Shown: positions 1 through 55,892 of the stretch, piece by piece
Position numbering within the stretch: position 1 is the stretch's first letter
Layout: each line of letters starts with the position of its first letter
NCBI RefSeq assembly: GCF_009742725.1
Contig: NZ_WPHG01000010.1
Coordinates: 1 to 55,892 of the forward strand
Direction of reading: 5' to 3'
Origin: Nitratireductor arenosus
GTDB taxonomy: Bacteria; Pseudomonadota; Alphaproteobacteria; Rhizobiales; Rhizobiaceae
DNA: 55,892 nucleotides
The notes under the pieces: model-generated
Databases searched by the model: none
What the model was told of the DNA's origin: nothing
The model's input: the letters and a program-made list of their open reading frames with translations, nothing else
Made by a program: the position numbers and the translations under genes

Positions 1-39
<39 letters not shown>

Positions 40-187
40 ACTGCCGGATGGCATTGATCGCACTATGCTTTTCGGCGCGAAAACGCAAGAGCCGAATTTT
101 CGAAGCGGAGCAAAAACGGAACAAACGGACTGCTGTGGCAGGGTTGGGCGCAGAAATTACCACGGAAATTACCACGGGCCTCGCACC

Positions 188-376
188 ATGACCGAAACCC
201 TCGCCCCTGTCGAATGCGCCTCAGCAGACCAACCAGCCTACGACGCCGTGTTTGGCGAGTTGTGCCGCTTCCTTGCTCGTGAGGGACTCACAATGCACTC
301 TCCTAGACGAGGTGCGCCCTATGTTCGCAGAAAGAGCGGGAAGCTATCGCCGCTGGCGTTTCAGATAAAGGATTGA
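188..376 (+). CDS. small hypothetical protein near attL
   Basis: A 62-residue product that I do not recognise. The frame is open from 65, but the first 41 codons look non-coding (Arg/Asn-rich, running out of the attachment region). The ATG at 188 is therefore the better start; it begins MTETLAPVECAS. No domain, membrane segment or signal is visible. It ends 2 nt before the start of the next gene on the same strand. It may be an accessory gene or a spurious frame. Confidence 0.35.
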   Translation: MTETLAPVECASADQPAYDAVFGELCRFLAREGLTMHSPRRGAPYVRRKSGKLSPLAFQIKD

Positions 377-378
377 AC

Positions 379-645
379 ATGATCGATGCATTCAGGCACT
401 TAGTTCTTTGGCTACAGTCCAACAATATCGACCCGAGTAACGTCAAGGTCACTCTAGCCTTCTCCGAACCGGGGGATAGAGTTGCGGCGACGACCGCGCT
501 CTACAAAGATACGCGGTGGCTAATGCACGAGTTGCCAATAGACATCGGATCGGCAACTCGCGGGATCATCCACGGCGTGCGCTTTGAAACAACCACCCCT
601 CAAGCGCATTCCAACGGCAATGGGGGTGGCGTCGGTCCCTACTAA
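379..645 (+). CDS. small hypothetical protein
   Basis: An 88-residue protein of unknown function, beginning MIDAFRHLVLWLQ. The ATG at 379 is preceded at good distance by AAAGGA. The sequence is soluble and mixed-charge, with a Gly/Asn-rich tail. It lies just upstream of a tRNA-Arg gene in the accessory strip beside attL. No homologous family is recognised. Confidence 0.5.
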   Translation: MIDAFRHLVLWLQSNNIDPSNVKVTLAFSEPGDRVAATTALYKDTRWLMHELPIDIGSATRGIIHGVRFETTTPQAHSNGNGGGVGPY

Positions 646-682
646 TCGATGCCGGTGGAGAATTAGACCGCGACCGCCGGTA

Positions 683-759
683 GCGCTCGTAGCTCAGATG
701 GATAGAGCGGCGGACTTCGAATCCGCAGGCCGCAGGTTCGAGCCCTGCCGAGCGCGCCA
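683..759 (+). tRNA. tRNA-Arg(UCG)
   Basis: A 77-nt cloverleaf. The acceptor strand GCGCTCG pairs with CGAGCGC at 749-755, followed by discriminator G and an encoded CCA at 757-759. The anticodon stem GCGGA/TCCGC closes the loop CTTCGAA, giving anticodon UCG (codon CGA). The T-arm carries TTCGAGC. This phage tRNA is separate from the cluster at 30.7-31.0 kb and lies in the left accessory strip. A degenerate partial copy is seen at 1549-1584. Confidence 0.95.
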
Positions 760-771
760 TAATGGAGACAA

Positions 772-1104
772 ATGATGGCAAACATCAAGGAATGGCTTGA
801 GTCCGCCGAACGGGAATTTGGCGAGATGATTGAGGCGGTGGTCGTCGGCAAGCATGATGATAGGTGGAGGTCCGGTGCCCCATTGCCGGATGAAGACGTG
901 GTCCTGTCGCGCGAAGATGGGCTGCGCAAGCTCGACCAGGAATTTGACTGCGGTTTCGGCGGCGCGGACTGCTTCCCTATGTACGCATGGACCAAGACAC
1001 GCGTATTTCTGGTGCACGAGTATGACGGCGCCACCAAACTTGGTTGGGTGCCGCGAAACCCTCAGGCAATCGCTCCAGATTTTGGCGGCAACTCGTGCGA
1101 ATAG
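772..1104 (+). CDS. conserved-looking hypothetical protein
   Basis: A 110-residue acidic soluble protein beginning MMANIKEWLESAEREFGE, starting 12 nt after the tRNA-Arg gene behind a GGAGA ribosome site. It has conserved-looking blocks (EDVVLSREDGLRKLDQEFD and a later GG-C-F-P-MYAWT region) of a kind I associate with uncharacterised rhizobial proteins. No catalytic motif or membrane segment is evident. Either ATG (772 or 775) could initiate. Confidence 0.65.
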   Translation: MMANIKEWLESAEREFGEMIEAVVVGKHDDRWRSGAPLPDEDVVLSREDGLRKLDQEFDCGFGGADCFPMYAWTKTRVFLVHEYDGATKLGWVPRNPQAIAPDFGGNSCE

Positions 1105-1196
1105 AGCGCCGCTCCCTCCCCGTCCTCATAATCGCTGCAATCGTGCTAGTGATAGCCGTTGCCGCGAACGCAGGGGCGTTTATCCAGCCTTATGTA

Positions 1197-1550
1197 TCAA
1201 AGGCACCAATCTCGGCGGCTATTCCGCCAAAGGGCGGTATTGGCGTTCAGGGTGCGCCAAACGAAAACTATACCGACCGCCGTAACCGCTACACTCGCCA
1301 ACGTGGCCCACAGTACACCCTCGGCCCAATCCGCCATCTCCCGCTGGGCGTTCAGGTCTTCCTCGGCGCGCTTCTCAGCGCGGGATGTCTCGGAGGGATT
1401 TTCGGCGCACTCCCGCGCCTCATCGATGCTGGGAAGTATGAAGCAACTGCGATAGTGGCGTTCGCGCTCAGCGTAGGAAGCGTTTTTAGCCTCATCTTGT
1501 TGATAGGCGCGTTGGTAGCCCTTTGACGAGAAGATAGAATACGGAGCCAC
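1197..1550 (-). CDS. small membrane-anchored coiled protein, possibly truncated
   Basis: A 117-residue product if initiated at the GTG at 1550; the frame is open upstream but has no better start. It has an acidic stretch with two Cys (RSCFILPSIDEARECAE), a helical Glu/Arg-rich segment, then one transmembrane helix (WATLASVAVTAVGIVFVW) near the C-terminus. This layout is common in small rhizobial prophage proteins. The normally longer C-terminal tail seems cut short after the TM, and the start region borders a tRNA relic, so it may be decayed. The overlapping plus-strand frame at 1044-1526 is a competitor. Confidence 0.5.
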   Translation of the reverse strand: MAPYSIFSSKGYQRAYQQDEAKNASYAERERHYRSCFILPSIDEARECAENPSETSRAEKRAEEDLNAQREMADWAEGVLWATLASVAVTAVGIVFVWRTLNANTALWRNSRRDWCL

Positions 1551-1584
1551 TTCCGAATCCGCAGCGAGCTCGCCATAATGGAGA
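1549..1584 (+). repeat. partial copy of the tRNA-Arg 3' region
   Basis: The stretch carries the tRNA-Arg anticodon-stem piece (CCGAATCCGCA, compare TCGAATCCGCA), then skips directly to GAGCTCGCCATAATGGAGA, matching the tRNA 3' end and spacer (GAGCGCGCCATAATGGAGA at 751-769). The T-arm is missing. This looks like a duplicated and internally deleted tRNA end with its flanking ribosome-binding spacer. It supplies the GGAGA site for the next gene. Confidence 0.6.
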
Positions 1585-1591
1585 TGATGAA

Positions 1592-1897
1592 GTGACGGCC
1601 ACGGCGATTGAAAGAGCAACACGAGCGATCCGCCGAAAGCGACAAAGCCCGCTTTGCCAACTTTGCGACCGCACGAAAAACTCGGGTGGATCGTGCGAGT
1701 GCGAAGATTGGGCACGAGCCGCTATCTTATCCATCAGGGATGTCGATGATCAGACTTTGCCAAGCGGTGAAATCTTCTCGCACTTCCAAACCTTCGACGG
1801 CAGTGAAGACAACATCTACATCGACGTGGACCGCGACGAGGCGAGAGTCATCTGGGCATCCACAATTGACGCCATCCTGAAAGGACGGAAGGCGTGA
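1592..1897 (+). CDS. small hypothetical protein, Cys-rich N-terminus
   Basis: A 101-residue protein from a GTG at 1592 behind GGAGATGATGAA. The N-terminal part is basic with three Cys (LCQLC and ECEDW); the C-terminal half is acidic (DGSEDNIYIDVDRDEARVIW). A small metal-binding N-terminus is possible but not established. Its stop codon overlaps the GTG of the next gene (GTGA), indicating translational coupling. Confidence 0.6.
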   Translation: MTATAIERATRAIRRKRQSPLCQLCDRTKNSGGSCECEDWARAAILSIRDVDDQTLPSGEIFSHFQTFDGSEDNIYIDVDRDEARVIWASTIDAILKGRKA

Positions 1898-2187
1898 AGA
1901 CAAAATCGCCCACCTACCCCCTTCGCATAGACACCATTCGAAAGGCCATGGATTGCGGCTATTCGATATGGGTCCACTGCAACAGCGAAGGATGCTGGCG
2001 GCATCACCGGATCGACCTAGGCGCACTAGCCGACATGCTCGGGCCGGATCATGGGTGCATGGCCGCAGACCTGGCATCGCATTTCCATTGCTCGGAATGC
2101 AGGGAAGCTGGCCGGCCCGACAAGAACATCTCGTTCACCATGCGCCCGGCGACGAATGAAGACGGATGGGCGAAGATCGGTGATTAA
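1894..2187 (+). CDS. putative zinc-binding small protein
   Basis: A 97-residue protein from the GTG at 1894, overlapping the upstream stop. It contains two Cys/His clusters (HCNSEGCWRHH and FHCSECREAG) spaced like a treble-clef or zinc-ribbon pair. I recognise the general type from small rhizobial proteins with a WVHCN motif, but no function is assigned. It ends at the convergent boundary with the leftward late operon (4-bp overlap). Confidence 0.65.
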   Translation: MKTKSPTYPLRIDTIRKAMDCGYSIWVHCNSEGCWRHHRIDLGALADMLGPDHGCMAADLASHFHCSECREAGRPDKNISFTMRPATNEDGWAKIGD

Positions 2188-2477
2188 CGCGGGCGCTTAA
2201 GGAATTTGTGCGGCGACAGCTTGCCGTCCTTATCCGTTAGAACCTCTACGAGACGCGGCGGCAGGTGCCCGAGTTCCGCCAGCTTGTCTATGGCCTCGCG
2301 AAGATCGTCAAACGCCTGTTGCGCCTTCCCGAGCTTTTCTGCCTCGACCTTCTCGGCCTTGATCCGCGCCCGTTCGATCCGCGCCATCTCAAATTCAGTG
2401 GCGAGCCTTTCGAATTGAGCGTCCGTCACATCCATCAGTTCCGGCCGCAGCTTGTTGATATCGGTGATTTCCACCAT
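2184..2477 (-). CDS. coiled-coil small protein, last gene of late operon
   Basis: A 97-residue, highly charged helical protein (long Lys/Glu/Arg stretch between residues 25 and 70) with a basic C-terminus (SPHKFLKRPR). A GGGAG ribosome site precedes the ATG. The shape is compatible with a coiled-coil DNA- or protein-binding factor, but no family is recognised. It is the most distal gene of the leftward late transcript and converges with the attL-side genes. Confidence 0.6.
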   Translation of the reverse strand: MVEITDINKLRPELMDVTDAQFERLATEFEMARIERARIKAEKVEAEKLGKAQQAFDDLREAIDKLAELGHLPPRLVEVLTDKDGKLSPHKFLKRPR

Positions 2478-2555
2478 GGTCCATGTTCTCCCGCATTGAA
2501 TAGAACGGGATAGATGGCACTGAGTGGGGAAAGCGTCAAGAAGCGTTTTCGCGAT

Positions 2556-2726
2556 CTACCGCTTGCCTGTGACCTCAAATCGAAGCGACGACACGGCCTG
2601 CATGGCGAACTCCAACACCTCGAAATAGGATAGGTCCGCGACCTTCTGGCCGTCCAGCATAAGCTCGCGTTGGGGCGTTTTGCCGTCCTCTGCCATTGTG
2701 ACGCGGATATATGCTCTTGCCGTCAT
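2556..2726 (-). CDS. 56-residue protein translationally coupled to the metallophosphatase operon
   Basis: This 56-codon frame begins MTARAYIRVTMAEDGK. Its ATG overlaps the stop of the preceding 31-codon frame (ATGA at 2723-2726), and GGGGTG lies upstream. It contains a beta-like start and an amphipathic helix (SYFEVLEFAMQAVSSL). Very similar small proteins occur in alphaproteobacterial phages as far as I recall; no function is known. Confidence 0.7.
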   Translation of the reverse strand: MTARAYIRVTMAEDGKTPQRELMLDGQKVADLSYFEVLEFAMQAVSSLRFEVTGKR

Positions 2727-2818
2727 CGAAAGCACCCCACGATGAAGAACACGACCATGTTAGCCTTGAGGCATAGGCCTATCCATTTGAGGTATGTTCT
2801 TGCTGCGATTCTTGTCAT
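2723..2818 (-). CDS. 31-residue membrane peptide between two ATGA overlaps
   Basis: A 31-codon frame (MTRIAARTYLKWIGL at the N-terminus, then a hydrophobic stretch around NMVVFFIVGCF). Its ATG overlaps the stop of the upstream metallophosphatase gene, and its stop overlaps the ATG of the downstream 56-codon gene, both as ATGA. That double coupling is the main evidence that it is translated. One transmembrane helix with a positive N-terminal side is predicted by eye. Confidence 0.6.
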   Translation of the reverse strand: MTRIAARTYLKWIGLCLKANMVVFFIVGCFR

Positions 2819-3957
2819 GCCGCCCACGCTGATGTTTTGACGCGAGATACCTCGCCATGTTCGCGATGATAGGTGATGGCCTGTAGCTGGGATCGGGCGG
2901 AATAAGCGTGACTGGTCGCGTAAGCGTCCCGATCCGTGACCGCCCGAAGCTGTTCCCAAGTGACGCCGCCTATATCCTGTGATTTGTGGTGATGGAGATG
3001 GCCGGTCCAAAGGAACCTATGCCGTGTCGAACCCCACATATCGGGATATTGATCGGCTAGAAACAGGACGAGTCTATCGGCCTTTGCCTTGTCGCCATGA
3101 TGCGCCGCAATCATCACTTTGCCAAACTGTTTTGCGAAGAACTCCCCAGGGATTTTGTCTACTGAAATCCTTGAATCATCGCGATATCGCTCGGCCAATG
3201 CCATGACGATGGCGACATATGAGTGCGGGTTGTGGTTGCCGGGAAGAATGCGGACTATGACGCGCTTATGCTTGGTCGCGGCGGCCTCAATAGCGGTTGC
3301 GAGGGCCGCAATCGTCATGTCGATTGTTTTGAAATACCGCGTATCCACGTCCAGCACATGCTTCGAACGCGGCGTGGCGTTCATCTGGTCGTCGGCATGG
3401 GTCAAATCGCCAACATCGAGGATGACGGCCGTGTCGGAAGGCGGTGAAGACGCCACGCATTGCGCCACCCAGGTCCTGAGACGGCGGCAGGCAATATCGG
3501 TGTCGTAATCCTCTCCGACCTCCTGCCCCCATGCCCTCATACCGATATGAGCATCCGCGATGGGATAGAGCGTCAGAAGATCGGCGTTGACGTGTTCCGG
3601 CGCGGGTATCGGCTTTGAACGGGGGAGCCCTTCCAGTGCGCCGCGAATCTTGTCGGCGATATCTTCCGGGTCCGCTTCCGGGGCGGTCCATCGAACCGTG
3701 CCCGTCTTCTTGCCTTCGCCGTCGTAGACGTGCTTCCATCCGCCGCGCGCTTCGCCTATATTGAGGTTTGCACTGGCGATTTCGCCGCGCACGCCTTCGG
3801 ATAGATGCAGGCCGCGTGCGATGGCTTCTCTACGACGCCGGCTGATAGTGACATCGGAAACGCCGAGGGCCTTACCTGCTTCGATATTGTTACCGTATTC
3901 CTTCCATGCTCGATAGGCTTCAATCGCGATTTCATCGGAGATTGGAGGCGTCGGCAT
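2815..3957 (-). CDS. HTH-metallophosphatase fusion protein
   Basis: A 380-residue protein. Residues about 8-50 form a helix-turn-helix (NNIEAGKALGVSDVTISRRRR). The C-terminal two-thirds is a calcineurin-like phosphoesterase with the full motif set in order: DAHIG, VGDLTHAD, PGNHN, AAHHGD and GHLHHH. Such wHTH-phosphatase fusions occur in alphaproteobacterial phages; likely substrates are nucleic acids or phosphomonoesters, but this is unproven. It sits 3 nt downstream of the protease gene and is coupled by ATGA to the next peptide. The HTH suggests a DNA-directed role late in infection. Confidence 0.85.
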   Translation of the reverse strand: MPTPPISDEIAIEAYRAWKEYGNNIEAGKALGVSDVTISRRRREAIARGLHLSEGVRGEIASANLNIGEARGGWKHVYDGEGKKTGTVRWTAPEADPEDIADKIRGALEGLPRSKPIPAPEHVNADLLTLYPIADAHIGMRAWGQEVGEDYDTDIACRRLRTWVAQCVASSPPSDTAVILDVGDLTHADDQMNATPRSKHVLDVDTRYFKTIDMTIAALATAIEAAATKHKRVIVRILPGNHNPHSYVAIVMALAERYRDDSRISVDKIPGEFFAKQFGKVMIAAHHGDKAKADRLVLFLADQYPDMWGSTRHRFLWTGHLHHHKSQDIGGVTWEQLRAVTDRDAYATSHAYSARSQLQAITYHREHGEVSRVKTSAWAA

Positions 3958-3960
3958 GTC

Positions 3961-4593
3961 TCACCTCGCAAGCAGGTTGCAGATGGTCTTGCCGGGCACG
4001 ATGAAACCCACGCCGACATATGTGGCGCTAGCGAAGCCCATTGGTACCGTCATGACGCCGACCGTGATGCCGACGACCTTTCCATCAGCGTTCATGACAG
4101 GCCCGCCAGATTGCCCCGGAACGGTCGTAATGTCTGTGACAAGCAACGATCCCCATGGACCTATGGAGCGCTCCCCGCCGGCAACGCGGCCCCAATGGCG
4201 GGTGAACTCGACATCAACGGGATTGCCAATCGACATGATACTTGAACCGACAGGCGGTACGACACATGCCAGTTCCGACGCGCTCAATCGCTCGGGGCGG
4301 GAAGCCCTCAACAGCGCCACGTCATAGGCATTGTTCACCCATAGGACTTCCGCCTTCTGGATATCGCCCATGGTGCTTTTGAGCGTGACGGCCTTCGCGT
4401 CTTCCACGACATGCGCGGCAGTGATGACAAAGCCGCCCCCGATATGCACACCGGAACCATGCCCATTGCCCGGCATGACCTTGACCGTGGACTCGGCGTG
4501 GTTATCATCCGCCTTGGTGCTCGACAGACCCATGACGACAAGCGCCATCAACACCGCGACCAATCCGGCCGCGATCCAGTAAAGGACACGCAT
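3961..4593 (-). CDS. membrane-anchored or secreted trypsin-like serine protease
   Basis: A 210-residue protein. Residues 1-28 are a signal peptide or anchor (VLYWIAAGLVAVLMALVVMGL). A chymotrypsin-fold domain follows with the complete triad: His in VITAAHVV, Asp in NNAYDVALL, Ser in VPGQSGGPV. It resembles S1C/DegP-type proteases without PDZ domains, so it would act at the periplasmic face. AGGAGG lies upstream of the ATG. It lies directly after the holin block, which suggests a role in envelope protein cleavage during lysis or in excluding other phages; both are inference. Confidence 0.85.
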   Translation of the reverse strand: MRVLYWIAAGLVAVLMALVVMGLSSTKADDNHAESTVKVMPGNGHGSGVHIGGGFVITAAHVVEDAKAVTLKSTMGDIQKAEVLWVNNAYDVALLRASRPERLSASELACVVPPVGSSIMSIGNPVDVEFTRHWGRVAGGERSIGPWGSLLVTDITTVPGQSGGPVMNADGKVVGITVGVMTVPMGFASATYVGVGFIVPGKTICNLLAR

Positions 4594-4616
4594 GGGAGCC
4601 TCCTATTTGGGTGGGA

Positions 4617-4871
4617 TTAGTCGCCTTTGATAAAAAGCCAGATAGCGCCGATGACGCCCGCCGTGACAATGCCAACGGCTGTGATGAGGCTTTGCTTCTT
4701 GACGGTGGCGATAGACCGTCGCCACTCGCGCAAGTGCCGCATGTCGGCCTGCACCTCAGTGGCTTCATCGACATCAAGGCCGATGATCAGGAACGTCTCT
4801 CGGACGGCTTCTTTAGCCGCCTTATGCGCGATCTGGTGGATTTCGGCTTCGGTGAGGTTCTGCCGGGTCAT
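4617..4871 (-). CDS. small membrane protein of lysis region (DUF6127-like)
   Basis: 84 residues from the ATG at 4871, which overlaps the holin stop (ATGA). An N-terminal charged helix (EAEIHQIAHKAAKEAVRETF) is followed by a basic segment and one C-terminal transmembrane helix (LITAVGIVTAGVIGAIWLFI). This matches the layout of DUF6127-type proteins found in alphaproteobacterial lysis cassettes. It may tune holin timing (antiholin-like), which is inferred from position only. Confidence 0.7.
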   Translation of the reverse strand: MTRQNLTEAEIHQIAHKAAKEAVRETFLIIGLDVDEATEVQADMRHLREWRRSIATVKKQSLITAVGIVTAGVIGAIWLFIKGD

Positions 4872-5251
4872 TTTCGGAGCCTCGAAATAATCTCCGCACC
4901 GGCCTTGCCGATGAACAGCGATCCGATCATAGCGCCCATCCATTCGTCAAGCGGAGACGGCAGGGCGGCGATGGTCCATTCCTGCGGGAATGCGCACGAC
5001 TGGCACCATAGAATGCTGTAGACGCATACCGAGGCGAACCACAGCCCGGCAGGAGCGAGGAACAGGATCGGAAACCACCACCCTCGCCCATTCAGGACGG
5101 AAACCTGTGCCCGGAGGTATTCGGCAACCAGATCGGCCTTGACCGCTTCACGCGTGGTGTCGTTGCTAATCTTCGTATCGACCGTGGAAAGGATACGGTC
5201 GAGAGTGCCGCCGGTGAGCCATCCAAGCAGGAGCTTGACGAGTTTAAGCAT
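4868..5251 (-). CDS. putative holin, GTA_holin_3TM type
   Basis: 127 residues from ATG 5251 (the longer frame to 5293 lacks a better start). An amphipathic N-terminus (MLKLVKLLLGWLTGG) is followed by an RGWWFPILFLAPAGLWFASVC hydrophobic block and a C-terminal hydrophobic helix ending in a basic tail. The arrangement matches three-helix holins of the gene-transfer-agent family. Position in a lysozyme-holin cassette supports the call. It overlaps the upstream gene by 8 nt. Confidence 0.75.
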   Translation of the reverse strand: MLKLVKLLLGWLTGGTLDRILSTVDTKISNDTTREAVKADLVAEYLRAQVSVLNGRGWWFPILFLAPAGLWFASVCVYSILWCQSCAFPQEWTIAALPSPLDEWMGAMIGSLFIGKAGAEIISRLRK

Positions 5252-5504
5252 CGCCTGTCTCCCAGTCTGGTTCTTTCGGGTCCGGCTCGCCATTCAAATC
5301 GCTGGCACGACGCCGGCGAAGGTATTCGGTCAGAATGCCGTTCACGACGAGGAAGTATGGAAACCATTCGGCAGGCATAAGCGGCGCGAGCACTTCCGGC
5401 TCGACATATGTGATGATGCCCGCCACGACGCCCAAAACAGCCTGGAACCGCGCCCAAAAGAGCGTTTCGGAGTCGCGGAAATATCGCTTGATACGTTGCC
5501 ACAT
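5244..5504 (-). CDS. two-helix membrane protein in lysis cassette
   Basis: 86 residues from ATG 5504, beginning MWQRIKRYFRDSETLFWARFQ. There are two hydrophobic helices (residues about 20-37 and 47-62) and an acidic, hydrophilic C-terminus. Related phage proteins with FRDSETLFWAR and NGILTEYLRRR signatures lie beside lysozymes in rhizobial phages. It may be an accessory holin or antiholin; no function is established. Confidence 0.65.
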   Translation of the reverse strand: MWQRIKRYFRDSETLFWARFQAVLGVVAGIITYVEPEVLAPLMPAEWFPYFLVVNGILTEYLRRRRASDLNGEPDPKEPDWETGDA

Positions 5505-5523
5505 GACCTGTCCTTCCGCCTCA

Positions 5524-5862
5524 TCAATCGCCGTATGTTTCGCGTGCGATTGCAGCGGTATTCCAAGAGGGGTGCCCGCGAGCCGCCTTGCTGACCTCCC
5601 GGTGGATAACTGTGAAAATTGCCACGTTCCGCCCTCGTATGCCGCTTGAATTTCGCGCATAGATGTCTGCGATTTCGGCAGTCGCCACCTTCGCGATTTC
5701 AGCCAGCCCGTTATCATCCAGCGCTTTTTGCATCGCCTTCATCGCCGTTTCCGACGCGCCCAGCCGTTGACAGATAACCAGATATGCGTCCTCCAACTGG
5801 TCGAGCTCAGAACGCAGCATCCGGATTGTTTGCTTGTCTTCTCGTGGACTGAATGGCCACAT
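5524..5862 (-). CDS. hypothetical helical protein of lysis cassette
   Basis: 112 residues from ATG 5862, whose first base overlaps the lysozyme stop (TGATG). An N-terminal coiled-coil-like helix (MLRSELDQLEDAYLVICQRL) is followed by a mixed domain. There is no clear transmembrane helix or lipobox, so it is not an obvious Rz/Rz1 spanin despite the position. Unknown function. Confidence 0.6.
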   Translation of the reverse strand: MWPFSPREDKQTIRMLRSELDQLEDAYLVICQRLGASETAMKAMQKALDDNGLAEIAKVATAEIADIYARNSSGIRGRNVAIFTVIHREVSKAARGHPSWNTAAIARETYGD

Positions 5863-6509
5863 CACTTGCCACCCCGCAGGATTTTGCCGATCATGCCGAA
5901 CAGCCACGACCAGAACGAAGCCTTGCCAGATGGCGCGGTTTTTGGCTCGGTTTGGCGAGGCTCGGGCGCGGAAACCCCGTCAAGGATTTCCATGACGTTC
6001 ACACGCCGTCCGCGACCCCAAATCACCTTGCCGCTAGAGGTCGCGGGATACATCACCGCAGTGCCGTTCCCGGAATACCGGCCATCGAAGAACAGGTTTC
6101 GTTCCTTGCGGCGGCGCGGGATGATCTCCGGGGGCTTGCGCCACTGCATGAACGCCTCGCGCGCGGCGCGGTCGTCGCCGGCATTGAACAGCTTGACCCA
6201 CGTCGCTCGATGGATGCCGCCAGAATTGAAGTCAAAGGAAAGTGCCGCGTCGAACTGCTGTTGCGTGAGCGGGCGCGTAAAGGCCTTGTTCACCCGCCTT
6301 TCGAATTTGGCGATATCGCGGGCGAAGATGTCCATGATTTCGGACAGCGAATATTCGCCGCGTTTCGTTGCCGGGTCTGGCGATCCTGCCGAAGCCGTGT
6401 GGCCGATGCCCACGGTCCAATAGCCCTGGCTATCTTTGTAGGGCGAACTGACTATCCCTTCGTGCGCGGCAATCTCTACTAGACCCGCCGTCGATACCTT
6501 GTTTGCCAT
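5862..6509 (-). CDS. endolysin, GH24 lysozyme
   Basis: 215 residues. Phage T4-type lysozyme (muramidase) with the E-8aa-D-5aa-T signature: Glu17 in HEGI, Asp26 in YKDSQG, Thr32 in YWTVGIGHT. It cleaves peptidoglycan glycan strands. A GH24 core of about 150 residues is followed by a Pro-rich linker and an amphipathic C-terminal helix (FWSWLFGMIGKIL). There is no N-terminal signal, so release should depend on the holin. Its first 20 codons are paralleled by a second, divergent lysozyme 5' end at 7361-7420 on the far side of an endonuclease gene. Confidence 0.93.
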   Translation of the reverse strand: MANKVSTAGLVEIAAHEGIVSSPYKDSQGYWTVGIGHTASAGSPDPATKRGEYSLSEIMDIFARDIAKFERRVNKAFTRPLTQQQFDAALSFDFNSGGIHRATWVKLFNAGDDRAAREAFMQWRKPPEIIPRRRKERNLFFDGRYSGNGTAVMYPATSSGKVIWGRGRRVNVMEILDGVSAPEPRQTEPKTAPSGKASFWSWLFGMIGKILRGGK

Positions 6510-6530
6510 GTTTGTGCTTCCTATTACTTA

Positions 6531-6558
6531 TTGACTTCCTACCGTGTCGTGGTATTGA
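6531..6558 (+). promoter_or_regulatory. candidate promoter of the HNH-like gene
   Basis: TTGACT at 6531 and TATTGA at 6553, 16-nt spacing. The predicted start of transcription falls at about the ATG of the gene at 6565, which has no Shine-Dalgarno sequence, so the message may be leaderless. The -10 match is weak. Confidence 0.35.
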
Positions 6559-6564
6559 TCTTTT

Positions 6565-7365
6565 ATGGCTAAGAACCCAAGACTCATCAATTTGACCGGC
6601 AAGCGCTTTGGTATGTGGACGGTGCTGCATCAAGATGGGAATGCGCCGAAAGGCGCTGCCCGATGGTGCTGTGTTTGCGACTGCGGGACTGAACGCACTG
6701 TGGTTGGTGGTGACTTGCGCCATGGCAAGTCCACCAATTGCGGATGTGTTGGATCTCGGCGAATTGGAGCGCTGCGTCGAAGTCACGGCGGCACAGGAAC
6801 GCGCCTACACAATATATGGAAAGGGATGCGCAAACGCTGTTACGGAACGAGCGACCCAGGCTACGCTAACTATGGTGGTCGCGGGATCACGGTATGCGGC
6901 GAGTGGCAGGAATTCGCCGCGTTCAAGGATTGGGCCCTCAATAGCGGATACCGCGATGACCTTTCTATCGAACGTCTCGATGTTGACGGGGACTATGAAC
7001 CCCACAATTGCATTTGGGCTGACGCTCAGGCGCAAAGCGAGAATCGTCGTTTAGTGGCGAAAGCCCCAAGCGGGAGACTTTGGTGGCACATCGCCAGGGA
7101 CAACGGTATAACGCACGCGGCCTACCGGACGCGCCTCAGCGCTGGCTGGTCGCACCATCAAGCCGCAACTTGGCCGATAGGGAAAAAGCGACGCGACGGG
7201 AACCTCTCAAGAGCCGTGTTCCTCAATATCAATGGCGAAGTGCTTCCTATGTCCCATGCGGCAAAGAAAATTGGGTATTCTGCTTCTGCGATACCACAGC
7301 GCGCAAAGCGCAAGGGCATAAGCCTGCAAGCTGCCCTCGATGAGCTAGCGAAACGTCCACGATGA
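6565..7365 (+). CDS. HNH/homing-endonuclease-like protein
   Basis: 266 residues. The N-terminal block (LTGKRFGMWTVL, then WCCVCDCGTE and NCGCVG) is a Cys4 zinc-finger-like module. The middle block carries the phage family signature YGGRGITVCGEW, later SIERLDVDGDYEPHNCIWA. The C-terminus has NUMOD-like DNA-binding elements (INGEVLPMSHAAKKIGYSAS). Such proteins are usually annotated as HNH or AP2/HNH endonucleases and behave as selfish genes. It is on the plus strand inside the minus-strand late operon, between two lysozyme 5' ends, which fits insertion at a lysozyme target. Catalytic residues are not certain. Confidence 0.75.
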   Translation: MAKNPRLINLTGKRFGMWTVLHQDGNAPKGAARWCCVCDCGTERTVVGGDLRHGKSTNCGCVGSRRIGALRRSHGGTGTRLHNIWKGMRKRCYGTSDPGYANYGGRGITVCGEWQEFAAFKDWALNSGYRDDLSIERLDVDGDYEPHNCIWADAQAQSENRRLVAKAPSGRLWWHIARDNGITHAAYRTRLSAGWSHHQAATWPIGKKRRDGNLSRAVFLNINGEVLPMSHAAKKIGYSASAIPQRAKRKGISLQAALDELAKRPR

Positions 7366-7420
7366 TGCCCTCGTGGCTCGCGATCTCTGCGAGACCGCGC
7401 TTACTGGCTTTCATAGCCAT
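7361..7420 (-). pseudogene. orphan 5' end of a lysozyme gene
   Basis: Twenty codons starting ATG at 7420 encode MAMKASKRGLAEIASHEGII, matching the intact lysozyme N-terminus (MANKVSTAGLVEIAAHEGIV) at 13 of 20 positions. A good ribosome site (GAAAGGAC) lies upstream. Similarity stops abruptly just after the catalytic-Glu motif HEG-I, exactly where the endonuclease gene ends (its TGA is 7363-7365). This is the broken original 5' end of the lysozyme gene. Confidence 0.85.
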
Positions 7421-7491
7421 GATCTGTCCTTTCGGATTGTGATTTTGAGTTTACGCGGGTTATGGTGCCGCGCCTCCAACGGGACGGGCAG

Positions 7492-7872
7492 ATGCCGGGC
7501 ACGAGACGCAACGAAACGCTTAACCGCTTTCCCGCCGAAGCAGCGGAGTTCAAGCGGCTCGCGGAGTCGGCCTACGGGTGGGGATACCAGACGAAAATCG
7601 CTCGAAAATTTGGCGTGGCGAACCGGACAGTCATGCGGTGGGCGAACGGGCACAACATTGCTCCGAAGCATGTCATGGCCTGCCTGGCCGATGATTCGAG
7701 AAAGGCGGACGCTCGCGCCGAAGCGTTGGAGGGATTGATTTCGGGCATTCTGCAAGTGCTGCCCGAGCCGATGGCCGATGCCGCATTTGAGATCGCCATA
7801 GGCGAGGCCGGACCGAACGCGCGTCACGAAATAGAAAAATTCAGGTCTGCACTTTCAGACGCGCGGGAATAG
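7492..7872 (+). CDS. putative HTH DNA-binding protein
   Basis: 126 residues from ATG 7492 (alternative ATG 7462). The region YQTKIARKFGVANRTVMRWANG is a clear helix-turn-helix, followed by a helical C-terminal part. It lies on the plus strand 26 nt upstream of the O-antigen-ligase-like gene. It could regulate that gene or be part of the same lysogen-expressed cassette. Family not recognised. Confidence 0.6.
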   Translation: MPGTRRNETLNRFPAEAAEFKRLAESAYGWGYQTKIARKFGVANRTVMRWANGHNIAPKHVMACLADDSRKADARAEALEGLISGILQVLPEPMADAAFEIAIGEAGPNARHEIEKFRSALSDARE

Positions 7873-7898
7873 CAGTATTTGGCTTTGGGGCGTCGAGA

Positions 7899-9278
7899 AT
7901 GGGTGTGGGAATGCGATATCAGCACATGCTATTCGCCGTGGTACTGACCGCCTCGGCACTTATGGGGGATGCCCCGCAAAAACATCTCATTGCCGTGGCA
8001 GTCGCCGGCGCGGCGCTCGCTGCACTAGCCGTAATGTGGGTGACGCGTCCTGCGATTCCCCGAAACATTACGTCCTACGGGCTTATGGCCTTCCTGGCGT
8101 CAATCGCAATTTCACTGCCCGTCGCGCTCTCCAACGGAACAACCGTTTTCGATTGGGCCTTCCGCGCTGCCGCCCCACTGGCCTTGATGGGCGTCTTTTT
8201 CCTGGCGCCGCTCGAGACAGAAGAAGACGAAGCCGCAGTACTCAAGATCATTCTGGCCGCTTGCGTTGCCTGGGCGGCGCTGTCGTTCTGGCAGCTATCC
8301 AGTCACGTCGACTTGTTGTGGTCGTATCGATGGACGGCACTGTCCAACAATTTGATCGTGCCCTTCAATCTCGTCGCGATCGCGGTCCTGCTTTTCGGGC
8401 GGAAACTGGTCAGCCAACGCATGACCTGGCTACTGCTGCTCATCTTCGGGCTTCTGACGGTCGGTGGCGGCTACAGGTCGCACATAGCCATCATTGTCGG
8501 GCTTCTGGCCGCTTTTGCCGTCAGCTTGCCGTTTGTGGCCGAATACCGCCGGCGCGCCGTACCGGTCGTTCTGATCGCGGGGCTGGCTATCGCCCCGTTT
8601 TACGCATCCGGTATGCTGGATCAAAACATGAAAGTCGGCGAGCACGAAGAGAAGATCGTCGCCAAGAACCCGCCCGCGCCAAAAGCACCGCCTGTCACCA
8701 AAGCCCCGCCGGCCGCTATCGTAAAGGTGGAAGCCGGCATACCGTGGCTGCGGAAGTTCCTCGGCAGTCGTGACGGTTCGCGCGTTCTCGAAATCGAATA
8801 CGCGTACCGGAATTTCATGGAGTCGCCGCTAGTCGGAAAGGGTCTCGCCTTTCCGATCCCGTCCGAAATCCACTTCTACAACGACCTTGACTATCTCCAT
8901 CGGCTGGAAGCCGCGAATGGGAAGACTTACCCGTATGTGTACATGATGCACAACTTCCCCGCATCGATAGCAATGACCATGGGCCTCTTGGGGCTGGCGT
9001 CCCTCGGCGTGTTCTTTATCGGGCTGCTATCTCACGCGCTAAGAGGCGGCGCGACCGCAGCCCCCGCCTTCGCGGCGATTGCCGCCATATGCGTGTTTTC
9101 GCTGATTTCGGCCGCGTGGACGCTGCCTCAATTCTCATTGCTTATCGGCGGTCTGGCCGCCGTCGTGTCACAGCGACGAGGCCGACAGCGCAACGACAAC
9201 AAGGCCGGCATAGAGAAGACCGATAAGCAACCGCTCGGTGATCGACATGACCTATTCTCCAGTGGAGATGTAAGGTAG
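7899..9278 (+). CDS. O-antigen ligase / polymerase-like polytopic membrane protein
   Basis: 459 residues with roughly ten transmembrane helices. A large periplasmic loop (residues about 235-345) contains a Pro/Ala/Lys repeat (KNPPAPKAPPVTKAPPAA) and an SRDGSRVLE motif. It is followed by a conserved His-Asn before a helix (MMHNFPASIAMTMGLLGLA), the arrangement of WaaL/Wzy_C proteins. Such enzymes join or polymerise O-antigen on undecaprenyl and lipid A carriers. It lies on the opposite strand to the late genes and converges on the tailspike gene. This is typical of a lysogenic-conversion gene that alters the receptor; that role is inferred. Confidence 0.8.
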   Translation: MGVGMRYQHMLFAVVLTASALMGDAPQKHLIAVAVAGAALAALAVMWVTRPAIPRNITSYGLMAFLASIAISLPVALSNGTTVFDWAFRAAAPLALMGVFFLAPLETEEDEAAVLKIILAACVAWAALSFWQLSSHVDLLWSYRWTALSNNLIVPFNLVAIAVLLFGRKLVSQRMTWLLLLIFGLLTVGGGYRSHIAIIVGLLAAFAVSLPFVAEYRRRAVPVVLIAGLAIAPFYASGMLDQNMKVGEHEEKIVAKNPPAPKAPPVTKAPPAAIVKVEAGIPWLRKFLGSRDGSRVLEIEYAYRNFMESPLVGKGLAFPIPSEIHFYNDLDYLHRLEAANGKTYPYVYMMHNFPASIAMTMGLLGLASLGVFFIGLLSHALRGGATAAPAFAAIAAICVFSLISAAWTLPQFSLLIGGLAAVVSQRRGRQRNDNKAGIEKTDKQPLGDRHDLFSSGDVR

Positions 9279-9300
9279 CCCACCAGTCGCCGGCAGGCAA

Positions 9301-12237
9301 CTACGGACCAAGCAACCCGTGGGTTTTCAGGTCGAGGATCAGCGCCATAACACGCTCGGCAAGTTGCTCGGTCGTGACGGTGCTGGTGACGAAAGTCGTT
9401 CGCGTATCGGTCCCGGTGGGGTCTTCCCATCCTGCAATCCGGTTGCCGACGACCTTCACGCCGTCAATGCCAAGGATGCCTTCGAGGTTCACGGAACCGC
9501 GCGGGGCACTGGTCAGGGAAGTCGGCTGGCCGGCGTGAACATCGCCGCCCAACGGGTTCAATTCGAACACCTTGAATCCCGTCGCGTCCTGGATCGTCTG
9601 CACGCCCCCACGGTGCGTATCGGAGCGCGAATAAAGGGCGGTTCGCATATACGACACGTCGCCAGCCGCTTCCGCCTCGATCTGGCCATACACACCCGTC
9701 GTCGGGTACGCGGTGAGAGCGGCGCGGGCGCGCAGCCCGCCGGACGGCAGCAGCGTACCGAGCATCTTGTACTCTACACCGCCCGATTTCGGATTGAGGG
9801 TGATCTGTGAGCCGCGCCGAATATCCGACGAGCAGCCGGACGCGACATAGACGCTCGTGTAGAAGCCGTCGAACGTGTTGACGCCGAAATGGACGAGTTC
9901 GGCGTGCGACTCAAGGAGCACACCGCGCATGGTCGAGGCATTCCCTGCTGCCACGTTGCGCAGCCGGTTGTTGTGGATCCAGACGTCCGAAACCAGACCG
10001 TTCGCGCCTGCGGCCTTCACCCATATGGCCCCGCCAACCGTACTGGTCGCATCAACGTCGCCGCTGTTGTCTTCGATCACGACCCCGACACACCCGCCGA
10101 CGTTCCCGTTGACCCCGACAGCATCGTTCCAGTAGACGGTGCCGTCCGAACTCGGCTTGAGACGATTGCCGCGAATGACATTGTTGTACGACGGGTCGCG
10201 CACAGGCGTGCGAGGATTGTCAACTTCAATCGCGATAAGGCTCGTCGCGATGCCGACCGTGTGGGGCGCCTCGATCTCGTTGTCTTCGATCCAGATATCC
10301 TGGCAAGGGCCGTTATTGTCCGTCAGGATCGTCCCTGACGCATGTGTGGTCGCCGTCGTTCCGAGCCGGCCGCGCTCCGTGATGTTGACGGTATCGGTCG
10401 GGCTATTCGCATTGGCCGCGACAATCTTCACGATCTCGTCGCCTAGCCTGACCTCGTAAGGGACGCCGGCCGCCAAGGTGAGCCCGGTCACAGGCGTGAT
10501 CGAGATGTCGTTGACGGGGGTCGTAACGGTCACGTCTTCCGCGATCGTGGTGGCGGTCACGCCGCGCGCATAGAAATATATACCCACATAGGTCGTCGAA
10601 AACGCATACTGGTTGACGCTCCAGTTGCGAATTTTGTTGCGGTACACGCGGACATTATCGCAGCTCCCACCCCGGATGACCTGACCGTACCCATAGCTGC
10701 CGGACAGCACATTGTCGTGGATGTCGATGTTTCGGATGCGGTCGTAAGGGAAGGCACCCTGCAGGTTGATGCCGCCGCCGAAATAGATGGTGGCGCCGTC
10801 GACCGTGTTATGTGCGATCTCGACATCGGCCACCGCCCCATAACAGCAGATTGGATACCAGACGGCGTTCAGCACCTTGTTGCGCAGGACGGACCCCTGC
10901 GAACACTCGATCATGAAAATCGCGTAACCGCTGACGTCCTCGATCTCGCAATCCCATACTCCGAACCCTTCGGTGAACTGGATGCGGATTGCATGGGCCA
11001 CGTCTAGGTCGCCAAGTGGCGTTCCGCTGGTTCCCCGATAGAGGAAATTGCGGACCTTCACCCGCTCGAAATAGATGCCTTTCCGCTGCCCGTTGTCGGT
11101 GTTCGTGATGAAGGCGAACCGCGAGCCGGTGGTCGCCGGCGTGTAGGTCATCCCCTCGGCGTCAACGATTACGTCCCGCGTGACCACGCCCGACGAGTTG
11201 ATGACGAACAGGCTCGCCGGATCGAGGCCGATGTCAGGAACATATGTCGCGTTGGCGTGGATCACCGGAAAAGTGACCGTAGTCCCGGCGGTGATCCTGT
11301 AGACGGCCCCCTGGCCATCCACCATGATCGCCTTCGTTGCGGCCGCCACCGCGAAAACATTCTGGACGGCGGTGGTGTCGTCGGCGCCAGTGGCGGCCCC
11401 GACTGTGCCGTCGCCAATCGCCCCGAGCATCTTATGAGTTAGGACACTTTCCGCGATTTCATACCAGACGACCGTCACGGCGTCGGAAAGCGCGATCGAA
11501 AATTTTCCTGCATGCGACGGCTCCGCGCCGACCATCTTGTACAGCGCACCGCCGCCATCGCCGGCGGAGGTGTGCCCAGCTAGCCGAATGAAATCAGGGG
11601 CGGCGGAGGGCGCGTAAGCCTCGGCGGCGGATTTGGTCGGGAACCCGGTCGTCTTTGCGTCGAGCGCGCCTTGAAGCCCGCTGACCGTCGAAATAGCCTG
11701 CGTCCCGGTGTGGTTGGCGCGGTCGAAAACATCGCTGCTGATATTCTGCGGGTCGTAGACGCTCGCGAGCATTCCGGTCGGGCCGGACGAACTCCATACC
11801 GGGGTCGAGCCGTCCGACATGAGGAAGTAGCCGTTCGGCGCAATGCCGAGGCGGGCCATCGAAGCCGCACCATTGGCATAGATCAGATCGCCGTTGGAAT
11901 AGGAAAGCCCGGCCACACTCGAAAGCATGTCGTTATAGGCCTGAATAGTGACGCCAACGGCGGCGGGTTGTAGGGCAGTATCGGCCTTTGTTCCCTGCGC
12001 CGTTGTGGCAAACTGCGCACCGCCAAGCGCATCGATAGCCTGCTTAGTCGTGAGGGGGGACATCGCCGCCAGCGCATCGACGCCAGCCTCCGCTTCGGCC
12101 TGGTTAGCCATGGGGCGGCCGGCCGATACGATTTCAGCAAGGGTAGATTTACGCGTCGTCGCACCATCAATGGCCACAACGTCCGTGTCTACCGGAGAGG
12201 TATCCGCCGGTAGGTCTCTAATCCGAATATCAGCCAT
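9301..12237 (-). CDS. tailspike / tail fibre with beta-helix
   Basis: 978 residues. The N-terminus (MADIRIRDLPADTSPVDTDVVAIDG) is typical of virion-anchoring tail-fibre heads. Residues about 190-900 show right-handed parallel beta-helix character: repeated strands with Asn/Gly turns such as IEIAHNTVDGATIYFGGG-like rungs. The C-terminus (EDPTGTDTRTTFVTSTVTTEQLAERVMALI) looks like a trimerisation end. It is the likely receptor-binding protein, possibly with polysaccharide depolymerase activity. It overlaps the tail-collar gene by 8 nt and faces the O-antigen-ligase-like gene tail to tail. Confidence 0.85.
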   Translation of the reverse strand: MADIRIRDLPADTSPVDTDVVAIDGATTRKSTLAEIVSAGRPMANQAEAEAGVDALAAMSPLTTKQAIDALGGAQFATTAQGTKADTALQPAAVGVTIQAYNDMLSSVAGLSYSNGDLIYANGAASMARLGIAPNGYFLMSDGSTPVWSSSGPTGMLASVYDPQNISSDVFDRANHTGTQAISTVSGLQGALDAKTTGFPTKSAAEAYAPSAAPDFIRLAGHTSAGDGGGALYKMVGAEPSHAGKFSIALSDAVTVVWYEIAESVLTHKMLGAIGDGTVGAATGADDTTAVQNVFAVAAATKAIMVDGQGAVYRITAGTTVTFPVIHANATYVPDIGLDPASLFVINSSGVVTRDVIVDAEGMTYTPATTGSRFAFITNTDNGQRKGIYFERVKVRNFLYRGTSGTPLGDLDVAHAIRIQFTEGFGVWDCEIEDVSGYAIFMIECSQGSVLRNKVLNAVWYPICCYGAVADVEIAHNTVDGATIYFGGGINLQGAFPYDRIRNIDIHDNVLSGSYGYGQVIRGGSCDNVRVYRNKIRNWSVNQYAFSTTYVGIYFYARGVTATTIAEDVTVTTPVNDISITPVTGLTLAAGVPYEVRLGDEIVKIVAANANSPTDTVNITERGRLGTTATTHASGTILTDNNGPCQDIWIEDNEIEAPHTVGIATSLIAIEVDNPRTPVRDPSYNNVIRGNRLKPSSDGTVYWNDAVGVNGNVGGCVGVVIEDNSGDVDATSTVGGAIWVKAAGANGLVSDVWIHNNRLRNVAAGNASTMRGVLLESHAELVHFGVNTFDGFYTSVYVASGCSSDIRRGSQITLNPKSGGVEYKMLGTLLPSGGLRARAALTAYPTTGVYGQIEAEAAGDVSYMRTALYSRSDTHRGGVQTIQDATGFKVFELNPLGGDVHAGQPTSLTSAPRGSVNLEGILGIDGVKVVGNRIAGWEDPTGTDTRTTFVTSTVTTEQLAERVMALILDLKTHGLLGP

Positions 12238-13030
12238 TGAATATGCCAGTCCAGATGATTTTATTCGTGATGATTGTCGGCTGCACGTTGTTGTGCGCCC
12301 CGCCTCCGCCCTGCGATGGGATGGTGTGTGCGTGATTGGGTGCGTCTGAAGTCACGCGGGTCACCACAGCGGGTTGGATATAGCCGCTGCCGAAGTCAAA
12401 GCCGGTTCCGTCTGCCGTCGTGCTGTCGGATACGGTGTGGTTGTGCGCGCCGGCATTGCCGGTAGTCCCGTCATGGTTATGAGACGGCATTTCCGCGATA
12501 GAAAGGACATGTGTTTGCGAGCCGCCCACAGCGCCCAAGGCTGTGCTTCCAATGGAAGAAAGACGATTGGCGCTCGTGCCGCCCATATCGTCTTTGCCGG
12601 CGCTTACGCGTCCGCGATGGTCAGGAAGGTTGAATGTAGTCGATCCGTCGCCGGACCCGTACGTGGTCCCGATTGCCGCAAAGAGCGTCGAATAGGTCGA
12701 TCTGGATACTGCTTGGCCGTAACAGAGCAGCCAACCGGCGGGGGCCGAAGGGCCGGCGTAATCGTTGATAATCCCAGGGGGCAGAAGGGCGACAAGCTGC
12801 GCTCGCGTCACGGCGTCGGTTGGCTCTGTGCCGGCGGCCATATTCGTGACGCGCTTTGCGCCCATTGGCATGTTGGCCTGCATGGCCGCAGACCCATCGC
12901 GAGGCAAAGACCCCGTAAGTGCCGTCCCGATGTCTTCCAGGACGGGGTTGTGCTGGGCAACAGTGATCGGCTGGCCGGTCGTGGCCTTGTAGCTGCCGGG
13001 AAGCGAATAAACGCCGCCTGCTCTAGGCAT
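12230..13030 (-). CDS. phage tail collar domain protein
   Basis: 266 residues from ATG 13030, chosen because GGAG lies 6 nt upstream. The upstream in-frame ATG (13042) lies in a terminator T-tract. The middle holds the tail-collar signature (AGPSAPAGWLLCYGQAVSRSTYSTLFAAIGTTYGSGDGSTTFNLPDHRGRV region, about residues 100-150). The C-terminus carries His-rich HNHD, HNH and HAH motifs that bind metal in fibre tips. It works with the downstream tailspike as a distal tail component. Confidence 0.85.
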   Translation of the reverse strand: MPRAGGVYSLPGSYKATTGQPITVAQHNPVLEDIGTALTGSLPRDGSAAMQANMPMGAKRVTNMAAGTEPTDAVTRAQLVALLPPGIINDYAGPSAPAGWLLCYGQAVSRSTYSTLFAAIGTTYGSGDGSTTFNLPDHRGRVSAGKDDMGGTSANRLSSIGSTALGAVGGSQTHVLSIAEMPSHNHDGTTGNAGAHNHTVSDSTTADGTGFDFGSGYIQPAVVTRVTSDAPNHAHTIPSQGGGGAHNNVQPTIITNKIIWTGIFNG

Positions 13031-13042
13031 GGGCTGCTCCAT

Positions 13043-13068
13043 AAAAAAGCCGCCCCTTGCGGAACGGC
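13043..13068 (-). terminator. intrinsic terminator before the tail collar gene
   Basis: On the minus strand, GCCGTTCC pairs with GGGGCGGC around a GCAA tetraloop, followed by six T residues. It lies between the internal virion genes and the collar/tailspike genes. It would attenuate late transcription reaching the tail fibre genes, unless antitermination acts. It also shields the plus-strand lipoprotein gene from the left. Confidence 0.75.
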
Positions 13069-13503
13069 ATGCGAATTGCGATATTGGCGGAGATGCGGAA
13101 GTTCGCTCTCCCCCTATTTTTTGCTCTAGCGGGCTGCACCACGGCGGAGCCGGTTCCCGGTCCAACCGGCGCTGTCATGAACCAGACGAAATGCTCAGGC
13201 TCACCGACCGGGTGCTTCAAGACGGCCGTCAAGACCTGCAACGGCCCGTATCAAGTCATGGACAGCTACAGTAAGGCCGGCGGATTGTTGGCCGACCTGT
13301 TGCCGGGGCCGATCACATGGTACGGCATGACATACCGATGTGGCTCATCAGACGGGGCAATGCCGACCTTTCCTTTTGGAGGCCAGCAATACGTTCCCTC
13401 ACCCGTGGCGGCTCCATCAGCACCAAGACCGACACTCTGCACGAGCACGATAGGCGGTTCCGTTATCGGGGCATCCAACCAGATCACAACGAGGTGTTCG
13501 TGA
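13069..13503 (+). CDS. small lipoprotein (moron)
   Basis: 144 residues from ATG 13069; TTG 13057 and ATG 13093 are alternatives. A short basic N-terminus and hydrophobic core (MRKFALPLFFALAGC) end in a lipobox LAGC, so a lipidated envelope protein is expected. The mature part has several Cys (TKCSGSPTGCFKTAVKTCN) that could form disulfides. It is on the opposite strand to the flanking virion genes. Phage lipoproteins of this kind (compare T5 Llp or the Cor type) block receptors; this role is inferred, not shown. Confidence 0.7.
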   Translation: MRIAILAEMRKFALPLFFALAGCTTAEPVPGPTGAVMNQTKCSGSPTGCFKTAVKTCNGPYQVMDSYSKAGGLLADLLPGPITWYGMTYRCGSSDGAMPTFPFGGQQYVPSPVAAPSAPRPTLCTSTIGGSVIGASNQITTRCS

Positions 13504-13688
13504 AGCGTCAGCCAATCCTTGGGCCGAATGCCCTACCATTCTTCCTACAGTTTGCGTTCGCCATTGCGTTCGCATTTCTGATAGCGAAGCCGGTCGTGAC
13601 CTACTTGGCGGACCACCTGCTATGCAAGCCTACCGGGATATGTTCGAAGGAAGCGCGCGAGCGCCTGAACCTACCAGCGCTTCGATAA
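13500..13688 (+). CDS. small membrane protein coupled to the lipoprotein
   Basis: 62 residues from a GTG at 13500 overlapping the lipoprotein stop (GTGA), with GAGGTG upstream. One transmembrane helix (FFLQFAFAIAFAFLIAKPVV) precedes a short domain with two Cys (LLCKPTGICSKEARER). The coupling implies a two-protein envelope module. Its last 59 nt overlap the convergent ejection-protein gene on the other strand. Confidence 0.6.
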   Translation: MKRQPILGPNALPFFLQFAFAIAFAFLIAKPVVTYLADHLLCKPTGICSKEARERLNLPALR

Positions 13689-15117
13689 TGGCTTGCTGAA
13701 TAGGCGTAAGAGACTGCTTCGCCGTAGCGCCGCCCGAGCGAATTAGCGCATCGGCCAAATTCACGCTATTTTTGGTCAGCGCATCAGCCGCCGTCTTAGC
13801 GCCCATTCCGCCGAGGGACAGCGCCCCGATGGCCGGGTTGACCATGGTTCCGCCAATACCAAGTGCTGCCATAAGCCCATTGCCGGAAGGCGAGAGCTTG
13901 CCGGCCAGCCTTAGGGTATTTTGCCCCGGCGTTCCCGTCACAATCTTTTCCAGAGCCTCTTGTTCGGCCTTGTTAAAGCCACGTGGCTTCTCGACAAGGC
14001 GCCGGACGTTCTGACGAATAGCGTTGTCAACATTGCCGCCAGAACCGGTAGAGCCGGCTCGCAATTCGGCACGAGAAACTGCATCCGACAAGCGCTCCGC
14101 CTTACTGACCCGACTCCACAATTCGCGAGCTGTCCTCAAGGCAGACGCGCCGGCCTGCTGGTTCCCCATCAGAACGCCACCCTGCCCCGGATTGGCAATC
14201 ACGTCATCGATAGCCTCGATGATGCTGGAAATCGCCTTGTTGTTGGACTGGTTGCCGGGAATGAACCCGTTGGATGCAACTTTCCTGAGCGTGTCAAGCC
14301 CCTTCAACGTCACGTTCTGCCCATTAAGATCGCGAAGCCGCTTCACGACAGCCGCCGCGCCGGGCTGCAAAGCCGGGTCGAAGCCAATATCGCTCAACTT
14401 CCCAACCACGTCCTTTGCAACCTTGTTGACAGCATTTGGCGTGAACACGACCCCGGCCTGGTCCGCATTCTGATAGGCGGTGTTCGCCGCCGTGCGAAGA
14501 TCGTCAAGTGACGGTGCGGACTGTTTTGTTGCGCCACGCACGCCAAGGCGGCTTGCCGCGCCTGTAGCGCCGCCCGTGGCTGCGCCCAGCCCCCCGCCAA
14601 CAGCAGCATTGTACGCCCGCTCCTCAAGCCCCCGTCCTTCCCCAGCGCCATAGACCGCACCGTAGGCCGCGCCCTCGGCCGCGCCGCGCCCTGCAAGACT
14701 GCCAAGCGTCGGTTTGGCACCCTGTAGAAAGGAAACACCACCCTTCATTAGCGGTGTCGCGGCCCCCAATCCGCCTGCAACTGCACCGAATGTCGTGGCG
14801 ATTGGGGAGCGCCTTGAGCGCCGCTGCTGCAATTCTTCCTCGACCTGCATGTTGCGATCATAGGCGCGTCCCAGGTCGAACCCATCACCCTGCATCCACT
14901 CACGGCCTGCACGGAAGGGCGCATTGACCCCCGACACGATTTCATCGCCGAACGGGATGGCCTTTGCGATGCCGCTGCCGGTCATGTCGGCAAACGTGCC
15001 CTTGCCGGTGATCTTTTCGGCTAAGTCGGCCTCCTTCTCAGGGGACCAGCCATCCGTTTCCTTGCGCCTACGGCGAGCGCGAGCAAGAGCAAGCGCTTTC
15101 TGCTGTTCAGGGTTCAT
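13630..15117 (-). CDS. internal virion / ejection protein
   Basis: 495 residues from ATG 15117, which overlaps the upstream stop (ATGA). The N-terminus is highly basic (ALARARRRRKE). Glycine/alanine-rich hydrophobic stretches (residues about 100-200 and 415-465) could insert into membranes, and helical segments lie in between. Size, composition and position after the transglycosylase fit the ejection proteins of short-tailed phages, which form the trans-envelope conduit. No sequence family is certain. Confidence 0.65.
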   Translation of the reverse strand: MNPEQQKALALARARRRRKETDGWSPEKEADLAEKITGKGTFADMTGSGIAKAIPFGDEIVSGVNAPFRAGREWMQGDGFDLGRAYDRNMQVEEELQQRRSRRSPIATTFGAVAGGLGAATPLMKGGVSFLQGAKPTLGSLAGRGAAEGAAYGAVYGAGEGRGLEERAYNAAVGGGLGAATGGATGAASRLGVRGATKQSAPSLDDLRTAANTAYQNADQAGVVFTPNAVNKVAKDVVGKLSDIGFDPALQPGAAAVVKRLRDLNGQNVTLKGLDTLRKVASNGFIPGNQSNNKAISSIIEAIDDVIANPGQGGVLMGNQQAGASALRTARELWSRVSKAERLSDAVSRAELRAGSTGSGGNVDNAIRQNVRRLVEKPRGFNKAEQEALEKIVTGTPGQNTLRLAGKLSPSGNGLMAALGIGGTMVNPAIGALSLGGMGAKTAADALTKNSVNLADALIRSGGATAKQSLTPIQQAIIEALVGSGARALPSNISR

Positions 15118-16940
15118 CGAAACAGCGCCCTTTCTTCCGGCGTCATGAACTCCCAATCGGTCGGGTCAACGCCATCAGGAATAGCGCCATCGGCCTGCGG
15201 AGCACCGCCGAGCGGCCGTCGCGCCGGCCCCCTGCCCTCACCGTGGATCGTATCCATATAGGTGTTCCAGAGTCGGTTCAGGTTGAATTTCAACTGGTCC
15301 GCCGATTGAGACTGGTCCAGAGAACCGGCCACGGATTGGAGGAAGTTCAGTTCGCGTTCCGTGACCTGGCCAAGCGCGCCACCTGTTGGCGACTGCTGAC
15401 GCATACGGTTCAGTTCCTCGAAACCGATATTGGCGCGGATCGTGTCAAGTAGCTTCGAGATTGCCTTCGCATCGGTGTTCGGCACGCCAGACAGAAGCGC
15501 GCCAAATCCCGTGTCCGGCAGAATGCCCGTGTCCATCAGGTCAAGAGCACGGTCGATCTCCTGTGTCACAAGGCCACCCCGGTCAACCTCGCCAGTGCGA
15601 CGAGCTTCTTCGGCGCGAGCCTTTGCATCCACCTCAGCGGCGGCAGGGCCGCCCGGAATCGGCCTCATGGACCGAGAGCCGGTTTCGGGGTTGGTGAACA
15701 ACTCGAAGCCCTGCGGGATTGTACCGACTTCACCGCCCCCGACCGTAACATTCGTCGCGCCGGCCTTGCGCATGTCCGTCATGAAATCCTGGAACGTGCC
15801 CTGATAGCCCTGCTGACGCGCGAACTCGTATTCACGGATATCGTCGGTCTGTTTAGGCTGAGGATTGCGCAACTGCTCAAGCTCAAGCTGGGCGCGCTCC
15901 ATTTCCATCTGACGCATCGGATCGTTCTGCTGCATCTCGCGATTGAGAAGCGCGTTGACGAGCGAACGCTGAGTGTCGGAAAGCCAAGGGTTTTGCGCGG
16001 CGTTGAACAACTGCGCCATGGAAGGCCCATCGTTCGGGTCTACCGCGTCTGCCGTGCCGCCAGCCATGACGGGGAGCCTATCCATGCCGGCCTGTGCCAT
16101 CTGGACGGGAGGCTTGCCGCCGCCGTTCGCCATGGCTTCCACGAGAGCTTGCCGGATATCCGGCGTGCCGGCAGAAGCCGGGGCCGCACCAGCATTGCCG
16201 AGCGCACGCGAGAATTTATCCACGTACTGCGAACCAGACGTTCCGAGCACGTCCTTGCGCCCAGCACCTTGAGATGCGGGCAGCCCGGTAAACCATGCGC
16301 TGGCCGCGTCCTGCGGGTTGCCGTACTTTTCGACATAGCTGCCAAATCGATGGTCAAAAATCGCATCCTGGATTTGCGGATTCGACAGAAATTCATCCGG
16401 CGTCACTTCACGGCCGAGGGCAGCCGTCGACCATGGGCCGATATTGGCCTCCATCACCTGATACCGGCCAAGAGCGCGGCCAAGCTTCGGATGGGTCGGA
16501 CCAATTGCGGCATAGCCGCCGTGACCGTCGCTTTCGATGGATGCAATAGCGTCGCGGAACGGCGACATATCACCCCCGACAGAATGAGCCTGTGCAACGC
16601 GCGCACTGGCCGGGTCCATCGGTTCACCGCCAGCCATGGGAGACATGGGCGCATCGCCGCGCGGCGCATCAGGGAAATTGCCGCCACTGAGCGCGCCAAT
16701 GATCGACTGCATTGCGCTGGACGCGCCGGCACGGCCCGCGCCTTCGGCCTTGTCCACACCGCCCATCATGCGACGATAGAGCAATGCCTGACCAATGGCA
16801 TTCAAGCCCTCGCCAACATCGCGAGGCGCGCCGGTCATTTGCCTCGCCGCGATAGCCTCGGCAATGGCGCGCTTCTTGGCAACGCTATCCGGCGTTTCCT
16901 TGGATGCGTCGAAGGCAAAGGAAAGATCACCGACCGCCAT
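15114..16940 (-). CDS. ejection protein with lytic transglycosylase domain
   Basis: 608 residues. At about residues 130-240 is an SLT-like domain: a Glu in DAIASIESDGHGGYAAIG, then GRALGRYQVMEANIGPW and a conserved AASAWFTG block. It would cut peptidoglycan during DNA entry. Flanking regions are helical and Gln/Met-rich. It lies in the run of virion proteins, overlapping its upstream neighbour by 14 nt. The catalytic Glu assignment is by motif only. Confidence 0.8.
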   Translation of the reverse strand: MAVGDLSFAFDASKETPDSVAKKRAIAEAIAARQMTGAPRDVGEGLNAIGQALLYRRMMGGVDKAEGAGRAGASSAMQSIIGALSGGNFPDAPRGDAPMSPMAGGEPMDPASARVAQAHSVGGDMSPFRDAIASIESDGHGGYAAIGPTHPKLGRALGRYQVMEANIGPWSTAALGREVTPDEFLSNPQIQDAIFDHRFGSYVEKYGNPQDAASAWFTGLPASQGAGRKDVLGTSGSQYVDKFSRALGNAGAAPASAGTPDIRQALVEAMANGGGKPPVQMAQAGMDRLPVMAGGTADAVDPNDGPSMAQLFNAAQNPWLSDTQRSLVNALLNREMQQNDPMRQMEMERAQLELEQLRNPQPKQTDDIREYEFARQQGYQGTFQDFMTDMRKAGATNVTVGGGEVGTIPQGFELFTNPETGSRSMRPIPGGPAAAEVDAKARAEEARRTGEVDRGGLVTQEIDRALDLMDTGILPDTGFGALLSGVPNTDAKAISKLLDTIRANIGFEELNRMRQQSPTGGALGQVTERELNFLQSVAGSLDQSQSADQLKFNLNRLWNTYMDTIHGEGRGPARRPLGGAPQADGAIPDGVDPTDWEFMTPEERALFR

Positions 16941-17352
16941 ACATGCCCCCTGCGCCCATGGTGAAAAGCGGTGACTGGAACGCGGGCTTTACAGGCTGCG
17001 GCTTCGCAAGCGTGGGCTGCGGTCGCGCAAGGCCACCCATCGCGTTGAACTGCGGTGCCTGCGGCTGCTCGGCCTGCATCGTGGCAAGACCGCCCATGGC
17101 CTGCGGTATGAACTGCGGGCGCTCGGCATCCAACGTTGGCTGCTCCGAAAGCATCATTGGGGCCGGGACAGTATTTTCAGGCACCTGAGGAAGCCCCTGC
17201 GGCATAGGAGCCGGTGCGGCCCCACCCATCGTTCCGCCAGCCATCGGCATATTGCTAGATGAACCGTTCGGGTCAGGGACGCCGCCCGTGCGGCCAATGC
17301 CGCCTTGCTGACGTGCATTCTGGAGAAAAGCCCGCAAAATTTCCTCGTACAT
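16927..17352 (-). CDS. Pro/Gln/Met-rich structural protein
   Basis: 141 residues with a short helical N-terminus (MYEEILRAFLQNARQQGG), then a low-complexity tail rich in Pro, Met, Gln and Gly. It contains a degenerate repeat of the form AMGGLAxxQxxxPQ (QAMGGLATMQAEQPQ, NAMGGLARPQPTLAKP). It is probably an unfolded virion or ejection component, judged from location only. Confidence 0.5.
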   Translation of the reverse strand: MYEEILRAFLQNARQQGGIGRTGGVPDPNGSSSNMPMAGGTMGGAAPAPMPQGLPQVPENTVPAPMMLSEQPTLDAERPQFIPQAMGGLATMQAEQPQAPQFNAMGGLARPQPTLAKPQPVKPAFQSPLFTMGAGGMYGGR

Positions 17353-17353
17353 A

Positions 17354-18349
17354 TCAGGCTCCTTCCAATGCCTTGCCGTAATCGACCATCTTTATCCCCG
17401 CCACTTCCTTGACCGCGCCGGGCTTCTTCTTCTCCACTTCCTGAGCCATAAGGCCCATCTGGAGTAACGGAGAGCCCTTGTAGCGGAACTTGTAGATGGC
17501 CTGCCCGTCGTCGGTCTTGCCGACCTTCTCAATGTCTTCCTTGGTGCGCTTGTCCGACATGATGAGAGACGACCCCAGCCCAAACAGGCCACCGAGCAGG
17601 CTGTTGCGCTGCTGGTTCTGAATCTGCCAGTTCTGGAGCTGCTGGTTGTAGTTCTGGTTGATCAGTCCGGCGTTATCCGTGGTCGGGATTGTCGGCATGT
17701 TGCCGCCCGTGAACTGCGGGATATTGACCTGAGAACCACCCAACAGCGATGCAATCTCATTAATGGGCTGCGACCGCTGCGCAAGCGCCTCCTGCACGGC
17801 CTGCCCCCGGCCCGTGAGCAAGAGCTGGTTGTAGGCGTCGTTGCGGCCTTGGTTGAAATCGCCCATCGCCGCCGAGAAAGCGTCTGAGCCCTCTCGAATA
17901 CCGCGATTGAGCAAATTCGTGCGCATCGCTTCTTCTTCGCGTGCAAAACGCGGGTCAAGGCGCTTTGAGCCGAGTTCGAATAGTCGCGCCTCCGTCGCCT
18001 CATTGCTGAGGTCGATCGGTTCGGCCATGTAATCAGTCAGGAAGCCGGATTGCTGCGCCGCCAGATCGGCTAGGTTGAACTCAGCATCCTGCTGGCGATC
18101 ATAGGTGCGCTGCTGATTGTCGGAAAGCTGAACATTTTCCGTGAAGCGCGGGATATGGTACGTCTGGCCGGTATACGGGTCCGTGAAGGAATATTCGCCG
18201 GACTGGTCATAGGTCACGCTTCCTTCCGGCCCGACACGGTTGACATTACCAAGCATCGCGTTGGCAAGCGCCGTCGCGACACTGGTGCCGGTCTGTGCCG
18301 CAGACGTTTCTCGCGGGTCTGGCGGAGCGGGCGGTTTTGGCTTACCCAA
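17354..18349 (-). CDS. virion protein with C-terminal S74 intramolecular chaperone
   Basis: 331 residues from a TTG at 18349, with GAGGA upstream and an 8-nt overlap with the previous gene. The N-terminus MGKPKPPAPPDPRETSAAQTG and the SFTDPYTGQTYHIP block belong to a widespread podovirus protein. The C-terminus (MSDKRTKEDIEKVGKTDDGQ, then KFRYKG and GLMAQEVEKK) is a peptidase S74 chaperone that cleaves itself off before the Ser of SDKR after trimerisation. It is a likely tail or internal virion component. Confidence 0.75.
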   Translation of the reverse strand: MGKPKPPAPPDPRETSAAQTGTSVATALANAMLGNVNRVGPEGSVTYDQSGEYSFTDPYTGQTYHIPRFTENVQLSDNQQRTYDRQQDAEFNLADLAAQQSGFLTDYMAEPIDLSNEATEARLFELGSKRLDPRFAREEEAMRTNLLNRGIREGSDAFSAAMGDFNQGRNDAYNQLLLTGRGQAVQEALAQRSQPINEIASLLGGSQVNIPQFTGGNMPTIPTTDNAGLINQNYNQQLQNWQIQNQQRNSLLGGLFGLGSSLIMSDKRTKEDIEKVGKTDDGQAIYKFRYKGSPLLQMGLMAQEVEKKKPGAVKEVAGIKMVDYGKALEGA

Positions 18350-18842
18350 TGTATTGATCCTCAACAGTTTTTTTCGACGCGATGGGGTGACGCTCTCTCG
18401 CATTGAAGCGGTTCGAGAGCCACGCATCATCTGTCAGGAAGAAAATGCGTTCGCCTTCCTCGCGCCCCCTAAGCCGGGGGATGGTGACGTGATCGAAGCC
18501 GTACGCCGTGAAGATGCGAAGCAGGCGACTATCCCGCTCCGAAACCCGCGTCACGACCATTTGCGCGCCCGCTTGATGGAACGCATATCCGAACATGGCT
18601 TTGAGGACTGGTCTGGTCAGCCAACGAGGCGTTGTCGCCGCGCTGTGCATCTCAATAACCCCAGCCTCGGGCTGCCAGTTGTTGAACACCACCACGCCGA
18701 CGACAGTGCCGTCCTTCATGACGCCCATGGTGGTATAAGGTTCTTCGAACGGGCGCGGCAAACCGATCTGAACCGCGCACCACAATGCAAGCGCCCTGTT
18801 CAATTCAGGATCGCGCGGCCCGCCCCACAGAATATCCATCAT
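18342..18842 (-). CDS. GNAT-like acetyltransferase in the virion gene cluster
   Basis: 166 residues with a GNAT-like fold pattern: beta strands GVMKDGTVVGVVVFNNW, then IEMHSAATTPRWL, an acyl-CoA-binding-like helix start after VLKAMFGYAFHQAGA, and VVTRVSERDSRLLRIFTAYGF typical of motif B. Phages often carry such a gene between hub and fibre genes. The substrate is unknown. It is coupled by ATGA to the upstream hub gene. Confidence 0.7.
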   Translation of the reverse strand: MMDILWGGPRDPELNRALALWCAVQIGLPRPFEEPYTTMGVMKDGTVVGVVVFNNWQPEAGVIEMHSAATTPRWLTRPVLKAMFGYAFHQAGAQMVVTRVSERDSRLLRIFTAYGFDHVTIPRLRGREEGERIFFLTDDAWLSNRFNARERHPIASKKTVEDQYIG

Positions 18843-20770
18843 ACGATTGACGACGACTGACTATAGGCGAAATCGATGCGCACAATTTCGATATCCAGCG
18901 GCACGACTGCCCCGCTCGTCATCTGAAAAGACGGCGCCACGGCATAACCCGACCCGCCAACAACGTGCCATTCCTGGAAAGTCAGTTGCGCGCCGGTGAC
19001 ATCCCATCGCGCCGTACCCCAAATGCCGACACCCCAAGCCGAACTTCCTTCGACCGATGGAGATGCTGGAGGCGGCGGAAGGTTGATTTCGTAATCGCTC
19101 TGCAACGAGATGCGCGGTTTCGGGTTAACCTCACCGCGAAGAACGGGCCGCGCCATTTTGCCGATCTTGATCGCGGTCGGGTCGCCAAGGTCGTGGAACA
19201 GCGGCACGAACGTCGCGGTGTACGGCTTGCCTTCATCCTGACCCGTAACGTTGGCCTGCACGACCTTTCCATCAATCGAGCCGAAATAGAGATGGCCCTG
19301 AAACACCTCCATGCAGGTGGCATCCCAATTCGAAAACAGGCCCCACGCCCCGGTGCGCGTATTGGCCACGAACCAACGCGGAGGCTGTTGGTTGACGGAC
19401 GGAAGCGCGACCACGACCATCTGGTTTGCCGGCCACACCTCGCAATGCCATTCGCCGGACTTGCGCAACGCTACGGCGTCGTTCCACGCATCTTCAATGG
19501 GATAGGACACGGCAGAGGGCGAAAGAGCCGCGTAGTCGCGCTGGATGGCCTGCGAGAGCGGCACGAAACCGATATCGGTAGCAATTACCAGATCGCCGCC
19601 GGCCGGGATGAATGCCTGCTTTCCAAGGGGCTCGCCGATGCGATAAACGCCGACCTGCGACCATTCAGACGCCGACGCGGGGTTGTTGCCCTGGAAAACA
19701 GCAACCTGCCCCTCGGCAGTGGCAAAGATGCACTGCGCCGACAAGCCGCCGCTTTCACCAGTGCCAAGCGACCAGCTTTGACCAAACAGGAGCCGCCCGC
19801 CTTTGGTCATGACACCGCCGAGTGGGATTTTAGCCGCCGCGCCGCCAATGCTGTCCACCGGCAGATACCACGCGTCCAGGCTGTTCTTCTCCACAAAGAA
19901 GAGGCGGTTTTTGTAAACCCACACGAAATCCAGATCGGCCGTGTTCACGCCCGTGATGCCGGAATAGGCCAATACCTCAGCGCCGGACGCCAAAGCCGAA
20001 CCGCCTGTCCCATCCGTCAGGGCTTCATTGTCCTGAAACGGCCCCCCAGCGATGGTATGGATGATCAGGGTGCCGCTGGTTTCATCGCCCGCGATATTGA
20101 CGATTTCTGCCGTGGCGCCCGACGTGCCGCCCGTGACGGTCTGTCCGATGGTGAACGCAGCCGTCCCGCCATCATAGGCGAGGCGATAGACATCTTCACT
20201 GCCGATGGGATACCAGAACGAACCATCGTAGAGTAGCATCGGGTCAGTGCCGTTAACCAGCACCAGAAACACGCCGCCAGACGTGGCGAACTGCGCATCG
20301 ACCCAAGCGCCGCCCGTCCGCCCCGTGATAACCGACAGGTCCCCCGTGCTGCGCTCGCCGAAATAATCCCCGGCATCCGTAATGAACAGGCTTCCGCCCT
20401 CAGTGCCGAGACGATAGTTCGTAGGCGAGACGATGCTTGTGACGTTGTAAACCGCATCCTCAGTCGCGCCGAATAATTCTTCCTGACTGCCGTTCTTGTA
20501 GGCAAACAGCGCGGTGGTGGGTTTATCCCCTTCGCCAAGCGTGGCATAAAGATCGCTGCCCCGGCGCATGATAGCGCCCTCGGCGGTCGGAAACAGGTTT
20601 TCCAGCACCTCGGCGCCAGGAGGGACATCAGGACCGTTCGGATTGGCCTTGTTGCGATTGGCAATCCAGCCGCCCGTAGGCGCTGCAAAGGCAAAGGGGC
20701 GCGCGACGTTTTGCGTGGAATAGGGCGCGGGACGCCTCATAGCGCCCTTGAAAACGGCAGGTTGTCGCAT
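18839..20770 (-). CDS. large tail-hub / DNA stabilisation-like protein
   Basis: 643 residues, beta-rich, with repeated blade-like segments (for example FAYKNGSQEELFGATEDAVYNV and DFVWVYKNRLFFVEKNSLDAWYL) suggesting a propeller or barrel. Length and order directly after the adaptor gene match the nozzle or stabilisation proteins of podoviruses (T7 gp12 or P22 gp10 role). Assignment is by synteny and fold impression rather than by motif. Confidence 0.6.
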   Translation of the reverse strand: MRQPAVFKGAMRRPAPYSTQNVARPFAFAAPTGGWIANRNKANPNGPDVPPGAEVLENLFPTAEGAIMRRGSDLYATLGEGDKPTTALFAYKNGSQEELFGATEDAVYNVTSIVSPTNYRLGTEGGSLFITDAGDYFGERSTGDLSVITGRTGGAWVDAQFATSGGVFLVLVNGTDPMLLYDGSFWYPIGSEDVYRLAYDGGTAAFTIGQTVTGGTSGATAEIVNIAGDETSGTLIIHTIAGGPFQDNEALTDGTGGSALASGAEVLAYSGITGVNTADLDFVWVYKNRLFFVEKNSLDAWYLPVDSIGGAAAKIPLGGVMTKGGRLLFGQSWSLGTGESGGLSAQCIFATAEGQVAVFQGNNPASASEWSQVGVYRIGEPLGKQAFIPAGGDLVIATDIGFVPLSQAIQRDYAALSPSAVSYPIEDAWNDAVALRKSGEWHCEVWPANQMVVVALPSVNQQPPRWFVANTRTGAWGLFSNWDATCMEVFQGHLYFGSIDGKVVQANVTGQDEGKPYTATFVPLFHDLGDPTAIKIGKMARPVLRGEVNPKPRISLQSDYEINLPPPPASPSVEGSSAWGVGIWGTARWDVTGAQLTFQEWHVVGGSGYAVAPSFQMTSGAVVPLDIEIVRIDFAYSQSSSIV

Positions 20771-20778
20771 TGATCACC

Positions 20779-21483
20779 CTACGGCGTGATGATGCCAGGC
20801 CAGGTGCGGGACGCAACCATGGGATCGACAGGCCATGACGTGTTGACCGGACGGGCGGCGCGATCCGCCGAGATATCCAACTCAAGTTGATGCTCGAAAT
20901 CGGCCATTTCCTGCGCATAGGGCAGGTTCTTCATGGACAGCCAATTGTAGACCGTCCCGAGCGTCAGGAGATATTCGGGGAAGGCGAACGCGTCATCGTC
21001 TTTCGACACGCGCTCCTTGTTCACCCCACCAGAAATCGGGACAACCCACCCTTTGCTGACATACTGCACCGACAACGTTTCGCCGGAGGCAACGCCAAGG
21101 ATTTCCAGATTGCCGCCAAACTGCCGCCAGTAGCCGGGGAAACCCGCACCGGGTACGGTCAGGAGCCGATGCCATGCATCCGGCGCGCACGGGCCGGACA
21201 GCGGCGAAAAACTGGACCCGGAGCGCCAGACAGACGCATTGGAAAAGGACGTGCGCCAGTCGTCAGGCAAGGCCTCCTGCTGGGGCGTGCCGCCCGTCGC
21301 GATAAAGGCGAAGGACTTGCCAAGCGTGTTCCAGTTATGGCGAGCGACAAGCGCCCTCCCTGTCATGTTCAACGCAGCGCGCAGGCTTACAACATCCGGG
21401 TCATCCGTCCCCTCGATGGTCGATGGGATATTGGTGATCGGCAGTTGTTCAACCGCGTCCTGAATGACAAGGAGAGCGCTCAT
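20779..21483 (-). CDS. head-tail adaptor (gp4/gp11-like)
   Basis: 234 residues. A helical N-terminus (VIQDAVEQLPITNI, RAALNMTGRALVARHNWN) is followed by a beta domain and a C-terminal helical pair. This is the pattern of the phage adaptor that extends the portal and closes the head (tail tubular protein A family). It lies between the coat module and the hub gene, 8 nt from the hub start. Confidence 0.65.
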   Translation of the reverse strand: MSALLVIQDAVEQLPITNIPSTIEGTDDPDVVSLRAALNMTGRALVARHNWNTLGKSFAFIATGGTPQQEALPDDWRTSFSNASVWRSGSSFSPLSGPCAPDAWHRLLTVPGAGFPGYWRQFGGNLEILGVASGETLSVQYVSKGWVVPISGGVNKERVSKDDDAFAFPEYLLTLGTVYNWLSMKNLPYAQEMADFEHQLELDISADRAARPVNTSWPVDPMVASRTWPGIITP

Positions 21484-21492
21484 GTTGCTTCC

Positions 21493-22059
21493 TTACGCCG
21501 CTTCGGCTTCTTCCTTGCGGGGCCGGCCGGGCCCGCGCTTGGGCGTGTCCGACTTTTCCTCAAGTCGCTGAGACAGTTCCTCGATAGTCCTGCTCATACG
21601 TGCCATATCGTCTTTCATGCGCTCGTTCTCGGCCGCGAAACGCTGCGCCTCGGCAGTATTCGCAGCCTTTGCCAGATAGGCCTTGGCCTTCTCGACCAGT
21701 TCACGCGTACCGGGACCGATCTTTGAAATCGCGATGTCATTCAGCTCGGCAAGCTGATCGACGGTATAGACGTTGAAATGGTTCAAAAGCTTGATCTGCG
21801 CCGGCAGAATGGCCGGCCACTGCATCAGCGGCGTGCCGGAAAAGGTCTGCTCGACGCCCTTCTTGAACACCGCGTATTCTTCGGGGAATTTCTGCCGTTC
21901 GGCTTCGGTCACGCGCTTGGTGACGACGGTTTTGTTGTCGCCGATGGGGATGATCTTGATGAACTCGAAATCCTTGAAGATCGGGCGACCTTCCTGTTCG
22001 GATTCGTGTTTCATATGAACGGCATCGATGTAAAATTCTGCGATCAGGCCTTTAGCCAT
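21493..22059 (-). CDS. hypothetical virion-region protein with AT-hook tail
   Basis: 188 residues. The N-terminal half is globular (AEFYIDAVHMKHESEQEGRP). A central helix-hairpin-like stretch (VDQLAELNDIAISKIGPG) and a coiled coil at about residues 125-170 follow. The basic tail RGPGRPRK is an AT-hook, implying DNA contact. It lies between decoration and adaptor genes. Similar proteins with a coiled coil plus GRPRK tail occur in this position in other phages, function unknown. Confidence 0.6.
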   Translation of the reverse strand: MAKGLIAEFYIDAVHMKHESEQEGRPIFKDFEFIKIIPIGDNKTVVTKRVTEAERQKFPEEYAVFKKGVEQTFSGTPLMQWPAILPAQIKLLNHFNVYTVDQLAELNDIAISKIGPGTRELVEKAKAYLAKAANTAEAQRFAAENERMKDDMARMSRTIEELSQRLEEKSDTPKRGPGRPRKEEAEAA

Positions 22060-22085
22060 GATGTTCTCTCCGTTTGATTGGAAAT

Positions 22086-22110
22086 GAGAAAAGGGCGGCC
22101 CGGAAGCCGC
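22086..22110 (-). terminator. hairpin terminator after the decoration-like gene
   Basis: On the minus strand GGGCGGC pairs with GCCGCCC around a six-base loop, followed by TTTTC. It lies between the 91-residue head protein gene and the next gene downstream, and probably reduces read-through from the highly expressed coat module. Confidence 0.65.
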
Positions 22111-22122
22111 CCCTATCGATTA

Positions 22123-22398
22123 TCAGTTGCCGTCAAGCGGGCTGGTGGTCTTGCGAATCCAGCCATATTCGCCATTCGCAAACCCGGTATCGGCGGTGAA
22201 ATCACCCGCACCGGCAGCGGCCGTAAAGCCCGGCGTGGTCAGGATGACAACCGTGGCGTCATTGATCGCGGCAGAAGCCTTGACATAGACCCAGGTCGTA
22301 TTGCCAGAGCCGATAGCAGCGGTTCCAAGACCGAATTCAGGCGTGGCGGTGCGGCGGTCAAACCCCACACCGACCTTGCCGTCAGTTGCAAAAGCCAT
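22123..22398 (-). CDS. small head / decoration-like protein
   Basis: 91 residues, Gly/Ala/Thr-rich and probably all beta, beginning MAFATDGKVGVGFDRRT. It lies immediately downstream of the coat gene and is isolated between two hairpins, as expected for a head decoration or stabilising protein. No family is confirmed. Confidence 0.55.
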   Translation of the reverse strand: MAFATDGKVGVGFDRRTATPEFGLGTAAIGSGNTTWVYVKASAAINDATVVILTTPGFTAAAGAGDFTADTGFANGEYGWIRKTTSPLDGN

Positions 22399-22413
22399 GT
22401 TTCGTTTCCTTCG

Positions 22414-22444
22414 AAAATGAGGAAGGGCCGCCCGGAGGCGACCC
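22414..22444 (-). terminator. hairpin attenuator after the coat gene
   Basis: On the minus strand GGGTCGCC pairs with GGCGGCCC (one G-T wobble that would be a C-A mismatch on the other strand) around a TCCG loop, followed by a weak T-rich tract. It separates the coat gene from the decoration-like gene. Confidence 0.55.
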
Positions 22445-22451
22445 TATGGGG

Positions 22452-23423
22452 TTAGTCCTTGAGGACGCCTTGCAGCGACCGGTTGGAGGTGGTCATGTTG
22501 CCCGCAAAGAAGATCAGGCGGGTGATGGCGTCCTGATTGACGGGAACGCGCTCACCATCCTCGACCGACATGTTGCGATCACGCGACGGGCGATAGAACA
22601 GATAGTCGGTGTTGAGGAAGTACATCTTGTTGGTGGGGGCAGAGCCGCCGAAACCACCGTCAAGGACCACATCGGCAGTCATGTATTTCAGGCTGGAGAA
22701 GCCTGCCGACGCCTCACTGATCGACTGAATGCGCTGGATCGCCTGGAGGCTTTCCAGATAGTGGCGCCAGTAGTTGTTGTCCGCCACGATCAGGTCGGGC
22801 TTGTCCGAGTTGCGGACCAACTGCACCCACACCTGGTTCATGTAGGACTGGATATTGGCCGCACTGGCCGGCGCACCGCCATCCGTGGTGGCGTCAAAGG
22901 CGACGTTACGCCAGAACGTCCACGTGGAGGCGTCGATACCACCCACGATGTCAGAACCGGGCGCGTCGGAAACCAGAAGCTGCATGCCGCCGATCTGCTT
23001 GCCGCCATCGGCAGTACCGTCACTGTAGGTATCGGCACCGATGTTGTTCTTCATGGTCTTTTCGGCATTGCCGATGCGCGATTCCAGAAGATCGATGATG
23101 GCTTCCGGGCCGGCGTTCTGGATTTGCTCAAGACCGCTGATGGTCACGGCAACAGAGGCCTGCTTCCAGTCGTATTCAGCCGCCGAGAAAACGTCGGAAG
23201 GCGAGATGTTGAGGGCTTCATACCCACCATAACGCATGAACGTGCTGTTCTCGTCGTATTCAAGCTCCTGCACGATGGTGCGGCCACCGGAGACAGGCTT
23301 GACCTTCCCGCGCCGGTTAAGGCGGTCCAGGAGGGCAGTGGATTTGGTCACGTTGTCCGCCAGCCGCTTGGTGCGGCTGCGCAGCGTGGTGGTGACCAGT
23401 TCAGAAAGATTGGGCGATGCCAT
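22452..23423 (-). CDS. major capsid protein
   Basis: 323 residues. The order scaffold then coat, and the sequence features (MASPNLSELVTTTLRSRTKRLADNV helix, a beta-rich KVKPVSGGRTIVQELEYDEN E-loop-like stretch, a long spine helix around DLLESRIGNAEKTMKNNIGADTYS), match HK97-fold coat proteins. The length suits capsids using a separate scaffold. It is flanked by hairpins that probably shape its expression. Confidence 0.85.
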   Translation of the reverse strand: MASPNLSELVTTTLRSRTKRLADNVTKSTALLDRLNRRGKVKPVSGGRTIVQELEYDENSTFMRYGGYEALNISPSDVFSAAEYDWKQASVAVTISGLEQIQNAGPEAIIDLLESRIGNAEKTMKNNIGADTYSDGTADGGKQIGGMQLLVSDAPGSDIVGGIDASTWTFWRNVAFDATTDGGAPASAANIQSYMNQVWVQLVRNSDKPDLIVADNNYWRHYLESLQAIQRIQSISEASAGFSSLKYMTADVVLDGGFGGSAPTNKMYFLNTDYLFYRPSRDRNMSVEDGERVPVNQDAITRLIFFAGNMTTSNRSLQGVLKD

Positions 23424-23440
23424 ATCCTATTCCTTTTGGG

Positions 23441-24553
23441 TCATGTGCGCCCCTGCATCGCAGCGTAATTCTGCTCAAGGAGGGCGCGGAGGTTTTCAGA
23501 ATCCGGCTCTGCCCCGGCCTGAGTGGCCGCAGGTCCGCCGGTTATGGATGCGCCTGCTTGCCGCGCCTGATCGGCGGCCTGCTTGGCTTTTGCAGCCTTC
23601 GCCTTGGCGTCCGCGTTCAGCCGCTCTTTGATGAGCGCATCGCGAACTTCCGGGTTCATATAGCAAGCCGTCTCGTAAATCTGATTGAGATCGACCGGCT
23701 GGCCCGAAGCGTTGGCCTGCTGGATGAGCCCGAGCATTTGAGGTGCTACGTTCTCAGCGAATTTGTTTTTGGGATCGGAGAAAAATGCCTCGACCTTTGA
23801 AGTGGCCTGTGCCTGCTTTTCCCCGTACACGGTTTGTTCAAGCGTGTTGACGCGGGCCAACTGCTGCTTGAGCGAATTGATTTCCTGCAAAAGCGGCTGC
23901 ATGGCCGGGTCGGCCTGCTGCGCATCGGCAGTCTGTTCATTGGCCTTCTGACCGCCAATCTGCGACGGATCAACGCCGTAGTTCTGGCAAAGCCAAAGGA
24001 TCGCATTTTGCGGATCGCGTTGTAGATATTCCTCGGCGCGGCGGTAAGATTCGAAGAACTCGGCCGGCTCCATGCCATGCTGCTTGGCCGTCTCGACAAA
24101 ACGTTCGAGCGGCTTGTATTCTTTCAGCTTGGCAAAGCCCTGATCGATTTCGCGCTCGCGCTTGGCGATATCTAAGCGCACGCTTTCCGGCAGTTCGTCA
24201 AACGCGGCTTTCGAAGCCACAGACCATCCCGGAGGCGGCCCGGCATACTTGTCGCTGGCCGCGTTTTCGTCTGCGGTCTGCGCCGCTTCCTGCTCGCCAC
24301 TATCCTGCACTTCCGCTGCCGGGTCAGAATCGCCTTCCTTGGCCTTGAAGCGGCCCTTTTCGTCGCGACCACGGGCGTCCTGTTCCGCCGTATCGGCCCC
24401 CAGACCAATGGCGTCTTCATCCACCGGCGCCGCAACATTTTCTTCGACGGGCGGGTTGCTGGACCGCTCAAATTCGGCCTTGATGGTATCGCGAAGGGAC
24501 ACTTCTTCTTCGATCGCGGACGCCGTGTCCACGTTCATGGCTTCGTCAGTCAT
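23441..24553 (-). CDS. scaffolding protein
   Basis: 370 residues, strongly acidic in the first 120 (clusters of Glu, Asp, Ala, Pro), then long charged helices with coiled-coil character (QEINSLKQQLARVNTLEQ). The tail is Ala/Gln-rich and ends in NYAAMQGRT. This composition and a location 17 nt before the coat gene are typical of phage capsid scaffolds, which direct assembly and leave before DNA packaging. Confidence 0.8.
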   Translation of the reverse strand: MTDEAMNVDTASAIEEEVSLRDTIKAEFERSSNPPVEENVAAPVDEDAIGLGADTAEQDARGRDEKGRFKAKEGDSDPAAEVQDSGEQEAAQTADENAASDKYAGPPPGWSVASKAAFDELPESVRLDIAKREREIDQGFAKLKEYKPLERFVETAKQHGMEPAEFFESYRRAEEYLQRDPQNAILWLCQNYGVDPSQIGGQKANEQTADAQQADPAMQPLLQEINSLKQQLARVNTLEQTVYGEKQAQATSKVEAFFSDPKNKFAENVAPQMLGLIQQANASGQPVDLNQIYETACYMNPEVRDALIKERLNADAKAKAAKAKQAADQARQAGASITGGPAATQAGAEPDSENLRALLEQNYAAMQGRT

Positions 24554-24584
24554 GTTTTACCTGATCTGTTGATGTCAGAGGTGT

Positions 24585-24616
24585 AAAAAAAGCGCCGCAG
24601 GGAACCCTACGACGCT
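24585..24616 (-). terminator. strong intrinsic terminator before the scaffold gene
   Basis: On the minus strand AGCGTCGTAGG pairs with CCTGCGGCGCT (11 bp with two G-T pairs), short loop, then seven T residues. It lies between the 67-residue gene and the scaffold gene, so it should separate packaging transcription from the capsid module unless an antiterminator acts or a local promoter restarts. Confidence 0.8.
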
Positions 24617-24643
24617 ACGGTCTGCCAGAAATGTCGTCGCCTA

Positions 24644-24847
24644 TCAGGCGTTCAAGGCCTTCCAATCCGTGGTTGCCGTGCCGGCGGCGCGATACCAGAT
24701 GTCGTTGGTGATATCCAAGACCCACTGGCCGATGAATTTCGGCGTAATGCTGCTGTTAGGGTTCCCGGCATGAGTGATGTAACCCAGCCGCTCGGCAAGG
24801 GCGGCGGGAAGCCCGAGGCCCATGAGTTCAGTCGTTGTCATTGTCAT
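24644..24847 (-). CDS. small head-region hypothetical protein
   Basis: 67 residues. It starts with a helix (TTTELMGLGLPAALAERLGY) and ends with a WxxxxxDIWYRAAGTATTDWKAL segment that resembles the small glycine-poor head or fibre proteins seen beside scaffolds. It is not assigned. It is the last gene before the strong terminator. Confidence 0.6.
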   Translation of the reverse strand: MTMTTTELMGLGLPAALAERLGYITHAGNPNSSITPKFIGQWVLDITNDIWYRAAGTATTDWKALNA

Positions 24848-24853
24848 TTCCTT

Positions 24854-25162
24854 TTACGATGAAAGTTGCTGCCATGCCTGCACGATGTCTTCCTTGACGC
24901 CCTTGGGTTCGGTGTCGCGCGCACCGGCCTTTTCCCAATGCCCCTTGTCGTCACCGACGATTTCGCACCCGGCCTGCTTCACCGCGCGCTCATATTGGCT
25001 ACGGCTCTCGTAGTGGTTGCCATCGACAGGGTTCCACACCGCGTCCATTCCATCGGCGCGAATATAGGGCCGCGACAGATCGGAACGATGAGGCGAAGGC
25101 TTGGGAGCCTTGCGGAAGACGCGCCGGCCGTCGCCAAGCGTGTACCAGTGATATTCAGACAT
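24854..25162 (-). CDS. small hypothetical protein after portal
   Basis: 102 residues from ATG 25162, which overlaps the portal stop (TGATG). It has a WYTLGDGRRVFRKAPKP start and a VWNPVDGNHYESRSQYER block, then an acidic helix. Similar proteins occur next to portal genes in other phages as far as I recall, sometimes annotated as putative metal-binding. Only one Cys is present here, so zinc binding is doubtful. Confidence 0.6.
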   Translation of the reverse strand: MSEYHWYTLGDGRRVFRKAPKPSPHRSDLSRPYIRADGMDAVWNPVDGNHYESRSQYERAVKQAGCEIVGDDKGHWEKAGARDTEPKGVKEDIVQAWQQLSS

Positions 25163-27270
25163 CACCCCACCCACGTTTGATTGGCGGATTGCTGTTTCAG
25201 CATCATCTCGGCGCGGGCGCGCTCCTGATCGGCCTGGAACTCAGCCCATGCCAACTTGTCGCGGCTTTGGAACTCGGCCCACTCACGCTGTTCCTTGCTC
25301 ATGGTCTCCTGAGCGTCGATTTGAGTCTTGGCCTGATCGTTCTTGACCTGCGCCGCCAACTTCTGCTCCTGCAACTTGGCATCGGCCTTGATCTTCTCGA
25401 CGCGCGGGTCAGGCGGCGGGGGTTGATTGCCGGCGCTATCGGCCTTCTTGGTCAGGTTCTCGACCGCCGTTTCAATCACATCCTCCATCGAACGGCCGGC
25501 GCGATAGGCGCGGGCCATGAACAGAAGCGATTCACCGATCACCGGAACCAGCTCGGGCACCTGCATCGCGGTCGGGATGGCCTGCCCCATCAGCCCGCCT
25601 AGAACCGTAACGAATTCCTGCCGGCTTTCCTTTTCGGACTGCTCATCGGCTGCAATGGTGCTGTCCGTTTCGATGCCAATGCGGTATGAACGCAACTGGT
25701 CGTCGCGCATCAGGTTGATGATTTCCTCCTGTGAGGGCTTTTTCAGCATGTCCTCGATTTCTTCCGGGATGGGAGGCATCGGGGGCGGCGGCTGGCCGGT
25801 CGCCTGCGCTTGTTGCGCCATCAGTCGGGCTATCTTCTCGAATTGCTGAATTTGCTTTTCAGCGGCCGCCTTTTCCTCGGCGGTGGGGTATTTGAGGCCG
25901 GATAGACGCCACAACGTATCGGGCTGGAACTTCTCCGACAGGATTTCCGCCGAGATGCGCGTCAGGTCGCGGCAGAACCGCGCCACTTCCTCCTGACGCG
26001 GGCGAATGCGCGTGCCGCCCCACTGCGCCTTTAGCTGCTGCGCGCCGCGCGTTTCTCTCGGGTCAGTCGAGCCCCGGATGATGTCCGAAATACCGGTAAT
26101 CTGGTAAACGTCTTCAATGAGCTTCTGGCGCAATTCGATGCAGCCTTGAAGCACCACAAGGACATTCTCGACCGGTAGCCATTCGATCATCTGCTTGGCG
26201 CCGCCGCCAGAGACGAAAGAAGCCCAGCCCGGCACAGGGACCATCTGATTGCTGGTGCCCGGCTTCAACGCCATTTCAATGGCCGACGATATTTCGCCAT
26301 CGGCGCCGGCAGGGTAAAACCCGACCAGCTTCAGCGCATCCTCAAGCGCGTCGATCTTGGCCGTAAGCTTGTTGATTTCCTGCGCCTGATCCTGGTAATA
26401 GACGTAATCCGGTACAGGCTTCAGCTTATCGGTCGGCAGCGTGGCGTAGAGCGGCTTCGGGCACGGAAAGAAGCCCTTGAGCATATAGAGCGGTGGGCGG
26501 CGATCCAAAACGTCTTCGCCGTAATTCTCCGCCAGCCATATCACCTCGTTATCGCGCTTGGACCACACCTCGAATACGCATGTCTTGTCATCCGGCTTGG
26601 CCTTGGCATATTCGCCCGGCTTGTTCGCCATGTACGCGGCGCGAACCTTATCCCAAACCTCCTTGCCGAAACGCTGTTCGCCCGCCTCCTTGTCCAGATA
26701 GACCTTGCGGCCAACCCACGGCAAATCCTCCCAGCGGCGGGCTTTTGGGTGAATGAAATCCGACCAGTGCACAAAGTCATAGGCTAGCGTTTCGTCGGCC
26801 AGAACCTCTACAAGTTCCGTGCCCTCGTCGCCCTCGTACTGCTCCGTCTTGAATGTAGGTACATAGCGCACCCACATAGTGCCCCGGCCGACAATCAGGT
26901 AGTTGTCACGGGCCGATTTGATCGGGCTATCGATGTCCGACAGGTCGTAGATCGACGTGATAGAGCGCTCAAGAACCTCAGCTACGGCACGCGCAATCGG
27001 ATCGCGATCCGAAAACCGCCTCGATACGGCAGGCTGCGGCGGCTGGGCGTAAACGGCAGGCTGGAGCACCGACACGTTGGCCCAAAGCATCGCGTATTTG
27101 CGCTGTGTGTCGGTCTTTTCCTCACGGTCATCGAGATAAATGCGCTCGATGTTCTTGGCGCGCTTGGTCCAGTCGGCCATGGACTGCTCGGCCTGCTGGA
27201 TATCGTCCAGCCATGCCCTTGCAGAGCGCTTCTTATCATTCTGAGGCGAAGCGTCGGTATATTCGTCCAT
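25162..27270 (-). CDS. portal protein
   Basis: 702 residues, the size of portals of short-tailed phages of the P22 type. Helical core (AEVLERSITSIYDLSDIDSPI, then YLIVGRGTMWVRYVP), a clip-like region, and a long charged C-terminal coiled region (residues about 590-700) that could form a barrel. It abuts the large terminase gene without a gap. It forms the dodecameric DNA gate at one capsid vertex. Confidence 0.85.
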   Translation of the reverse strand: MDEYTDASPQNDKKRSARAWLDDIQQAEQSMADWTKRAKNIERIYLDDREEKTDTQRKYAMLWANVSVLQPAVYAQPPQPAVSRRFSDRDPIARAVAEVLERSITSIYDLSDIDSPIKSARDNYLIVGRGTMWVRYVPTFKTEQYEGDEGTELVEVLADETLAYDFVHWSDFIHPKARRWEDLPWVGRKVYLDKEAGEQRFGKEVWDKVRAAYMANKPGEYAKAKPDDKTCVFEVWSKRDNEVIWLAENYGEDVLDRRPPLYMLKGFFPCPKPLYATLPTDKLKPVPDYVYYQDQAQEINKLTAKIDALEDALKLVGFYPAGADGEISSAIEMALKPGTSNQMVPVPGWASFVSGGGAKQMIEWLPVENVLVVLQGCIELRQKLIEDVYQITGISDIIRGSTDPRETRGAQQLKAQWGGTRIRPRQEEVARFCRDLTRISAEILSEKFQPDTLWRLSGLKYPTAEEKAAAEKQIQQFEKIARLMAQQAQATGQPPPPMPPIPEEIEDMLKKPSQEEIINLMRDDQLRSYRIGIETDSTIAADEQSEKESRQEFVTVLGGLMGQAIPTAMQVPELVPVIGESLLFMARAYRAGRSMEDVIETAVENLTKKADSAGNQPPPPDPRVEKIKADAKLQEQKLAAQVKNDQAKTQIDAQETMSKEQREWAEFQSRDKLAWAEFQADQERARAEMMLKQQSANQTWVG

Positions 27271-28671
27271 CTATACCCGCTCCTGCTTCGGACCCCGCCG
27301 CGTGGTGGCGTGGAACTCGTTGTATGTCATTTCGGTCAAGGGCTTGGGCGGGGGCGCCATGGCCACCAAACCACGCGGACCCTCGACAACGACGCGCTTA
27401 TCCGGTGGCGGGGCGCTGGACAAAGCCGTCATCATTTGGCAGCCGTACGAAAAGCTGTCGCCGGGGTGGCTGGCCCAATCGTGCGCCGGCTCTTTTGAGA
27501 ACGTCTTGGTGTCGTCGTTCCATTCGTATTTCCATGCGCGAAGGCCATCCAACCCATCCTCGCACCGGCTTTCATGAAACTCGCACTGCTTGACCACGGT
27601 GCGCGCCGCGTTGATCCTGTCCGTCTTGCTGGTTTGCGGCACGATCCCGCACTTGCTTTCGCCAAACCCCTTGATGAACTGTTCTATCGGGCTGTGACGG
27701 CTAGCGAAGGTCTTTGTCCTTGCGTCGTGCGGGAGCCATATCTTGCCGAGAGGCCACCCGCGTTCTTCAAGACGCCTTTTCAGGCGCGGTATCCATTCCT
27801 CAGCGTCAAGGCCGCTATCCCCGTCATAATCGAGTAGCGCGAAACCACCCACGCGACGTTGCCAGAACCACCAGCACGCCGTGTCCCTGAAACCAAGGTC
27901 GCTACTGATCTCAATGGCCGGCCCATTCGGATCATAATCCACATGATCGCCTATACGGCCTTCCCTGTCGCCAACGGCAATGAGGCGCGCTAGAATTGCA
28001 CCCTCAGTGACCGTAGCGAAAGCGCCCTCCCAGATATGATCATATTCGTCAGGCCGCTTGCGCTGGTCCTCCAGGCGCTCCATCTCAAGGACGGCAGGGA
28101 ACCACGGATTATCCCGCCAATTGATCTCCACCACCTTCGCATCGTCAGGCGGGTTGAAACGAAATCGCTTATGTGTCGCGCTGTTCTTCTGCTCGGGGTT
28201 CCATGTAACCCAGATTTCAGAACCATGTTCGCGAACGGTCGGTACGGCCTTTTGCCACGCCGCCTCACTAACCGGCTCGGCCTCATCCACCCAAAGCACA
28301 TGAATGCGGGCCTTCGACTTGATGCTGTCCAGGTTGTGGCGAAGGCCAATGAAGATGAACGATATCCGGCCATCTCTGGTTCGGATGAACTTCTCGCCTA
28401 CCTCGTAGTGGGCCGCCAACCAAGGCTCGGACGCAATCGCCTCCTTAACCTCAGCCATCGAACTATCGTCCAGCGAGTTCATGTACTCGCGACCGCAGAC
28501 AATGACGCCGCGCTTGCCCTCTTGGCTTAACTGATAGCCCCTGACAGCGGCCATCTTGGCGAAGGTGCGCGTCTTGCCGCTACCCCGCCCTCCATAAGCA
28601 CATCGATAACGCGCCTGGCCTGCAAAAACAGGGATGAGCTTTGGAGGAAGCTCAATCCGTGCTGTCGTCAT
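27271..28671 (-). CDS. terminase large subunit
   Basis: 466 residues from ATG 28671. ATPase motor: Walker A GGRGSGKT at about residues 26-33 and Walker B VLWVDEAE. The C-terminal RNase-H-like nuclease is marked by SSDLGFRDTACWWFW and LDYDGDSGLDAEEW acidic residues. It pumps and cuts DNA at the portal. It overlaps the small terminase gene by 20 nt. Confidence 0.93.
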   Translation of the reverse strand: MTTARIELPPKLIPVFAGQARYRCAYGGRGSGKTRTFAKMAAVRGYQLSQEGKRGVIVCGREYMNSLDDSSMAEVKEAIASEPWLAAHYEVGEKFIRTRDGRISFIFIGLRHNLDSIKSKARIHVLWVDEAEPVSEAAWQKAVPTVREHGSEIWVTWNPEQKNSATHKRFRFNPPDDAKVVEINWRDNPWFPAVLEMERLEDQRKRPDEYDHIWEGAFATVTEGAILARLIAVGDREGRIGDHVDYDPNGPAIEISSDLGFRDTACWWFWQRRVGGFALLDYDGDSGLDAEEWIPRLKRRLEERGWPLGKIWLPHDARTKTFASRHSPIEQFIKGFGESKCGIVPQTSKTDRINAARTVVKQCEFHESRCEDGLDGLRAWKYEWNDDTKTFSKEPAHDWASHPGDSFSYGCQMMTALSSAPPPDKRVVVEGPRGLVAMAPPPKPLTEMTYNEFHATTRRGPKQERV

Positions 28672-29128
28672 GCCCCGGCGCAACAAGTTCGACACGGGTG
28701 GGCGTCATGGTGCCGTCGCTCGACGTGTGGTCCAGCTCGCGCTTATCGCGCCATTCTTCCGGGCGGCGGTTCTTTAGCCAATTGAACGCCGCCCCGGAAT
28801 CCGGTGGCACATGCTCGACAGTCGCGGCCCTTACCACCTGCCCCTGAAACTGGAAGACCTTTTCACTCTCAAAGGAATAGCCAACGGCCCTGTTAAACAA
28901 CGAACGCTCTACGCGGTCGTCAGCCTTATCCTTGCCAGCCTTGACCGCATGACAAAAATCATCGTGGGTATTTTTCCACCGGTAGATAGTCCGCGTGTCC
29001 ACCTCGAAAAAGTCCGCCAGCTCGTAGTCTGTAGCGCCACGCTCGCAAAGCTTCTTAGCTTGCTTTGCGTACTCTTTCCTGTAGGCCGTAGGCCTGCCGC
29101 GCTCACTCTGCGTTTCGGAATCGACCAT
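28652..29128 (-). CDS. terminase small subunit
   Basis: 158 residues. N-terminal helix-turn-helix (RGATDYELADFFEVDTRTIYRWKN) for recognition of packaging sites, then a helical oligomerisation part (DKADDRVERSLFNRAVGYSFE) and a VKNRRPEEWRDKRELDH-like C-terminal motif typical of TerS. It lies just upstream of the large subunit and begins the packaging module. Confidence 0.9.
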   Translation of the reverse strand: MVDSETQSERGRPTAYRKEYAKQAKKLCERGATDYELADFFEVDTRTIYRWKNTHDDFCHAVKAGKDKADDRVERSLFNRAVGYSFESEKVFQFQGQVVRAATVEHVPPDSGAAFNWLKNRRPEEWRDKRELDHTSSDGTMTPTRVELVAPGHDDSTD

Positions 29129-29130
29129 AG

Positions 29131-29643
29131 TCAGGTATCTTCCTCAGCCGTGGCCTTCAACGCCGCAAGTGCTAGTTTCTCGCAGTCGTACGTTGTGTTG
29201 ACGTCGTCATCAATGACCTCAACGACCTGCCCTCTCACATGGCGAACATCCACGTGCTTGTATTGTCTCTTCATGGCGTTTGCGATGGCCAACGCAACAC
29301 GCTCGACCTCGCCTGCCATCAGATTCTTGCGAATGTTAAGGGCAACCTGCCCGCTTCCCAAAGAACCGGATAGACGCTTCTGCAACGCCGTCGCCTCTTC
29401 GCCCTCCATTTGCAGGGCCAGCTCACGCGCGGCCTTCTGCGCGGCGCGCCGGAAGTCGTGATAATCCATAATCGGCACCCTGGCTTCCGACCAAGGGCTT
29501 GCCACGATATACATCTGCACACCTGATGCAGACTGATAAACCTCTGCGTACAGGTCATCAGACGGAACGATTGCGAATTCCTCGCGCAGAATGTCCAACC
29601 GACTTTTAGCCATCTCATCCACCTCGACCGTTTGATTGGTCAT
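29131..29643 (-). CDS. hypothetical protein upstream of TerS
   Basis: 170 residues, soluble and mixed alpha/beta. The ATG at 29643 has a weak ribosome site; the internal ATG at 29613 (MAKSRLDIL) follows GAGGTGG and could be the real start. The C-terminal part alternates strands and helices (HVDVRHVRGQVVEVIDDD). Ends 2 nt before the TerS ATG, so it belongs to the same transcript. Unknown role. Confidence 0.6.
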   Translation of the reverse strand: MTNQTVEVDEMAKSRLDILREEFAIVPSDDLYAEVYQSASGVQMYIVASPWSEARVPIMDYHDFRRAAQKAARELALQMEGEEATALQKRLSGSLGSGQVALNIRKNLMAGEVERVALAIANAMKRQYKHVDVRHVRGQVVEVIDDDVNTTYDCEKLALAALKATAEEDT

Positions 29644-29666
29644 GTCGTGTGTCGCCTATTGCCGCG

Positions 29667-29930
29667 TCACCACGCCCCCGGCCATTGATCATAACCACAG
29701 CTAGACCAGTTGGCCGCGCCGAACATATCGGCATAAGCCTGCAACTGCCCGGGTAGATCGGTGGCGGTGCTGTTCGTTGCCGCCTTGCACAAACGGAACA
29801 GATGCGCATTGGCGTCACCGCTAGAGTCCGCCGTGAAGAAACGGCTTGCGGCCATCATGTCGCCGTTCCAGTCTAGCGATGTTCCGGCCGTCTCACGAAA
29901 GCGCTTTTGAAGGCCGCCCTGCTGAGACAT
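29667..29930 (-). CDS. small hypothetical protein
   Basis: 87 residues (MSQQGGLQKRFRETAG). Soluble, with two Cys and a Gly/Trp-rich end. Its ATG overlaps the stop of the upstream 42-residue gene. These are the first two protein genes transcribed after the RNA region, before the packaging genes. Function unknown. Confidence 0.55.
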   Translation of the reverse strand: MSQQGGLQKRFRETAGTSLDWNGDMMAASRFFTADSSGDANAHLFRLCKAATNSTATDLPGQLQAYADMFGAANWSSCGYDQWPGAW

Positions 29931-30058
29931 TACGCCAGCTCATCCACCGGCAACCAGTGGTCATCCACGCGTGCAAATGCCTTGCCATCCGCATGGACAA
30001 CAGTGGCGTCCACCGTACCAGAAATGCCAGATGAATGAGAAACAGTCATGCCGATCAT
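29930..30058 (-). CDS. 42-residue hypothetical protein
   Basis: A short frame from ATG 30058 behind a strong AAGGAGAGG. It reads as a beta-rich domain (MIGMTVSHSSGISGTVDATV, later DDHWLPVDELA), resembling small SH3-like phage proteins. It is the first coding sequence downstream of the large non-coding RNA region. The longer open frame to 30265 runs into that structured RNA and is rejected. Confidence 0.6.
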   Translation of the reverse strand: MIGMTVSHSSGISGTVDATVVHADGKAFARVDDHWLPVDELA

Positions 30059-30084
30059 GGTTGGTACCTCTCCTTGGTAAGACG

Positions 30085-30715
30085 ACCCCACGCCCGCCGG
30101 CCTAGCGGATCGCCATGTGCTCATAGCTGGTTTGCGTTGCAGGGACCGGGGCCCCGGCGCGTCGATTCGGCTCTGGGAGCGACGTGGGGGGCCTACGCCG
30201 GCTGCAAGTGTTGCGATAGAAATGATGCTCGCGGGGGCTACGCCGCCGGACCCCATGGCGAGCATTCTACGCGGCGACTCCCCTGATTAGTTTGCCGCCA
30301 GCGTTTCGCTTTATCAGTGCGGAGCTCTGCGGCTCAGGACGGGTGCGCCAATCCAGAAGTCACGCACCATAGTTGCCGGGCTGCTGGCTTACCGGCGGAA
30401 ACAGAACCGTTACCGGTCTGTGGCGTCCTGATTAAGTGCCCGGACACCTCGCTAACAGCTACGAGGCTTCTGTGGTGTTCGGGGGCCGGGCGTTCGTGAA
30501 TACGTTTGCCAGTTACCAGCTTCTGGCGTCACTCTTGCGCGGTGACGGTGCGCATCGGCGCGGTGCAGGCAATCGAGGATGGAGCCTCTAACCGTGAACG
30601 CGCCTGCACGAGCGCTGGACCACGGTGCGCTTGATATCAGAACGGGGCGATTTCCTTCGCCATCGATCTATCCTCCTTCGTGAAACAGCACAGGCATTCG
30701 CGCCTGTGAACCCGC
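30085..30715 (-). ncRNA. candidate large structured RNA (GOLLD/ROOL-like class or new)
   Basis: About 630 nt with no credible long gene but many perfect stems. Pairs include 30563-30570 with 30602-30609, 30438-30443 with 30486-30491 (enclosing 30444-30448/30474-30478 and 30447-30451/30462-30466), 30225-30232 with 30258-30265, 30294-30298 with 30329-30333, and 30689-30695 with 30702-30708. An 8-bp stem (30334-30341/30424-30431) closes a four-way junction of three hairpins, one with a GTAA tetraloop on the minus strand. It sits between tRNAs and late genes. Known giant phage RNAs (GOLLD, ROOL) also lie beside tRNAs; identity is unproven. Confidence 0.6.
30637..30663 (-). CDS. 8-codon mini-ORF with strong ribosome site
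   Basis: AAGGAGGAT lies 8 nt before an ATG that opens MAKEIAPF and then a stop. The initiation site is better than that of many full genes here. It may be a leader peptide, a decoy, or the surviving start of a gene replaced by the structured RNA. The codons also form a small hairpin, so chance is possible. Confidence 0.35.
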   Translation of the reverse strand: MAKEIAPF

Positions 30716-30742
30716 AGCACGCTACGGGTGGGTGATGTGGTT

Positions 30743-30816
30743 TGGTTCCCGCCCATGGATTCGAACCACGGCCTTCAGAGCCAAAATCTGATGTCCTACC
30801 GCTAGACGAGGCGGGA
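30743..30816 (-). tRNA. tRNA-Gln(UUG)
   Basis: A 74-nt cloverleaf on the minus strand. Acceptor TCCCGCC pairs with GGCGGGA, discriminator A, encoded CCA. The anticodon stem CAGA/TCTG closes loop TTTTGGC, giving anticodon UUG. The T-loop carries TTCGAATC. Separated by one base from tRNA-Trp. Confidence 0.95.
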
Positions 30817-30817
30817 T

Positions 30818-30892
30818 TGGCACCGGAGCCCGGAATCGAACCGAGATTTTCAGTTTTGGAGACTGACGTCTTAGCCATTAGACCACACCGAT
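30818..30892 (-). tRNA. tRNA-Trp(CCA)
   Basis: A 75-nt cloverleaf. Acceptor ATCGGTG pairs with CTCCGGT with one T-T mismatch and a T-G wobble. D-stem GTCT/AGAC. The anticodon stem TCAGT/ACTGA closes loop CTCCAAA, giving anticodon CCA. Discriminator G, as expected for tryptophan tRNA, and encoded CCA. Confidence 0.9.
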
Positions 30893-30916
30893 GTATGGTC
30901 TATTGCCAGCGATGAT

Positions 30917-30990
30917 TGGTCTGGGCGGCTGGACTCAAACCAGCGGCTTCCGCATTCCAAGTGCGGCACGCTACCAACTGATACTCCCTG
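30917..30990 (-). tRNA. tRNA-Pro(UGG), acceptor stem imperfect
   Basis: A 74-nt cloverleaf. The anticodon stem CCGCA/TGCGG closes loop CTTGGAA, giving anticodon UGG. The T-stem GCTGG/CCAGC is perfect and CCA is encoded. The acceptor CAGGGAG against CGCCCAG has two mismatches (A-A and A-G), so it may be divergent or decaying. The left attachment core is a different proline isoacceptor (GGG). Confidence 0.85.
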
Positions 30991-31185
30991 CGACTTGACG
31001 GTTCTCCAATCCGAACGCTGGAAACCGATCGAAGGCGCTCCGCCGCGAGCATGCGAGCCCCATTCAGGCCCGCACAACCATGATCGCCTTCTTCGTTCGC
31101 GATCTTTGGCATGCCGGAAGTCCTTTGAGACTGACGCCGGGGGCTTGCGTTGCAGAGGCTGGCCCGACGTATACGAACAATAGGT

Positions 31186-31213
31186 GGCGGGCTTCTGTTG
31201 CCAAGTGCCCGCC
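31186..31213 (-). other. 7-bp hairpin downstream of the tmRNA tag
   Basis: GGCGGGC and GCCCGCC form a perfect stem around a 14-nt loop, nine bases after the tag stop codon. It probably belongs to the 3' part of the coding piece (a pseudoknot or helix after the tag frame). There is no T-tract, so it is not a standard terminator. Confidence 0.55.
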
Positions 31214-31221
31214 GAACTCCG

Positions 31222-31266
31222 TTAGGCCGCGAGAGCCTCAACATACGGAACGTTATCGTTGTCCGC
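31222..31266 (-). other. tmRNA proteolysis tag reading frame
   Basis: GCG at 31264-31266 is the likely resume codon. The frame encodes ADNDNVPYVEALAA and stops at TAA. With the alanine from the charged tRNA-like end the added tag is A plus these 14 residues. The AxDN start and LAA end follow the tmRNA tag rule (ClpX recognises the C-terminal LAA, SspB-type adaptors the N-terminal part). Confidence 0.9.
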
Positions 31267-31562
31267 TCAAATTTCGATCCGATAACGGCGGTATCATACC
31301 GAGGTGCGTCACTCGCTTCCAACGGGCGTCGATCCTAATTCATCCCCATTGGTGGAGATGGCGGGTACTGCCCCCGCGTCCGACCGCATTCCACAAGTAC
31401 CGGGTTACACCCATAAGGGGCACGGCAATTTGCCTTAGCCTCCACCACTCACCTTACGGCGAGACATTAGCCCCAGATTGGGGCGATTTGTAAGAGGTAC
31501 CGACCTCCGCCCGACGCATCACGCGTCAGTCTGACACTGCATGTCATAAATTCGCGTTTCAG

Positions 31563-32177
31563 TCAACCCTTAAAATGACGGTTGAGGTCTGAAAGCACCG
31601 TCCTTAGATCGCCAACGAGGTCTTCGCATTGCTTGTCTCGGAGCACGATCTGTTCCAACGCTTCCGGCACACGTGATCCTTTGTTGTTCCGCCAGCACTC
31701 CATAACGATGTCCATCGCCTTCTTCCGTCGAGCACATGCCGTCATGGCCCAACGTTCCGCTGCTTCCTCGTCGCCCGTTCCGAGCCCTCTATGCTCGTAG
31801 TAGGCGCCGGGAGACAGGACCGCCTTGGCGTAGTCGTTGGCGACTTCCTGGAACGTCAGGGCGGCGTAGTAGTTGGCCGTACTCAGGCTCATTGCCGGCT
31901 GGGGAACGTCGAATTTTCGGCCCGTCCGTTCGGCGTGATTGGCCTTCTTTTTCCATGCCAAATATGCGAGGTGCAACCGGCCTATGAATGTGCTGGCTTG
32001 TGGATCGGCGGCATCTGCTACCGAAAGCCGATGCATCCGGGCTCTGGCTTCCACGGCGAGCTTATAGCCGTTCTGGTCGGATCGGATAGCGCGTCCATTG
32101 GGCTCGCGAAGCACGCCGTCTTTGCGTGGCCTGCCCCGCTTGGCCTTGATCTTCGCGCTTTGTGTTCTGGCCTTCAA
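31563..32177 (-). CDS. conserved phage protein with AT-hook
   Basis: 204 residues. The basic N-terminus holds an AT-hook (KRGRPRKDG), followed by a helical domain (STFIGRLHLAYLAWKKKANHAERTG, ANYYAALTFQEVANDYAKAVL). It is likely DNA-associated. I associate this protein type with rhizobial phages but know no function. It overlaps its upstream neighbour by ATGA. Its stop overlaps a TTGACT that could be part of the promoter of the RNA region. Confidence 0.65.
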   Translation of the reverse strand: MKARTQSAKIKAKRGRPRKDGVLREPNGRAIRSDQNGYKLAVEARARMHRLSVADAADPQASTFIGRLHLAYLAWKKKANHAERTGRKFDVPQPAMSLSTANYYAALTFQEVANDYAKAVLSPGAYYEHRGLGTGDEEAAERWAMTACARRKKAMDIVMECWRNNKGSRVPEALEQIVLRDKQCEDLVGDLRTVLSDLNRHFKG

Positions 32178-32614
32178 TGCCCCGTTCCTTCGTCCGCCTC
32201 AAGGATCGTCAGCATCGCGGCTCGGAGGCGACGCCGATGTTTTTCCTCCTTGGTCACTCGCACATTGTACCCGGACACGGCCGCCATACTCGCATCGAGC
32301 ATTTCCCTTGTCGGCGAGATTGGAGCGATGACAAGCTGTCGCAAAGCCAAGAACCTGCATAGCCCATCGTAAGTGACAATGCCGTTGGCCAGAAGCGAGT
32401 CAACCGCGCCACGCGAGTCATTTCCTTGCCCGTGCTGCCGCCCCCCGGACCAGCAAGCGGCCACGATCTCCCGAATGTGGTCCGGGTTGTTGATGCCACG
32501 TTGCATCATGACCGTGACAATCGGCAAGCCGAACTCGTGAACACATGCGCGAAGGCCGGACGGCATACGATCTACCGTGTGCAGCGCGTCAATCCGTTTT
32601 TGAGAAAGGGTCAT
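32174..32614 (-). CDS. hypothetical protein
   Basis: 146 residues, soluble and helical (VDRMPSGLRACVHEFGLPIV, NNPDHIREIVAACWSGGRQ), with a basic RRRLRAAMLTILEADEG tail. The NPDHIREIV and WSGGRQ blocks look conserved, but the family is not recognised. It is coupled to the AT-hook protein gene, so they may act together. Confidence 0.6.
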   Translation of the reverse strand: MTLSQKRIDALHTVDRMPSGLRACVHEFGLPIVTVMMQRGINNPDHIREIVAACWSGGRQHGQGNDSRGAVDSLLANGIVTYDGLCRFLALRQLVIAPISPTREMLDASMAAVSGYNVRVTKEEKHRRRLRAAMLTILEADEGTGH

Positions 32615-32650
32615 CGATGAACACCCGCCCCTATCGCCCCGTCCCGCCTT

Positions 32651-32896
32651 CTATTTCAGCATTTCAATTGCTGACCGGACAACTGCGACGATGATGGCCG
32701 ATATCGCCATCAACACTATCAGCACAACTAGAATCGCCCATTGGCCCAAAATCGGGTCTAGTGCCAATGAAAGCCAAAACAGCCCGGCGCCCATCAACGC
32801 GCCGAGAGTCATCATTAGGCTGAGACAAACGACCACGAGAGCCGCCACTTGTAAATTGAATGCGAGATGCCTAAGAAACACTCCTAAGCTTTCCAT
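32651..32896 (-). CDS. small three-helix membrane protein
   Basis: 81 residues from ATG 32896 with three hydrophobic segments (VAALVVVCLSLMMTLGALMGA, then FWLSLALDPILG, and AILVVLIVLMAISAIIVAVV). It is in the leftward early operon, overlapping the zinc-ribbon gene by 13 nt. Unknown; could be an early envelope or exclusion protein. Confidence 0.6.
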   Translation of the reverse strand: MESLGVFLRHLAFNLQVAALVVVCLSLMMTLGALMGAGLFWLSLALDPILGQWAILVVLIVLMAISAIIVAVVRSAIEMLK

Positions 32897-33063
32897 ATCC
32901 GCACCTTCCCCGCCACCATTGTCTCGATTGTGGTCATCCGATACGAGCAACTGACGCATTCTTTACGACGCCGAACGCCCGCTCTCGTGGGTCTTGAATC
33001 GATAGTCTTGAACGGTCTTTTACCACATGCCGGGCAATGAAGGCCCTTTGTCTTCCCCTTCAA
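32884..33063 (-). CDS. NrdR-like zinc-ribbon protein without the ATP-cone
   Basis: 59 residues from a TTG at 33063 that overlaps the preceding stop (TTGA) with GGGGA upstream. It contains CPACG, then a TIDSRPTRAGVRRRKEC-type block and CVSCSYRMTTIE. This is the zinc finger of NrdR, the repressor of ribonucleotide reductase genes that binds NrdR boxes. The usual ATP-cone domain is absent. It may compete with host NrdR or regulate phage DNA; that is inference. Confidence 0.7.
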   Translation of the reverse strand: MKGKTKGLHCPACGKRPFKTIDSRPTRAGVRRRKECVSCSYRMTTIETMVAGKVRIWKA

Positions 33064-33536
33064 CGGGTTATCCCCATTTTCCTTAGTACATAGATGATTG
33101 TCGTGTGGTCTTTGCCGAACATCCACCCGATCTGTGTTGTCGATAAGTGTGTCTTGGCCAGCGCCACGGCCGCTATCGCCTCGTGCCTCGCGCGAACCGC
33201 CGCCTTCGATCTACTCGCACCCATGATATCGGCATAGCCCATGCCATGATATTCGGCGATGGTGGTGATGAGTTCCTTTTCCGATGTCTGGAAACGTTCC
33301 CGGCGTATGACCTCAAGGCGATCCCCCGCATCTTCTTTCATGCGCTCAAGGTTGGCAGCCGCTTCGAGGCTTGCCATCCGTTCCCGGAATATCCTCGCCT
33401 TTTCTGCCCGTTCTTCGGCGCGCTCCCGTTGCTCTTGCTCTCGCTTCGCCTTGGCTTCTTCCGCCCGCTTGATGGCAACCTTCCGGTAAAAATCGGGATT
33501 ATAGCCCCGCTCTATCGCACGCTCGACAATATCCAT
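33060..33536 (-). CDS. DnaA domain IV-like DNA-binding protein
   Basis: 158 residues. The N-terminal half is a long charged helix (KRAEEAKAKREQEQRERAEE). The C-terminal half is a DnaA box-binding domain: SRSKAAVRARHEAIAAVALA, then TTQIGWMFGKDHTTIIYVLRK. No AAA+ domain is present. It could mark the phage origin or compete for host DnaA boxes. Its stop is fused to the start of the zinc-ribbon gene. The start codon has 1-nt overlap with the upstream gene. Confidence 0.85.
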   Translation of the reverse strand: MDIVERAIERGYNPDFYRKVAIKRAEEAKAKREQEQRERAEERAEKARIFRERMASLEAAANLERMKEDAGDRLEVIRRERFQTSEKELITTIAEYHGMGYADIMGASRSKAAVRARHEAIAAVALAKTHLSTTQIGWMFGKDHTTIIYVLRKMGITR

Positions 33537-33922
33537 TATTCACTCGCCTGTTTTCGTTCCCATTGCCTTGAGAAGTGATTTTCCGGTAGCGCGGCCCTTC
33601 GGATCGGCACGACGTTTTCACGCGCCTCCCGCTCGGCTTTCTTCGCCTGATATTCGCGCTCGCGTTCGGCCCAATCGATGTAGGCTTCCTTGTTAAGCCA
33701 TGACGCGACCAGCGGGACAAACTTGCGGTCATCGTCTTTCATGAAGCGAAAGAAACCCCTTGCGCCGTCTATGATGTCTTGTGGATCGGCGCCCATGTCC
33801 ATATGCTTGTTGAAGGCCTTCCGGGCGTCTCCACGACCGTCTGTATGGCGCATGTTGGGTCGCCATATTTCCTCCCAGAACTCTTTGAACAGTTCGTGTT
33901 CTTGAGCCTTGGTTTTTACCAT
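33536..33922 (-). CDS. hypothetical protein, replication region
   Basis: 128 residues from ATG 33922. Helical with Trp-rich N-terminus (FKEFWEEIWRP) and a MGADPQDIIDGARGFFRFMK block, then WLNKEAYIDWAERE and a basic tail with VPIRR. The layout resembles C-terminal parts of phage replication proteins that carry KFVPLVASWLNKEAY-like signatures. It may help load the host replisome; unproven. Confidence 0.55.
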   Translation of the reverse strand: MVKTKAQEHELFKEFWEEIWRPNMRHTDGRGDARKAFNKHMDMGADPQDIIDGARGFFRFMKDDDRKFVPLVASWLNKEAYIDWAEREREYQAKKAEREARENVVPIRRAALPENHFSRQWERKQASE

Positions 33923-33924
33923 TA

Positions 33925-34116
33925 TCAGCCCTCGCCTTCCCGCTCCATATCCCGCTTGGCCCGTCGCCATGCGCTGATGAGCGCTTCCAGATTTTCACGT
34001 TCATATTCGCTTTCATGTGCCGGCCGCTTTGGGCCGTGGTCTTTGAGCCATATGCGTTTTGACCGGCCCATGCGTTCCAGGCGCTCGGCTTCGATGTCTG
34101 GTGGGAGAGTGGTCAT
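33925..34116 (-). CDS. 63-residue charged hypothetical protein
   Basis: Small, basic and helical (MTTLPPDIEAERLERMG to the C-terminal RDMEREGEG). It starts inside the methyltransferase stop region (ATGA overlap, 34113-34116) and ends 2 nt before the next gene. No domain recognised. Confidence 0.55.
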   Translation of the reverse strand: MTTLPPDIEAERLERMGRSKRIWLKDHGPKRPAHESEYERENLEALISAWRRAKRDMEREGEG

Positions 34117-34823
34117 GCAACCGCCCCCTTACGTGTTACATTTCCTAGGTCTTCCGCGAACAAGCCCAAGGATTTGTCACACGGCACTGCGCTGCCGATC
34201 TGATCCAGCACATATCGGCCCCACTGATCTGCCATCGCGGCAGCAATGCCGGCGAAGAAGCGTGATCGTTCTTTCTGCCGGTTGGGGCCGGGAGGCATAC
34301 GCCAGACACGATGGGTCAACTCGGCCGGCTTTTCATGGTGTGAAGGGACAAGGGCCGGCAGGTTCTTCAACCACAGACAGGTGCGCTTGGCTTCAGGGTC
34401 ACCGAACTGCCAAGGCTGCACCGATTGTGTATGCTCCCGAAAGCTCTTTATCCGCTTTTTTGCGTGTTTATGCATAACCGGGTTCTCAACCGCGATCCGT
34501 TCGATAGGCGCGTTCCAGAGGTCAGAGAACAGCGCTGCGCCTTCCTCCAGTTCCGCCCACATTTCTTCATGTGTTCTGCCCGGCGGCGGGGTGTGAAGCC
34601 AACGAACACCGCTGTTACACAGGCGCGTGCACGGCGGGTGAGCGACGATCAGCATATCCCACCCGTCGTGAAGCACCGACCGCACATCAGCACGGATATG
34701 GCGGTTGCTGCCGTCCTCCGCTGGGAGAAGGTCACACGACCACGCGTCATGACCGCGCGCCAGAAAGGCATTACGGACAGTACCGGAAAACTCGCACGCT
34801 ATCAGCACCTTGAGCCCGCTCAT
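34113..34823 (-). CDS. cytosine-C5 DNA methyltransferase-like protein
   Basis: 236 residues. AdoMet motif I variant at the start (VLIACEFSGTVRNAF), catalytic PC dipeptide in AHPPCTRLC, and IAVENPV in place of the ENV motif. It is shorter than restriction-type enzymes and lacks an obvious target-recognition domain, like many phage DNA cytosine methylases. It probably protects phage DNA or regulates it. Coupled to the DUF1064 gene by ATGA. Confidence 0.75.
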   Translation of the reverse strand: MSGLKVLIACEFSGTVRNAFLARGHDAWSCDLLPAEDGSNRHIRADVRSVLHDGWDMLIVAHPPCTRLCNSGVRWLHTPPPGRTHEEMWAELEEGAALFSDLWNAPIERIAVENPVMHKHAKKRIKSFREHTQSVQPWQFGDPEAKRTCLWLKNLPALVPSHHEKPAELTHRVWRMPPGPNRQKERSRFFAGIAAAMADQWGRYVLDQIGSAVPCDKSLGLFAEDLGNVTRKGAVA

Positions 34824-35176
34824 ATCTCCACGACCCTCAGCCCCGGATACATCGCCTCGACAATCGCCTTCTTGAGCTTGTACGTGTCGGTGCGAAATCC
34901 CTTAGCGTCCTCGACAACCCGCTTTTCGCCATCCCAATATGCGAAATCGGCTACGTATTTGGCTTGCCGTCCGTTCGGAAAACCGCGCGATCTGATCAGC
35001 ACCGGACGGCCGTCTATCGCCAGCTTGAATGCGGGCTGCAATTCCAGATGCGTTATCTCGCCGGCCTTTTGAAGCAGGCGAAGCTCGCAATAGCGGTTGG
35101 CCTCCTTCTTGCTCGCGAAGGTGATGCCGTCGATTGTGGTTTTGGTGGCACCGTATTTGTTGCGTCTTGCCCTCAA
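34820..35176 (-). CDS. DUF1064 nuclease-like protein
   Basis: 118 residues from a TTG at 35176 that overlaps the upstream stop (TTGA) and follows GGAGAGGCGGC. It shows RRNKYGATKTTIDGITFASKKEA, an E in ANRYCELRLL, then KYVADFAYWD and RVVEDAKGFRTDTYKLKK. This D/E-xK arrangement is the PD-(D/E)XK fold of DUF1064, thought to process DNA branches or ends. No biochemical role is proven for this family member. Confidence 0.75.
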   Translation of the reverse strand: MRARRNKYGATKTTIDGITFASKKEANRYCELRLLQKAGEITHLELQPAFKLAIDGRPVLIRSRGFPNGRQAKYVADFAYWDGEKRVVEDAKGFRTDTYKLKKAIVEAMYPGLRVVEI

Positions 35177-35763
35177 GCCGCCTCTCCATCGAATAGACCA
35201 TCTCGTAAGCCGGTCTGGTTGCCCCACGCCGCCCAGCCGGGCCTTGAAAGACGCGAGAACAGTTCAAGGTATGGACCGCCTGTCAGGGCTTCTATCCGCT
35301 CGTATTGCTCATCAGGCTTTGCCGAGTGCCGACCCCGCCCGCAAAAGATAGCTTGCTCAACGCCCTTGCTGGTCCGAGGAGGCTTTCCCCTCGTGAATAA
35401 CCAGCACTGTTCCGTCTGTTTGCGTGTCCAGTAGCCCATACCGACCTTTGGCACGATGCCCTCGTTGCGTCCCTTGAACCAGACAAAAGCGCACGTCTTA
35501 AACTCGAATCCCCACGCCTTTCCGAGCGCCAATGCCTCATCGAAATGGCTATCCACAACCCACATGAACAGCGCGCAATCCTTCGCCGCGACCGATGCCA
35601 CCGGGATCGTCGCCATATCCTCGAATGAGGCAACAACGTAGTGGTCCTCAGCGCCCCGATGCGGAGTCGTGCCGGACTTCTTGTTATACGTCTTGAATGA
35701 CCATGGCGGATCAGCAAGGATTGAGCAGAACCCACCATCGATCTGTGGCAGTGGCATCACCAA
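35173..35763 (-). CDS. MT-A70 family adenine methyltransferase
   Basis: 196 residues. It has the DPPW catalytic motif (ILADPPWSFKTYN), a VVDSHFDEALALGKAWGFEF helix, and the WTRKQTEQCWLFTRG block typical of MT-A70/Ime4 phage N6-adenine methylases. It would modify phage DNA against host restriction. It forms a module with the DUF1064 and cytosine methyltransferase genes. Confidence 0.85.
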   Translation of the reverse strand: MVMPLPQIDGGFCSILADPPWSFKTYNKKSGTTPHRGAEDHYVVASFEDMATIPVASVAAKDCALFMWVVDSHFDEALALGKAWGFEFKTCAFVWFKGRNEGIVPKVGMGYWTRKQTEQCWLFTRGKPPRTSKGVEQAIFCGRGRHSAKPDEQYERIEALTGGPYLELFSRLSRPGWAAWGNQTGLRDGLFDGEAA

Positions 35764-35939
35764 TCCGACTCTCCATCCACAAACACGGCGCTTTCAGAAG
35801 CCGGAAAGTTCGGCGCATAGGTCCAGACCAGCCAGCTCAGAACGCCGAACAGGCCCGCGATAACGGCGAACGAGCACAGGCATACGATCCAGTCCGCATA
35901 CGGACCGCTTTCGCCTGTGTAGTCGTCTTCATTGTTCAT
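35757..35939 (-). CDS. small single-helix membrane protein
   Basis: 60 residues: acidic N-terminus (MNNEDDYTGESGPYADW), one transmembrane helix (IVCLCSFAVIAGLFGVLSWLVW), acidic tail. It overlaps the MT-A70 start by 7 nt. Unknown function. Confidence 0.6.
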   Translation of the reverse strand: MNNEDDYTGESGPYADWIVCLCSFAVIAGLFGVLSWLVWTYAPNFPASESAVFVDGESDW

Positions 35940-35951
35940 GATGGCGTCCCC

Positions 35952-37046
35952 TTAGATACGCATTGGCATCAGAACGATGCGCAGCGGGTCATCGTCGGCC
36001 GTTATTACGCTTGGAGACGAGCCTATCCCGCCATCATCCGGCGATGCGGCAAACGTCACAGCGTCGCCTCGAAGTGCCGACAGGACTTCGATCAGGTATC
36101 GGCCGTTAAAGCCGACCCTGAAGTTTCCGAGTTGGGGGGTTACGCATGGAATGGCCTCGCGGCCACAACTGTCACCGACACCGCGCACCATTGTCAGGCG
36201 ATCATCCGATCCGCTGAGGACAACAGGATTGCCCCCAAACTGATCTAGAGACGAAAGGCGCCGCAGCGCAGCGATAGCGTCTAGCCGGCCAAGGCGCGCG
36301 TATGGAACGGGCAACTTCGGGATGACCCGCGCAACATCGGGATAGGTCCCCTTGATGCAATGCGTCGTGAAAACTAGCCCGTCATATTCGAACCGCGCCC
36401 TTCTTTCATCGGGTGAATAGACGGACGCTTTTGGTTCATGCTTGCGCTTTGCCAGAAAAGCCACCGCTTCGTAGGGTAGGATTGCGCCCTCCGCGCCGTT
36501 TGGCATAAACGGGATGGACAGATACGCCAATCGGTGGCCGTCCGTCGCCACCACCAATGGCTCGCCATCGAGATTAATCGTCGCTACGCCATTGAGATAG
36601 TAGCGCATCTCTTCCGTCGATGCCGCGAACATCACCCGCTTGAGCGCGGCGGCGAAGCCGGCGTTATCCATTGCGGAACGGTCGCCCTCGACCTTCTCCA
36701 TGTCGCTTGGAAAATCAGACGCGGCATAGGATGGAAGCTGGTATTCGCTACCGTTGAATTTGATCACGGCAAGCGAAGAGTCATCGGTGATCTCTACAAC
36801 CTCGTCGCGTGGGATATGGCGGGCAAGTCCGGCCAGCGAATGGCAGTCAATTGCCGCCGCGCCGCGCGTCTTGCCTACCGTTGGCAACGCGATGTCCGCG
36901 CGCATACCCACTCCGCCCAGAACAGACAGCGTGCCATTTTCCAGCTTCACGGCACCCAAAATTGGGATATTCCCTCTGCGCTGTACCAGCCCGCCAACAA
37001 TGCCGAGCGCGTCCGCGAGGCTACCTGCATTCGTCTTCATCTGCAT
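35952..37046 (-). CDS. DNA polymerase III beta subunit (sliding clamp) homologue
   Basis: 364 residues, close to the usual 366-380 of DnaN. Three repeated clamp domains are visible: an N-terminal block around RRGNIPILGAVKLENGTL, a middle one around YYLNGVATINLDGEPLVVATDGHRL, and the C-terminal FNGRYLIEVLSALRGDAVTF and VLMPMRI, the latter equivalent to the conserved DnaN end. A clamp tethers the replicase to DNA. The phage has no polymerase gene, so it must serve the host Pol III or other clamp clients. Confidence 0.88.
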   Translation of the reverse strand: MQMKTNAGSLADALGIVGGLVQRRGNIPILGAVKLENGTLSVLGGVGMRADIALPTVGKTRGAAAIDCHSLAGLARHIPRDEVVEITDDSSLAVIKFNGSEYQLPSYAASDFPSDMEKVEGDRSAMDNAGFAAALKRVMFAASTEEMRYYLNGVATINLDGEPLVVATDGHRLAYLSIPFMPNGAEGAILPYEAVAFLAKRKHEPKASVYSPDERRARFEYDGLVFTTHCIKGTYPDVARVIPKLPVPYARLGRLDAIAALRRLSSLDQFGGNPVVLSGSDDRLTMVRGVGDSCGREAIPCVTPQLGNFRVGFNGRYLIEVLSALRGDAVTFAASPDDGGIGSSPSVITADDDPLRIVLMPMRI

Positions 37047-37075
37047 GATGGCGTCCTTTCGCCCGTGCGGTTTGT

Positions 37076-37432
37076 CTATTCCAGTTCCTGCTTGAGGCGG
37101 CTTTTGATGATGGCCTTGAGGTCGGTCATCATTTCTATCGCCTCCGGTGATGTGACGACCGTCTCACCAATCTCGGATGCAGCGATCATGTAGATGGTGC
37201 GACTGCTGGGCGTGATTGTGTGGACAGCGGCGAAAAGCGCCGTAACCAACGCCCACACGCCCACCAGTCGTGACGCGGCCCGCACGCTAATTTCGTCAAG
37301 GCTGATCGCTACTGCGATAAACATCATCCCGGCAATGCCGACCATCACCAAGATTATTGACATAGCGCCCGCCCAAGCGCTGACCTTATCCGCTACTTCC
37401 GCCAGATAGATCAGCCATGAAAGATTGTTCAT
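37076..37432 (-). CDS. membrane protein with amphipathic tail
   Basis: 118 residues with two transmembrane helices (AGAMSIILVMVGIAGMMFIAVAI and LVGVWALVTALFAAVHT), then a soluble helical C-terminus (IEMMTDLKAIIKSRLKQ). Leftward early gene. Unknown function; similar proteins occur beside replication genes in other phages. Confidence 0.6.
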   Translation of the reverse strand: MNNLSWLIYLAEVADKVSAWAGAMSIILVMVGIAGMMFIAVAISLDEISVRAASRLVGVWALVTALFAAVHTITPSSRTIYMIAASEIGETVVTSPEAIEMMTDLKAIIKSRLKQELE

Positions 37433-37813
37433 CTATCCGTCCTTTCCAACTCCGGGGCTATCCACGCCGCCCAAGCCGCGCGCGAACGCCCTATGCGTAG
37501 CCATCTGCGGGCCATGAAACGCCTCATCCGCCATGGCAAGAGAAGTCTCCAGGAACGCCAGCCGGTCTTGTAGTTCCTTGTATTCACGCCGTGCCCCTTC
37601 AATCTCTGCCGCACGCAAAGCGTCGGCTTCTTCCGCATCAATGCGCGCCGCCGTACCTTCCCAGATCGACCGCGCACGCCTCGGGGTAAAGTCCTTGGAC
37701 ACGCGCCGGCTGATGAAACGGTGGGCCTCATACAGCGCGGCCTTTGCGCTTCCATAGCGGCGCGTCGGGAACGCATCCCGCATCATGCCCTGATAGAAGG
37801 CCGTGTCACTCAT
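37433..37813 (-). CDS. helical hypothetical protein
   Basis: 126 residues from ATG 37813. N-terminal RRYGSAKAALYEAHRFISRR and TPRRARSIWEGTAARID form a small basic helical domain; the remainder is a coiled coil (EADALRAAEIEGARREYKEL). It belongs to a widespread alphaproteobacterial phage protein type with a WEGTAARI signature; role unknown. Confidence 0.65.
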   Translation of the reverse strand: MSDTAFYQGMMRDAFPTRRYGSAKAALYEAHRFISRRVSKDFTPRRARSIWEGTAARIDAEEADALRAAEIEGARREYKELQDRLAFLETSLAMADEAFHGPQMATHRAFARGLGGVDSPGVGKDG

Positions 37814-38029
37814 ACCCGTTTTCCTGTCACGCTTTCCCAACACCCTGTCATCATCCTTCGCTACGTTTCCGTTCGTAGCGAACTGACCATGATAGGAACT
37901 CAAATGAGCCATGCACCGATCCGCCAAGACCTGTTTGCAGGGCTCGTCAATGAACCTGTTTCAGCCGGTCTTTCGCCAGCCGAAAAGGAGACCGATCACA
38001 CACAAAAGCAGCGTGGACCCGATCCCGCA

Positions 38030-38200
38030 TTACCCATCCGCGACCCCGTTCCAGCGAATGACAATCGACCCTCTTTCGCTGGTGAGGTTGCCGGCTTTAC
38101 GAGCCTTGGCCTCGAAGTGGCGCGCTTGCTTACTGGAATAGGCAGCGCCGGCCATAAAGGAGGCGAGGATGGCGATTGAAGTGACCATGAGCCAAGTCAT
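38030..38200 (-). CDS. 56-residue membrane protein
   Basis: The ATG at 38200 overlaps the stop of the upstream gene (ATGA), which supports this strand over a longer plus-strand frame. One N-terminal helix (WLMVTSIAILASFMAGAAY) is followed by a basic soluble part ending GSIVIRWNGVADG. It is one of a chain of tiny overlapping genes. The 216 nt to the next gene (37814-38029) hold only short frames and nothing I can assign. Confidence 0.6.
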   Translation of the reverse strand: MTWLMVTSIAILASFMAGAAYSSKQARHFEAKARKAGNLTSERGSIVIRWNGVADG

Positions 38201-38412
38201 TTGCCGCTTTCCTTCGTCACCATTGAAACGACTGCCCCGATCAGGACACCAGCCATCAGAAACGGCCAAACGGCACACAGCGCCACGATAACCGGTGGTC
38301 TAGGCCGCTTGTCAGCCTCACTCTCAAACGCCAAATAGGCCGCTACAGTGAACGTCGCCATGCCCGTCACGTACAGGAAGCCGATCAATGAAACTGCAAG
38401 CCACATCGTCAT
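38197..38412 (-). CDS. 71-residue two-helix membrane protein
   Basis: Starts MTMWLAVSLIGFLYVTGMAT and has a second hydrophobic helix (IVALCAVWPFLMAGVLIGAVV). Linked by ATGA overlaps on both sides. Resembles small phage membrane proteins with an AVWPF motif; function unknown. Confidence 0.65.
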   Translation of the reverse strand: MTMWLAVSLIGFLYVTGMATFTVAAYLAFESEADKRPRPPVIVALCAVWPFLMAGVLIGAVVSMVTKESGK

Positions 38413-38555
38413 GCGCCCAACCCTTCCATGACAAGCCAGATGACGCCAGCCAATGACAATGCAGATTCGAAGTCCTCGCCTCGATAAAGTCGCACGAGCG
38501 CGATTCCTAACCATGCCAGAACAGCCACAAAACCGAAACCATGCAAGATCGTCAT
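38409..38555 (-). CDS. 48-residue membrane-associated peptide
   Basis: A short frame bracketed by ATGA overlaps at both ends. The N-terminal half (MTILHGFGFVAVLAWLGIAL) is a membrane helix; the C-terminal half is amphipathic (ALSLAGVIWLVMEGLG). Its reality rests on the double overlap in a series of four. Confidence 0.6.
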   Translation of the reverse strand: MTILHGFGFVAVLAWLGIALVRLYRGEDFESALSLAGVIWLVMEGLGA

Positions 38556-38767
38556 GCCTCTTCCTCCTGATAGGCTGGATCGATAACGGCGCCGAGCTGG
38601 TCGGCCTTGGTCTCGATCTTATCCGGGCAATCGCGTGAGAAATCCGCCCATGAAATCGGTAGTGTTGCGCCCTTCCATTCCGCTGCACTCAAGGCGCGCG
38701 GACATCCATGATTGGCGCATGTGGCCTGATATGCCGTGCAGAATGTTTGATCGCGATGGCAGATCAT
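38552..38767 (-). CDS. 71-residue Cys-rich protein
   Basis: Contains CHRDQTFCTAYQATCANHGC near the N-terminus, a four-Cys cluster that could hold a metal, and a later DCPDK. The C-terminal end is acidic. Part of the same overlapping chain. No known family; a small zinc protein is possible. Confidence 0.65.
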   Translation of the reverse strand: MICHRDQTFCTAYQATCANHGCPRALSAAEWKGATLPISWADFSRDCPDKIETKADQLGAVIDPAYQEEEA

Positions 38768-38937
38768 TGCTGGCCATCCTTGTCCTGGATCGCTTTGATG
38801 ACATCACTGGCGGCGAACAAGACAACTGCGCAAACAAGAGTGCCTGCAGATAAAATGGTCACTTCCCCATCCACGTAGTACATGATGACGCTCGTGCCCA
38901 ACCAAACAAAGCCCCAGAAAGTTTGTTTTGCTGCCAT
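38764..38937 (-). CDS. 57-residue two-helix membrane protein
   Basis: MAAKQTFWGFVWLGTSVIM and VTILSAGTLVCAVVLFAASDV give two membrane helices; a polar tail follows. ATGA overlap downstream and a single-base overlap upstream. Unknown function. Confidence 0.6.
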   Translation of the reverse strand: MAAKQTFWGFVWLGTSVIMYYVDGEVTILSAGTLVCAVVLFAASDVIKAIQDKDGQQ

Positions 38938-39239
38938 CACGCACCCACCCTTTCCCAAGGACCAGGAACCGTGTTCAAATGCCGGCGGAATACATCGAGA
39001 CGGGTTTCATCAAGGGGCTTGAAGCACTTCGAATGAAACATGGGCTCTCCGCCGCTCTCGACTGGGCATTCATCGAATCCGAGATAAGTCCCGATATAGA
39101 CAATGTCGCCAACCATCTCGTCTGCTTCAACCGATTTGATCGTATAAACCTTGCCGCGCTCGGGATGGTACTGACATGGCTGGCCCCAATCATCACGAAT
39201 ACACACCACGCGCATTCCGGGCTGAGGATCGTATGACAT
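38937..39239 (-). CDS. 100-residue hypothetical protein, SH3/KOW-like
   Basis: Chosen start ATG 39239, giving MSYDPQPGMRVVCIRDDWGQ, a typical start of small beta proteins; the frame is open far upstream without a clear start. GKVYTIKSVEA and IVYIGTYLGFDECP follow with a beta-barrel feel, then a helical tail ending in VPGPWERVGA. It ends in the next gene start. Confidence 0.6.
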   Translation of the reverse strand: MSYDPQPGMRVVCIRDDWGQPCQYHPERGKVYTIKSVEADEMVGDIVYIGTYLGFDECPVESGGEPMFHSKCFKPLDETRLDVFRRHLNTVPGPWERVGA

Positions 39240-39258
39240 TACACAGCCCTCCATGGCT

Positions 39259-39630
39259 CTACGTGCTTTGCCGTAAACGGCGAATAGGCGACGGCTTGTC
39301 TCGATTTGCTGCTGCGTATTCCCCCAGCATGGGGCCCCGACCGCGATCCGCCGTACAAACGGATTCGCTTTTTGCGCCAGCGGCATCGAGACTTGGTATG
39401 CTCGGGCAGCCGTCATTGCCCGCCGAAAGGTGCGGGTCAGGGGAATTAGGTGCGGTGCTTTTGTCGCCATGGCGCACCGCAGGCCATGTTCCGCCCACGA
39501 CAGCCGCATCTTCGTCGTGGTGCGAACCTGTATTGGTCGCCGGGGAGAGCGCGGGAGAAACACCCTCCCCGGCTGTGGTCGTCTCGCGGGAGGAAGCTAC
39601 GAGACGATTGGTGTTTGTGTGATCAGTCAT
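39259..39630 (-). CDS. hypothetical disordered protein
   Basis: 123 residues, rich in Ser, Thr, Ala, Gly and Pro (MTDHTNTNRLVASSRETTTA). No domain. The start is supported by GGAGGCGAG, which lies inside the last codons of the upstream gene (TGGE-stop). It may be a linker-like or regulatory protein; coding status is moderately supported. Confidence 0.5.
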   Translation of the reverse strand: MTDHTNTNRLVASSRETTTAGEGVSPALSPATNTGSHHDEDAAVVGGTWPAVRHGDKSTAPNSPDPHLSAGNDGCPSIPSLDAAGAKSESVCTADRGRGPMLGEYAAANRDKPSPIRRLRQST

Positions 39631-39636
39631 GTCCGC

Positions 39637-39975
39637 TCACTCGCCTCCAGTAGCTTTGGAGATGGCGGCGCGGGCGAATGCTTCGGCTTCCGCCGTTTCC
39701 TTGCAGCCCCAAGCGGGTTCGCTATGGTTGCCGTCTGCAATCGCCGGGCAAGCAAGAAGCTTCTCCAGCGCCTCCAGAAGATCGCGCGCGGCGTCCCGAA
39801 TTTTTGCGTCGCGCCGGCGCGCTTCCATCGCGGACGAAATTTGACGCCGGATTTCTTCCACGAGGAGCCGGCAATCATCGTTCGGGCAATAGTCATCCCC
39901 GATAGGAGCGCCCGCATTTTTCAACGGTGTGCCGCAGCCGGGGCAATTGTTCGGAGCATCCGCTTTCTTGCTCAT
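39637..39975 (-). CDS. zinc-ribbon protein with KATGGE C-terminal module
   Basis: 112 residues from ATG 39975. An N-terminal ribbon NCPGCGTPL with YCPNDDCRLL gives four Cys. A helical linker follows, then a C-terminal module DLLEALEKLLAC to RAAISKATGGE shared with the products of 44875 and 45180. It is the first gene of the block left of the operator palindromes at 39993-40089. Confidence 0.65.
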   Translation of the reverse strand: MSKKADAPNNCPGCGTPLKNAGAPIGDDYCPNDDCRLLVEEIRRQISSAMEARRRDAKIRDAARDLLEALEKLLACPAIADGNHSEPAWGCKETAEAEAFARAAISKATGGE

Positions 39976-39992
39976 ATCCGACCTCCCCATTC

Positions 39993-40089
39993 GCGCACTG
40001 GTGCGCACAACGCCAAGCCATTCGCGGGTTGCGTGCAGCCAATAACGGTTTGATAACCAAGGTCAGAAACCTTTGACTGGACAGTCAAA
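39993..40089. promoter_or_regulatory. operator-like palindromes in a divergent promoter region
   Basis: Three inverted repeats lie in the gap between divergent genes: GCGCACTGGTGCGC (39993-40006), AAGGTCAGAAACCTT (40059-40073) and TTTGACTGGACAGTCAAA (40072-40089, perfect 8-bp arms). A further half-site TTTGACT follows at 40091. They differ from the TAGTG-type operators at 40.9 and 41.8 kb, so a second regulator is implied. Confidence 0.65.
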
Positions 40090-40154
40090 ATTTGACTTGA
40101 ATGCAAACTACCCCGGCGCGACCCTCCACTGGTCATACCAATGGGAGGCTTGCT

Positions 40155-40418
40155 TTGTTTTACGACTTTCAGAACATCACAGAGCCGATATACGTACCGG
40201 ACGTGTATATTTCCGACCTGCTTTGCATCGAGGATGCGGGCGACGGAGATTTGAGATTTGTCTTCATCACGCGCCAACGGTCCATCTATGGGGGCGACGA
40301 GCATGTTGTTGTTGCGAGGCTCGTTGCGCCAGCAACCACCGTGCATCGGTCGATCCAGAAGACTATGAAGCACATGAATTTCCGCTGTTGCGGGGCCGTG
40401 AGGGCGCTTGCGAACTAG
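40155..40418 (+). CDS. hypothetical protein, lone plus-strand gene in the leftward block
   Basis: 87 residues from a TTG at 40155 with GGGAGG 6 nt upstream (the ATG at 40101 has no ribosome site). A mixed alpha/beta sequence (FYDFQNITEPIYVPDVYISD, then FVFITRQRS and VVARLVAPATTVHRSIQK). It converges on the HTH gene at 40415 with a 4-bp overlap, and would be antisense to the leftward early transcript. Function unknown. Confidence 0.6.
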   Translation: MFYDFQNITEPIYVPDVYISDLLCIEDAGDGDLRFVFITRQRSIYGGDEHVVVARLVAPATTVHRSIQKTMKHMNFRCCGAVRALAN

Positions 40419-40735
40419 AGGCATGGAATCCCCCACTCATTGAGAAGGTCGCGGCAGTCGTCCTTGGAAAGGCGTTCCGCCGCGTACCAATCATCCTGAT
40501 CAATGGGCTTGCCGTAGCCGGCACCCTCGCCGGTGTGGCGGTGGTCTATGGGGGCGCGGCCCGCTGCAAAGCGATGATCAAGCCCCATACCCCAAGGTCC
40601 GCGACCATCCGCGCGGTCGCAAGCGCGGCGTACTTGCGCCACACTAGCCCCATAGCGTTTGGCAATAGCCACCTTCGTCATGCCGGAAGCCCACAGAGCG
40701 CGTACATGATCGTCGGGAGGAAGCTTGCGCGTCAC
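40415..40735 (-). CDS. HTH protein next to Cro
   Basis: 106 residues. A helix-turn-helix near the start (VRALWASGMTKVAIAKRYGASVAQVRRAC), then an HDHR-type polar middle and a C-terminal helix (KDDCRDLLNEWGIPCL). Coupled by ATGA to the Cro-like gene, so it is the second gene of the leftward early transcript; perhaps a CII-like activator or a replication factor. Confidence 0.65.
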   Translation of the reverse strand: MTRKLPPDDHVRALWASGMTKVAIAKRYGASVAQVRRACDRADGRGPWGMGLDHRFAAGRAPIDHRHTGEGAGYGKPIDQDDWYAAERLSKDDCRDLLNEWGIPCL

Positions 40736-40932
40736 TGGACCGTCTCCATGCCCTCGTACAGATCAGGGCGAAGGATCGACGGCGGAATATCCGTCAGGTC
40801 AGCAACCCGGCGAACGCGCCCCGCCGGCACCTCGTCCCACTGCAAAATCGCGCTAGGAGTGATCCCAAGGCTGGAAGCCAGCGCTGTGAGCCGGCCGCGT
40901 TCCGCCCTGATCCATTCGAGAAGCTGTTCCAT
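40732..40932 (-). CDS. Cro/YdaS-like repressor
   Basis: 66 residues with the compact HTH of YdaS/Cro proteins: ERGRLTALASSLGITPSAILQWDEVPAGRVRRVADLT region, helix-turn-helix at about residues 14-34, then PPSILRPDLYEGM. It is transcribed divergently from the XRE repressor gene, from a promoter carrying TAGCGCTA/TAGTGTCACTA palindromes. It would repress the lysogeny promoter during lytic growth. Confidence 0.8.
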   Translation of the reverse strand: MEQLLEWIRAERGRLTALASSLGITPSAILQWDEVPAGRVRRVADLTDIPPSILRPDLYEGMETVQ

Positions 40933-40940
40933 GCGCCTAT

Positions 40941-40987
40941 GTAGCGCTACTATAGTCGTCCCGTCAAGAAAAAATTTAGTGTCACTA
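40941..40987. promoter_or_regulatory. leftward early promoter and operators OL-type
   Basis: On the minus strand TTGACG and CTACAT are spaced by 17 nt, pointing at the Cro-like gene. The palindrome GTAGCGCTAC (40941-40950) covers the -10 and TAGTGTCACTA (40977-40987) lies upstream, toward the divergent XRE gene. The same half-sites recur at 41834-41880, indicating one repressor acting at both places. Confidence 0.75.
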
Positions 40988-41024
40988 TGTGGCGCTGGTT
41001 TGTGCGCTGCGGCAGACTGTGGAG

Positions 41025-41360
41025 ATGGCTAAACGTGTCCAGCCCCGATTCAAGAACGGCCCGCGCCGGCATTTCGTCCGGCAATGGCGGGAATACCGGA
41101 ACTTGACCCAAGACCAGCTCGCCGAGCGGGTCGGCGTCACGCCGGGCACGATTTCCCAGCTCGAAACGGGTCGGATCAATTATCGGCAACCGCTCCTGGA
41201 GGCTCTTGCCGACGCGCTGCAATGCAGGCCCGGCGACATTTTGAACGTCGACCCGACCCAAGATGACGCGATCTGGTCGCTTTGGGAAACCCTGGAACCG
41301 GCCCAGCGCCGGCAGGCTTTTCAAATCATCGAGACGTTCAAAAAAACCGGTTCGGACTAG
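41025..41360 (+). CDS. XRE-family phage repressor (CI-like, no peptidase domain)
   Basis: 111 residues from ATG 41025. Classic XRE helix-turn-helix (NLTQDQLAERVGVTPGTISQLETG) at about residues 25-50, then a short helical C-terminal part. There is no S24/LexA-type cleavage domain, so induction is not by RecA-stimulated self-cleavage. It lies opposite the Cro-like gene and is the best candidate to bind the repeated TAGYG operators. Confidence 0.8.
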   Translation: MAKRVQPRFKNGPRRHFVRQWREYRNLTQDQLAERVGVTPGTISQLETGRINYRQPLLEALADALQCRPGDILNVDPTQDDAIWSLWETLEPAQRRQAFQIIETFKKTGSD

Positions 41361-41394
41361 AGATACAATACTCCACCCTCAGAGCCCTACATCT

Positions 41395-41475
41395 AAGGGT
41401 ACTAACCCTTTAGTTATTCAGCTTTATATATTCCCCCGCATTTTTTGCCGGGGTGGTACCGCATTTTTTGCGGGG
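41395..41475. terminator. terminator region with twin CGCATTTTTTGC repeats
   Basis: A small hairpin (AAGGGT/ACCCTT, 41395-41410) is followed by a T-rich stretch. Then CCCCCGC (41433-41439) pairs with GCGGGGG (41470-41476), with two identical CCGCATTTTTTGC copies (41436-41448 and 41459-41471) 23 nt apart. It lies between the repressor and the convergent winged-helix gene and can end transcripts from both sides. Confidence 0.6.
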
Positions 41476-41476
41476 G

Positions 41477-41809
41477 TTATTCGAACGGAAACCTGAGAAA
41501 ATAGGTACTCGGCCGTCCCGGACGCCGGACCACGACGAGAAGCCCTTGCTTTTCCAGTTCGCCAATCCCGTCTGACACCGTTCTGGTGCTGACCGCGCGA
41601 CGGCCCTCGCTCGCCCCAATCCGCCTTGCGATCTCCGGCACTGAAAACCAGCAACATTTGTCCCTGCCGTTCATCCGGCGCGCGAGAAAATAGCCGACAC
41701 GAAACGCCGCATGGCCGATTCCGTCGCGCTCCGAAACGAAATCAAGCCACTTCTGGCGCCTGTCGTAGAAGGCCGGCACCGCGTCATCGATAGCGTCACT
41801 CTTTTGCAT
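41477..41809 (-). CDS. winged-helix DNA-binding protein
   Basis: 110 residues. A basic, helical N-terminus (RRQKWLDFVSERDGIGHAAFRVGYFLARR) leads to a winged HTH (SVPEIARRIGASEGRRAVSTRTVSDGIGELEKQGLL and then PSTYFLRFPF wing). The layout recalls MarR/RepA-N or phage replisome-organiser type domains. It is divergent from the rightward early promoter and probably regulates it or helps initiation. Confidence 0.6.
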   Translation of the reverse strand: MQKSDAIDDAVPAFYDRRQKWLDFVSERDGIGHAAFRVGYFLARRMNGRDKCCWFSVPEIARRIGASEGRRAVSTRTVSDGIGELEKQGLLVVVRRPGRPSTYFLRFPFE

Positions 41810-41833
41810 GACGGGGCGTTTAGCACATTGTCT

Positions 41834-41884
41834 GTAGTGGCGCTACATTTTTCGTTTGACGCAAGCCTGTAGTGTCACTATAGT
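41834..41884 (+). promoter_or_regulatory. rightward early promoter with two operators
   Basis: TTGACG at 41856-41861, 17-nt spacer, TATAGT at 41879-41884: a near-consensus sigma70 promoter. TAGTGTCACTA (41870-41880) overlaps the spacer and -10, and GTAGTGGCGCTAC (41834-41846) lies just upstream. It serves the operon beginning at 41917. Confidence 0.85.
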
Positions 41885-41916
41885 CGCCTCATCGAACACG
41901 AACAGAGGACGAGACG

Positions 41917-42327
41917 ATGGGGACGCGAGCAATCATTCATGTGAAGAACGGCGACAAGGACAGCGACACGCTTGTGACGGTCTATCGCCAGTTTGACGGA
42001 TACCCGACCGGGCTTGGCGATGACATCAAAAGCATCCTTGGCGGTAAGGCCATCGTGAACGGATACAACGACCCAAGCAATGTGGTGAATGGCATGAAGT
42101 GCGCCGCTGCGATGCTAATCGCGGGTCTCAAGGATGGGTGTGGCAACGTTTACATCTATCCAGCCGGCACAAGCGATGTGTGGGAGGAATACACCTACAC
42201 GATTTACGCGCTGGGCGACCGTCTGCACCTCGTCTGCGACGCAACCTATGGCGACGGCAGTGAGGTCTACTCTGGGTGGCTCGACGATTTTGACGGCGCT
42301 GCTGTTGAGCAATCGGAAGCCGCCTAA
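41917..42327 (+). CDS. conserved hypothetical protein, first gene of rightward operon
   Basis: 136 residues. Begins MGTRAIIHVKNGDKDSDTLV and contains VYRQFDGYPTGLGDDIKSIL and TYTIYALGDRLHLVCDA. I recognise this as a small conserved family found in phages and bacteria with the signature YRQ-D-GYPTGLG, with no known function. First gene after the strong early promoter. Confidence 0.7.
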   Translation: MGTRAIIHVKNGDKDSDTLVTVYRQFDGYPTGLGDDIKSILGGKAIVNGYNDPSNVVNGMKCAAAMLIAGLKDGCGNVYIYPAGTSDVWEEYTYTIYALGDRLHLVCDATYGDGSEVYSGWLDDFDGAAVEQSEAA

Positions 42328-42402
42328 CCCTTTCAACACACAACCCCAACAGCCACGAAGAAGCGCACAGCGCCGATCTGGCAAACGTGATGGAGAACGG
42401 AA

Positions 42403-43347
42403 ATGGCCAAGACGAAAAAGAAATTCGCCACCGAGCCGAAATCGGCCGTCACGGCCTACAAGGGTTTCAACAAAGACCTGACCTGTCGCGGGTTTCAGTA
42501 CGAAGTCGGCAAGACCTATGACAACGGCGGCAAAACCGTCGTTCGGTGCGGCGAAGGCGGGTTCCATTGGGTGGAAATGCCGCTTGATGCATTCAATTAC
42601 TACGCGCCCGGAACAAGCCGCTTCGCAGAAGTCACGCCGGCTGGCGATATCGCATGCGAAGACGATTCGGACACCAAGGGCGCGTCCGGCGTCCTGACGA
42701 TCAAGGTCGAAATTTCGATTGGAGAACTGACGCGCCGTGCCGTTGCGTGGGTCGCCGAGAAGGCAAAGTCGCAGGGTAACGGTCAGTTTGCGGCGGGCAC
42801 TCGCGGCCATGCCTCGGCGGCGGGCTATCGCGGCCATGCCTCGGCGGCGGGCACTGGCGGCCATGCCTCGGCGGCGGGCACTGGCGGCCATGCCTCGGCG
42901 GCGGGCGATTACGGCCATGCCTCGGCGGCGGGCACTCGCGGCCATGCCTCGGCGGCGGGCTATCGCGGCCATGCCTCGGCGGCGGGCACTGGCGGCCATG
43001 CCTCGGCGGCGGGCGATTACGGCCATGCCTCGGCGGCGGGCACTCGCGGCCATGCCTCGGCGGCGGGCACTGGCGGCCATGCCTCGGCGGCGGGCACTGG
43101 CGGCCATGCCTCGGCGGCGGGCGATTACGGCCATGCCTCGGCGGCGGGAAAAAACTCCATCGCCCACGCCGCTGGAGTAGCTAGCACAGCGACGGCCCGT
43201 GAAGGCGGTGCGATCAGCCTCGCCGCGTATGACGATGATTACAATCTGGTCGCCGTCCGCTCGTCGCTCGTCGGCCAGAACGGCGTCGAGGCCGGGAAGA
43301 CGTATCGCCTGACCGTTGGTGGCGAGTTCGAGGAAGTTGCGGCCTAA
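42403..43347 (+). CDS. DUF7666-like protein with 13 nonapeptide repeats
   Basis: 314 residues. The N-terminal part (AYKGFNKDLTCRGFQYEVGK, then GGFHWVEMPLDAFNYYAPG) is a DUF7666-type domain. Residues about 132-248 are 13 perfect-phase repeats of G-x-x-GHASAA where x-x is TR, YR, TG or DY. The repeat probably folds as a beta-solenoid. The C-terminal part (YRLTVGGEFEEV) is soluble. Unknown function; the array invites copy-number change. Confidence 0.75.
   Translation: MAKTKKKFATEPKSAVTAYKGFNKDLTCRGFQYEVGKTYDNGGKTVVRCGEGGFHWVEMPLDAFNYYAPGTSRFAEVTPAGDIACEDDSDTKGASGVLTIKVEISIGELTRRAVAWVAEKAKSQGNGQFAAGTRGHASAAGYRGHASAAGTGGHASAAGTGGHASAAGDYGHASAAGTRGHASAAGYRGHASAAGTGGHASAAGDYGHASAAGTRGHASAAGTGGHASAAGTGGHASAAGDYGHASAAGKNSIAHAAGVASTATAREGGAISLAAYDDDYNLVAVRSSLVGQNGVEAGKTYRLTVGGEFEEVAA
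42796..43146 (+). repeat. 13 x 27-bp tandem coding repeat
   Basis: Thirteen contiguous copies of a 27-bp unit (GGC xxx xxx GGC CAT GCC TCG GCG GCG). Only the two variable codons differ, in the order TR, YR, TG, TG, DY, TR, YR, TG, DY, TR, TG, TG, DY. The nearly identical DNA indicates recent expansion or ongoing homogenisation. The composition leaves an opposite frame open too. Confidence 0.97.
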
Positions 43348-43397
43348 CCGCTGCACACGCAACCAAATGCGCCGATCTGGCAAGGATGGAGAAGACA

Positions 43398-43751
43398 ATG
43401 GCTCTGATAGCCAAGCGCATTGGATGGGAAGACCACCCCGAAGCCCGCCGGCGTGAATACGTCATACGGCTGGTTGCTGATGATCCTTCGGATATCGCGG
43501 GCATCACCGCAGGCGACGTTTGGAACAGCGTGCCGCTTTCGCTGATGAGAGCGGATGAGTCCAGAGTCCACGCCAAAACCGCCACCATGGATGCCCTTGT
43601 GCAGGCTTTGATTGTGATCCGCAACCGCGCGGAAGAAACCGAAGCGCCCGTTGATGCCAGCGAAGATATTGATGATTTCCGGCGCGATCTTCGACACATC
43701 GAAGCGATCGCTAAGGCTGCCCTCGCGCTGGTACGAAACGAGAGGAAATAA
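43398..43751 (+). CDS. hypothetical protein
   Basis: 117 residues from ATG 43398, with GGAGAAGACA upstream in a leader duplicated from that of the 42403 gene. A mixed N-terminus (MALIAKRIGWEDHPEARRRE) and long C-terminal helix (DIDDFRRDLRHIEAIAKAALAL). Unknown. Confidence 0.6.
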   Translation: MALIAKRIGWEDHPEARRREYVIRLVADDPSDIAGITAGDVWNSVPLSLMRADESRVHAKTATMDALVQALIVIRNRAEETEAPVDASEDIDDFRRDLRHIEAIAKAALALVRNERK

Positions 43752-43753
43752 CG

Positions 43754-44080
43754 ATGGCCCGCAACGAGTTCACCACCGCGATGGACACCGCCATTGACGC
43801 CCTCAGAGCGGAACAGGCGAACCTCTATCCCGTGCGTATGGCATTCCTCGAAGCGCAGGCCGAAAGCGCTCATGCGTATTGCGATAGCGTGGAACGGATC
43901 GTTGCGATTGTCGCCCGTCTCCTGACCGAAACAACCACATTCGCCGCCGCTTTGGGCGACCGTGAAATATCGAAAGACGAAACGCTTCTGATCAAGGAAG
44001 CGCTGGAAGAAATCATCGTTGCCGACATTCTTTCCGATGCGAGGGAATGGGCTGATGAAGCCGTGATGGAGGTAGCGTGA
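43754..44080 (+). CDS. helical hypothetical protein
   Basis: 108 residues, almost entirely helical (MARNEFTTAMDTAIDALRAE, ERIVAIVARLLTETTTFAAAL). The stop overlaps the GTG/ATG of the next gene in a GGAGGTAGCGTGATG junction. Unknown function. Confidence 0.6.
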   Translation: MARNEFTTAMDTAIDALRAEQANLYPVRMAFLEAQAESAHAYCDSVERIVAIVARLLTETTTFAAALGDREISKDETLLIKEALEEIIVADILSDAREWADEAVMEVA

Positions 44081-44670
44081 TGCCTATCGGATTGATCTAT
44101 GATGAAGTGAAGGCGCTCGATCCTTGCAAAGATGACTTCCACCGCGTGGTCAAGCTGCTTGGGGGCAAAGATGGCTGGAACGGCCACAAGATCGACGCCG
44201 CAGCGGCGCGTGAAGCAGGATGCACATTCGATGACATCGTTTGGGTTGCCTCGGCTTTGGCGTGCGAGGACACAAATGTTGAGCGCCGCTTGCGTCTCTG
44301 GAAGGCTGATTGCGCGGGGCATGTCCTGCACCTCTACGAGAGGACCGGAAAATCCGAAGCGCCTCGGAACGCGATTATCGCAGCGCGCCAGTTTGCGCGC
44401 GGGGAGATCGGCGAGGACGAACTGACCTCCGCATGTGCTGCCGCTGGGGCCACCGCATGGGAAGCCGCGTGTGGTGTTGCATGTGGTGCCGCATGGGCCG
44501 CTGCATGGACGGCATGGGGATCCGCACAGAACGCCGCAGGGTACGCGCAGAACGCCGCAGGGTCGGCATGTGACGCCGAACAAAACTGGCAGTTCGACCG
44601 CCTCATAGCATGGCTTTCCGATGATGAACCGGAAGACTGGCCGTTGCCGGAACTGCAATCAAGGAGGTAG
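44080..44670 (+). CDS. DUF-type protein with Ala/Trp-rich repeat
   Basis: 196 residues from ATG 44080. The N-terminal half has a conserved block (DDIVWVASALA, NVERRLRLWKADCAGHVLHLYER, EAPRNAIIAARQFARGEI); the C-terminal half is Ala/Cys/Trp-rich (AAWAAAWTAWGSAQNAAGYA) before DRLIAWLSDDE. I know this as a common phage and bacterial protein family, sometimes called putative immunity protein, of unknown function. Confidence 0.7.
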   Translation: MPIGLIYDEVKALDPCKDDFHRVVKLLGGKDGWNGHKIDAAAAREAGCTFDDIVWVASALACEDTNVERRLRLWKADCAGHVLHLYERTGKSEAPRNAIIAARQFARGEIGEDELTSACAAAGATAWEAACGVACGAAWAAAWTAWGSAQNAAGYAQNAAGSACDAEQNWQFDRLIAWLSDDEPEDWPLPELQSRR

Positions 44671-44674
44671 CGTG

Positions 44675-44875
44675 ATGCGCAAGATAGTCACGAGCAATCC
44701 CTACCCGCCGATCCCGACCCGCGCCTTTGACTGGTGCGCACACTACGACGGCGAGGAAGAAGCCGGGAATTATGGATGGGGCCGCACTGAAGCGGAGGCC
44801 ATCCAGGACTTCATCGACAATTGCAAGGATGACCACGACGACCGTCTTGGCATCGGCCCTTCGGAGGTAGCGTGA
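44675..44875 (+). CDS. 66-residue conserved protein
   Basis: MRKIVTSNPYPPIPTRAFDW, then HYDGEEEAGNYGWGRTEAEA and an acidic helix. The FDW-AHYDGxEE-GxYGWGxTEAEAI pattern belongs to a small family found in rhizobial phages. The start follows GGAGGTAGCGTG. Unknown function. Confidence 0.7.
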   Translation: MRKIVTSNPYPPIPTRAFDWCAHYDGEEEAGNYGWGRTEAEAIQDFIDNCKDDHDDRLGIGPSEVA

Positions 44876-45180
44876 TGGATAAGAAAGCGCATACGCCTGG
44901 ACCGTGGGTGTTTGACCCGAGCTGGGATATTCTGGGCAACACGAACGACGGCAACGGTCTTGTTTGCCAGATCACGCACGACCGCGTGGATCGCGAGGAA
45001 GCGGAAGCCAACGCGTACCTCGTCAAAGCCGCGCCCGATCTTCTGAAGGCGTTGGAGATAGCGCGCAGCGCCATCAATTGCGTAAGGCGTCCTACGACCG
45101 ACCCCGCAGACGAGCGCCTTTTCCAAGGCACGTTGCGCCGCATCGAAGCCGCCATCTCCAAAGCCACCGGGGGCGAATAA
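44875..45180 (+). CDS. KATGGE-module protein 1
   Basis: 101 residues (MDKKAHTPGPWVFDPSWDIL). Short N-terminal HTPGPW motif, central AYLVKAAPDLLKALE helix, C-terminal IEAAISKATGGE. It shares both ends with its downstream neighbour, indicating tandem duplication and divergence. Start overlaps the upstream stop (TGATG); its own stop is TAATG. Confidence 0.75.
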   Translation: MDKKAHTPGPWVFDPSWDILGNTNDGNGLVCQITHDRVDREEAEANAYLVKAAPDLLKALEIARSAINCVRRPTTDPADERLFQGTLRRIEAAISKATGGE

Positions 45181-45515
45181 TGGATAAGCAAGCGCATACG
45201 CATACGCACGCGCCGGGTCCATGGGAATACAACGACCCTAAGAAGTACACTCAGGGGCATGGCAAGTTTTCGGAGACGGCTGTTTATGCGCCAGGCGCCC
45301 TGTTCTATTGGCGAATGGCCGAAGTCCAGGGGCCAGATGAAGCGACCGAAATCGCCACTGCCCGCCTCATAGCCGCCGCGCCCGATCTTCTGGAAGCGCT
45401 TGATTGGGCTATCGCGGAAATCGAAGGCCGCACCCGATACGACAGGGAACGGCAATTTCCCGACGCGCTGTCGAGCGCCCGCGCCGCCCTCTCCAAAGCT
45501 ACCGGAGGCGAGTGA
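45180..45515 (+). CDS. KATGGE-module protein 2
   Basis: 111 residues (MDKQAHTHTHAPGPWEYND). HAPGPW motif, LIAAAPDLLEALDW helix and a C-terminal RAALSKATGGE. Paralogue of the preceding gene; the shared HTPGPW to APDLLEAL to KATGGE pattern is widespread in phage small proteins. The last codons double as the ribosome site (GGAGGCGAG) of the next gene. Confidence 0.75.
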   Translation: MDKQAHTHTHAPGPWEYNDPKKYTQGHGKFSETAVYAPGALFYWRMAEVQGPDEATEIATARLIAAAPDLLEALDWAIAEIEGRTRYDRERQFPDALSSARAALSKATGGE

Positions 45516-45516
45516 C

Positions 45517-45648
45517 ATGGACAATTTCCTCTGGTCCCTTGCCGCCGAACCGGAGCAGCCCGAACCCATACGAAACGTCCTCGCCATGCTCGCCATCATG
45601 GCGTTGGTGATTGGATCGGGGATGGTTTTGACGGGGGTGTTTGGATGA
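45517..45648 (+). CDS. 43-residue membrane peptide
   Basis: MDNFLWSLAAEPEQPEPIRN followed by one transmembrane helix (VLAMLAIMALVIGSGMVLTG). Ribosome site GGAGGCGAG is inside the previous gene. Overlaps the next gene by ATGA. Unknown. Confidence 0.65.
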   Translation: MDNFLWSLAAEPEQPEPIRNVLAMLAIMALVIGSGMVLTGVFG

Positions 45649-45830
45649 CCAAGATAAAGGTGCTCACAACCATAACGTACGATTACGGCCCTGATTTATG
45701 GGGAAAGGAATACCGCATCCAGTTGTGGATTGGTCTGTCTTCATTCCTTTCATCACGAAACTATTCATCGGAAGCGAAGGCCCGCGACGCCGCTGCTCGA
45801 CTGGAACGTACATTGGAGGCCGCACGATGA
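45645..45830 (+). CDS. 61-residue hypothetical protein
   Basis: Beta-rich start (MTKIKVLTTITYDYGPDLWG) then a helical tail (KARDAAARLERTLEAAR). Translationally coupled at both ends by ATGA. No family recognised. Confidence 0.6.
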   Translation: MTKIKVLTTITYDYGPDLWGKEYRIQLWIGLSSFLSSRNYSSEAKARDAAARLERTLEAAR

Positions 45831-46108
45831 CCAAAGACGATTCTCATCAGCCAGAATTGGCCGCGCAATTGAAGATGGCGAAAGATGAAATAGTCCGCCT
45901 GCGCCGTATGGTGGCAGATCGAGAATATATGTGCACCGCATATCGCAACATGCTCGGACCAAAGGGTTTAGAAGTCGCAGATATGTGGGACGAAAGGGGC
46001 GTCCAGAGGATTCACTTTAGCTGGGCGCAAGGGGCCGACGCTCTTAGCGGAGAGGACCGGGCCGGCTACATCCTCGCATTCGAAAACACGCTACGCGAGG
46101 AACCTTGA
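45827..46108 (+). CDS. hypothetical protein with coiled-coil N-terminus
   Basis: 93 residues from ATG 45827. Helix at LAAQLKMAKDEIVRLRRMVA, then VADMWDERGVQRIHFSWAQG and a short helical end. Coupled to its neighbours by overlaps. Unknown. Confidence 0.6.
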   Translation: MTKDDSHQPELAAQLKMAKDEIVRLRRMVADREYMCTAYRNMLGPKGLEVADMWDERGVQRIHFSWAQGADALSGEDRAGYILAFENTLREEP

Positions 46109-46338
46109 TGACCGCCCACAACACCCGCCAGATGCAGGCTATCGGCATGTGTAAAAGCCTGCTCTCATTGAGCCAAACACAGCGCCGTCTCGCGCACGAC
46201 AATAGGCGTGAGGCGCTGGAATGGGAACGTGCCGGCGAACTGGCGAAATACCGTCAATGCCGTGCAGATTCAGACCGTCTATGGCGCGATGCAAAGTGGC
46301 ATTTGTCATGGGCGAAGGAATGGAAGGGACGGATATGA
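46108..46338 (+). CDS. 76-residue basic helical protein
   Basis: Arg/Ala/Trp-rich helical protein (SLSQTQRRLAHDNRREALEW, then RLWRDAKWHLSWAKEWKG), predicted nucleic-acid or protein binder. Overlaps the next gene by ATGA-like 4 nt. Unknown. Confidence 0.55.
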   Translation: MTAHNTRQMQAIGMCKSLLSLSQTQRRLAHDNRREALEWERAGELAKYRQCRADSDRLWRDAKWHLSWAKEWKGRI

Positions 46339-47078
46339 ACACCGCCGCATTGGCCACGATAGGCCACAACAATCCCCCGCCGTCGCCGTTCGATCTGTCC
46401 AAACGGCAGATCGGCGAACTCTATGACGAGGCGAGGAATTGGTTAGATGGCGATCCCATCAAGAGCCAAGCCGAAGCCGACATGGTTCAAAAGCTCTTGC
46501 GGTCCATTCAAGAGGCCACCAACGAAGCTGACGAACGCCGCAAGGACGAATGCCGCCCACATGACGAGGCTAAGGCCGAAATCCAGAAGCGGTACAACGC
46601 ACTGATCGGCAAGACCAAGAAAGTGACCGGTATCGCGATCCTCGCCACTGACGCCTGCAAGGAAGCGCTAGCACCATGGTTACAACAGGTCGAGGAAGAA
46701 AACCGCCGCAAGGCCGAGGAAGCCCGCAAGGAAGCCGAGGAAAAGCAGCGTATCGCCATGGAAGCCATGCGCGACCGTAAGACGCTGGATGATCGTGAAG
46801 CGGCGGAACGTGCCGTGGCGGAAGCCAAGGCGGCAGAAGCCGAGGCGCGCAAGATCGGGAATGCGAAGGCATCGGCCAAAGGCGCCGGCAGGGCCGTCAC
46901 GCTGCGGGACTACTACGAGCCGACCGTGGTCAGCGAAACGGAGCTTGCGCGATATTTGTGGACGGAACACCGGCACGAAATGAGCGCCTTTCTGGCGGTG
47001 ATGGCGGCTAAGTTGGTCGCGTCCGGTGTGCACAAGATTCCCGGCGTGGAAGTGAAGCGCGAGCGGAGGCCGGTATGA
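46335..47078 (+). CDS. coiled-coil protein upstream of the annealing protein
   Basis: 247 residues from ATG 46335. It starts MNTAALATIGHNNPPPSPFD, a common start of phage recombination-region proteins, then has a helical domain and a long charged coiled coil (QQVEEENRRKAEEARKEAEE). It ends with a conserved-looking TLRDYYEPTVVSETELARYL block. Proteins with this layout sit beside ERF/Rad52 genes. It probably cooperates in recombination. Confidence 0.65.
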   Translation: MNTAALATIGHNNPPPSPFDLSKRQIGELYDEARNWLDGDPIKSQAEADMVQKLLRSIQEATNEADERRKDECRPHDEAKAEIQKRYNALIGKTKKVTGIAILATDACKEALAPWLQQVEEENRRKAEEARKEAEEKQRIAMEAMRDRKTLDDREAAERAVAEAKAAEAEARKIGNAKASAKGAGRAVTLRDYYEPTVVSETELARYLWTEHRHEMSAFLAVMAAKLVASGVHKIPGVEVKRERRPV

Positions 47079-47818
47079 CCTTTACGACAGACCAGAAGTC
47101 GCTTCTAGCTGCCAAGCTTGATCCCTCCAACGTCAAGCCGCCGCAGCAGTTCGGCCCGAAAGGAGATTACCTCGAAGGCTGGCACGTCATCGCAGAAGCC
47201 AATCGCATCTTCGGCTTCGACGGCTGGTCATATGAGGTGGTGGACGTGAAATGCGTTTCCGAAGCCCCGCGCAAGATCGGGCGCCAGCAGAAAGACGGCT
47301 GGGGCGTGACCTATACCGCCCGCGTCAAGGCGATAGTTTCAGGCGTCATACGAGAGGATTGCGGCGCTGGTCACGGCTATGACGTTGACGCTGGCTTGGC
47401 GCACGAAAGCGCGATCAAGGAAGCGGTAACGGACGCTCTGAAGCGCGCCATGCGCACCTTCGGCAATCCGTTCGGCCTCGCCCTCTACGACAAGACACGG
47501 GCCAACGTGGGGACCGCCGATGAAGCGCCAGCGACTCAGCAGGAGCCTGCCCCGAAGGCTAGCAGCGCAGCACAGAAACGCGGGCTTGAGGATATCGAGG
47601 GCGATCTACTGGACTGCAAGACGGTCCAGAACGTCATGGCCTGTGCAAATGCCTGGAAGCACATTTTTGAGCGTGACGGATGGGCGAAGGACTTCATCGC
47701 CCTTGCGCGGGACAAATTCAATGCACGCAAGGAACAGATCAAACAAGCCGAGGCCTCTGACACATTCCCCGGCGATACAAATGACAACCCCGCAGTTCAA
47801 AACATGATGGCAGGATAA
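47075..47818 (+). CDS. Rad52-family single-strand annealing protein
   Basis: 247 residues. The core (GWHVIAEANRIFGFDGWSYE, then DGWGVTYTARVKAIVSGV, GAGHGYDVDAGLAHESAIKE and ALKRAMRTFGNPFGLALYDK) matches Rad52/Rad22 phage annealases. It pairs complementary single strands during phage recombination. A Lys/Ala-rich C-terminal tail follows. Directly followed by ssb, the usual partner. Confidence 0.85.
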   Translation: MTFTTDQKSLLAAKLDPSNVKPPQQFGPKGDYLEGWHVIAEANRIFGFDGWSYEVVDVKCVSEAPRKIGRQQKDGWGVTYTARVKAIVSGVIREDCGAGHGYDVDAGLAHESAIKEAVTDALKRAMRTFGNPFGLALYDKTRANVGTADEAPATQQEPAPKASSAAQKRGLEDIEGDLLDCKTVQNVMACANAWKHIFERDGWAKDFIALARDKFNARKEQIKQAEASDTFPGDTNDNPAVQNMMAG

Positions 47819-47821
47819 GAC

Positions 47822-48268
47822 ATGGCAGGCTCAATCAACAAATGCGTCCTCATTGGCAACCTTGGCGCTGACCCGGAAGTGCGGCGAACACAATCGGGCG
47901 ACCCCATCGTCAACCTGCGCATTGCGACATCCGACACATGGCGCGACAAAAACACCGGCGAACGGCGCGAACGGACCGAATGGCACAGCGTCGTGATCTT
48001 CAACGAAGGTCTGGCGAAGGTCGCGGAACAGTACCTGAAAAAGGGCTCGAAGGTTTATGTGGAAGGAGCGCTTCAAACGCGGAAATGGCAAGACCAAAAC
48101 GGCAATGACAGGTACAGTACGGAAATCGTTTTGCAGAAATATCGTGGTGAATTGCAGATGCTCGACGCGCCCCGTAGCGGCGGTGATGAGCGCGGTTCGC
48201 AATCCATGTATGACCGCGATGAAGACGGTGGTAATGCCGGCCCGCTGGACAGCGAAATTCCTTTCTAG
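47822..48268 (+). CDS. ssb: single-stranded DNA-binding protein
   Basis: 148 residues. OB-fold N-terminus ([53 protein letters not shown]) and the acidic SSB tip DSEIPF at the C-terminus, which recruits partner enzymes. Adjacent to the annealing protein, as usual in recombination modules. Confidence 0.93.
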
Positions 48269-48276
48269 GAGACAAC

Positions 48277-48906
48277 ATGAAACCGCGAAAGCCCGACGAG
48301 TCCGACGCCGGCTACATCGCCCGGCTAGAGATGGCTTACGCTGATGTATCGGCGGTCAACAAGGCTATGAAGAAGGTCCGAAATAGGATCATGGATGCCG
48401 TTATCCCTGCGGCGGCTAAAACAGCCGAGATCGCTATATATGCCGCAGAAGTCACGGGCATGAAAGAAGACCCAGAAGTCAAGGCATCAATCGCCGGGCT
48501 AGGTAGCCTTGTGGATTGCCTTTGGCATGATGACGCCATCACAATTCCGGATTTCCCCAAGCTCCCCACGGCTGAACCGGAGCGCTTTGGTGGAGACGCC
48601 GAGATGATATTGATGTCCGCGATAGAACGCGTCAAGCAGACCCGCCCGCCATGGGAAAGTTGGCGGGATGTTTTGCCCGAGCACAAGGGTGTAGACCCGG
48701 CTGATTTGGATTGGGAAGGCTTGGCCGACGAGGTTTACGACGCCCTAGCCAATCTGGAGTTTTCTCGCGGGCTTCTTCGCAACGACTTGCGTTCAACGAT
48801 GTACGACCACTGCTTCGAACGGATAAGAATGGCTCTTATGAACGCCTCCGTTCGCGTGCGTGAAGATCGAGCAGAAGAACTCGCAGAACGGTCAATCCCA
48901 TTTTGA
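48277..48906 (+). CDS. hypothetical protein after SSB
   Basis: 209 residues, largely helical. Begins MKPRKPDESDAGYIARLEMA; a later acidic block is WESWRDVLPEHKGVDPADLD. The C-terminal ERSIPF resembles the SSB tip (DSEIPF), which may mean interaction with SSB partners. Unknown. Confidence 0.55.
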   Translation: MKPRKPDESDAGYIARLEMAYADVSAVNKAMKKVRNRIMDAVIPAAAKTAEIAIYAAEVTGMKEDPEVKASIAGLGSLVDCLWHDDAITIPDFPKLPTAEPERFGGDAEMILMSAIERVKQTRPPWESWRDVLPEHKGVDPADLDWEGLADEVYDALANLEFSRGLLRNDLRSTMYDHCFERIRMALMNASVRVREDRAEELAERSIPF

Positions 48907-48918
48907 TGGAGGCATGTG

Positions 48919-49173
48919 ATGGAACTGCATGTGATGAAACTGAAAGAACCGAAGCAGCCGGAAACAATCGAGCGCATCCGCTTCTGGATGGTGTGGCACG
49001 AAAATGGTGGCTCGCCAAGGGTGAAGCACTGGAACAAGCAGAATGCTATGGAAGAAGCGGAGCGGCTGGCAAAGGCCAATCCAGGGAAAACCTTCCTTAT
49101 CCTGAAAGCGACTGGCGGCGCCATTGCTGATGCACCACCGATCAAACGCGTTCGTTTCATGACATGCATGTAA
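48919..49173 (+). CDS. 84-residue conserved phage protein
   Basis: MELHVMKLKEPKQPETIERI then RFWMVWHENGGSPRVKHWN and AERLAKANPGKTFLILKATGGA. A small alpha/beta protein; the FLILKATGG block is repeated in degenerate form just downstream, indicating a tail exchange. Start at ATG 48919 (GTG 48916 possible). Confidence 0.65.
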   Translation: MELHVMKLKEPKQPETIERIRFWMVWHENGGSPRVKHWNKQNAMEEAERLAKANPGKTFLILKATGGAIADAPPIKRVRFMTCM

Positions 49174-49175
49174 GA

Positions 49176-49268
49176 GGTCTTCCTTGTCCTGAAGCGACGG
49201 GCGGCGTTGTCGCGTCGGAGCCAAGCTTGACGGAAATCAGGCTTTACACGGACCCGATTCCCTTTTGA
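49176..49268 (+). pseudogene. remnant C-terminus of a paralogue of the preceding gene
   Basis: GTCTTCCTTGTCCTGAA then GCGACGGGCGGCG matches the FLILKATGG coding DNA of 48919 with one base missing. The shifted frame continues as ATGGVVASEPSLTEIRLYTD to a PIPF stop at 49268, a natural-looking alternative tail. A left-over tail after recombination or duplication. Confidence 0.65.
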
Positions 49269-49281
49269 AGGAGGTATGCAG

Positions 49282-49602
49282 ATGGGTAACCATGATGTTG
49301 GTAGAGGAATGGCCGCCGCCGCTCGGGTGTTTTGGATCGCCTATGGCAACGGAGAAGTCACTCAGGAAGTAGCCCTGAAAGCCCTCGATGCGATGGCGAA
49401 GGATTATCTTGGGGCGGATGCGGAGTTTGATGATGAACTGCATCAAGAAACTGATCTGAGTGAACTCGTTGCCATTGCCTTCAGCGCGTCCGAGAAGTCG
49501 CGGGCGTATCTTCGAGGTGAAGATGATGACGAGGAAACCGGATACGACGAATGGTATTCGACCGTCTACCGTCCCTTCTGTGAACGATATCGCTTCTGCT
49601 GA
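49282..49602 (+). CDS. hypothetical acidic protein
   Basis: 106 residues from ATG 49282 (GGAGG 7 nt upstream; the ATG 49276 is too close). Small helical protein (GMAAAARVFWIAYGNGEVTQ, LSELVAIAFSASEKSRAYL) with an EDDDEETGYDEW acidic stretch. Unknown. Confidence 0.6.
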   Translation: MGNHDVGRGMAAAARVFWIAYGNGEVTQEVALKALDAMAKDYLGADAEFDDELHQETDLSELVAIAFSASEKSRAYLRGEDDDEETGYDEWYSTVYRPFCERYRFC

Positions 49603-49610
49603 GGTGATCC

Positions 49611-50048
49611 ATGTCCAACCGCCACCGATACATCATCATAAACGACCGGATACGCATGAACGCCCTCACGGCGGTCAAGGAAGCGCAACCGGGTTATGTC
49701 GTGACGGTATCGCCGGCAAAGCGGAGCCTTGACCAGAATGCCATGTTCCACGCCATTTGCGCGGATATGGCGAAGGCCGGGGCGGAATGGTACGGCAAGA
49801 AGCGCAACGCTGACGAATGGAAGGTTCTCCTCATCAGCGGGCATACAATGGCCACGAAAGGCGAAGTGGAAATCGTTCCCGGACTAGAAGGTGAGTTTTT
49901 GAACATCAGGGAAAGCAGCGCGAGCATGACGGTATCGCGGGCCGCGTCTTTGATTACCTACGCCATCGCATTTTGTGACCTGCGAGGCATTCCGCTTACT
50001 GAGACACGCCGTTGCGGCTTTATGGATGACGATAGGAGTGCAGCATGA
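49611..50048 (+). CDS. ninB: NinB-like recombination protein
   Basis: 145 residues. It matches the NinB/Orf family of lambdoid phages: AKRSLDQNAMFHAICADMAK, NADEWKVLLISGHTMATKGE and SSASMTVSRAASLITYAIAF. Orf/NinB binds SSB and single-stranded DNA and replaces RecFOR functions. In the same operon as the annealing protein and ssb. Confidence 0.88.
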   Translation: MSNRHRYIIINDRIRMNALTAVKEAQPGYVVTVSPAKRSLDQNAMFHAICADMAKAGAEWYGKKRNADEWKVLLISGHTMATKGEVEIVPGLEGEFLNIRESSASMTVSRAASLITYAIAFCDLRGIPLTETRRCGFMDDDRSAA

Positions 50049-50254
50049 GGTACGCGCAGATCAATTCAGGGCGGAGGCTCCACCTTGTATGCGAGCCGGG
50101 CGAGGATTATCGCGGCGAAATCATCCGCCGTGGATACGTGAGCGCGCCGTTATGCCGGACCTCGCACTTCAAGGGCAAGTACCGCATGACGATCAACGTT
50201 CCCCTAGCGAACGCCTGTCGGAATTGCATCAGGGTGTGGAGGGCTTCGAAATGA
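50045..50254 (+). CDS. small Cys-containing protein
   Basis: 69 residues (MRYAQINSGRRLHLVCEPGE, ACRNCIRVWRASK). Two C-terminal Cys in CRNC plus two upstream could form a small zinc site. ATGA overlaps on both sides. A recurrent phage small protein with LAPLCR-like and CRNC motifs; function unknown. Confidence 0.6.
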   Translation: MRYAQINSGRRLHLVCEPGEDYRGEIIRRGYVSAPLCRTSHFKGKYRMTINVPLANACRNCIRVWRASK

Positions 50255-50451
50255 CCCTCCGCAATCTCGCCCGCCACGCAATCAACCAATGGCTCAATTG
50301 GCGTGCCCGTCGTGCCATCCATAAGGCCTATCCCGATATCGCGGAACTGGATCGGAAGCACAAGCCCGTCATCAAGGCCCATCGTCGCGGATCGGCGGAG
50401 ATGTATCGCAGAAAGCGCGAGGTCATGACCCGTGCGCTCGGGGGTGTGTGA
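50251..50451 (+). CDS. 66-residue basic protein
   Basis: MTLRNLARHAINQWLNWRAR to a very basic C-terminus (HRRGSAEMYRRKREVMTRAL). Probably nucleic-acid binding; unassigned. The ATG overlaps the upstream stop; its stop overlaps the next ATG. Confidence 0.6.
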   Translation: MTLRNLARHAINQWLNWRARRAIHKAYPDIAELDRKHKPVIKAHRRGSAEMYRRKREVMTRALGGV

Positions 50452-50840
50452 TGGCATGCCGCATCGCCCGCCCTGCCACGGCCTTCTCGGAAGACCCGTC
50501 GACCAAGGACCAGAAGCGTATCCGCGACGAGCGGCACCTGGCGTTCATCCGGTCCCTGCCCTCGATCATCTCCGGCGCCGGCCCATGCGAGGCATGCCAT
50601 GTGCGCTATGGCGATCCGACCTATCGGAAAAAGACCACGGGCAAAGGTCAGAAGCCGGACGACGCATGGGCCGTTCCCATGACGCCGGAAGAGCACCGTG
50701 CCCAGCACGCGATGAGCGAAGTGCAGTTCTGGAACATGCATCGCATTGATCCGCTAGCCGTGGCGCGCGAGCTCTACGCACACACCGGAGATCGAGAGGC
50801 TGCGGTGCGGATTATTGCGAACGCGAGGAAAGCGAAATGA
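50451..50840 (+). CDS. DUF968/HNH-like protein
   Basis: 129 residues from ATG 50451. PCEACHVRYGDP, WAVPMTPEEHRAQHAM and WNMHRIDPLAVARELYAHTG give the C-x2-C and H-x-x-x-H arrangement of DUF968/HNH-type phage proteins, near ninB as in lambdoid nin regions. A possible nuclease in recombination; residue identity is by motif only. Confidence 0.7.
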   Translation: MACRIARPATAFSEDPSTKDQKRIRDERHLAFIRSLPSIISGAGPCEACHVRYGDPTYRKKTTGKGQKPDDAWAVPMTPEEHRAQHAMSEVQFWNMHRIDPLAVARELYAHTGDREAAVRIIANARKAK

Positions 50841-51022
50841 CAGTTTCAATTTCATGGTGGGCAATCCCGGCCCTGATCACCGCCATCTCCTTTTCGTGGG
50901 CGTTCTTCACGCCGATGAAGCCGAGTAGCGATTACGGGTTCGACATCATGCCCTTGTTTCGCCTCGGGGCCGCGCTGATCGGATCGCTGGTCGCATGGCT
51001 GGTTTGGGCTCTGATCTTTTGA
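50837..51022 (+). CDS. 61-residue two-helix membrane protein
   Basis: MTVSISWWAIPALITAISFS followed by FFTPMKPSS and a second helix (AALIGSLVAWLVWALIF). Coupled by ATGA. Occurs in rhizobial phages; function unknown. Confidence 0.65.
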   Translation: MTVSISWWAIPALITAISFSWAFFTPMKPSSDYGFDIMPLFRLGAALIGSLVAWLVWALIF

Positions 51023-51032
51023 GGGAAGCACG

Positions 51033-51536
51033 ATGACGAACGAGCATCAAAAGAAAGAAGGCGGCTTAAGCAGCCTCAAGGAAGGTGACATCTATCGCTG
51101 GCGATGGGCAGATGCAGAACGCGATGCACAATGCGGCCCCTACGAATCCTATCACTGCTATTCGCAGATGGCCGTCGTCATCGACGGCAAGCTGATCGAT
51201 ACCTATTGGCATGGGTTCAACAACAAGGTTCTGGACCCCGCATCTGTTTCCCTGACTGTGCTCGGGAACAAGGCTGACCTTGTCGAAATCAGGGAATACG
51301 ACCTCCCCTATTACCGCCGCGAAGACATCGTGGACATGCGGCATTTGAACAATTCAAGGGGGCCGATCTACCTTCGCAAAGGCGCATCCCGCGATGCAGG
51401 GGCTATGCTTGAAGTGATTGAACACGGCATCGAAAGCAGCAAGCGCGAGATTGATTTTGCACAGCGCCGAATTGAGCGGCTTGCCGAACAGGCCGCGAAA
51501 GTACGCGCCGGCAAGTTGAATGAGGTGCATCTATGA
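51033..51536 (+). CDS. hypothetical protein
   Basis: 167 residues. The N-terminal half is beta-rich with WRWADAERDAQCGPYESYHC; the C-terminal half is coiled (EHGIESSKREIDFAQRRIER). Related phage proteins carry the YRWRW-D motif; function unknown. Overlaps the next ATG. Confidence 0.6.
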   Translation: MTNEHQKKEGGLSSLKEGDIYRWRWADAERDAQCGPYESYHCYSQMAVVIDGKLIDTYWHGFNNKVLDPASVSLTVLGNKADLVEIREYDLPYYRREDIVDMRHLNNSRGPIYLRKGASRDAGAMLEVIEHGIESSKREIDFAQRRIERLAEQAAKVRAGKLNEVHL

Positions 51537-52102
51537 CGGATACGCATCAGAAGCAAGACGGCCGCACACCCGGTCTGGTGGAGCAGATGCGCACCATGGC
51601 GGCCATGCTTGGGCTGGGCGAGAAAGTTTCCCTGGCCTACGAAGTCGAACTAATTGAGACCTCCGCCACCGAGATCGAGCGCCTGCGCGCCGATCTAGCG
51701 GAAGTGGAGGCGGAAATTGACAACCTGGAAGGAGAGCAGTGTGGTTATGACACCGAACTGCTCGCCCTTCAAACGCGCGCTGAATCGGCGGAGACGACTA
51801 CGCAGGAAGCCGCAGCCGATATCGACCGCCTACGCGCCAAGCTGGCGGAGGCTGAGGCGGAAGTCGGCAAGGTGATATCGGACAACTTCAAAAGGGCCGC
51901 TGAAATCACATCCCGCGCCGAAGCGGCAGAGAAGCGACTGGCGGAAGCAAGGGCGGTGATTGAGCCGTTTGTGCGACGTGCTGGGAAATTGGACGGGCAC
52001 TGGCGAGAAGGAGACACCAACTGGTCTCCGGCGTACGGCTACACGGCAATCACTATCGGACACCTCCGCGCCGCTGCTAAATGGATGGAGAAGAACCGAT
52101 GA
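51533..52102 (+). CDS. coiled-coil protein with RAAAKWMEKN tail
   Basis: 189 residues, predominantly a long Glu/Ala-rich coiled coil (AEVEAEIDNLEGEQCGYDTE, LRAKLAEAEAEVGKVISDN). The C-terminal part holds LDGHWREGDTNWSPAYGYTA and GHLRAAAKWMEKNR, the last paralleled in the next gene. Probably modular phage filler with protein-binding role; unknown. Confidence 0.6.
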   Translation: MTDTHQKQDGRTPGLVEQMRTMAAMLGLGEKVSLAYEVELIETSATEIERLRADLAEVEAEIDNLEGEQCGYDTELLALQTRAESAETTTQEAAADIDRLRAKLAEAEAEVGKVISDNFKRAAEITSRAEAAEKRLAEARAVIEPFVRRAGKLDGHWREGDTNWSPAYGYTAITIGHLRAAAKWMEKNR

Positions 52103-53484
52103 CCCACGATCTAGAATTGAAGCCCTGCCCGTTCTGCGGCGTCAGCCTGGAACGGTCGGAAGTATTTTCAAGCCGGACGAGCGACTCTTACTTTCATCCA
52201 GAGAGCCACGAGCAGTGCCCAGCCCAAAACGTCCTTATACACGGGCCTTCATCCGCCTCTAAATGGAACTCGCGCGCCGCCCTCTCCCATGAAGGAGAGG
52301 CAAACGTCGAAGATTTCGAGAAAGAAGTTCGGCAGCGCGAGGACGAGTTCGCGCGCAAAATGGGTGCGCTGGAAACCCGCGCAGAATTGGCGGAGAAGCG
52401 ATTGGCGGAGGCGGATGCGAAATTTGGTGACGCCATAAGTGTGTTGGAAGACATCGGCAATAGACACTCAGGCATGCACATCCCCAAGGGCAAGGGGGAC
52501 CCGTTTTCCGCATCGTCCATGAGGCACGCGGCGCGCGCCTTTCTCGCCGCTGCCGAATGGATGGAGAGCGAGGCAAGGGCAACCGACTGCGAAGACGAGA
52601 CCGACCGCAAACTGCAAACTGTCGTCGCGCCAGACAACGGCACAGTCCCGGAGGTTATGGCCGCAATACTGGAATGCGCTCGCGCATGGGTTCCAGAAGC
52701 ACGCATCATTGGAAATGTCCGCGCCGGAGACATAGCGCGAGCCGTCGAGTCCGCCCTCTCTGCCCCCAAGGCAGAGGTAAGAGGGGGCACACTCAATCTC
52801 CATCTTGGCTCGAACAATACCGTCGATTGCGGGGGTGCGGACATCTCCGACCCCCTCCACGGTAAGAAAATAACGATACGAGATGCAAACGCCTCCCCCG
52901 CCCCCGCCCTCACCGCCGGCGTGGCGGCGGAGCCGGTAGAGCCAGTCGCCTATCTGGTCCACAACTTCATGGTCGCTCGGCAGCCAGTTAAGGCCCAAGG
53001 CAAGTTCCCGGAACCAGATCATTACCTGTACCCCGCCAGCCGCAAAGACGATGCGGAAGCGACGGCAAAAACGCTGAGAGCGGATTGCGATCCCCTCTAC
53101 ACCTCCCCCGCCCCCACCATCACTGACGAGGCGGTGGAACGGGCGGCAGAAGCCATCGCTGGTGCATGGGGCGAGACGTGGGCGTGTTGCTGCACCGAGC
53201 AGCGCGGTCTCGATTGCGACTGCGGTGACGCCATGTGCGAGGATCGCGAAGGACGTCCCTATGATGAGGACTTGACGAGGGAAGATTGCCGCATGGCGGC
53301 GCGCGCCGCGCTGACCGCCGCCTTTCCGTCCACGGCGGCGGTAGGAGATGCGGTGGAGCGGGCGGCCGTTTCAGATCAGATCATCGGTCAGATCGAAGAT
53401 CGCTTTCCGAACTGGCGATCCTATCGCGATTTGCTCGATTGCATCGACTGCACAATGGCTGAGCTTCGGAGGGATGTGAGATGA
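52099..53484 (+). CDS. mosaic protein: Lar-type zinc ribbon, coil, and Cys-rich C-terminus
   Basis: 461 residues from ATG 52099. The N-terminal LELKPCPFCGVSLERSEVFS is the Lar/restriction-alleviation type zinc ribbon. Then come a short coil, an AARAFLAAAEWMESEA helix, an unrelated beta part (RGGTLNLHLGSNNTVDCGGA), an EPVAYLVHNF module, and a C-terminal CCCTEQRGLDCDCGDAMCED cluster. It looks assembled from shuffled phage modules. Function unknown. Confidence 0.65.
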   Translation: MTHDLELKPCPFCGVSLERSEVFSSRTSDSYFHPESHEQCPAQNVLIHGPSSASKWNSRAALSHEGEANVEDFEKEVRQREDEFARKMGALETRAELAEKRLAEADAKFGDAISVLEDIGNRHSGMHIPKGKGDPFSASSMRHAARAFLAAAEWMESEARATDCEDETDRKLQTVVAPDNGTVPEVMAAILECARAWVPEARIIGNVRAGDIARAVESALSAPKAEVRGGTLNLHLGSNNTVDCGGADISDPLHGKKITIRDANASPAPALTAGVAAEPVEPVAYLVHNFMVARQPVKAQGKFPEPDHYLYPASRKDDAEATAKTLRADCDPLYTSPAPTITDEAVERAAEAIAGAWGETWACCCTEQRGLDCDCGDAMCEDREGRPYDEDLTREDCRMAARAALTAAFPSTAAVGDAVERAAVSDQIIGQIEDRFPNWRSYRDLLDCIDCTMAELRRDVR

Positions 53485-53681
53485 CTTACGTAACGCTAAA
53501 GCTGACTCCCTATCAAGCGCGCGTCCTTTGGGGCGTGGCAGACGGGGCAGCGGACGCCGGCGCGTGCTCGGATGGATTGGAGCCAAAAGAAGCGGAGGCG
53601 CTGGATGCGATAGTCGACAAACTTCTTTCGTCGCACGCAAAATGGAAACACGCTTTCCCCAGCAAGGGAGAAGCTGAATGA
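53481..53681 (+). CDS. 66-residue hypothetical protein
   Basis: MTYVTLKLTPYQARVLWGVA and a helical C-terminus (AEALDAIVDKLLSSHAKWKH). Small soluble helix bundle, similar to family types near phage termini; ATGA overlaps at both ends. Unknown. Confidence 0.6.
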   Translation: MTYVTLKLTPYQARVLWGVADGAADAGACSDGLEPKEAEALDAIVDKLLSSHAKWKHAFPSKGEAE

Positions 53682-53944
53682 AGCTGACAGAAGCGCAGAG
53701 GCGCAATCTGGAGCACGTCCGAGATCACGGCAAACCGATCCCGCGCAGCCGGGCCGGCTTCAGTTGCCGCGTCAAGGGCCTGACAGAGTTCGTATGGCTC
53801 CGCCGTAGCGGCATCGAGATATCGAACTCCGATTATTACGCTTTGCCCATGGATGCTCGTCTACAGGACGGTCTTGAGCGAATGGTGCGGGAGCAACTGA
53901 CCGACGCCGGCCGGCGAGCACTGGAGGAACGGTCATGCGGCTGA
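53678..53944 (+). CDS. 88-residue hypothetical protein, possible HTH
   Basis: KLTEAQRRNLEHVRDHGKPI opens a helical, winged-helix-like domain; LTDAGRRALEER at the end is typical of small phage DNA-associated proteins. No assignment. Confidence 0.55.
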   Translation: MKLTEAQRRNLEHVRDHGKPIPRSRAGFSCRVKGLTEFVWLRRSGIEISNSDYYALPMDARLQDGLERMVREQLTDAGRRALEERSCG

Positions 53945-54207
53945 CAGAGAAAATCGTCGCGGTAGCCATCCGGCACAAGGGCATGACCATCAGCATACCA
54001 GCGCCAGCAAGACACGGTGACGTGTTGCAGGCCATGCACGAGGCGTTCGGCGAACCGGGGTTTGTCGAAGACCCGATTGACCAAGGTTTTCTAACAAGCG
54101 CCGGAAGATATGTCGAGAGAACGCGCGCTGTCAAAATCGCGGTCAAAGCTGGGCAGATCGAAAAGCCAAACTGGCCGCCAAATCTGTACTCGGAGGATTT
54201 GTGGTGA
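53935..54207 (+). CDS. 90-residue hypothetical protein
   Basis: MRLTEKIVAVAIRHKGMTIS, then PARHGDVLQAMHEAFGEPGF and GQFLTSAGRYVERTRAV-like residues. The PxRHxDVL and FLTS-GRF-R pattern is a known small phage family without function. Overlaps its neighbour by 10 nt. Confidence 0.65.
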   Translation: MRLTEKIVAVAIRHKGMTISIPAPARHGDVLQAMHEAFGEPGFVEDPIDQGFLTSAGRYVERTRAVKIAVKAGQIEKPNWPPNLYSEDLW

Positions 54208-54524
54208 CGGAATCCATTGCCGTGAGCGCGAGAGACATCATCAAGCAGGCGTTCGAATCCGAGTTCGACGACGCATGCAGTGGCGATGCGTTCGCTGACA
54301 AATGCGTGACTATTCTGCATGAAGAAGGCTTCACGGTCCTCGCACCCAGAGAACTCGACGGGGAGACGCTGGAAGCCGCTGCAACGGTCGCCGACAAACG
54401 CGCGGCCACGGCCTGGATCCTATCCCATGAAGCCGCCCGCGCGTTGTTGGAGGCACTACCTGACGCCATCCGCGCCCTGAAAGCCTCGCCGGATGAAACG
54501 GATGGCGAGGCCAAGCAGGAATGA
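54204..54524 (+). CDS. 106-residue hypothetical protein
   Basis: GTG start at 54204 overlapping the upstream stop, with GGAGG at 7-nt spacing. Acidic, helical (RDIIKQAFESEFDDACSGDA, then ADKRAATAWILSHEAARALL). Unknown. Last gene before the excisionase. Confidence 0.55.
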   Translation: MTESIAVSARDIIKQAFESEFDDACSGDAFADKCVTILHEEGFTVLAPRELDGETLEAAATVADKRAATAWILSHEAARALLEALPDAIRALKASPDETDGEAKQE

Positions 54525-54847
54525 CACTTCTCTCACCCGCCCAAGCCGCACAACAACTGTGCATTTCCGAAAAGCAGTTGCGAGCCCTGACTTGCGCTGG
54601 CGAAATCCCGTACATCAATATCGGGCTCGGGGACAAGCGGGAAACCAGACGATACGACCCCGCAGACCTTGCCAAGTTTCGGGAGGCACGAAAATGTCAG
54701 TCTACAAAAGAGCCGGTCAAACCGTCTACGCCTACGATTTCAGGGTCCGTGGTGTACGATTTTCAGGCTCGACGGGCTGCACGAGCCGCCGCGAAGCGGA
54801 ACGCTACGAGGAAGCCGCCCGCACGGCAGCGCAAGCCCAGGTCATAG
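54521..54847 (+). CDS. excisionase-like HTH protein
   Basis: 108 residues. Winged HTH of the AlpA/MerR-like excisionase type (SPAQAAQQLCISEKQLRALT, then RRYDPADLAKFREARK). The C-terminal basic tail (YDFQARRAARAAAKRNATRK) overlaps the first 154 nt of the integrase gene in another frame. In related elements I recall a similar tail with a conserved V-x-DF-ARR motif, so the overlap is probably real. It would direct excision. Confidence 0.75.
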   Translation: MTLLSPAQAAQQLCISEKQLRALTCAGEIPYINIGLGDKRETRRYDPADLAKFREARKCQSTKEPVKPSTPTISGSVVYDFQARRAARAAAKRNATRKPPARQRKPRS

Positions 54848-55809
54848 ATCGCACCAAGCCGATGACGTTCGCCGTCGCATCGTCGCTCTATTGGGATGAG
54901 GTTGGCCAGCACCACCGAAACCACGTCGATACGGAACGGTCGCTGGCGTGGCTTCAAAAGCAAATCGGCAAGGGTACAAGAATATCGGACATTTCCGCCG
55001 CCACGATAGCCTCAGCAGTGGCGAAGCGCCGTGGCGAGGGGGTAAGTGCCGCGACGGTCAACAGGAGCGTGTGTGAGCCGCTACGGGCGATCTTGAAGCG
55101 ATGCGGCGGTGTCTGGGGGCAGAAGGTCCAGCCGATAAGCTGGAAGGACCATTTTTTGAAGGAGCCGCAGGAGCGGATTCGCGAGGCTAACATAGACGAG
55201 GAAGCGAAATTGCTGGCGACGATCCGGGGCGATTATCGGCCGGCGCTGCGCTTCGCGTTCATGTCGGGATGCCGGTTGAATGAGATCGTCACGCTGGAAT
55301 GGTCGCGCGTCGATTTCTTCAATCGCCAGTACACGGTGATCGGCAAGGGCGACAAGGCCCGGTCCATCCCGATGACCGATGCCGTCTATGAATTGCTTTG
55401 GGGAGAGAAGGACAACCATCCGACAAGCGTGTTCACCTATAAGGCGGCGAAGACGAGGGACGGCAAGCAGCGGGGCAAGAGATACCCGCTGACGGAAAAC
55501 GGATTGAAAACGCAGTGGCGGCGCGTCAAGCGGGATGCCGGCGTGGCCAACTTCCGGTTTCACGACACGAGGCACACGGCGGCTACTAGACTGGTGCGCG
55601 CGACAGGCAATTTGAAGATGGCGCAGAAGCTACTAGGCCACACCCATCTGACGACGACCTCGCGTTACGCGCACGTCACGACGGACGATCTTCGGGCAGG
55701 CTTGGAGGCGGCTCATTCGAGTGTCGGGAAAGGTGCGGCGGTGGGGCCGGATGCACGGTTCGATGCAAAATCTGCCACGGAATCTCCACCGGCTCTGAAA
55801 AAGTCCTGA
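54694..55809 (+). CDS. int: tyrosine-recombinase integrase
   Basis: 371 residues from ATG 54694 (GGGAGG upstream). Core-binding domain, then catalytic residues in order: Arg in SGCRLNEIVTLEW, Lys around VIGKGDKARSIPM, His-x-x-Arg in FHDTRHTAATR, His in LLGHTHLTTTSRY with the Tyr nucleophile of SRYAHV. It recombines attP with the tRNA-Pro attB. It lies 44 bp from the right repeat. Confidence 0.95.
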   Translation: MSVYKRAGQTVYAYDFRVRGVRFSGSTGCTSRREAERYEEAARTAAQAQVIDRTKPMTFAVASSLYWDEVGQHHRNHVDTERSLAWLQKQIGKGTRISDISAATIASAVAKRRGEGVSAATVNRSVCEPLRAILKRCGGVWGQKVQPISWKDHFLKEPQERIREANIDEEAKLLATIRGDYRPALRFAFMSGCRLNEIVTLEWSRVDFFNRQYTVIGKGDKARSIPMTDAVYELLWGEKDNHPTSVFTYKAAKTRDGKQRGKRYPLTENGLKTQWRRVKRDAGVANFRFHDTRHTAATRLVRATGNLKMAQKLLGHTHLTTTSRYAHVTTDDLRAGLEAAHSSVGKGAAVGPDARFDAKSATESPPALKKS

Positions 55810-55853
55810 TATCGCTATGAAAAATGCTCGGAATCTGGTATTAACACCACTCC

Positions 55854-55892
<39 letters not shown>

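Follow-up and report, generated by a model that had tools for sequence, protein, structure and literature searches.

The DNA analyzed here (the window, 55,892 nucleotides from Nitratireductor arenosus) constitutes a prophage that has inserted into tRNA-Pro(TGG). It is flanked by 39-bp direct repeats that form part of this tRNA gene, and both junctions are seen, because one contig end (C10) carries tRNA-Pro(TGG) running into the window's first 120 bases and another (C3) carries the 39-bp repeat followed by its last bases. A permuted transfer-messenger RNA (tmRNA, ssrA) gene and three tRNAs lie on one strand of the prophage, between an open reading frame ending at 31563 and three others (29131-30265) upstream of TerS. 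The features discussed below are as follows.

1-55892, no strand assigned: whole prophage, with 39-bp direct repeats at 1-39 and 55854-55892
25162-27270: portal
27271-28695: TerL
28652-29128: TerS
30743-30816, minus strand: tRNA-Gln(TTG), from ARAGORN and Infernal
30818-30892, minus strand: tRNA-Trp(CCA), from ARAGORN and Infernal
30920-30990, minus strand: divergent tRNA, TGG (Pro) read from the loop CTTGGAA; weak match to RF00005, 33.4 bits
31183-31497, minus strand: permuted tmRNA (ssrA) gene, full alpha_tmRNA match (RF01849)
31350-31412, minus strand: acceptor piece, T arm to CCA, from the RF04321 alignment; 5' end from the model match
31348-31349, minus strand: 2-nt spacer AT between CCA and GGGG, from the sequence
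31183-31347, minus strand: coding piece with GGGGATG, AATTAGGATCGAC, tag and 3' pseudoknot region; exact 3' end inferred
31222-31263, minus strand: probable tag frame GAC...GCC TAA, DNDNVPYVEALAA-stop; the A at -4 is base 31267
31186-31219, minus strand: 3' pseudoknot, S1 GAGT/ACTT (by eye) and S2 GGCGGGC/GCCCGCC (by computation)
54493-55809: integrase

Other phage proteins include a head-protein match, an amidase, a DNA polymerase III beta-like clamp and a methyltransferase match, while relatives of the portal are found in Bradyrhizobium, Rhizobium, Myxococcus and other phages. A preliminary description had placed the tmRNA in a prophage next to three tRNAs, and both statements hold: integrase, terminases, portal, repeat and junctions identify the prophage, and ARAGORN calls the Trp(CCA) and Gln(TTG) genes beside the tmRNA, with a weak third from Infernal. 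This third tRNA has a poorly paired D arm and no ARAGORN call; with its TGG (Pro) anticodon, it lies inside a prophage that occupies the host tRNA-Pro(TGG) gene.

The tmRNA locus is confirmed as a real, apparently intact permuted gene of the alphaproteobacterial type, as first described from the minus strand. With Rfam and Infernal both permuted-type models match far above their cut-offs: alpha_tmRNA (RF01849) over its full length (model positions 1-355) at 31183-31497 with 131.5 bits (cut-off 50, E 1.1e-35), and tmRNA_permuted (RF04321) at 31222-31412, also on the minus strand, with 126.2 bits (cut-off 47, E 2.4e-24). The order is permuted, with the 3' half of the acceptor and CCA upstream of the acceptor 5' half. 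Read 5' to 3' on the minus strand, the T stem GCGGG, loop GGCAGTA and CCCGC are followed by the acceptor strand CATCTCC, an A and CCA, and then by the spacer AT, the acceptor strand GGGGATG, AATTAGGATCGAC, the tag, its stop and GGAGTTCGGCGGGCACTTGGCAACAGAAGCCCGCC. The acceptor end CATCTCC-A-CCA two bases before the acceptor 5' half and the G3-U70 pair, both proposed earlier, are present in the sequence, and a pairing check gives 7/7 acceptor pairs and 5/5 T stem pairs. An A73 can be read before CCA, so that the paired acceptor stem carries both alanine identity elements, G3-U70 and A73.

ARAGORN made no call for this tmRNA in the window. Folded as a single strand, the precursor is no more stable than its shuffles (z -0.52), so the evidence for the gene is the covariance-model score, to which folding energy adds nothing. 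The 7-bp pseudoknot stem S2 is equalled by 5.5% of shuffles, in a blunt test for which the median of host-family ssrA genes is 52%. By eye, double changes relative to the host ssrA keep the pairing of the T stem (GCGGG/CCCGC vs CCGGG/CCCGG in the host), the acceptor (GGGGATG/CATCTCC vs GGGGGCG/CGCCTCC) and the long-range helix (GGGTG/CACCT vs GGCGA/TTGCC). A scan for expression signals detected two promoter-like sites, which lie within the gene or at its end with none upstream of it, and no terminator-like site.

The most conspicuous feature of the gene is its spacer, and we compared it with those of relatives. A first viral scan, using a pattern for spacers of 0-12 nt with the T-loop left free, gave 87 viral stretches. 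Apart from the window's own record, which was among them, these 86 show spacers measuring 3 (1 stretch), 5 (12), 7 (15), 8 (24), 9 (27), 11 (6) or 12 nt (1). Longer spacers of 24-111 nt occur in at least 51 matches among the at least 120 loci of a second viral scan, whose search expression covered spacers up to 120 nt, and host-family ssrA spacers measure 26-51 nt (36 matches, 32 distinct). When 84,980 species of a genome collection were searched with a pattern for spacers of 0-4 nt, 24 stretches were found, seven of them with 2 nt (AT in five, AC in two). These seven loci score 165-311 bits with RF01849 and are all alpha-type. ARAGORN calls a tmRNA with a tag in each of the six given to it (L109, L110, L111, L113, L119, L123), the seventh (L115) ending at a contig edge and being left out of that run. 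A 2-nt tmRNA spacer is therefore rare but occurs elsewhere, within the known range. The spacer had been described as very short, which stands insofar as it is rare; the doubt whether it is normal does not, and the seven loci, with six of six tested called by ARAGORN, rule out that it is too short for a real gene. Most relatives have spacers that end in AT (73/84 in the first viral set, 43 of the 51 listed second-set viral matches and 29/36 host-family matches), so the phage spacer is just this common ending. A parallel is offered by an archaeal permuted tRNA whose spacer is 1 nt long; how so short a piece is removed is called intriguing in the available text of PMC3978253.

Whether the T-loop GGCAGTA is normal had also been questioned, a doubt that was not borne out. 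It is the commonest loop among viral matches of the first scan (62/84), to which the count is limited as the pattern of the second scan partly fixed the loop, and an abnormal T-loop is thereby ruled out. The host loop, GGCGGTA, is found in 30/36 host-family matches. Many of these rows are close kin, since distinct forms number only 26 in the viral and 30 in the host-family set. In 8/36 host-family matches the T stem is not fully paired; we read these as tandem copies.

A tag frame with a stop is present as earlier described, reading ADNDNVPYVEALAA-stop at 31266-31222 on the minus strand, although its first codon was probably placed one codon too early. The codon originally chosen, GCG (31264-31266), has a U at -4 and is disfavored. 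The following GAC (31263) is preceded by GAGCG, with A at -4, G at -3 and G at -5; it lies 64 nt after TCGAC, an offset shared by 31/32 host-family genes, and its region is aligned by MAFFT with the host GCA. The resume codon is probably GAC, because only then is there a frame-setting A at -4. In E. coli tmRNA the reading frame is set mainly by the corresponding base, A86, which lies at -4 relative to the resume codon, according to the portion of PMC2481249 available, where A86 changed to C or U gives no activity in a survival assay, A86C with another tag template resumes in the +1 frame, and U85C and U85G have no adverse effect.

Among the tags matched by the search expression (2 short-spacer genome, 17 viral and 13 other matches were dropped without a tag), A at -4 is found in 32/32 host-family, 21/22 short-spacer genome, 63/69 viral and 39/46 other tags. 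The first codon of these 169 is Ala in 162 and Asp in none, and none has G at -1 as found before the phage GAC; an Asp resume codon GAC would thus be unusual. On this reading of the sequence the added phage peptide would most likely be the charged Ala followed by DNDNVPYVEALAA. The host tag peptide is Ala plus ANDNYAEARLAA, and comparison with the host ssrA upholds the earlier claim that the two tags differ. An LAA end is a protease signal, and LAA is the C-terminus of the phage tag. Since the phage tag keeps both an (A)xNDN start and the LAA end, its differences from the host tag would seem to argue against a new fate for the tagged proteins.

The host has one ssrA copy, intact and on another contig (304.5 bits), and the only smpB in the genome is the host's, on a third contig, so partners for the phage tmRNA are at hand. 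The cores of the phage and host ssrA are 62.5% identical (145/232 aligned bases), identity of the phage core to 144 other tmRNAs is at most 66%, and the host genome has no further DNA match to the phage gene. Measured from TCGAC to the pseudoknot's end, the phage copy spans 147 nt, the viral median being 146 (n=123) and the host-family range 189-196 (n=36, including a few genes double-counted via overlapping loci). In a single, midpoint-rooted FastTree run on 238 columns the phage copy clusters with Mesorhizobium phage Cp1R7A-A1 and the viral loci L317, L321 and L350 (support 0.89), and the larger group around this cluster also contains host-family ssrA genes. The low identity to the host, the compact phage-type coding piece and the clustering with phage tmRNAs indicate an old phage gene and not a recent host capture. 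Identity, tree and the lack of a close host DNA match rule out recent capture of the host ssrA.

Across the host family, RF01849 matches in 290/297 genomes and, under stricter filters, matches twice in 6/297. Among these six, the second match lies within a phage only in the window's genome and in G221. The latter (L361, G221:C34:120000-139000) is a second prophage-borne permuted tmRNA, accompanied by genes for an integrase, a primase-like protein, an RtcB RNA ligase and a nicotinamide phosphoribosyltransferase; its core is identical to that of L321. Genome G046 has two near-equal tmRNA matches, G102 and G179 have tandem ssrA copies and G133 an adjacent piece (L229, L230, L231), the last three being taken as traces of island integration into ssrA.

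No tmRNA match was found in named phages by DNA similarity at E 1e-5. Raising the limit to E 10 gave 59 matching records, those listed mostly via a short T-arm stretch. Six of 20 listed records were checked (MT188704, MN988519, OL955261, PQ287320, MF663786 and KU682439; L233-L238), and all six carry a permuted tmRNA by both Rfam and ARAGORN. Five of them have no RNA feature annotated over the tmRNA, and in MN988519 the sole mention, "transfer-messenger RNA, SsrA", is in the note attached to a neighboring tRNA-Ile. A GOLLD RNA (169.7 bits) overlaps a tRNA in Caulobacter phage BL57 (L236:1107-1593). In a hand-picked, non-random comparison ARAGORN called all 12 bacterial-genome loci and all six named phages vs 8/18 IMG/VR loci, the latter identified by DNA pattern alone; L317 and L321, tree neighbors of the phage copy, have no ARAGORN call. 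Because of the 8/18, phage tmRNAs may be undercounted, and ARAGORN-based phage surveys in particular may miss permuted ones. Among terminase relatives in IMG/VR, a regular expression recognized no tmRNA in 53 loci besides the window (L155-L207), and ARAGORN found none in 38 of these (L155-L192); short loci may not reach the site. As these relatives have no recognizable tmRNA, the gene does not belong to the fixed content of the phage group, and the tRNA/tmRNA cassette probably comes and goes among relatives.

Two-piece tmRNA was reportedly shown in Caulobacter by Keiler et al. in 2000. The phage gene resembles the alphaproteobacterial permuted tmRNAs of RF01849 in its piece order, G3-U70, T-loop type and AGGATCGAC segment, and in having a tag with NDN and LAA and a 3' CAACAGAA pseudoknot region. 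It differs from host-family genes in a coding piece about 44 nt shorter, with the gap after the tag, in a spacer of 2 rather than 26-51 nt and in its probable Asp resume codon. The T stem GCGGG/CCCGC is shared with Mesorhizobium phage Cp1R7A-A1 (MT188704, L233), its neighbor in the 0.89 cluster; this 131-kb phage has a 93-nt spacer, another tag and a gene annotated as tRNA splicing ligase near the tmRNA, itself unannotated in MT188704.

An alphaproteobacterial-type permuted tmRNA is also reported in the methylophage Melnitz, which the available text of PMC9004378 describes as a marine myophage with a predicted glutamine riboswitch and no integrase found, whereas the present copy lies in an integrated prophage. 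The same text counts two-piece tmRNAs as 53/133 unique phage tmRNA structures by ARAGORN, 50/53 from marine or aquatic samples (PMC9004378). The accessible parts of two further papers give 79 unique bacteriophage sequences in the current tmRNA database (PMC11915505) and tmRNA genes in Bradyrhizobium elkanii phages (PMC12656738). Permuted tmRNAs in phages are thus already in print, and the additions here are the minimal spacer and the unusual, probable Asp resume codon. The literature surveyed, which largely excludes subscription papers, contained no publication that we recognized on the present prophage or on a 2-nt tmRNA spacer.

Our preferred reading, to which we give a probability of about 0.8, is that the locus is an intact alphaproteobacterial permuted-type ssrA of a temperate phage, used for ribosome rescue within a translation-support cassette. 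From its features we infer expression, processing, charging, tagging and a benefit to the phage. The acceptor piece, CCA, AU and the coding piece would all be parts of one precursor, which RNase P would cut before GGGG; two bases would be trimmed from CCA-AU, and the two pieces would remain paired after cleavage. Host AlaRS would then charge the acceptor via G3-U70 and host SmpB deliver the charged phage RNA to stalled ribosomes, where translation would resume at GAC, appending Ala-DNDNVPYVEALAA, and the LAA end would direct the product to a host protease. The tmRNA and the tRNAs for Pro, Trp and Gln would constitute a small translation-support cassette by which ribosomes stay usable during phage growth. 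It is plausible that the phage copy re-tags or rescues ribosomes during takeover. The temperate phage carries a well-formed ribosome-rescue RNA in a host with its own, clearly different copy, and why phages keep tmRNA could be tested in one lysogen, because the two tags are distinguishable by mass spectrometry.

The gene may also serve as a counter-defence spare part, substituting for or backing up translation factors when tRNAs, tmRNA or mRNAs are cleaved by a host defence. The three accompanying tRNAs would suit such a role, and in the two Cp1-type relatives examined the tmRNA has a gene for an RtcB-type RNA ligase no more than about 1.5 kb away, as might be expected for RNA damage control, but no ligase was found among the window proteins scanned (a subset of the open reading frames). 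We regard this as rather unlikely, although it is compatible with the rescue reading and differs from it in why the phage keeps the gene. Distinctly doubtful is a minimal split tmRNA, in which the spacer has shrunk to AU, one RNase P cut and a two-base trim could yield both mature ends, and translation resumes at Asp. Should the phage RNA then prevail over the host's in the competition for SmpB, induction of a lysogen would shift its tags from host-type to phage-type. The 2-nt spacer also offers a simple natural substrate for studying how permuted precursors get cut.

A decoy that binds SmpB or AlaRS without tagging, and so dampens host trans-translation, seems very unlikely. A tag-less form like the tmRNA-related RNA borne by mycobacteriophage DS6A, which keeps little beyond the tRNA-like domain, is reported to act so in the available portions of PMC4131195 and PMC11915505, and should the 2-nt spacer hinder processing, the acceptor loop would stay closed and charging would be prevented. 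Unlike DS6A, however, the present copy retains a full tag frame, stop, A at -4 and the 3' pseudoknot region with its stem, and there are seven other loci with 2-nt spacers, the six given to ARAGORN all being called as tmRNAs with tags. Scarcely credible is a decaying remnant of the host ssrA acquired through imprecise excision: integration sites can indeed carry ssrA pieces that stem from the host, as the tandem copies or pieces in three host-family genomes illustrate, but this prophage occupies tRNA-Pro and not ssrA, and its tmRNA, whose stems are intact with paired changes, is only 62.5% identical to the host ssrA and no more than 66% to any of 144 others, groups with phage tmRNAs and matches nothing else in the host genome at the DNA level.

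Three further genes of the window may be mentioned. A trypsin-like peptidase (PF13365) at 3961-4593, in the left part of the prophage, has weak PADLOC matches, probably via its protease domain. The Wzy_C O-antigen ligase-type protein at 7899-9278 possibly alters the host surface, and a DUF7666 protein with collagen-like phage matches contains a 27-bp tandem repeat array at 42709-43229.
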